A stretch of 23,846 nt of DNA. It comes from a virus. Shown in pieces: positions 1 through 23,846 of this stretch. A program made the position numbers and the translations under genes. The notes under the pieces were generated by a model. The model did not search any database. It saw nothing but the letters and a program-made list of their open reading frames with translations, and had not been told where the DNA came from. Location of the stretch: positions 1 to 23,846 of IMG/VR virus record IMGVR_UViG_3300036861_000563. The stretch is one strand, 5' to 3'. The stretch's first letter is position 1; each line of letters begins with the position of its first letter.

Positions 1-1068
1 CTAGATTTCAGTAAGCCTTCGACCACACCAAGGATTGCTGAAGCTCTAGCTCACATAAAGCCCCCTCAATGGCTCGTACGAGATATATGGACGAGGGGAA
101 GTTGCGGCTTTTTAGCAGGTCAGCCTAAGTCATGGAAGTCATGGATAGGTTTAGATATGGCTCTCTCGCTGTCGACGGGCACAGACTTCCTTGGAACCTT
201 TCCAGTAGTCCAGCCTGGCCCAGTACTTTACATTCAAGAAGAGGATCCTGCCCAACGGCTCAAGGATCGCTTCGACAAGATGTGGCTGTCCAAAGCCGAC
301 TGGAATGTGGGCATTGAAGATGGTGTTCCAGTTGTAATACCAGCAACAGACTTACCAAGAGATCCCGACATAGGTATTCACATAAAGTCTGGTATAGTGC
401 TATCAGACGAAGTCTGGATGGAGTGGCTTCACGACATAATCGCCGAAGGCCTCGACGGAGTACCCTATCAGGCTGTCATTCTCGATCCCCTCATGTATAT
501 GTTAGGAGATGTGGATCAGGACAAAGCAGGGGCTATGATGTCTAAGGTTTTCAGGCCCTTAAAGACGTTAGCTAACGAATTTGACATTGCCGTTATGGTA
601 GTCCACCACATGAGAAAGGCTAGCAAGGAATCAGGCTCCCTCCGAGGCGGCCAGTTAATGCTAGGCTCTGTGGCCAATCATGCTTGGACAGAAGACAGTC
701 TCTACATCTCACGACGCCTAAACGAGCTAGTAGTAGAAGTAGAGTCTAAGACAGCCCCGGGTGGAACGTTCAAGATCAGCGGGGTAAGAAACAGATCATG
801 GACGCCCATTGTCTATGACATAGATCTAGGAACCTCAGACGTAGAGCCAGACGACGTAATAGTACGCCAGTCACAACACACGCCATCCAAAAACACAGAC
901 ATAGTAAAAGCTCTCACCGTCTTGGGCCCGTCCACACCTCAACAAATAGCCGACCATCTAAGCGTCTCACGGCAAACTATCTACAAAGCTCTCCGTCGCC
1001 CAGCAACCGCCGGCACCGTAATAAAGATTAACGGCTCCTGGCACCTAAACAACAACGGTCACCAATAA
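1..1068 (+). CDS. RepA-like AAA ATPase / DNA helicase, 5' end outside window
   Basis: The reading frame is open from base 1, so the gene starts upstream; 355 residues are visible. A Walker A-like loop reads GQPKSWKS (bases 118-141), with Trp where the classical loop has Gly, a form I recall from RepA/AAA_25-type phage and plasmid ATPases. A Walker B-like strand VILDP lies near 475-490, followed by VVHHMRK (about 598-617) and a conserved-looking RGGQLMLGS stretch. The C-terminal 50 residues (about 900-1060) form a helix-turn-helix or winged-helix segment (TPQQIADHL, then SVSRQTIYKAL). Family knowledge suggests a hexameric RecA-fold ATPase acting in replication, such as a helicase or loader, with a DNA-binding tail. 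The first Met in the window (157) lies after the Walker A loop, so starting there would delete the nucleotide-binding site. The last 200 bases are notably C-rich, unlike the following genes. Confidence 0.8.
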   Translation, partial: LDFSKPSTTPRIAEALAHIKPPQWLVRDIWTRGSCGFLAGQPKSWKSWIGLDMALSLSTGTDFLGTFPVVQPGPVLYIQEEDPAQRLKDRFDKMWLSKADWNVGIEDGVPVVIPATDLPRDPDIGIHIKSGIVLSDEVWMEWLHDIIAEGLDGVPYQAVILDPLMYMLGDVDQDKAGAMMSKVFRPLKTLANEFDIAVMVVHHMRKASKESGSLRGGQLMLGSVANHAWTEDSLYISRRLNELVVEVESKTAPGGTFKISGVRNRSWTPIVYDIDLGTSDVEPDDVIVRQSQHTPSKNTDIVKALTVLGPSTPQQIADHLSVSRQTIYKALRRPATAGTVIKINGSWHLNNNGHQ

Positions 1069-1086
1069 AACTACACCCCAACCTCT

Positions 1087-1203
1087 GATGAGAGTGATTG
1101 CAGATGCGGAGAGATATGCAAAGGATGATGATGGTATTATTATTATGCCCTAAAGGGGCAATAATATATAATCACTATTAATCTCCGCAAGCATCATCTC
1201 ATC
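1087..1203. repeat. Large AT-rich inverted repeat / stem-loop
   Basis: Outer arms GATGAGA (1087-1093) and GCGGAGA (1106-1112) are matched in reverse by TCTCCGC (1182-1188) and TCTCATC (1197-1203). Inside is a second hairpin with a GCCC/GGGC core (about 1147-1159), a TAAAG-type loop and flanking ATTATTATT/AATAATAT arms that pair with a small bulge. No T-run follows, so a simple intrinsic terminator is unlikely. It sits in the gap after the ATPase gene, where base-composition skew changes. An origin, a structured RNA or a regulatory site are all possible. Confidence 0.6.
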
Positions 1204-1240
1204 CGTCATCTTCTAATCCAGAGAAAGGAAACCCAAAAAC

Positions 1241-1381
1241 ATGCATCCAGTCCAATGGTTCTTTGCCGGCCTATGCGCTATCATCTTAACTATCAGTGTG
1301 GTCGATATCTTCACCTCCGGCGCTGAAACCTGCAATCTAGGCCAAGGCTGTCATACAGCTCCAAATCTGTCGGGACCATAA
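1241..1381 (+). CDS. Small single-TM membrane protein (46 aa)
   Basis: ATG at 1241 is preceded by a purine-rich Shine-Dalgarno-like GAGAAAGGAA (1221-1230). The product begins MHPVQWFFAGL and has one hydrophobic segment at about residues 6-25, then a short polar tail with two cysteines (CNLGQGC, residues 31-37) that could form a disulfide outside the membrane. It lies alone between the large inverted repeat and the next gene at 1416. I do not recognise a family. Small one-TM phage proteins are often holins, superinfection-exclusion proteins or of unknown role, and nothing here separates these. Support comes from the good ribosome site, the clear TM pattern and the fit in the gap. Confidence 0.6.
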   Translation: MHPVQWFFAGLCAIILTISVVDIFTSGAETCNLGQGCHTAPNLSGP

Positions 1382-1415
1382 AACGTGGGGAAAAAGATAA
1401 GAGAAGGAAAGGAAT

Positions 1416-1724
1416 ATGGCTGGAGAGGAGAAACAAAGGATTCCGGGCTCTTATGTTATGGTTCTATGGGCTATCTACCGAGGCTTTAATACACCAGCTA
1501 AACTCACAATAGGCAATGGGATAGAGCTGAGAAGTCTAGTAGTCCTTCTCCAACGATTACACAAAGACAGATACCTATGCCGAACGGAAAGAAGGCCTGG
1601 CATAATTAAACTAGAACTCTTAGAGAAGGGAAGACAAGCTTTACAGGATATGGGTATTATAGACGAAGAAAACGAAGATACAGATGGGATAGAGGACGAA
1701 GGTTATGCAGAGGAGGTAAGATGA
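1416..1724 (+). CDS. Winged-helix DNA-binding-like protein
   Basis: This 102-residue protein starts at ATG 1416 after GAGAAGGAAAGGAAT. Residues about 30-78 follow a winged-helix pattern: a helix with LRSLVVLLQRL, then KDRYLCRTERRPG as the wing turn, then IIKLELLEKGRQAL, resembling the recognition helix, wing and 'LTxKGRxAL' stretch of PadR/MarR-type small regulators. The last 25 residues are acidic. It heads a run of overlapping genes to 4311 and overlaps the next gene by ATGA. It may regulate this operon or help initiate replication, which is inference. The fold call is from pattern only. Confidence 0.65.
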   Translation: MAGEEKQRIPGSYVMVLWAIYRGFNTPAKLTIGNGIELRSLVVLLQRLHKDRYLCRTERRPGIIKLELLEKGRQALQDMGIIDEENEDTDGIEDEGYAEEVR

Positions 1725-2071
1725 GTCTGAAGTTTGGTAAAGTTGAAAGAATGTTTGTTGACGGTAAAGAGATAGATATAAGTAACATTAAACCTGAATT
1801 GTTGATGATAGATCATGGCATTAACGAAGAACCTAGTAAGGACATGATACAATTAGGTTTGGATAAACTTTCTGTCTCATGGGAGTTGAATCTAACTAAA
1901 GCCGAAGTAGCTATTCTACAGTTATACATTGCTTGGCTCCATATCTGTGAAAATTGGTATGGTTATGGGCTATGGTTAGCTCCTACATACGTTGACTTAA
2001 GGTTGATGTTAACGGCTATGAACTATGAAGTTGTAAGGATGTGGACTGAGGTAGAGGTTAAGGATGACTAA
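1721..2071 (+). CDS. Hypothetical protein, early operon (116 aa)
   Basis: The start codon overlaps the previous stop as ATGA, and GAGGAGGTAAG just upstream is a strong ribosome site, so the start is well supported. I do not recognise the family. Residues about 40-95 alternate acidic and hydrophobic, with several aromatic residues (ENWYGYGLW), suggesting a compact globular protein. No TM segment, signal peptide or metal motif is seen. Position in the coupled run suggests a replication or early function. Confidence 0.7.
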   Translation: MSLKFGKVERMFVDGKEIDISNIKPELLMIDHGINEEPSKDMIQLGLDKLSVSWELNLTKAEVAILQLYIAWLHICENWYGYGLWLAPTYVDLRLMLTAMNYEVVRMWTEVEVKDD

Positions 2072-2711
2072 AGGTAATGGGTCAGCTGAGAAAATAGGTA
2101 TGTCACAGAATGTGACTAACGAATCAGATCTGATAAAAACACTACAGGACAATGCTAGGATAGAGAATCAAGTTCGTCGAAGGCTTCAGGATGTTCTTAG
2201 CTCTGCGGGTATGTCGAGCGATGGTGTGGCCAAAGAGGTATTATTCTGGATGCCTTCAGAGTTTGTAGACTTCTATTCAGATCTGTTCCTTAGGGCTTTG
2301 GAACTTAAGGGTAGATCAGCTTTGAGTACTGGGGGTTCGGGGGCTGGTGGTGATAGGGTTGCTGAGTTAGGCAAAGCTGTTGTTAATGAGAAAGAGTATA
2401 AAGGGAAGAGGGTTGGTGCTGGAGCTGGAGGTTTAGGTAAACGGTTCTATCGAGGAGAGTGGATCATCAAGGATGAGAAAGCTTTTGGATTGTTGGGGGA
2501 AGTTAACGAGGCTTTGATGGCTACTCTGGTTGGAAGCTTAGGTTTTTTGACTACTTTGGGAATGATAGAAAGGACTAAAGCTCCATTGGGAACTATCATA
2601 CATCAAGAGATGGATGGTAAGAGAAACGGTGAGGGTAAACTTCGTAGAATATGTGGGGATTGTAGGAAGTTGATGAAGGCTGAATGGATGAGGTGCCCTT
2701 TTCATGAGTAG
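2064..2711 (+). CDS. Hypothetical protein with C-terminal zinc ribbon (215 aa)
   Basis: ATG 2064 overlaps the previous gene by 8 bases and follows GAGGTTAAGG. The N-terminal 75 residues look helical. A glycine-rich linker (about residues 90-130) precedes a block with KRFYRGEWIIKDEKAFGLL. The C-terminus carries CGDC, ten residues, then CPFH: a C-x2-C-x10-C-x2-H pattern typical of a small zinc ribbon. I recall the YRGEWxIKDEKAF block plus terminal ribbon in early-region proteins of other actinophages, but no function is known to me. A DNA- or RNA-binding role in replication or transcription is inference. Confidence 0.75.
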   Translation: MTKGNGSAEKIGMSQNVTNESDLIKTLQDNARIENQVRRRLQDVLSSAGMSSDGVAKEVLFWMPSEFVDFYSDLFLRALELKGRSALSTGGSGAGGDRVAELGKAVVNEKEYKGKRVGAGAGGLGKRFYRGEWIIKDEKAFGLLGEVNEALMATLVGSLGFLTTLGMIERTKAPLGTIIHQEMDGKRNGEGKLRRICGDCRKLMKAEWMRCPFHE

Positions 2712-3153
2712 TGCGTATGAGAGAGAAGGAATGACTGTAGAACAGGCTATGAAGCTAGTTAATATGATGGCTTCTGAGCTTGATCTAGTAGAGTTTAAGG
2801 TACCTCTAGGTAAAGGTAAGGCTTGTTATTTATATCTGCCTAGAGACTTTAGGATTAAAGATGCTCAACGTCTTAGTGGTTGGATAAAACTTATGGTTAC
2901 TGATGAGGAAGATATAGTAAAAGATAAGAAGGGTAAAGCTGGAGATAAAGAAAAAGAGAAGAAAGCTAAGCAGAAACGTCGACAACTAAAGAAAGGGGAT
3001 GCTAGGATATTAAAGATTGAGGAGGGGATTAAGGCTGGGATTGAAAAGGAGAATGGGATTGATAAAGAGCCTCAGGATAATGAAGAGATGATGGAAGCCG
3101 TTGATGATATGATTGCGCATGATAAGGGTGACCGCACGATTACGGATTTGTAG
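2704..3153 (+). CDS. Hypothetical lysine-rich early protein (149 aa)
   Basis: ATG 2704 overlaps the preceding stop region by 8 bases. Residues about 15-70 form the likely folded part, with YLYLPRDFRIKDAQRLSGWI; this 'LPRDxxxxDAxRLxxxI' pattern resembles a small conserved actinophage protein of unknown function. Residues about 75-110 are an uninterrupted run of Lys, Glu and Arg, probably a charged helix or disordered linker, and the C-terminal 35 residues are acidic. The coding strand is extremely purine-rich. Confidence 0.7.
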   Translation: MSSAYEREGMTVEQAMKLVNMMASELDLVEFKVPLGKGKACYLYLPRDFRIKDAQRLSGWIKLMVTDEEDIVKDKKGKAGDKEKEKKAKQKRRQLKKGDARILKIEEGIKAGIEKENGIDKEPQDNEEMMEAVDDMIAHDKGDRTITDL

Positions 3154-3178
3154 GGATAACTATCAGGAAAGAAGGATC

Positions 3179-4222
3179 ATGCATTTGATGATGCGATTGA
3201 TCAGTTTAATCTTAAAGGTAGGGTTAATTGAACCTGTTAAGTATGGTAAGAAGAAGGTAAGGAATGGGGCAGAAAAGGTAGCTAATATCTACTTCTATAT
3301 TAGGGAAGAGAAGGAAGATCGGGCTTTTTGGAATAGTCGAGGGTTGATATCGGGTAGGGTATGGGATGACGTTGGTAGGAAGCTTAATGCTGCTATCAGA
3401 GAAGGAGCCTATGAAACTAAGCGAGAAGTAGAACAGGCTACTAATGCTGTGGGGGAAGTCCTAGCTGAAGTGGATGAAGCTGAGCAGATGATGAGGTCTG
3501 CAGGTGTGGTCATAGTTGATGCTCGGGAAGGAAAACCTGGAGAGGGAGGTAGAATAGGAGGAGGTAGGACTAGGATAAGCAACGGTAAGGAAAAGTTGAA
3601 GTCAGGAATGCTTAAGTTAAAGGCATGGAAGTGGATGAGTAAGGGGGTAAGAGGGGCTGAACATCGAAGGGAAGCATGGTTGCATAGAAGTAAGGAGGAA
3701 ATTGATGGGGAGGTTATGTTGATAAGGGCTGAGAATGGGGTATGGGATGGTATGTCAGAAAGAGATGATGGATATGATAGAGAGGGGCGAGAACAGAGAA
3801 GTTATCAGGAGCTGGAACGACCGGTAGAAATCTTGAGTGATAGAAAGATAATCGAGATAGGTCCTGATGAGATAGAAATGGTTGAGGGTCTTAGAATTCA
3901 TGGATTGGGTAGGGACATAGATTATAGTGAAGTAGAGAGTAGAATGCAGAGAGCTATGACTGTACGAGACTATGTACAGGAGGGTATTGATCGTGGGGCT
4001 ATAGTTCAGAAGCAAATTCAGAGGGATGGGGTTGAGAAGGATGGGGCGGAAGATCAGGGAAACTTCTTCGATAGTTTGATAGGTAAAAGGGTAGTACTTA
4101 ATGTGGGTCGACGTCGTGAAAAGAAGGCTGCAACGGAGATGGTGCATGAGGTTTTGATAGTTTATGGGTATGATGCTGAACAGGTGGATGGAGCAATACT
4201 TTATAGGAAGAGATTAGGATGA
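3179..4222 (+). CDS. Hypothetical highly charged early protein (347 aa)
   Basis: I place the start at ATG 3179 because GGAAAGAAGGATC lies directly upstream. An in-frame ATG at 3113 would overlap the previous gene by 41 bases and has no comparable ribosome site. The product is rich in Glu, Lys, Arg and Gly, with likely coiled-coil stretches (about residues 60-115, EGAYETKREVEQATNAVGEV). The C-terminal part (about 210-347) is more globular, with RGAIVQKQIQRDG and RVVLNVGRRREKKAATEMV. I recognise no family. The coding strand is strikingly poor in C: bases 3721-3780 contain about 24 G and 2 C. The end overlaps the next small ORF by ATGA. Confidence 0.65.
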   Translation: MHLMMRLISLILKVGLIEPVKYGKKKVRNGAEKVANIYFYIREEKEDRAFWNSRGLISGRVWDDVGRKLNAAIREGAYETKREVEQATNAVGEVLAEVDEAEQMMRSAGVVIVDAREGKPGEGGRIGGGRTRISNGKEKLKSGMLKLKAWKWMSKGVRGAEHRREAWLHRSKEEIDGEVMLIRAENGVWDGMSERDDGYDREGREQRSYQELERPVEILSDRKIIEIGPDEIEMVEGLRIHGLGRDIDYSEVESRMQRAMTVRDYVQEGIDRGAIVQKQIQRDGVEKDGAEDQGNFFDSLIGKRVVLNVGRRREKKAATEMVHEVLIVYGYDAEQVDGAILYRKRLG

Positions 4223-4311
4223 AAAAGTTCAGGGATATGCCGGGGAGGTTCTCACATTGTATAGGGTGGCCCCCGGTTTTAAATTCATGGAAAGTACCGA
4301 GTGTCTGGTAA
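4219..4311 (+). CDS. Possible small ORF (30 aa)
   Basis: The ATG overlaps the stop of the preceding gene (ATGA), as at other junctions in this operon, and AGGAAGAGATTAGG upstream could serve as ribosome site. The product MKKFRDMPGRFSHCIGWPPV and ten further residues shows no recognisable feature. It runs into the repeat-containing region ahead of the next promoter. It may be a real last cistron or chance. Confidence 0.3.
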   Translation: MKKFRDMPGRFSHCIGWPPVLNSWKVPSVW

Positions 4312-4451
4312 AATTTTCTGGAGAACTGGGAGAGCTGGGAAGGTTTTCGGATGAAAAGCCCCGTGTAAAACTCCGTGTAGGGATAAAATCCATGGAACCC
4401 CCCCTCAATTTTCCCATAGAACTATCCCAGACGAGAAAAATCCATGGAAAG
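4281..4451 (+). repeat. Three AAAT(T/C)CATGGAA repeats upstream of a promoter
   Basis: AAATTCATGGAAAG (4281-4294), AAATCCATGGAA (4386-4397) and AAATCCATGGAAAG (4438-4451) recur in an otherwise non-coding stretch. The CATGG cores are 105 and 52 bases apart, near 10 and 5 helical turns, so bound proteins would face the same side. The last copy lies about 26 bases from the -35 box at 4469. The same stretch has two direct CCGTGTA copies (about 4360-4380). Operator sites are the likely reading. Confidence 0.5.
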
Positions 4452-4468
4452 AGAGGGGTAGGTGGTGC

Positions 4469-4497
4469 TTGACGAGATTTTTACGGTGTGATAGGAT
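4469..4497 (+). promoter_or_regulatory. SigmaA-type promoter for the SLOG-like gene
   Basis: TTGACG (4469-4474), a 17-base spacer and TAGGAT (4492-4497), which fits the actinobacterial TANNNT -10. The expected start site, 6-7 bases downstream, falls on or next to the A of ATG 4503, so the mRNA would be leaderless. AGGA within the -10 could be a ribosome site only for transcripts that start further upstream. Confidence 0.7.
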
Positions 4498-4502
4498 AAG
4501 GT

Positions 4503-4937
4503 ATGAAGGAAATTAGTCTTGAAGGGCTAATAGTTGGGTTTACGGGATCACAGAAAGGTATGACTAAACCTCAACAGAAAACTGTTAAGAGATTTCTTAA
4601 ACAAAAACCTTCAGAAGCTCACCATGGGCTTTGTATAGGATCAGATGAAGAGTTTCATGCTTTAGCCCGGCCTCGAGTTGACGTTATATGCGTCCATCCG
4701 TGCAACATTGAGGAGAAACGGGCAAAGATAGACCATTGGGATATGACTCAACCCGTTAAGCCGCCGTTGGTCAGGAATAAGTTTATGGCTTCACAGGTTG
4801 AGGTTCTTCTTGCAACTCCCAAAGAAGACTATGAAATTCGTAGAAGTGGAACTTGGGCTACGATCCGTGCTGCTCTGAAACTTTGGAAAACGGTTATCAT
4901 TGTGTTGTGCCGGGCTCGTTCTTTCACCGTAAAGTAG
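4503..4937 (+). CDS. SLOG-superfamily (DprA/LOG-like) protein
   Basis: This 144-residue protein has the marks of the SLOG Rossmann-like fold: a first strand and loop VGFTGSQKGMTKPQ (residues about 11-24), HHGLCIGSDEEFHALA (about 40-55), a strand with VICVHPC, then VEVLLATPKE and the signature RRSGTWATIRAA (about 117-128), the GGTW-type phosphate-contacting loop. SLOG domains bind nucleotides or nucleotide-derived ligands; members include DprA, LOG cytokinin-activating enzymes and sensors in defence systems. Its own promoter (4469-4497) and three upstream repeats suggest separate regulation. In a phage accessory region it might act in recombination, nucleotide-signal scavenging or counter-defence, but the sequence does not decide. 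The C-terminal LCRARSFTVK looks unstructured. Confidence 0.7.
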   Translation: MKEISLEGLIVGFTGSQKGMTKPQQKTVKRFLKQKPSEAHHGLCIGSDEEFHALARPRVDVICVHPCNIEEKRAKIDHWDMTQPVKPPLVRNKFMASQVEVLLATPKEDYEIRRSGTWATIRAALKLWKTVIIVLCRARSFTVK

Positions 4938-4942
4938 GTAGG

Positions 4943-4968
4943 AAAAAAAAAGACGTCCTGACGACGTC
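4943..4968 (-). terminator. Leftward intrinsic terminator
   Basis: Read on the minus strand, GACGTC, loop GTCAG and GACGTC form a 6-bp stem followed by nine T (the A-run at 4943-4951). This is a textbook layout for stopping leftward transcription, although all confident genes point right. It may end an antisense RNA or protect the upstream gene. On the + strand no T-run follows the stem. Confidence 0.5.
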
Positions 4969-5294
4969 ATCAGAGCTGCTAAGCTTCAGAGCTCAGCTCG
5001 TCTCGTGGGTGCGATCTCTCCAGACGCTCTGTAACGTACTGTGACTTAAGGTCATGTAATGAGGTAGCATGAGATACACTGAAACCTACATAGAACGTAA
5101 CGAGATCCAATGAAAATTGTCGTGGTCTCCATTGAGACTTGCCGTGACGAGATGGTATACACTGATTCTACGATGGTTTGTTGCGAAACGTATGGAAACG
5201 TGGGAAAGGGTCGATATCATGAGGCGCCTGCGCGTATACCATATTGGCGGCACGATGTCAAGGAAAAAAACTTCAAAAAAGTTTAAAATATGCC
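4969..5294. other. Non-coding regulatory stretch
   Basis: No convincing gene is found here: the open frames on both strands lack ribosome sites and family features. It holds ATGGTATAC (5152-5160) and its inverse GTATACCAT (5234-5242), an ACGTAC motif (5033-5038), and A-tracts (5264-5287) that resemble an UP element for the promoter at 5295. GTCAAGG (5257-5263) is the exact inverse of CCTTGAC at 5293-5299. Confidence 0.5.
5234..5262 (-). promoter_or_regulatory. Possible leftward promoter
   Basis: On the minus strand a perfect TTGACA (5262-5257) is followed, after 17 bases, by TATACG (5239-5234). The last -10 base is G rather than the near-invariant T, so strength is doubtful. With the leftward terminator at 4968-4943 it would delimit an RNA of roughly 280 bases without a good ORF. 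Confidence 0.3.
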
Positions 5295-5323
5295 TTGACG
5301 CCCTCGGCGCATCATGGTATAGT
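5295..5323 (+). promoter_or_regulatory. Strong sigmaA-type promoter of the GC-rich gene
   Basis: TTGACG (5295-5300), a 17-base spacer and TATAGT (5318-5323). A-rich tracts at about -40 to -65 resemble an UP element. Transcription should begin near 5330, giving a leader of about 45 bases that contains a hairpin and a ribosome site ahead of ATG 5374. Confidence 0.8.
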
Positions 5324-5338
5324 TGCATTATCAACCGA

Positions 5339-5355
5339 TGCCCCCGCAAGGGGCA
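5339..5355 (+). promoter_or_regulatory. 5'-leader hairpin
   Basis: TGCCCC, loop CGCAA, GGGGCA forms a very stable short stem between the start of transcription and the ribosome site AAGGAGA (5361-5367). There is no T-run, so it is more likely an mRNA stabiliser or translation element than a terminator. Its core CCCCGCAAGGGG recurs in the terminator at 5673-5684. Confidence 0.6.
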
Positions 5356-5373
5356 ACGCAAAGGAGAATGATG

Positions 5374-5655
5374 ATGGCAACCACCCTCACGCCCAAGGAA
5401 CTCGCGAAGCAACTCGACACCGACCCGAAGCGCGCCCGCAAGTTCCTTCGCTCGAAGGATTCGGGTCTCGCCGCCGAGGCGCCCGGCAAGGGCGGTCGAT
5501 GGGCGATCGACGCTCGCAAGGTCAAGGGGTTGAAGTCGAAGTTCGTCAAGTGGGACGCCGCCGATCGCGCCGCCGCCGAGGCTGCCCGAAACGCTCGCAA
5601 CGCCGCCGTCACGACGCCCGACGAGCCCGAGGCCCCCGAGACGACCGAGGACTGA
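5374..5655 (+). CDS. Small helix-turn-helix-like protein in a GC-rich 'moron'
   Basis: Three consecutive ATGs (5368, 5371, 5374) are available; 5374 gives the best distance (7 bases) from AGGAG. The 93-residue product begins MATTLTPKELAKQLDTDPKR with RARKFLRS next, which reads as a helix-turn-helix. GKGGRWAIDARKVKGLKSKF follows, then an Ala/Arg-rich helix and an acidic tail. I recall similar small proteins in other actinophages without assigned function; DNA binding is likely. By hand count bases 5521-5640 are about 70% GC, far above the flanking genes, and codons end mainly in C or G, as in a high-GC host. It has its own promoter and terminator, so it is an independently expressed insertion. 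Some morons are anti-defence or lysogenic-conversion genes; nothing here shows which. Confidence 0.75.
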   Translation: MATTLTPKELAKQLDTDPKRARKFLRSKDSGLAAEAPGKGGRWAIDARKVKGLKSKFVKWDAADRAAAEAARNARNAAVTTPDEPEAPETTED

Positions 5656-5667
5656 CCGAAACGCGAA

Positions 5668-5692
5668 GGGATCCCCGCAAGGGGGTCTCTTT
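5668..5692 (+). terminator. Intrinsic terminator with GCAA tetraloop
   Basis: GGGATCCCC (5668-5676), loop GCAA, GGGGGTCTC (5681-5689) forms a 9-bp stem with two G-U pairs, followed by a short T-run (TTT). It lies 12 bases after the stop of the GC-rich gene and closes that transcription unit. Confidence 0.75.
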
Positions 5693-5802
5693 GCTGTGTA
5701 AACATATCAGATGTACTGGAACGTACCGTCCGAGAGCAGAAACAGACGAAACTTATCCAGACGTACATAGCATCCATTGAGGTATCTTTAACACAAACTG
5801 AC

Positions 5803-5842
5803 GCTCGGTGGGTACGTGCTTATCGTACCATAATGAGCGAGC
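5803..5842. repeat. Operator-like inverted repeat upstream of a promoter
   Basis: GCTCG (5803-5807) and GGTACG (5811-5816) are matched in reverse by CGTACC (5824-5829) and CGAGC (5838-5842). It ends about 20 bases ahead of the -35 box at 5863. ACGTAC/GTAC motifs also occur at about 5719-5724 and 5761-5766. A regulator-binding site is the simplest reading. Confidence 0.5.
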
Positions 5843-5862
5843 GGAGTCAAGGAAAAAAAACG

Positions 5863-5891
5863 TTGACAGGGCATTGAGGTCATGGTATAAT
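5863..5891 (+). promoter_or_regulatory. Perfect consensus promoter, leaderless output
   Basis: TTGACA (5863-5868), 17-base spacer, TATAAT (5886-5891): both hexamers are exact consensus. Eight A (5853-5860) lie just upstream as an UP element. The A of ATG 5898 is the seventh base after the -10, the expected transcription start, so the mRNA would begin at the start codon. Confidence 0.9.
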
Positions 5892-5897
5892 GTATAT

Positions 5898-6152
5898 ATG
5901 ACCGATTACCTCTCCCGCCGATTCGCCACCGGTCCTGAAATTCTCGGGGATCGATACTCCGCCGCCTGTGACTTTGCAACAAACTTCATGGATGATGCCG
6001 TCGACAAAGTTATTACCGGTCTCTGCCGGGACTTCAACTTGACGACGATTCAAGCCCATATCGTATGGGATGAGATCTTTGCCTGGCTGACCGATCCTGA
6101 CCGCATCGCTGACGAAGCCGATGACCGTGCAATCCGAAAGGGTAAGGCATGA
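5898..6152 (+). CDS. Hypothetical 84-aa protein on a leaderless mRNA
   Basis: The frame is open from 5808, but ATG 5898 is the proper start because the consensus promoter at 5863-5891 lies inside the longer version and no ribosome site precedes 5898. The product starts MTDYLSRRFATGPEILGDRY. It is mildly acidic and probably helical (DAVDKVITGLCRDFNL, AHIVWDEIFAWLTDPDRIAD). No TM segment or known motif is seen. Leaderless mRNAs are common in Actinobacteria and are translated straight after infection. That, with the strong promoter, suggests an early accessory protein acting on the host. Function unknown. Confidence 0.7.
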   Translation: MTDYLSRRFATGPEILGDRYSAACDFATNFMDDAVDKVITGLCRDFNLTTIQAHIVWDEIFAWLTDPDRIADEADDRAIRKGKA

Positions 6153-6217
6153 TACTACAACTAATGATCACCATTAGTGGTTTGATCTTTACGTGGAAGG
6201 TGATGAGTCTTGACTGA
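6149..6217 (+). CDS. Possible 22-aa hydrophobic leader-like ORF
   Basis: ATG 6149 overlaps the previous stop as ATGA, AAAGGGTAAGG lies upstream, and the stop (6215-6217) overlaps the start of the next gene. The product (MILQLMITISGLIFTWKVMS plus two residues) is hydrophobic. It could be a real mini-protein or only serve to couple translation of its neighbours. Confidence 0.35.
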   Translation: MILQLMITISGLIFTWKVMSLD

Positions 6218-6401
6218 TATGCCGGTATGGGCTAAGACCCTGATACTAATAGTAGTTGTCATTGTTGCATGGTCACTACAATTCGCGTTCGCTCTGATAC
6301 GGTGGGGTTATATCACTTACCAGGCAATACAAGAAGGAGGTGATCCTGAACAGATCATCCGTTTAGCTTTGACAAGACCTACCTATGAAGATACTTTATA
6401 A
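6210..6401 (+). CDS. Small single-TM membrane protein (63 aa)
   Basis: TTG 6210 is chosen because AAGGTGAT (6197-6204), an excellent match to the anti-Shine-Dalgarno sequence, sits 5 bases upstream; ATG 6219 is the alternative but is too far from it. Residues about 8-28 (KTLILIVVVIVAWSLQFAFA) form one strong TM segment, followed by a short charged tail with EGGDPEQIIRLAL. It is probably cotranscribed with the leaderless gene. A regulatory, holin-like or superinfection-exclusion role is possible, but no family is recognised. Its 3' end lies in one arm of the hairpin at 6390-6429. Confidence 0.65.
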   Translation: MTDMPVWAKTLILIVVVIVAWSLQFAFALIRWGYITYQAIQEGGDPEQIIRLALTRPTYEDTL

Positions 6402-6429
6402 GATAACTCTTCTTCTTATTTAAAGTATC
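6390..6429 (+). terminator. AT-rich hairpin after the 63-aa gene
   Basis: GATACTTTATAAG (6390-6402) pairs with CTTATTTAAAGTATC (6415-6429), apart from a 2-base bulge, around a 12-base loop. The left arm overlaps the last codons and stop of the upstream gene. No long T-run follows immediately, although T-rich sequence appears by 6452. It may be a weak terminator or part of the larger inverted-repeat cluster. Confidence 0.4.
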
Positions 6430-6431
6430 CT

Positions 6432-6494
6432 TGTTAAGGTAGGTTAAGTTACTTTGTTCTTTCTTTAATCAAACAATGTTAACATACCTTAACA
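6432..6494. repeat. 16-bp inverted repeat
   Basis: TGTTAAGGTAGGTTAA (6432-6447) is inverted as TTAACATACCTTAACA (6479-6494) with a single mismatch, around a 31-base AT-rich spacer. A further base pair extends the stem. Length and fidelity exceed chance for this composition; it could bind a dimeric replication or regulatory protein. Confidence 0.6.
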
Positions 6495-6585
6495 AACAGT
6501 GTTGTTTAGTATAAAGATAATGAACCCCCCTCTCTGTTTAATCCCGGCCTTGACAAATGGCTACGTGGTCCAGTTCTCCCGCGGA

Positions 6586-6599
6586 CTAAGAGCTCTTAG
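6586..6599. repeat. Perfect 14-bp palindrome
   Basis: CTAAGAGCTCTTAG is exactly self-complementary without a central spacer, as expected for a dimeric DNA-binding protein site rather than an RNA hairpin. Confidence 0.5.
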
Positions 6600-6742
6600 C
6601 GTAACATTTACACCGTTACTATGAAACATGCATGTGTTCGAGGAATGAATTCCCGACGCGGTTCCTTGCTTTGGTATTCCCTCCTTGCATATGATGAGTA
6701 AGTTCCCGGACTTCAGCCAAACGTATATCACCCATTAGCCAA

Positions 6743-6758
6743 CCAGATCTAGATCTGG
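6743..6758. repeat. Perfect 16-bp palindrome before the first late gene
   Basis: CCAGATCTAGATCTGG ends 7 bases before the ribosome site AAAGGA (6766-6771) of the gene at 6777. As DNA it could be an operator; as RNA it could fold into a 6-bp stem with a CTAG loop just ahead of the ribosome site. Confidence 0.55.
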
Positions 6759-6776
6759 GTGAGACAAAGGACCACC

Positions 6777-7178
6777 TTGCCTATTATCGCAGCGCAAGAC
6801 TGGGCGACTCTAGGCACCTTTCTTGGCGGCGCCGGAGTTATCCTTGGGGCAGTTGCCACCTTTGTTATGCGCAAGGACACTAAGCGCACCACAGAACTGC
6901 AACTAGCTCAGGAGATACAAAGAAACGTTTTCGACCAAACAGTTAAACGCCTTGAGACCACAGAAGAACGGCTCGGCGATGCCAACAAAACCATTGATGA
7001 TCTCAGAGCTCAACAGCGTCAATCTGACGAGAGAGCTATCATAAGCGATCGCAAGTACCAAGAACTAGAACAACGACATCATGACTGCGAAGTCGGACGT
7101 CGAACCTTAGAAACTCAACTTCAGGTCGTTATGATGACGGTGGAGGAGTTAAAGCGTGACCGTGACAGCGACCGGTGA
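6777..7178 (+). CDS. N-terminal TM plus coiled-coil protein, possible lysis accessory
   Basis: I choose TTG 6777, 5 bases after AAAGGA; the longer GTG 6759 start would sit at the edge of the 16-bp palindrome without a ribosome site. The 133-residue product has a TM segment at about residues 12-32 (GTFLGGAGVILGAVATFVM) and then a long charged coiled coil to the end (TEERLGDANKTIDDLRAQQ). This layout fits small actinophage membrane proteins near lysis genes and formally resembles an i-spanin. No endolysin is in the window to confirm a lysis cassette. It overlaps the next membrane protein by 23 bases. Confidence 0.6.
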   Translation: MPIIAAQDWATLGTFLGGAGVILGAVATFVMRKDTKRTTELQLAQEIQRNVFDQTVKRLETTEERLGDANKTIDDLRAQQRQSDERAIISDRKYQELEQRHHDCEVGRRTLETQLQVVMMTVEELKRDRDSDR

Positions 7179-7551
7179 ATTCAAACCCAATCTCCGCTAT
7201 CGTATTACTAAAGCCATCCAGACCTTTGGCCTTTTGCTGGTTGGTGTGGGTGTGGTCGTAACGGCCCTGGCAGTTAAAGATCTGGCCTCTTTGGCCCGAC
7301 GCAACCAGGAAGAAGCTGATTGTCGAGCTCAGATAGCTGCTGATCTAGCGGTAGTTGAGGCTGAGCTTAATGGTACTGGGTGGGATACACTGTTAACTAA
7401 TTTTACTCATCCACGTCCTGATCCTAACAATCCAACACTGCTTGATCCAGAAGTTCAAAAACGGGTAGATAAGATGTTAGAATTACTAAACAATGATCTA
7501 CCTAGGACTAAGGACCGAAGAGATCGTATAATTGAGCTTTGTGAGAGATAA
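7156..7551 (+). CDS. Single-TM membrane protein, partner of the preceding gene
   Basis: GTG 7156 lies 8 bases after GGAGGA (7142-7147). The 131-residue product has a short basic N-terminus, a TM segment at about residues 20-40 (FGLLLVGVGVVVTALAVKDL) and a probably extracytoplasmic domain with a Pro/Asn-rich middle and helical ends. Cysteines near residue 57 and near the C-terminus could form a disulfide. Two overlapping one-TM genes side by side suggest a functional pair, for example holin and modulator, which is inference. Confidence 0.6.
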   Translation: MTVTATGEFKPNLRYRITKAIQTFGLLLVGVGVVVTALAVKDLASLARRNQEEADCRAQIAADLAVVEAELNGTGWDTLLTNFTHPRPDPNNPTLLDPEVQKRVDKMLELLNNDLPRTKDRRDRIIELCER

Positions 7552-7698
7552 CTAACACCAGCCGTTAGTCTTACTCTAGCTCAACTGCCATCCTATGCGG
7601 AGGCCGATTAGTGACGACTACATGGCTAGAACGATAGAATCTTACATCATATGCTTTCATACGCTTAAGGGCAGTATACTGCTTAGGAGAAAGAGCCC
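7552..7698. other. Intergenic region with palindrome GCAGTATACTGC
   Basis: A weak hairpin ACTAAC/GTTAGT (7551-7569) follows the preceding stop. The perfect 12-bp palindrome GCAGTATACTGC (7671-7682) ends 2 bases before the ribosome site AGGAGA (7685-7690) of the esterase gene. No convincing gene or promoter is seen. Confidence 0.45.
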
Positions 7699-9213
7699 AT
7701 GCAAAACATTCGCTACAGAGGTAAGAGTGATATACGGCGGATAACTGACGCTCAATGGTTGAGTGTGGGCATAACTGCTCCTACTATTGAGTGGACAAAG
7801 GCTAATGGCTATGAGGTAATTATTGATGACCTGGCTGCGGCTTATTGTTTAGCTCAGGGTGAGTTTGAGGCTGGTGACCCTAACCAGAAATTTGGGAATA
7901 TTCTTAGGTCACCTCACGTTGAGATTTCTCCTGGCTTTGGTCAGGTGTGGGACGCTGCTAAGGCGACGGCGGGCTCTAGCCTTATCCACGCTCACGTTAT
8001 TGGTGATAGTATGGCTTGTAGTGGTTCTGGTGTAACCCCTAACACGATAGATAATAGGCGAAATCTTAACATTACGGGGTTACTTGAGACGCAGATTAAG
8101 ACGAAGTATGGCAATGGTGGTACAGGTTATTTGAGCCATGAGTTTACGACAGCTACTGGTACATGGACAGCTAGGATGGGGTTCGCTGGCACTGAAATAA
8201 CGGCTAGTGCTGCTGCTAGTTTACAGTGGACTAATATCTTTGGCACGACTGTTAGGATCTATTTTAAGAACCAGCAGTCACCGGTGGGGTCGTTTAGATG
8301 GCGAATTGATGGGGGTGCCTGGTTGCCGGTTACACCGCCGGTGGATACTGTGCCACCGCTGGGGCTTACACAATTTGAGCCAGGCTATGCGCAGGTAGAA
8401 GGTTTGGCGGATACTGCTCATACGATAGATATTGAGTGGGTGAGTGGTACGGTAGCTATTAATGGAATACTGGGCTTTCGGGCTGCTGGTATAGTTTTTA
8501 GTCGGATTGGTCAATCTGGTCGGGCGCTTTGTGACTATGATCTGGCTATTCGTGGTAGGATTGTCTGTGGGACTACTAATACTAGCACTAATGTTACGTC
8601 AGCTGCGCACGGGGCTTTTAACAGCAGCATGATTAATATGTACTTGCAGGGAGCCGGCATAGCTGCTGACGCGAAAATAACTGCGGTCGCTGCTGATGGC
8701 TCTAGTTGTACTATAGATAAGGCAGCTACTGCTACGGCTACTGTAACATTGAAGCTTTGTTATAAGCCTACGTTGGGATCTCTCATTCCTAGGCTGGTGG
8801 TTGATCCCACGTTTAGTGTGGGGCTGTATAGAGCACACTTGCTGATATTTATGATAGGCATTAATGACTATGATGAGGGTACTACCACACTAGATTATAA
8901 GGCTTCTATGGGCCGGTGGATGAAGACGTACATGAGTGGTACTGCTACAAATTATAGTCCAGATGTTGTTGTTATTACGGAGCATGGAGCGGATTGGTTT
9001 GATCTAGAGTACAAGTATGCGGCTACTGCTTGTGCTAATCGTGAGATGGCCCTTGGTGTGGGCGGAGCACACTATGATGTCTGGGGCATGGGTCATAGAT
9101 CTCACCAGTATTGGCAAGAGGAGCCACACAACTACTTTACTGATAGTGCTCATCTAAACAATGCGGGCTATGCGTATGTAGCAACACAGGTTGGTGAGCT
9201 TTTGTGCCGTTAG
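7699..9213 (+). CDS. SGNH/GDSL esterase-type virion (minor tail) protein
   Basis: ATG 7699 follows AGGAGA. The first 20 residues (IRYRGKSDIRRITDAQW) match a module seen at the start of actinophage virion proteins and again in the gene at 19300. The SGNH hydrolase core is clear: block I HVIGDSMACSGSG with Ser104 as nucleophile, GIND at residues 387-390 (block III oxyanion Asn), and DSAHLN with Asp482 and His485 (block V). A beta-rich insert separates blocks I and III. Such enzymes remove acetyl or acyl groups from carbohydrates or lipids. On a virion this would modify host surface glycans or envelope during adsorption. The gene lies upstream of packaging genes, away from the tail genes. Length 504 aa, apparently complete. 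Confidence 0.8.
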   Translation: MQNIRYRGKSDIRRITDAQWLSVGITAPTIEWTKANGYEVIIDDLAAAYCLAQGEFEAGDPNQKFGNILRSPHVEISPGFGQVWDAAKATAGSSLIHAHVIGDSMACSGSGVTPNTIDNRRNLNITGLLETQIKTKYGNGGTGYLSHEFTTATGTWTARMGFAGTEITASAAASLQWTNIFGTTVRIYFKNQQSPVGSFRWRIDGGAWLPVTPPVDTVPPLGLTQFEPGYAQVEGLADTAHTIDIEWVSGTVAINGILGFRAAGIVFSRIGQSGRALCDYDLAIRGRIVCGTTNTSTNVTSAAHGAFNSSMINMYLQGAGIAADAKITAVAADGSSCTIDKAATATATVTLKLCYKPTLGSLIPRLVVDPTFSVGLYRAHLLIFMIGINDYDEGTTTLDYKASMGRWMKTYMSGTATNYSPDVVVITEHGADWFDLEYKYAATACANREMALGVGGAHYDVWGMGHRSHQYWQEEPHNYFTDSAHLNNAGYAYVATQVGELLCR

Positions 9214-9250
9214 TTACTAATATCTCATCTACAATAAGAAGGGATTGTGA

Positions 9251-9820
9251 ATGTTAACAAAGTATCTTAGCCATGGTACGGTTACTATGGTATTGTCCCA
9301 AGAGCCTACTCCCTGCCCGGTGGGTAAATCTACGTATAACCCTGATCAGGCTCCGTACGAGAACATTAAACACAACGACGAGGCCATTGTTATTCTTGAG
9401 GTCTTTGGTGAAGAAGACGTTGAAGAGCCCGTCGAAGAGCCCGTCGACGTTAGTGAAGAACTTACTGACGAAGAGCCTCTCGAGGAGGATTTTCAGGGTG
9501 AAGATTCCCAGAATCTTAACGTTAGTGACGACGTTGAACCTTTGGTTGGTGAATTGGTCTCTGTTCCAGCAGAGCCGGAGGATCCTAAGGACCGGGTCGC
9601 TGGAGACTTTGTCATAGAGGTTGTTGCGGGCTCTATGAACAGGTTGACTGAGATAGTTACTTGGGTCAATATGAAGCTGGCTGAGTTGCTTCCTGACACA
9701 ACTGTGGCTATCAGGGACTATGTGGCTTTTACACCGTTTGAAGCCATTAGTGTAGGTAGTGATACGAAGTTTGCTTCTAGCACTAGGGTGATTGAAGATT
9801 TAGAGGGGGAAGATTCTTAG
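9251..9820 (+). CDS. Acidic hypothetical protein (189 aa)
   Basis: ATG 9251 follows AAGAAGGGA. The N-terminal 50 residues look folded (GKSTYNPDQAPYENIKHNDE). Residues about 55-85 are a Glu/Asp/Pro-rich linker with a tandem VEEP repeat. The C-terminal 80 residues appear globular (DFVIEVVAGSMNRLTEIVTW). It follows the esterase closely and may be a virion or tail-associated partner; no family is recognised. The last codons GEDS repeat an internal GEDSQNLN segment because a 20-base element is duplicated. Confidence 0.65.
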   Translation: MLTKYLSHGTVTMVLSQEPTPCPVGKSTYNPDQAPYENIKHNDEAIVILEVFGEEDVEEPVEEPVDVSEELTDEEPLEEDFQGEDSQNLNVSDDVEPLVGELVSVPAEPEDPKDRVAGDFVIEVVAGSMNRLTEIVTWVNMKLAELLPDTTVAIRDYVAFTPFEAISVGSDTKFASSTRVIEDLEGEDS

Positions 9821-9829
9821 AATCTTAAC
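9501..9829 (+). repeat. Duplicated palindromic element AAGATTC-YY-AGAATCTTAAC
   Basis: AAGATTCCCAGAATCTTAAC (9501-9520) and AAGATTCTTAGAATCTTAAC (9810-9829) differ at two central bases. The second contains a perfect 17-base palindrome (9810-9826) that spans the TAG stop of the acidic gene. Both lie in the same reading frame. Confidence 0.6.
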
Positions 9830-9830
9830 A

Positions 9831-10031
9831 ATGCCTAGTACTGATCGCCACAACAAAGCTGGACCTATAGTTAAGGGAGCTTTGAGAGATAGAGAACAGC
9901 AGTGGTTAGATAACTTTAGGCTTAGGCATCCGTTAGTGCAAGAGCAAACATGTAATTTGATAATCTTAGTGCACAGGCAGGATGAGGGTAGAAGTTATGC
10001 TAGCCATTTGCCTGGCGAGTGTCATCCGTAA
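9831..10031 (+). CDS. Possible small hypothetical protein (66 aa)
   Basis: ATG 9831 lies 10 bases after the acidic gene but has no clear ribosome site; the palindrome just upstream could influence it. The product (MPSTDRHNKAGPIVKGALRD at its start) is polar, with one Cys near the middle and GECHP at the end. It fills an otherwise empty 250-base gap before the terminase gene, which favours a real gene, but no family is recognised. Confidence 0.4.
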   Translation: MPSTDRHNKAGPIVKGALRDREQQWLDNFRLRHPLVQEQTCNLIILVHRQDEGRSYASHLPGECHP

Positions 10032-10070
10032 ATCCCTGAGAAACTTGAGGCACTGAAGGGAGCGAGTGAG

Positions 10071-10718
10071 ATGCCCGCTAAGGTACGTATCATTGACTTT
10101 ACTGAGGACGGTCCGGGGACCGTAGGTGGTGTAAATACACCCAAGCATAAAGTAAAGATGGATGATAAGAAGCAGATAAGAGCTAGAATTCGTCGTAGAA
10201 GTAAGGTCTCTAAGGAAGAATTTGAGACGTTGTACAAGCCTTTGGATGAGTGGGATCCCGAGGAACTGGCCAGAGGTCGACCTCGTAATGCTGCTGGCGA
10301 CTTTAGAGGAAAAGCTCCGTCGTGGATGACTCGTGAGATGCACGAGGCTATTTTGGCGAAGTTTAAAGAGGTCGTCAAGGCTGAGATGAATGCTCATACG
10401 GTGCAGGCTTTACAGGTAGTTCAGAAAGTTTTGACGGACGACCACGTCGATACTAGAGGCAAACCATTAGTGGCTGCTAGTACTAAGTTGGATGCTGCTA
10501 AGTTCCTTATCGAACATATGGTTGGTAAGCCTCAGGTGCGTCAGCAGGTTGACATAAGCGTCAAACTCCAAGCGTTGTTAGCTACAGCTATTGGAGGTCC
10601 AGTAGATAATGCTGGTAGAGAGCTGTTGGCTGGTCCTATGACAATGCCGGTGTCTGAGTTTGCGACGGCCTTTGGTGTCATTGATGTAGATCCTGAGGAA
10701 GATGACGACGATGAGTGA
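10071..10718 (+). CDS. terS: Putative terminase small subunit
   Basis: ATG 10071 follows GAAGGGAGCGAG. The 215-residue protein has the segment DEWDPEELARGRPRNAAGDF with RGKAPSW just after, which I know from small-terminase-like proteins just upstream of actinophage large terminases. A helical DAAKFLIEHMVGKP and an acidic tail (DPEEDDDDE) follow. Small terminases recognise phage DNA and regulate the large subunit during packaging. The large subunit starts 950 bases downstream. No sequence-level helix-turn-helix is obvious, so the assignment rests on pattern and context. Confidence 0.65.
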   Translation: MPAKVRIIDFTEDGPGTVGGVNTPKHKVKMDDKKQIRARIRRRSKVSKEEFETLYKPLDEWDPEELARGRPRNAAGDFRGKAPSWMTREMHEAILAKFKEVVKAEMNAHTVQALQVVQKVLTDDHVDTRGKPLVAASTKLDAAKFLIEHMVGKPQVRQQVDISVKLQALLATAIGGPVDNAGRELLAGPMTMPVSEFATAFGVIDVDPEEDDDDE

Positions 10719-10863
10719 ACCTCTTACTGGCTGGTGGTCTATAGACTCAGAAGAGCTTATGACTATGCTTCGTAGAGTAGAAGCTGGTGAAAGCGCTGAT
10801 TTAGTATATGCTGAGTTTTATGCTAACAGTGACCATGAGTTTATAGGGGGCGACGATGAGTGA
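10711..10863 (+). CDS. Small conserved-type phage protein (50 aa)
   Basis: ATG 10711 overlaps the previous stop by 8 bases (ATGAGTGA), and its own stop overlaps the next start in the same way. The product has MSEPLTGWWSIDSEELMTML followed by RRVEAGESADLVYAEFYANS, resembling short proteins in this position of other actinophages, with no function known to me. It is flanked by identical 14-base copies of CGACGATGAGTGAA (10706-10719, 10851-10864). Confidence 0.7.
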   Translation: MSEPLTGWWSIDSEELMTMLRRVEAGESADLVYAEFYANSDHEFIGGDDE

Positions 10864-11212
10864 AGATGATATCTGTCGTACATGTGATCGTAGTCGTGCT
10901 TGGCATGATGAAAACAGACCTCAGCATCCGTTCAGAGATAAGGGCGATATTGCCCCGATGGGCATTACTGAGAAGGAACGGAGAAAGGCTTTACCTCGAA
11001 AAACTCAGGTGAATACTCATGAGTGGCCCGGTGATCCTATCTTGCGTATTGCTCTGATGTCCAAAGGTATTTTGACGATGGCCGACATTGTTGCGGCTGA
11101 ACAACAACTGCGAGAGGCAGCTTACAATGGCGGGGTCATACAAATCCAGCCCTCTAACTCTGGCAGCAGCTCTGGATCAGATATACCATCTAGGTCAGGA
11201 GAAAGCTCCTGA
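10856..11212 (+). CDS. Hypothetical protein with CxxC motif (118 aa)
   Basis: The start overlaps the previous gene by 8 bases. The N-terminus has CRTCDRSRAWHDENRPQHPF, a pattern I recall from small actinophage proteins near terminase genes; the CxxC and histidines could bind a metal, although only one Cys pair is visible. The middle helical part (ILTMADIVAAEQQLREAAYN) is followed by a low-complexity Ser/Gly tail that overlaps the next gene by 86 bases. Confidence 0.65.
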   Translation: MSEDDICRTCDRSRAWHDENRPQHPFRDKGDIAPMGITEKERRKALPRKTQVNTHEWPGDPILRIALMSKGILTMADIVAAEQQLREAAYNGGVIQIQPSNSGSSSGSDIPSRSGESS

Positions 11213-11501
11213 GGAAATATGTGGCTTACTGGTTGAGGGTAATAGCCTTGACTGGACGCTGTATGTTTTAGATAACATACATCCTATGCCCATGATGGCT
11301 TATGGGCTAGAGCCAGAGGATGTAGGTTCTTGCGTAACTAAAGAGGAGTTCTTTGACTGCGTAACTATCTGGCATACACATCCGTCGGGCATGATCGGAC
11401 CTAGCAAAGGAGATCTGGAGAATTTAGTAGAGGGTGTTAGGTACTTAGTTATGACCATTCCTACGAAGGAGGTGGTGAAGTATGAGCGAGTTCGGTGGTG
11501 A
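11127..11501 (+). CDS. JAMM/MPN-domain metalloprotease-like protein
   Basis: I choose ATG 11127 over an upstream TTG (11088), which has no ribosome site and would lengthen the overlap. The 124-residue product carries the complete JAMM metal site: Glu29 or Glu30 in PEEICGLL and the motif HTHPSGMIGPSKGD, with His83, His85 and Asp96 in exact HxHx10D spacing. JAMM enzymes are zinc isopeptidases or peptidases. Phage members include the tail protein K family, and free-standing forms occur beside terminases in actinophages. All catalytic residues are present, so activity is likely; possible roles are structural-protein processing or removal of host modifiers. Substrate unknown. Confidence 0.75.
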   Translation: MAGSYKSSPLTLAAALDQIYHLGQEKAPEEICGLLVEGNSLDWTLYVLDNIHPMPMMAYGLEPEDVGSCVTKEEFFDCVTIWHTHPSGMIGPSKGDLENLVEGVRYLVMTIPTKEVVKYERVRW

Positions 11502-11670
11502 GCCTGGTCCTCACGGCATAGACAAGCGGAAGACTTCTGTGAACCTCTCTGCTACTGATAAACTTCGTTTAGGCTATACGGCTGGTGTGGAAGATCCAAC
11601 AGCGCCCGTAGACCCTAAGAGGCATGCCTGGAATGGCACTACAGCTGAATTCTATGAGAAGTTTGAATGA
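11482..11670 (+). CDS. Small hypothetical protein upstream of terminase (62 aa)
   Basis: ATG 11482 follows a near-perfect ribosome site AAGGAGGTGGTG (11466-11477). The product begins MSEFGGEPGPHGIDKRKTSV and ends ATTAEFYEKFE-like, with no motif recognised. It overlaps the JAMM gene by 20 bases and the terminase start by ATGA, so it is translationally linked to both. Confidence 0.65.
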   Translation: MSEFGGEPGPHGIDKRKTSVNLSATDKLRLGYTAGVEDPTAPVDPKRHAWNGTTAEFYEKFE

Positions 11671-13037
11671 GCCTAGTCGCTCCGAAAGTACTTAGTAAAC
11701 CAGACTACTTTGCTGGTACTGGTTACTATCCTTTCGAAGCTCAGCAAGAGGTTCACTACAATCTTACTCGTAACCGTGCGCTTAGCAATGGACGACGGTG
11801 GGGTAAGACACTTGTAGGGGGCAAAGAGGCTGAGATAACCTGCTTTGCTTTGAATAAACTGGGACAGCCTCAGAGAGGCTGGGTGGTAGGTCCTAACTAC
11901 TCTGACTGTGAGAAAGAGTTTAGAGTAGTTTATGACTCACTGAAGAAGTTAGAAGTGGATACTGTCAGCTCTAAGTTCTTGAAGAACACTGAGAATGGCA
12001 ATATGCACATTGTAACTAACTGGGGTTGGGATCTTGAGTGCAAGAGTGCTCAGCATCCAGATTCCTTGGTTGGTGAGGGTCTAGACTTTGTATTGTTAGT
12101 TGAGGCGGGTCGTCTTAAGCGATCTACCTTTACAGAGTATATTAGGCCTGCGTTGTCCGATAAGCGGGGCTGGTCTTTAATGACCGGAGTTCCTGAAATT
12201 GCTACTGATGTTAGTCTTCTATACTGGGGCTATAAACGAGGGCAACAATCAGCCCGTAAGACATGGGCTAGTTGGCAAATGCCGTCGTGGACTAATACGG
12301 TTGTATTTCCCGGAGGACGAAATGATCCTGAGATCCTTGAAGCCGAGGAGGATCTTACTGAGGATGAATTCGATCGACAGTACGGGGGCAAGTTTGTCCA
12401 GAGAGTGGGCCTTGTCATGCAGGAGTGGGACGATGAGGTCCACTTCAAGAGGATTGAGTACAACCCCAATTGGCCATTGTATGGCGCTTGTGACTACGGC
12501 TTCACTAACTGGTATGTGTGGCTGTGGATTCAGGTAGATCCGTTTGGTAATGTCTATGTTATTGACGAGATCTACAAGAAGAAGACTGACTCAGAAGACA
12601 TGGCTGAGCTTTGGATTAAGAAGCATCCGCTGTATTCTAAGCTGATTGCATTCTATCCAGACCCTGCTGAGCCTGATGATACCAACATCTTGGTTAAACA
12701 CCTTGGTGTGGGAGCTAGAACTAATACGGGTGGTACTGTTAACTCTCGTATTAACCTCATTCGTAGTGCTATGAAGTTAAGGCCGGTTAACCAGCCTAGA
12801 GAACGCCAAAAGCCTGGACTGTTAGTTGGGCATAAGTGTACCACACTTAAATGGGAGATGTCTGAAGGCTATAGGTGGCCTGAGCATAAGAGTGATGTTA
12901 AGGGAGAATCAGAATTGCCCATGGACAAAGATAACCATGGTCCTGAGGCTCTTGGGCGATTCATGAGAGGTTATTTTAACATTGTAGGCGACCAAACGCG
13001 GCGCAGTCGGCAGCGTCGGGCTAAGATGAGGAGGTAG
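11667..13037 (+). CDS. terL: Terminase large subunit
   Basis: This 456-residue protein has the packaging ATPase and nuclease layout. Walker A is GRRWGKT at residues 42-48. A conserved block after it (RGWVVGPNYSDCEKEF) precedes the Walker B strand LDFVLLVEAG, with Glu146 as the expected catalytic carboxylate. Val145 stands where an Asp is usual. YIRPALSDKRGWSLMTGVP is the coupling region. The RNase H-like nuclease shows ACDYG (Asp276), YPDPAEPD and KDNHGPEALGR as metal-binding acids. It cuts concatemeric DNA and drives it into the prohead through the portal encoded next. ATGA overlap with the preceding small gene. Confidence 0.93.
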   Translation: MSLVAPKVLSKPDYFAGTGYYPFEAQQEVHYNLTRNRALSNGRRWGKTLVGGKEAEITCFALNKLGQPQRGWVVGPNYSDCEKEFRVVYDSLKKLEVDTVSSKFLKNTENGNMHIVTNWGWDLECKSAQHPDSLVGEGLDFVLLVEAGRLKRSTFTEYIRPALSDKRGWSLMTGVPEIATDVSLLYWGYKRGQQSARKTWASWQMPSWTNTVVFPGGRNDPEILEAEEDLTEDEFDRQYGGKFVQRVGLVMQEWDDEVHFKRIEYNPNWPLYGACDYGFTNWYVWLWIQVDPFGNVYVIDEIYKKKTDSEDMAELWIKKHPLYSKLIAFYPDPAEPDDTNILVKHLGVGARTNTGGTVNSRINLIRSAMKLRPVNQPRERQKPGLLVGHKCTTLKWEMSEGYRWPEHKSDVKGESELPMDKDNHGPEALGRFMRGYFNIVGDQTRRSRQRRAKMRR

Positions 13038-13040
13038 GTA

Positions 13041-14561
13041 GTGGCACCACCCGGCGTTTTTACTCCGTACTCGACTGTTGAGCCGTTGTTTAATGGGGCA
13101 GAAGACTTTTCGTGGGTACCAGACGAGGACCATGACCGGATAGCGGCCTATAGTACTTACGATGAGATGTATTGGAACTATGACCAAGTATTTAAGCTGG
13201 TCATGAGGGGTGAGTTCGATAAGCCTGTATATATTCCAGCTCCCAGAACTATAGTTGATGAGACGGCACACTACCTCCTAAAAGGTCTTACCGTAGGTCC
13301 TGAGAACAGTGATGCTAACTCACCATTGGGTGTAGCCTTAGCTGACTGGCTAGTTAGAGAGCAGTTCTACAGCAAGCTGCATATCGCTAAGCATTCAGGG
13401 GTAACTAGAGGCGACTGGATACTTCACTTAACTGCTAACCCTGATAAATCTGAGGGCACGCGCATAAGTGTTACTTCAGTTGATCCCAGTAGTTATTTTC
13501 CGATTACCCCTGATGATGATCCCGATGATATCCAGGGCGTAAGGTTAGTAGAGCATATCCTTATGCCTGACGGTACTGCTCTAGTTAAAATGTTACAGTA
13601 TTCATATGAGTACTATGGCTCAGCTGGGGCTATTAATCGTAGAGTTATCCGTGAAGAGCTGCATCTTGAGGTTGAAGGTTGGTTTAAGGGTAAGGCTGAA
13701 CGTAAGGTCATTAAGAGGATAATGAAACCTCAGGCCTTAGACGATCGTATCACCCGTATCCCGGTATACCATTTCAAGAACATGGCTTGGCAGGGTGATC
13801 CTTTCGGCTCTTCTGAACTGAGAGGTGTGGAGCGGCTGGTAGGGGCAATTAACCAGTCAGTATCTGATGAAGAACTTGCTTTAGCTCTTGAGGGATTAGG
13901 AGTTTATGCTACTGATGCTCCTAAACCTACTAATGAAGCTGGTGAAGAGGAAGAGTGGGAAATCTTTCCGGGTATTGTGTTAGAAGTACCGGGTCAATCC
14001 ACTTTTAACCGTATCTCGGGCATAAAGTCAGTAGAACCTATGCAGGATCATATTAAACTCCTGCAGGATTCTCTGTTTGAAGGTACTGCTACTTTCCGAA
14101 GCGCTGCTGTTGATGTTCAGTTAGCTGAGAGTGGTATTGCTCTGGCCATTAGGTACATGCCCACACTGGCTAAAATTGAACAGCGAGATAGCCTGGGGGT
14201 GGATCTTCTTAACCACTTCTTCTATGAATGGCAGAGGTGGTGGGATGTCTATGAGGAACAAGATCTTAGTGGTGAAAAGGTTGCTATAACCTTAGGTTCC
14301 AAGCTACCAGTTAACCACACAGAGGTACTCAATGAACTTAACAACCTTATTGATCGTAAGATCATAACACGACAGTATTATAGAGAGGAGATGGCCCGGA
14401 GATTAGGCTATGTCTTCCCAGATAACATGGGTGCATTGGTTTTGGAGGAAGAAAAGAAGTTTATGGCGTTAGGTATACAACTTAACCCAGCTGCTGAGAA
14501 GAATAAATCCAACAACCAAGATCGCCCTAACGAGTCTGCCGGAACAGAAGCCGGCGAATGA
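13041..14561 (+). CDS. Portal protein
   Basis: GTG 13041 follows GAGGAGGT. The 506-residue protein fits SPP1 gp6-type portals: IVDETAHYLLKGLTVGPENS near residue 75, SSYFPITPDDDPDDIQGVRL in the wing, and the stem/crown region QGDPFGSSELRGVERLVGAI (about 252-271) followed by a helical GTATFRSAAVDVQLAESGIA. Twelve copies form the ring at one head vertex through which DNA passes. It starts 3 bases after the terminase stop and overlaps the next gene by ATGA. Confidence 0.9.
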   Translation: MAPPGVFTPYSTVEPLFNGAEDFSWVPDEDHDRIAAYSTYDEMYWNYDQVFKLVMRGEFDKPVYIPAPRTIVDETAHYLLKGLTVGPENSDANSPLGVALADWLVREQFYSKLHIAKHSGVTRGDWILHLTANPDKSEGTRISVTSVDPSSYFPITPDDDPDDIQGVRLVEHILMPDGTALVKMLQYSYEYYGSAGAINRRVIREELHLEVEGWFKGKAERKVIKRIMKPQALDDRITRIPVYHFKNMAWQGDPFGSSELRGVERLVGAINQSVSDEELALALEGLGVYATDAPKPTNEAGEEEEWEIFPGIVLEVPGQSTFNRISGIKSVEPMQDHIKLLQDSLFEGTATFRSAAVDVQLAESGIALAIRYMPTLAKIEQRDSLGVDLLNHFFYEWQRWWDVYEEQDLSGEKVAITLGSKLPVNHTEVLNELNNLIDRKIITRQYYREEMARRLGYVFPDNMGALVLEEEKKFMALGIQLNPAAEKNKSNNQDRPNESAGTEAGE

Positions 14562-14590
14562 TGGTGAGAGACCTTAGAAAGGAACCCGAG

Positions 14591-15310
14591 ATGGGGTATG
14601 AGAAGGAGCCTTGGTGGCTCGACCTGGTCCTGATTGGCTTCGAAGACGACGACGAGGACAATGAGTCCGAAGACGACGAGGACGAAGATGATGAAGAAGA
14701 GTCGGACGATGAAGAAGACGACGACGATTCTGATGAGGAGGACGAGGAGGACGAAGACGAAGAGGACGAGGATGACTCTAAGTCTAAGCCCAAGAAAAAG
14801 AACATTGCTGGTCTGAAGTCCGCACTCCGTAAGGAGCGTATGGGCCATAAGAAGTTTAAGCGGCTCTACGAGGCAGAAAAGAAGAAGAACAAAACTCCTT
14901 CTAAGACTGTCAAGGATAAGAAAGACGACCAGGAAGAGCAGGAGGACAAGGGTCCTTCGGAGCGTGAACGGCGACTTGCTGGCAGGTTCAAGGACAAGGC
15001 GATTGATGCTGAGATCTTGAAGTTTGCCCAGAAGCACAAGTTCATTGATCCTGAGGATGCTGTTCGTCTGGTGAAGCGGGTTGACATTGAGTTTGACCAG
15101 GATGACGATGATCCTACTCTCATCGAGATTGATGAAGAGTCGGTTGAGGATGCTGTAAAAGAGCTGGCTCGTAAAAAGAAGCATCTCATTGGTAAGTTAG
15201 ATCGCAAAGTCAAGTCCGGTTCCAAGTTCGGAGGCTCTAAGGGGAAGAGTAAGGAAGCTTCCGAAGAGACTCTGCGCAAAACCTATGGCCTTACCCGTGC
15301 CCCAATGTGA
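14591..15310 (+). CDS. Capsid scaffolding protein
   Basis: I prefer ATG 14591, with AGAAAGGAA upstream; ATG 14558, which overlaps the portal stop as ATGA, would add 11 residues. After a short N-terminus (EPWWLDLVLIGF), about 44 residues are nearly all Asp and Glu. A basic coiled-coil region (KKNIAGLKSALRKERMGHKK) follows, then AEILKFAQKHKFIDPEDAV and SVEDAVKELARKKKHL, a pattern I associate with scaffolds of actinophages, and a basic tail likely to contact the capsid. Position between portal and decoration/capsid genes agrees. Scaffolds guide prohead assembly and leave before packaging. Confidence 0.8.
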   Translation: MGYEKEPWWLDLVLIGFEDDDEDNESEDDEDEDDEEESDDEEDDDDSDEEDEEDEDEEDEDDSKSKPKKKNIAGLKSALRKERMGHKKFKRLYEAEKKKNKTPSKTVKDKKDDQEEQEDKGPSERERRLAGRFKDKAIDAEILKFAQKHKFIDPEDAVRLVKRVDIEFDQDDDDPTLIEIDEESVEDAVKELARKKKHLIGKLDRKVKSGSKFGGSKGKSKEASEETLRKTYGLTRAPM

Positions 15311-15324
15311 GGGAGAATTCTTAG

Positions 15325-15699
15325 ATGAGGGTTGACAAGTACGATCCTATCAGTGGAGGTGCTCGACTTCCGCTGGCAGCTAACTGGGCGGGTCAAGCCG
15401 CTGCGGTGGCTGTGTCAATGGATGCCAACGGTCGAGTTGTGGTTGGTGCAGGTACTGCATTGACCCAGATCGGCGTCCTGTGCAAGCCTGATGCTGCTAA
15501 GGCTGGTGACCCCGTCGACGTTATGTGGAACGGTGAACTGGTTGAGGCGGGTCTGGTTGCTGGTACTTGGTATTACGCCAATGCCACGACAGGCGCACTG
15601 GAGACCTCGGCTCCGGCTGCTGGTACTAACAAATTCCGTGTTGGCTACACTAGCGAGGCCGGTCGGCTTATCGTTCGGTGTGGCGTCATCCAGGGTTAA
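15325..15699 (+). CDS. Head decoration protein
   Basis: This 124-residue protein begins MRVDKYDPISGGARLPLAAN and has beta-rich, Gly/Ala-rich sequence with VVVGAGTALTQIGVLCKPDA and AAKAGDPVDVMWNGELVEA. That matches the small decoration proteins (lambda gpD-like or DUF2190-like fold) encoded directly before the capsid gene in many actinophages. Such proteins bind the outer capsid surface and stabilise it. GGGAGAA upstream serves as ribosome site. No cysteine-based or transmembrane feature. Confidence 0.7.
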   Translation: MRVDKYDPISGGARLPLAANWAGQAAAVAVSMDANGRVVVGAGTALTQIGVLCKPDAAKAGDPVDVMWNGELVEAGLVAGTWYYANATTGALETSAPAAGTNKFRVGYTSEAGRLIVRCGVIQG

Positions 15700-15718
15700 T
15701 GGAAGGGAGGTGACTAAT

Positions 15719-16918
15719 ATGTGTGGAACTATGACTGACCTTGATCCGGGCTTGATGGATTTCCTGGCTAATAGTCAGGCAGGTCTTGAAGATGAGACTC
15801 CCGTGTGGGTTCCTGAAGTCTTCGGTTTCGAGCGAGGCTACAATCAGCTTGCTGACGTTATTGTTCAGTCTGCTGACGGTGCTGACCTTAACCGGATGTG
15901 GAGGGAGTTTCAGCGGTCTCTTGTCATTTTCAACCGTGAGCGAGATCCTCTGCTGAACATGATCACGTTTGACGTGACTAACCCGGTTGAGCGAGTTATG
16001 CAGCCTTCGACCGAGGACTTTGAGGCAGCCTCAGAGTTCGGTGTGCCGAAGGGTGTTCGCATCGGTAAGCCTTTCAACTTGGGCTACGGCTTCAAGTGGT
16101 GGGATATTGCTGCTCGGTACACCTTTGACTTCCTTCTGGAAGCCGATCGTCAGCAGATTCAGGCCGTTAACCGAACGGTTATAGATGCTGGCCGTCGACT
16201 GTATTTCCAGCAGGTGTTTAAGCGGCTGTTTAACAACGTCAATGATACTGCGACCATCAATGAGCAGGCGGTTAACGTCTATGCTCTGTACAACAACGAT
16301 GGTACTGTGCCTCCGACGTTTGAGACCAACACCTTCCTGAGCACTCATAACCATTACGTTACCTCGGGTGCAGCTACTATTGATCCTGGAGATCTTGCTC
16401 AGATCGAGGATGACCTTAATGCCCATGGTTACCGATATGACCTGGGTTATGAGCTCATCCTGTTTGTGAACAGGCAGGAAGGCTCGGTTATTCGGACCTT
16501 TGTCGCTGGTACTGCTAGCTCTCGGTACACGTTCTTGAACAACCCGAATTATGTGCCTGGTGGAATTGTCCTGCCTCAGAATGGTGGGATTATTGGCCAG
16601 CCGGGTATGACTCTGCCTCAGCAGATTGGTACTTGGGGTCCGTTTAAGATCGTTGAGATGTCCTTGATCCCTGCTGGTTATGTTCTTGGTACCGCTTCAG
16701 GCGGTGAGCAGAACATTGGTAACCTCGTGGGTGTTCGAGTGCATCAGCGACCTGAGGTTCAGGGTCTTACCCTTGTTCAGGGTCCTCGTCAGGACTACCC
16801 GCTTACGGATTCGTACTATCGCTTCGGCTTCGGTACTGGTATCCGTCATCGAGGTGCTGGCTATGTCATGCAGATCACCGCGTCCGGATCTTACACGATC
16901 CCGACCCTGTACCAGTAA
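15719..16918 (+). CDS. Major capsid protein, HK97 fold
   Basis: ATG 15719 is set by GGGAGGTGA (15705-15713); the open frame extends upstream inside the decoration gene without meaning. The 399-residue protein shows the expected order: a short N-terminal arm, LVIFNRERDPLLNMITFDVT, an E-loop/P-domain region ending in EFGVPKGVRIGKPFNLGYGF, the long spine helix YTFDFLLEADRQQIQAVNRT, and C-terminal A-domain strands with GTWGPFKIVEMSLIPAGYVL. No long scaffold-like delta domain precedes it, in agreement with a separate scaffold gene. Its codon use is GC-richer than that of the early genes, as is usual for highly expressed phage genes. A strong hairpin follows the stop. Confidence 0.9.
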   Translation: MCGTMTDLDPGLMDFLANSQAGLEDETPVWVPEVFGFERGYNQLADVIVQSADGADLNRMWREFQRSLVIFNRERDPLLNMITFDVTNPVERVMQPSTEDFEAASEFGVPKGVRIGKPFNLGYGFKWWDIAARYTFDFLLEADRQQIQAVNRTVIDAGRRLYFQQVFKRLFNNVNDTATINEQAVNVYALYNNDGTVPPTFETNTFLSTHNHYVTSGAATIDPGDLAQIEDDLNAHGYRYDLGYELILFVNRQEGSVIRTFVAGTASSRYTFLNNPNYVPGGIVLPQNGGIIGQPGMTLPQQIGTWGPFKIVEMSLIPAGYVLGTASGGEQNIGNLVGVRVHQRPEVQGLTLVQGPRQDYPLTDSYYRFGFGTGIRHRGAGYVMQITASGSYTIPTLYQ

Positions 16919-16925
16919 AGGGTTT

Positions 16926-16963
16926 GAGTGGTCAGGGCAGTGATCGGCCTGTCCTGGCCACTC
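16926..16963 (+). terminator. Strong hairpin after the capsid gene
   Basis: A 15-bp stem (16926-16940 with 16949-16963, two G-U pairs, 8-base loop) starts 7 bases after the capsid stop. Only ATCTCTT follows, so it is probably a partial terminator or an mRNA-end stabiliser that keeps capsid mRNA more abundant than that for connector genes. Confidence 0.65.
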
Positions 16964-16986
16964 ATCTCTTGGAAAGGATGTGATGC

Positions 16987-17340
16987 ATGGCTGTTCTTCC
17001 TGTGCAGGATAGCTCGCTTGCGGGTATTACTCCGGCGCCCTCTGCCTTAAACAGTGGAGGTGACTCGTTTGCCAATAATGGGCATGTGTTGCTGGAGCTT
17101 ATCAATGCCAGTGGTGGAGCTATTACCGTTGATGCTGATGATGTGGGTTCGCCCGCTCCTGCTAATGCTCAGGCTTTTGATCCTGATGTTCAGATATCGG
17201 TGCCTGCTGGTCAGCGCCGAATCTGGGGGCCTTTTCCTCCCTTCAGGTTCAATGATGCTAATGGTCGAGTCAACTTGACTTACGGCACTAACCCTCCCAC
17301 CGGTCTTACGATCGGTTTCTACCGAACGAGGAGTTCGTAG
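16987..17340 (+). CDS. Small virion protein, decoration or head-fibre type (117 aa)
   Basis: ATG 16987 follows GGAAAGGATG. The sequence begins MAVLPVQDSSLAGITPAPSA and has a beta-sandwich pattern: HVLLELINASGGAITVDADD, VQISVPAGQRRIWGPFPPFR and NDANGRVNLTYG. Similar proteins sit directly after the capsid gene in several actinophages and are annotated as virion or decoration proteins. Secretion or TM features are absent. The exact role is unconfirmed. Confidence 0.6.
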   Translation: MAVLPVQDSSLAGITPAPSALNSGGDSFANNGHVLLELINASGGAITVDADDVGSPAPANAQAFDPDVQISVPAGQRRIWGPFPPFRFNDANGRVNLTYGTNPPTGLTIGFYRTRSS

Positions 17341-17805
17341 ATGAGTCGAACCATTGATCCTACTACTCCGGTCGAGGAGCTCAGTGACGATGAGCTCATC
17401 TATCTGTACGATCGGGATGACCCCCGAGTTAGTGCTGCTCTGATGCAGAAGCGGGGCTTGGTTGCCTTCGGCGATGATAACCCTGCTCGTTACCTTCAGA
17501 ACATGCCTAACTATGGTGATGCCAATACCAAGGCTAAGAGTCCAGACGACCTTGTGCCGGCTGATGACTACGAAGATCATCTTGGTCCTCTGCCTCAGAA
17601 CCTTACTAAGCCTCAGCTGGTTGGTGAGGATGATGAGGAAGAAGATGCTGAGCTCATCGAAGTCCCTGATGACACTGACTATGAGGCTTGGACCAACGAG
17701 CAGCGTCGAGCTGAACTCGCGGATCGGGGCCTCAGTGTGGCCGGTAACAAGGAAGCTCTGATCGCCCGTCTGCGGGAGAGTGATAAGGCTCAGAACAAGG
17801 AGTAG
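17341..17805 (+). CDS. Head-region protein with C-terminal SAP domain
   Basis: The ATG immediately follows the previous stop. The N-terminal half (EELSDDELIYLYDRDDPRVS) and an acidic linker (about residues 95-112) precede a SAP-type motif, NEQRRAELADRGLSVAGNKE then ALIARLRES (about residues 117-148). SAP motifs are two-helix DNA-binding units. Placed among the head-completion genes, it may contact packaged DNA or act in assembly; this is inference. Confidence 0.65.
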   Translation: MSRTIDPTTPVEELSDDELIYLYDRDDPRVSAALMQKRGLVAFGDDNPARYLQNMPNYGDANTKAKSPDDLVPADDYEDHLGPLPQNLTKPQLVGEDDEEEDAELIEVPDDTDYEAWTNEQRRAELADRGLSVAGNKEALIARLRESDKAQNKE

Positions 17806-17807
17806 CC

Positions 17808-18128
17808 ATGGCTGCCACTGATGCAGAAGTCCTTAGAGAGCGTCTTGGTGAAAGCATTCCATCAGGGGGAAGTGACGCCGATACGGGGTTCACTGATCAG
17901 CAGATAACAGATCTGCTTGCTAGGAATAGTACTCTCAACAAAGCAGTTGAAGAGGGCTGGCAAATTAAGGCGGCCAAGTATGCCGACCTAGTTGATACTG
18001 CTGAGGGTACCACTAAGCGTGACTTTAGTGACCTGCATCAGAATGCCCTGAGAATGGCTGCTTCTTACGGTGACAGCGGGGGCGGTGCAACAGCTCGAAC
18101 TCGAGTTCACAAGATCAAGAGGTCGTGA
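17808..18128 (+). CDS. Head-tail adaptor (connector) protein
   Basis: ATG 17808 follows AAGGAG. The 106-residue helical protein includes FTDQQITDLLARNSTLNKAV and EEGWQIKAAKYADLVDTAEG, then RDFSDLHQNALRMAASYG, the usual form of gp6/gp15-like adaptors that sit under the portal. Order relative to capsid, stopper and tail terminator agrees. The end overlaps the next gene's start by one base (TGATG). Confidence 0.7.
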   Translation: MAATDAEVLRERLGESIPSGGSDADTGFTDQQITDLLARNSTLNKAVEEGWQIKAAKYADLVDTAEGTTKRDFSDLHQNALRMAASYGDSGGGATARTRVHKIKRS

Positions 18129-18541
18129 TGTCAGCTATCTCCGTTGCTACCGAGCTTCGTATCGGCCGGAAGAATACTAAGGCGATGATCGACGCAGATC
18201 CTATCGTCAAAAGTATTCTCCGGCCGGTACGGAGTGGAACAGAAAGTGGTGGTATAAAGACTACAGGTTATACTCAACTGCCTGAACAGACTTTTACCAT
18301 TACTCCACTATCAGGTCAAGTTTGGGATAGATCAGATCCCACACCCGATGAAGGTCGACTTCCTGATGTTACTGAAGAAGTAATCGGGGATTTTGACATG
18401 GATATCCGAAAATTAGATCGTATTCCTTGGTCTAAGGATGGGTTAATTGGGTATCTATTGGTAGTTCATGTTTCTCGACGACGTCATTACAGAACATCAG
18501 CTTTGACTAAGTTTATGGAAGAAGGAGAAAGTGGCTCGTAA
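18128..18541 (+). CDS. Putative head-tail stopper
   Basis: ATG 18128 (GTG 18125 is an alternative one codon earlier). The 137-residue protein has a helical N-terminus (ELRIGRKNTKAMIDADPIVK) followed by beta-rich sequence with QLPEQTFTITPLSGQVWD and a C-terminal VVHVSRRRHYRT. Its place between adaptor and gp10-like gene is that of the stopper, which seals the head after packaging. Sequence support alone is modest. Overlaps the next gene by 11 bases. Confidence 0.55.
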   Translation: MSAISVATELRIGRKNTKAMIDADPIVKSILRPVRSGTESGGIKTTGYTQLPEQTFTITPLSGQVWDRSDPTPDEGRLPDVTEEVIGDFDMDIRKLDRIPWSKDGLIGYLLVVHVSRRRHYRTSALTKFMEEGESGS

Positions 18542-18890
18542 TGGTATCTTCTGGTATCATGACACACTAACTCCTAGATCAGCAGCTTTCTCGGTAGTTA
18601 TGGAGGAAACTCTAGAAGAGATAGTTGAGCAGGTTGCTGAAGAAGTACAAGACTATGCTCAGCAGAATGCTCCCTGGGAAGATCGTACTGGCGAAGCTAG
18701 AGACGGTCTTACTGCTGAGTCTTTTGAAGATGGGGGCATACTAACCATAGTACTATATCACACAGTTGAGTATGGTGTATGGTTAGAAGTTAGGAATAGT
18801 GGTGAGTACGCTATCATCATCCCTACCATAGAGCAGATGGGTCCAGTGGTAATGGGTGCGGTAAGTACTCTATTCACAGTAGCCCCTTAG
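18531..18890 (+). CDS. HK97 gp10-like tail-completion protein
   Basis: GTG 18531 follows GAAGGAG. The 119-residue product has a long helix (VVMEETLEEIVEQVAEEVQD), then APWEDRTGEARDGLTAE and a beta strand with YHTVEYGVWLEVRNSGEYAI. The 'P..TGxLRxGL...YAxyvExG' form is typical of the gp10-like family that helps close the connector or join the tail. Confidence 0.7.
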   Translation: MARNGIFWYHDTLTPRSAAFSVVMEETLEEIVEQVAEEVQDYAQQNAPWEDRTGEARDGLTAESFEDGGILTIVLYHTVEYGVWLEVRNSGEYAIIIPTIEQMGPVVMGAVSTLFTVAP

Positions 18891-18898
18891 GAGGTGAT

Positions 18899-19303
18899 TT
18901 GAGTTCTGCCCGGATAATAGTTTTCCAAGCCTTGAGAACCTCCAATGAACTAGCTGCGATAGTTGAAGATCGTATAGGGGCTGCTTCAAGGTTTGATAAA
19001 CAAAGTAAAAGACCCCTAGTAGCTATTAGGGCCCACACTGATTTTCCAGCTCTAGGTCGGGTTGGTCGCAGAGAATACATTCAGGTGTGGGCGCATGATG
19101 ACCCCGGCGATTATGAAACCATAGATAACATCTTGGTAATTTGTCGGGATGCTATAGAGGCTGTTCAATCTTCAGTAGCATTGGGGCCTTTCTTAGAAGC
19201 TAGGTGGATAGAAACTGGGGTTGATCTGCGAGATGATGTTATGGAAAGCATAACTCGCTATAGTCGATTCCAAGTCACATTTACTCGAAGGGAGGCCCTG
19301 TGA
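18899..19303 (+). CDS. Tail terminator protein
   Basis: TTG 18899 follows AGGAGGTGA, close but workable, and no later start codon in frame fits. The 134-residue alpha/beta protein has ALRTSNELAAIVEDRIG, RPLVAIRAHTDFPALGRVGR and REYIQVWAHDDPGDYETIDN, the DUF3168-like pattern of tail terminators. These cap the tail tube and dock it to the head. Stop overlaps the next GTG (GTGA). Confidence 0.7.
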   Translation: MSSARIIVFQALRTSNELAAIVEDRIGAASRFDKQSKRPLVAIRAHTDFPALGRVGRREYIQVWAHDDPGDYETIDNILVICRDAIEAVQSSVALGPFLEARWIETGVDLRDDVMESITRYSRFQVTFTRREAL

Positions 19304-19680
19304 GGGTCCAGTATACTGGCTTAAGTGATAAGAGAATTATCACATCAGCAGATTTTCCTAACATAGAGGATGACTTTGCGGATCTAATCTGGACCCCCAA
19401 AGAGGTTCTTGAGACTCGTGATGATGTTGGTAGTTATCTTACTACCTATCATCGACAGGAGTTTAAAGAGTATGAAGAGCCTGAGGAATTGCCTGTATGG
19501 ACCAAAGAAGTTGATCGGGCTTACTTGGAAGAGCTCGATCGTGATGCTTTGGTTGAAGAGGCTGCTCGTCGGGGTGTTACTCATAGGGCCAAGGCTACTA
19601 AGCTGGAACTGGTCGACTTGATGATTGGTTCTATGCTTGATGATGAATCGCCCGATGATGAATCCGTTGATCCTGATTAG
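19300..19680 (+). CDS. Virion-type protein with shared N-terminal module and SAP-like tail
   Basis: GTG 19300 overlaps the terminator stop. Residues 1-20 (MRVQYTGLSDKRIITSADF) match the N-terminus of the esterase at 7699 in the pattern Y-x-G-x-SD-x-R-x-IT-x-A. The C-terminal part, DRDALVEEAARRGVTHRAKA then TKLELVDLMI, resembles a SAP/Rho-N helix-turn-helix, followed by an acidic tail. It is therefore a two-module protein of the head-tail region. I know such proteins as unassigned in actinophages. Confidence 0.6.
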   Translation: MRVQYTGLSDKRIITSADFPNIEDDFADLIWTPKEVLETRDDVGSYLTTYHRQEFKEYEEPEELPVWTKEVDRAYLEELDRDALVEEAARRGVTHRAKATKLELVDLMIGSMLDDESPDDESVDPD

Positions 19681-19710
19681 CGGGTAAGTTTTGCTGAGGG
19701 AATGGGGATA

Positions 19711-19730
19711 AGCGATAATGCGTAATCGCT
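19711..19730. repeat. AGCGAT/ATCGCT hairpin ahead of the Com-like gene
   Basis: AGCGAT (19711-19716) and ATCGCT (19725-19730) are separated by 8 bases in the 98-base gap 19681-19778. The structure could be an RNA control element for the zinc-finger gene; no T-run follows. Confidence 0.35.
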
Positions 19731-19778
19731 CATTGAATCAGTACTTGAACGATCACGGATCAATGAGGATGATGTCAT

Positions 19779-20042
19779 ATGGGCGATCGAGAACTCAGAT
19801 GCCAGGGAAACATACTCTTTGGCTTAGTGGTTCAGGGTGAAGCTACTGGTACCTTAGAAGTTAAGTGTCATAGTCGCTATTGTGGCAAATCTTCAACAGT
19901 AGTGGTACTTCATCGTTTTGATCTTAGTACTGGCGCATGCCAGACTAGGGCATATAGACAACCTCCGGAGAGGAGACAGAATGGCACTCGCATCGTCAGC
20001 ACTGCCTTACGGACTTCGGGACGTAAAGGTTCGGCCGATTGA
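19779..20042 (+). CDS. Com-like zinc-finger protein overlapping the major tail gene
   Basis: ATG 19779 is the first start after an in-frame stop (19770), with GAGG upstream. The N-terminal 50 residues resemble small zinc fingers of the Mu Com translational-regulator type: ELRC (Cys8), GNILFGLVVQG, GTLEVKCHSRYCG (Cys30, Cys35) and VVVLHRF. Only three close cysteines are seen, so His31 or another residue may complete the site. The remaining residues overlap the major tail gene by 62 bases, which suggests that translating this gene affects the next start. Com in phage Mu activates translation of the overlapping mom gene by melting RNA; a parallel here is inference. Confidence 0.65.
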   Translation: MGDRELRCQGNILFGLVVQGEATGTLEVKCHSRYCGKSSTVVVLHRFDLSTGACQTRAYRQPPERRQNGTRIVSTALRTSGRKGSAD

Positions 20043-20514
20043 TGACGCTGGTGTGGTTGGTGCGTCGGTTGACTTGCCGGCCTCTCGTACTTTTAGCTTT
20101 ACAGAAGCTGAGGACTTTGAAGAGCTTCGGGGTGATGACAAAGTCATTGCTATCCGAGGTAAAGGTCCTAAGGTGGAGTGGGAGCTTGAGTCGGGTGGTA
20201 TTAGCCTTGAAGCCTATAAGGTTATGGCTGGAGGTACGGTCAGTACTACTGGCGTTAGCCCCAACGTTGTTAAGAGCATGAAGAAGTTAGTTACTGATGC
20301 TCGTCCTTACTTCCAGGTAGAGGGTCAGGCTATCTCGGACTCGGGTGGTGACTTCCACGTCATCATTTTCCGGTGTCGAGCTTCAGACTCGTTGGAAGGT
20401 GAGATGTCAGACGGACAGTTCTGGCTTACTTCGGCTTCGGGTGAAGCTATTGGTAATGCGGCTGATGAGCTGTATGAGTTCAAGCACAACGAGACGGTTA
20501 CTGCTATTGCTTAG
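19981..20514 (+). CDS. Major tail protein
   Basis: ATG 19981 follows GGAGAGGAG. The 177-residue product begins MALASSALPYGLRDVKVRPI, a start pattern very common among actinophage major tail proteins, then GASVDLPASRTFSFTEAEDF and beta-rich sequence with KVEWELESGGISLEAYKVMA. Tail-tube proteins form hexameric rings around the tape measure. The following genes are the tail chaperones and tape measure, as expected. Complete, with no Ig-like C-terminal addition. Confidence 0.85.
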   Translation: MALASSALPYGLRDVKVRPIDDAGVVGASVDLPASRTFSFTEAEDFEELRGDDKVIAIRGKGPKVEWELESGGISLEAYKVMAGGTVSTTGVSPNVVKSMKKLVTDARPYFQVEGQAISDSGGDFHVIIFRCRASDSLEGEMSDGQFWLTSASGEAIGNAADELYEFKHNETVTAIA

Positions 20515-20558
20515 TAATTGAATCCGGTCTACTTAGGATCCCAAGGAGGACAAAGACC

Positions 20559-21188
20559 GTGGCATATACGCCAGCAAGTGAATGGAAGAAATCCAAGACA
20601 CTAGAACCTAGTGATCTTCAATTACCCTCCGGTAATGTAGCTCTTGTTAGAGCTCCCGGATTGGAAAAGTTCGTCGAGCTGGGCTTCATACCCAATTCTT
20701 TGCTTGACATTATGACTAAACTCTTAGATGCTAACTCTGGTAAGCAAAATGCTGCTAAAGTTAAGATGGAAGAGTCTAAGTTCGCTCGGGACATTCTGTC
20801 CGATTCCTCTAAGCTCTCTGATATTACAGCTATGGCTAATAAAGTAACTGTGTATTGTGTGGAAAAGCCCAATGTAGTTCATAGGCCTATGAAGGAAATT
20901 GAAGTTGAAGAAGAGGAAGAGTTAGTTTTAAGGCTAGTTGCAGATGAAGAAGCTATGAAAGAAATGCTAGATAAAGCTGGAGATCAGGGTCTTATCTGGG
21001 TTGACGAAGTTGACTTAGATGATAAGATGTTTATTATGAACTTTGCGTGCGGAGGTACGCGAGCTGTGCGTGAGTTTCGTGGTGAACTTGCCTCAGTTGT
21101 GGGCACTAGCCAAACTGGCAGAAAAGTGGTCAAAAAGACCAAGCGAACTGGTGGACCTAAGAAGAAGAATCAACTCAAGAAGAAGTGA
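20559..21188 (+). CDS. Tail assembly chaperone, G-type
   Basis: GTG 20559 follows AAGGAGGA. The 209-residue protein has the layout of the first tail chaperone: SGNVALVRAPGLEKFVELGF near residue 25, a helical middle and a conserved VDLDDKMFIMNFACGGTRAV followed by REFR. The tail of this reading (KKTKRTGGPKKKNQLKKK) is basic and unlike a folded domain. Chaperones of this type coat the tape measure during tail assembly. The gene overlaps a second frame that supplies the T extension. Confidence 0.85.
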   Translation: MAYTPASEWKKSKTLEPSDLQLPSGNVALVRAPGLEKFVELGFIPNSLLDIMTKLLDANSGKQNAAKVKMEESKFARDILSDSSKLSDITAMANKVTVYCVEKPNVVHRPMKEIEVEEEEELVLRLVADEEAMKEMLDKAGDQGLIWVDEVDLDDKMFIMNFACGGTRAVREFRGELASVVGTSQTGRKVVKKTKRTGGPKKKNQLKKK

Positions 21189-21396
21189 TCCAGCCTATGT
21201 TTGCTTCTGTTTTGATCAGTGTGTTTGGTTCCTAGATACCTATGTAAAGGGCGCGTTAGAAGCCGTCCCTCTTGGCAAAGGTAAAAATGCCGAGAAAAAT
21301 AGATCTAAACAACAGGAGAGACTCCTCAACAAGATACTCGGAATCGTGGGTGAGGATAGCCCAGGTCAATTCCGAGACCCTGCAGCTATGCTATAG
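20559..21396 (+). CDS. Tail assembly chaperone fusion GT (programmed frameshift)
   Basis: The second frame is open from about 21043 to the stop at 21394-21396 and encodes KLAEKWSKRPSELVDLRRRI followed by PAYVCFCFDQCVWFLDTYV, the typical T-domain pattern (W-x-K-RPSEL, then a helix with CFD). It has no ribosome site at its start and lies in the +1 (equivalently -2) frame relative to G, so it is made by ribosomal frameshifting within the overlap, as in most long-tailed phages. The shift must occur before or near TGG 21127 to keep the W-x-K-RPSEL motif. The low-abundance fusion recruits major tail protein to the tape measure. Confidence 0.75.
21117..21138 (+). promoter_or_regulatory. Candidate ribosomal frameshift site
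   Basis: In the G frame the bases read GGC AGA AAA GTG (21117-21128) and, a little later, AAA AAG ACC (21132-21140). A +1 slip of tRNA-Lys on AAA at 21123 leads to AAG then TGG; a slip at 21132 re-pairs perfectly with AAA then reads AGA. The first keeps more of the conserved T sequence. Exact site not proven. Confidence 0.45.
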
Positions 21397-21416
21397 GATC
21401 GAGAGGAGGTACTCCT

Positions 21417-23846
21417 TTGGCGGTTGATTATGACTTAGGGACGGCACGAGGTAAGATAGAAATAGATTCCTCCCAACTAGGTAGAACTAGTCAAGCTCTG
21501 CGTGATGTTGGTCGAGGTATGATTGGGCTTGGAGCTCTTGCAGCAGCAGGCTTTATTGTTGCTGTTAAGTCTGCAGCAGATTTTGAGAAGCAAATATCAG
21601 CTGTTGCTGCAGTCTCTCAAGCTAGTCAGGCAGAAGTTCAAAAACTAAGAGATCTAGCATTAGATCTAGGATCTACTACAGTATTCTCAGCTGGAGAAAT
21701 TGCTAAAGCTATGGAAGCTTTGGCTAAGGCTGGTATACCTGTAGAGACTATGCTTAATGGAGCTACCCAGGCTACAGTTAATCTTGCTGCAGCTGCTGGT
21801 GATGAGCTTCCCGGGGGTGTGGAACGAGCTGCAGAGATAATCTCTAATGCTCAGAAGATCTTTAATGCTAGTGCATCAGATCTTGAACACTTTGCAGATA
21901 CTTTAGTCGGTGCGGCTGCGTCTTCAACTATTAGTGTGGAAGATCTTGCTACGGCTTTCAGATATGCAGCACCTCTTGCAGCTGAGTTAGGTTTATCTAT
22001 TGACGACCTTAACATTCTGTTGGCTATTTTAGGTGATCGAGGGATTAAGGGTTCTACTGCTGGTACATCTCTTCGAGGTGTACTGCTTTCTTTAACTCCT
22101 ACATCTAAAAAAGCAGCAGATGCTATGAAAGAACTTGGGCTGATTACTGCAGATGGCAGTAACCAGTTCTATGATCTTAATGGTAATCTTAAGCCCATAC
22201 CAGAAGTTATGGAGTTGCTGGGTAAGGCTACTAAGGATCTAAGTGAGCAAGAAAAAGTAGCTGCGTTTAATGCTATATTCCAACGTCGAGCTATGAACTC
22301 AGCTCTAATTCTTGCTAAGTCTGGTGAAAAAGGTTTTCAGGATTATGCTAAGGCTATTGGAGCAATAGATGCTTCTGATGTAGCTGCTACTAAGCTAGAC
22401 AACTTGTCTGGCGATATGACTATCTTGAAAAATTCTATTAATGCTCTGTTAATTCGAGCAGGTCAACCTTTCCAGGATATGTTAAGGGGTTGGGTTCAGA
22501 GTATTACTGACTTGGTTAATAGGTTAGGTGAACTAGATCCTCAGATACTTAAAACTATACTTCAAGTCTTAGCTATAACTGGGGTTATTCTAATAGCAGC
22601 AGGAAGTTTCTTATTGTTTGCTTCGTATATTATACGAGCATATAGAACCTTCTTAATCTTGAAAGAAGCTATAGTATTATTAGCTGGGGCATTCCAGCTG
22701 TTAACTCTTAGCTTACTTACTAACCCCATAGTACTGATAATTGCCGCTATAATAGCTCTTGGTGCTATCTTGTATCTGGCCTACCGTAGGTCAGAAACTT
22801 TCCGTAATTCATTAGATACATTGTTTGATAAATTCCAGCCTACCATTGAAAAGGTGTTTGGTTGGGTTCAGAACTTTGTACGTCTAGTAGATGATCTTTG
22901 GAGAGCTTTTCAAGAGGGTGGTATTGAGGGTAACTCTTTTGCTAGTGTCCTGGATAGAATGGGGCTGGATGCTGAGCAAGTAGTTGGAGCTTTAGTTTGG
23001 CTTAGAGATACTTTGATAGCTCTGAAGAAGAGTGCAGTTCAGGCATTTGATTACTTTGCCGATGTTATTCTGCCCACACTAATAGAGTTTGGATATACAG
23101 TCTATCATAGTATAGTTACGGCCATTAACTGGATTCGGGATGTAGCTATCCCAGCTATAGTAAACTTCGGAAAAGCTGTAGGCCGAGTGGCTATGTCCAT
23201 AGCTGGTTGGTTTAACGAACATGTTGTTCCAGCTCTGGCGGCATTTGCATCTTTTGTTCTTGCGGTAGCTAAGTTGATAATTGCGGCCTTTAGTGTTCTA
23301 TGGCCAGTGTTTACCTTCTTAGGTGATGTTATCTTTGCAGTACTACGGTTTATCATGTCTTTGGTAGGACCGTTTGTTAATGCTCTGATCCGTATCTGGA
23401 AATACCTTGGTGACAACTTAATAGAAGCTGTAGTTATAGCTTGGAACTTCATCAAAGGTATAATTGAAGGCGCTCTACAGATTATCCAAGGTATCTTTAA
23501 CTTCTTTGCTGGTATATTAACTGGTAATTGGTCTCAGGCTTGGGAAGGTATAAAGGATATAGTTGGTGGAGTTTTAACTATTCTTGGTACTATAGTTAAA
23601 GCTGGCATAAGTCTCGTAAGGCTAATTATTGAGACAGCTCTAGATCTCATTGTATTAGCTTGGAAACTTGCTTGGGATCTCATACCTAAGATTTGGGATG
23701 CCGCTTGGACTCTGTTCTTTGAGTTATTGAATGCCGGAGTTCAACTAATCTTAAGCATATGGCGAGGCTTTGCTGCCTTAGTTAATGCTATATGGGATGG
23801 ATTGTGGAAGCTGGTTACTAATATCTTAGCTGCAGCTTGGCGAGGT
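21417..23846 (+). CDS. Tape measure protein, 3' end outside window
   Basis: TTG 21417 follows GAGAGGAGGT (21401-21410), giving MAVDYDLGTARGKIEIDSSQ. The frame is open to the window end (810 residues). Residues about 55-110 hold the TP901-type core (ADFEKQISAVAAVSQASQAE; LGSTTVFSAGEIAKAMEALA), and later STAGTSLRGVLLSLTPTSKK and FNAIFQRRAMNSALILAKSG are classic for this family. Hydrophobic helices at about residues 378-458 and many Trp-containing amphipathic repeats beyond 700 (IWDAAW, IWDGLW) agree with a protein that spans the tail lumen and may contact the membrane during DNA entry. It sets tail length. No peptidase motif is seen in the visible part. Confidence 0.92.
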   Translation, partial: MAVDYDLGTARGKIEIDSSQLGRTSQALRDVGRGMIGLGALAAAGFIVAVKSAADFEKQISAVAAVSQASQAEVQKLRDLALDLGSTTVFSAGEIAKAMEALAKAGIPVETMLNGATQATVNLAAAAGDELPGGVERAAEIISNAQKIFNASASDLEHFADTLVGAAASSTISVEDLATAFRYAAPLAAELGLSIDDLNILLAILGDRGIKGSTAGTSLRGVLLSLTPTSKKAADAMKELGLITADGSNQFYDLNGNLKPIPEVMELLGKATKDLSEQEKVAAFNAIFQRRAMNSALILAKSGEKGFQDYAKAIGAIDASDVAATKLDNLSGDMTILKNSINALLIRAGQPFQDMLRGWVQSITDLVNRLGELDPQILKTILQVLAITGVILIAAGSFLLFASYIIRAYRTFLILKEAIVLLAGAFQLLTLSLLTNPIVLIIAAIIALGAILYLAYRRSETFRNSLDTLFDKFQPTIEKVFGWVQNFVRLVDDLWRAFQEGGIEGNSFASVLDRMGLDAEQVVGALVWLRDTLIALKKSAVQAFDYFADVILPTLIEFGYTVYHSIVTAINWIRDVAIPAIVNFGKAVGRVAMSIAGWFNEHVVPALAAFASFVLAVAKLIIAAFSVLWPVFTFLGDVIFAVLRFIMSLVGPFVNALIRIWKYLGDNLIEAVVIAWNFIKGIIEGALQIIQGIFNFFAGILTGNWSQAWEGIKDIVGGVLTILGTIVKAGISLVRLIIETALDLIVLAWKLAWDLIPKIWDAAWTLFFELLNAGVQLILSIWRGFAALVNAIWDGLWKLVTNILAAAWRG

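Follow-up and report, generated by a model that had tools for sequence, protein, structure and literature searches.

The window analysed here, a 23,846-base viral contig from IMG/VR with a GC content of 47%, carries genes that include a helicase, a terminase, a portal, a probable scaffold and a capsid gene, and no DNA-level match to any isolate phage was found for it. Within 400 bases of this window (5295-5694) we located the compact unit described in the original prediction, with its TTGACG-17-TATAGT promoter, leader hairpin, ribosome site and 93-amino acid helix-turn-helix (HTH) gene (Table 1). The kinship of the HTH protein with proteins of Curtobacterium and Microbacterium phages, together with an apparently leaderless gene next to the cassette, would fit an actinobacterial host.

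Table 1. Positions of the cassette and of neighbouring features in the window.
Feature	Position	Strand	Basis and remarks
Primase/helicase, C-terminal part	157..1068	+	AAA_25, E 4e-16; upstream reference point for synteny
Divergent leftward promoter: -35 TTGACA (5261-5256), 17-bp spacer, -10 TATACG (5238-5233)	5233..5261	-	
A/T-rich inverted repeat AAACTT-caaaa-AAGTTT between the divergent -35 boxes	5268..5284	.	
Sigma-70-type promoter GCC-TTGACG-17-TATAGT, TG before the -10	5295..5323	+	Promoter scan; family conservation
Leader hairpin GCCCCC-GCAA-GGGGC	5340..5354	+	About 10 nt from predicted RNA start; leader folding z -2.05
Ribosome-binding site AAAGGAG	5360..5366	+	Read from sequence; similar AGGAG/AAGGA in most homologs
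HTH gene CDS, 93 aa	5374..5655	+	ATG 5374; second in-frame ATG at 5371
Post-stop hairpin GCGAAGGGATCCCC-GCAA-GGGGGTCTCTTTGC then TGTGT, 14 bp	5663..5694	+	Window z -4.0
Neighbouring unit, not part of the cassette: perfect promoter TTGACA-17-TATAAT and apparently leaderless 84-aa gene	5863..6152	+	ATG 5898

Three scans of 2.9 million viral contigs for the protein family yielded 23 loci, and most of the homologs from about 25 other loci, comprising IMG/VR contigs, Curtobacterium phage Shrew and Microbacterium phages Huwbert and Triscuit, have the same anatomy. As the loci were found by protein alone, the anatomy of their flanks constitutes independent evidence. The recurring plan begins with a promoter carrying CCTTG in the -35 region, a TGGTATAAT-like -10 and a start region of ATATCGA or TTATCAA, and continues with a leader hairpin (GGGGG-CCCCC, AUCGAUC-GAUCGA and others), a Shine-Dalgarno sequence, the GC-rich gene and a strong hairpin, the last usually followed by GTGTGT or GTTTG. 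Over 11 cassettes the CCTT of the -35 region and the TG before the -10 are invariant columns, and the more divergent family members mostly retain both the hairpins and the high GC at third codon positions (GC3). An alignment that included distant members (A2) was dropped, as it offered no scannable block.

In the window, the cassette promoter scores 10/12 and ranks second in a 4-kb stretch that holds 11 promoter-like sites where chance predicts 4.6, with RNA predicted to start near 5330. Folding relative to dinucleotide shuffles was stronger than in controls both for the 19 leaders (mean z -1.98, against -0.20 in random segments, p 1e-8) and for the 19 post-stop segments (mean z -3.0 against -0.22, p 2e-8); some subjectivity attaches to both statistics, as the promoter scanner missed or misplaced four cassettes (L035, L037, L041, L043) whose leaders were cut by a hand-made start motif. 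The leader structure recurs across the family in differing sequences, and several base pairs of the post-stop hairpin are kept through changes on both sides; a clear hairpin within 65 bases of the stop was absent from L017, L036, L038 and L039. The intrinsic terminator of the original prediction stands as a hairpin but lacks a clean U-run, its T residues sitting instead in the 3' arm, and for this reason the consensus terminator scan does not list it. We regard it as a probable terminator and 3' stabiliser. The leader and post-stop hairpins of the window have 12 bases in common, CCCCGCAAGGGG (5342-5353 and 5673-5684), and an Rfam search of 4900-6000 gave no match.

Upstream, the cassette faces away from a second, leftward promoter. 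In most homologous cassettes GTCAAGG, the reverse complement of the -35 CCTTGAC, aligns at this position, and Shrew has a 12/12 leftward site there; the window's own copy is missing from the promoter-scan list because its -10 is without the final T. Pooled over 25 cassettes, inverted repeats in the interval that separates the two divergent promoters exceed expectation (sum 141 against 110, sd 4.6, matched by 0/100 mononucleotide shuffles), although the repeat is weak in the window alone, where 10/100 shuffles were as good. The arms vary in sequence from phage to phage, most being A/T-rich and a few (L040, L043, L044) C/G-rich. We have labelled these repeats neither a common operator nor a terminator, as they are enriched as a set but differ in sequence, and no common operator was found among the divergent promoter regions of the family cassettes. 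Two leftward promoters of the window, at 5822-5850 (CCTTGACT-17-TACGAT) and 5233-5261 (CCTTGACA-17-TATACG), stand back to back with two rightward promoters, and both lie inside a 34-nt repeat. As no convincing leftward gene follows them in the window, they may yield a non-coding or antisense RNA. In Shrew, the annotated plus-strand gene 1 (L016 697-1011) faces a perfect leftward promoter (12/12), and a minus-strand open reading frame looks the likelier gene in that region.

The original prediction placed the GC content of the HTH gene far from that of its neighbours and likened its codons to those of a high-GC actinobacterium, and the computed values bear out both statements. The gene has a GC content of 69.2%, a GC3 of 0.860 and a GC of 0.84 at fourfold sites, whereas the 32 other window genes have a mean GC3 of 0.435 (sd 0.074), placing the HTH gene at z 5.7. 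Next come the scaffold gene and the 84-amino acid neighbour, both at 0.60, and the major capsid gene at 0.55. The HTH gene ranks first of 29 for GC3 in the window locus and holds the top GC3 value in 23 of the 25 loci (2.2 expected). Over 15 phages the order is HTH gene at or above major capsid, and major capsid above terminase, wherever all three were measured, with the exception of G021. In Shrew and Huwbert the HTH gene leads all measured genes, narrowly ahead of the capsid gene, and in the low-GC phage G014 the three values are 0.84, 0.52 and 0.35. Huwbert gp9 (0.64) and one copy in G004 (0.65) are without strong bias. Codon usage of the window gene correlates with that of its family (r 0.77) rather than with the rest of the window (r 0.11). 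The contrast thus recurs across the family but is sharper in the window phage than in most. Given the GC3 ranking, the family-like codons and published phage precedents, it is best read as translational selection for host-like codons. In the low-GC mycobacteriophage Patience, highly expressed genes lie closer to host codon usage (PMC5559632), and in mycobacteriophages codons ending in C or G are typical of genes presumed to be highly expressed, the expression itself having been deduced from codon bias (PMC2817497).

Residues 3-63 of the protein span a predicted winged-helix domain that matches PHROG 21603 (E 1.2e-11), a profile matched by 14 of 14 members of family alignment A6 (best 4.8e-37). 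Its entry gives no function. The proteins named 'MerR-like HTH DNA binding protein' in Huwbert and Triscuit and gp2 of Shrew belong to this same family and are about 50-55% identical to the window protein over the domain; the Shrew and Huwbert cassettes also reproduce the promoter, leader hairpin, ribosome site and high-GC gene of the window. The Pfam HTH_17 match is weak (E 0.011, 16.4 bits against a cut-off of 27) and falls short of the curated MerR-superfamily profile, and searches of NCBIfam and PADLOC returned no supported family for the protein. An AlphaFold model (pLDDT 82) predicts an HTH followed by a long C-terminal helix, with PDB fold matches to RacA, BldC, CadR, pSK1 Par and Xis proteins, none significant singly. 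The best of these, the RacA DNA-binding domain (5i44; E 0.05, probability 1.0), comes from a protein that, unlike ours, has other domains and a chromosome-anchoring role. BldC, a MerR-like regulator of Streptomyces, resembles the predicted window protein in being a small MerR-type winged helix without a coiled coil or effector domain, and its family forms asymmetric head-to-tail oligomers on DNA direct repeats (PMC5859096). It is nonetheless only a weak structural match (6ama, E 0.28) without sequence membership, and the long C-terminal helix and acidic tail set the window protein apart from it. TrmBL2 and forkhead proteins, returned by a PDB sequence search at E 0.04 and above, were set aside.

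Across 14 members the stretches R22-K23-F24-L25-R26 and P37-G38-K39-G40, the latter with R42-W43, are invariant. By analogy, the RKFLR helix and PGKGxRW wing would be the recognition helix and wing that contact DNA. The window protein pairs a basic domain (+9) with an acidic tail (-5); of 19 members, 18 have a domain charge between +2 and +9, and tail charge ranges from -1 to -19. The tail varies in length and sequence, and conservation falls on the basic DNA-contact surface. A basic domain with invariant contact motifs favours DNA binding as the conserved function. The same phages carry longer relatives of about 215-290 amino acids with N-terminal and acidic extensions. Among these are paralogs of about 235-240 amino acids in L014, L032 (2114-2809) and L033 (2066-2773); by eye, the L014 paralog joins a SAP- or Rho-N-like N-terminus and acidic stretches to the same HTH domain.

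While the independent expression of the cassette is supported by its own promoter and hairpins, its description as recently acquired cargo did not hold. A helicase is present in all 19 cassette-bearing records searched, whereas terminase and capsid genes were each found in 14 of 19, the other records being for the most part fragments. About 2-6 kb separate the helicase from the HTH gene downstream of it, with both on one strand, in the window phage (4.3 kb), in Shrew and in G001, G009, G010, G012, G017, G019, G021, G023, G024, G026, G027 and G029; in the Huwbert group the distance is similar but the strand opposite, and G004 has two copies, both located elsewhere. The flanks, whose constancy in relatives had been named as an argument against recent arrival, are therefore largely the same at this scale, although the immediate neighbours differ. 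Among 18 terminase relatives picked without regard to the HTH gene, 15 have a member of the family, several only in its longer form, and HTH and terminase distances are correlated (Mantel r 0.69, p 2e-4), indicating co-divergence. The gene thus shows one hallmark of a moron, its own promoter and terminator (the terminator by hairpin only), without the other, sporadic presence. The best reading is that the HTH cassette is a lineage-core gene rather than a recently acquired moron.

An unlikely alternative is that the whole cassette recently passed from a phage of higher GC content to the 47%-GC window phage, where it may have displaced an older copy. Actinophages are mosaic, the GC3 contrast is extreme in the window phage, and G021, which of all the cassette-bearing phages comes closest to the window in terminase and capsid (TerL 64%, MCP 58%), carries an HTH gene with a GC3 of only 0.55 and an apparently leaderless start (TATGATGCATGCATG). 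The G021 copy is our main doubt. It fits a GC3 that follows expression signals but also leaves room for replacement of an older copy by a GC-rich cassette in the window's own lineage. Against recent transfer stand the shared neighbourhood downstream of the helicase, the co-divergence with terminase, the high GC3 in other low-GC phages such as G014, and the absence of homologs of at least 60% identity beyond two near-identical contigs. Possession of a promoter does not by itself mark a GC island as a recent import, and in phages far below the GC content of their host, selection on the codons of a single strongly expressed gene can mimic foreign DNA.

We therefore favour, with a probability of roughly 0.6, a lineage-core cassette of lytic actinobacteriophages built for high monocistronic expression of an abundant DNA-binding protein. 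In this model, the strong host-type promoter would produce a short monocistronic mRNA protected by the 5' hairpin near its start and by the 3' hairpin after the stop codon, the latter also terminating transcription; 5' stem-loops and 3' terminator hairpins are known to stabilise mRNAs (PMC7509114). The product, predicted to be a small MerR/BldC/Xis-type winged-helix protein with conserved putative DNA-contact motifs and a variable acidic tail, would then be translated heavily thanks to a good ribosome site and to codons optimal for the host (GCC, CTC, CGC, AAG, ACC). Such a protein would most likely be abundant early in infection, where it could coat DNA or tune promoters, perhaps in its own divergent promoter region. 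Several observations sit uneasily with the lineage-core cassette: the leaderless, ordinary-GC3 copy in G021, the weak bias of Huwbert gp9 and one G004 copy, the failure to find a common operator, and the GC3 of the window capsid gene, which lies so far below that of the HTH gene that translational selection would have to act almost solely on the latter.

The position of the gene in isolate genomes bears on timing. Huwbert, Shrew and Triscuit all have it close to the left terminus, Huwbert and Shrew with a second annotated copy near the right end, and in all three isolates it falls within the long terminal repeats, which in Triscuit are direct repeats of 3,795 bp (PMC7302621). In the window the gene is internal on a 24-kb fragment. 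From the location near genome ends we infer early entry and early expression. A bolder version of the lineage-core reading, which we put forward tentatively, makes the product one of the most abundant early proteins, a virus-specific chromatin-like protein or master regulator that reads or remodels the CC-extended promoters of its own lineage and that, in terminal-repeat phages, is delivered with the first DNA to enter.

Rather unlikely, in our judgement, is a dedicated master transcription regulator that binds a motif common to phage promoters, for instance the CC-extended -35 box CCTTGAC, and so switches early operons. In the window and the cassette-bearing phages L046, L047 and L185-L204, 33 of 86 strong promoter-like sites have CC directly before TTGAC, compared with 11-17% of all TTGAC sites, a suggestive signal that is confounded with phylogeny, host and GC content and may merely reflect what suits the host sigma factor. 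Strong promoters are also scarce in terminase relatives without a short HTH copy, where 360 kb contain 10, compared with the 86 found in about 520 kb of cassette-bearing phages, and the recognition helix hardly changes across the family, in contrast to the inverted repeats. We consider it improbable that the product is a DNA mimic or anti-defence protein. The acidic tail and the small, stand-alone gene would suit such a role, as would its place in the terminal repeats of three isolates, since the terminal repeats of phages such as SPO1 are a place where host-takeover genes occur; conservation nevertheless falls on the basic surface and not on the variable tail, and PADLOC offered no supported family. 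A recombination directionality factor (excisionase) is extremely unlikely, for although the winged-helix fold class is shared and mycobacteriophage Pukovnik Xis and Tn916 Xis are among the PDB matches, the family occurs in lytic phages (Triscuit is listed as such; PMC7302621), no partner integrase was seen among the genes annotated in Shrew and Huwbert outside 50-52 kb, and two pattern scans of 84,980 prokaryote species genomes, which could miss distant relatives, found none in bacterial genomes or prophages.

Under the favoured reading of an abundant, lineage-core DNA-binding protein, this small, conserved and apparently virus-specific gene is an obvious one to test in lytic Microbacterium and Curtobacterium phages. 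Likewise, hairpins that differ in sequence at the same two positions of the mRNA offer a ready-made series for testing how mRNAs are stabilised in Actinobacteria.

Several further features of the window deserve mention. Between 1700 and 4200 there is a strong strand asymmetry, with GC skew up to +0.64 and positive AT skew over most of the interval, the coding strand being purine-rich across several unknown open reading frames. A 504-amino acid protein (7699-9213) has a C-terminal GDSL-type hydrolase domain, a weak match below the Pfam cut-off (E 4.7e-5), and a Prok-JAB (JAMM-type) domain (11088-11501, E 1.7e-8) lies directly upstream of the terminase gene. The 84-amino acid neighbour of the cassette starts at TATAATgtatatATG (5886-5900), with its -10 about 6 bases before the ATG, and apparently leaderless genes with the same spacing occur at about 4835-4851 in L002 and about 1674-1688 in L016.
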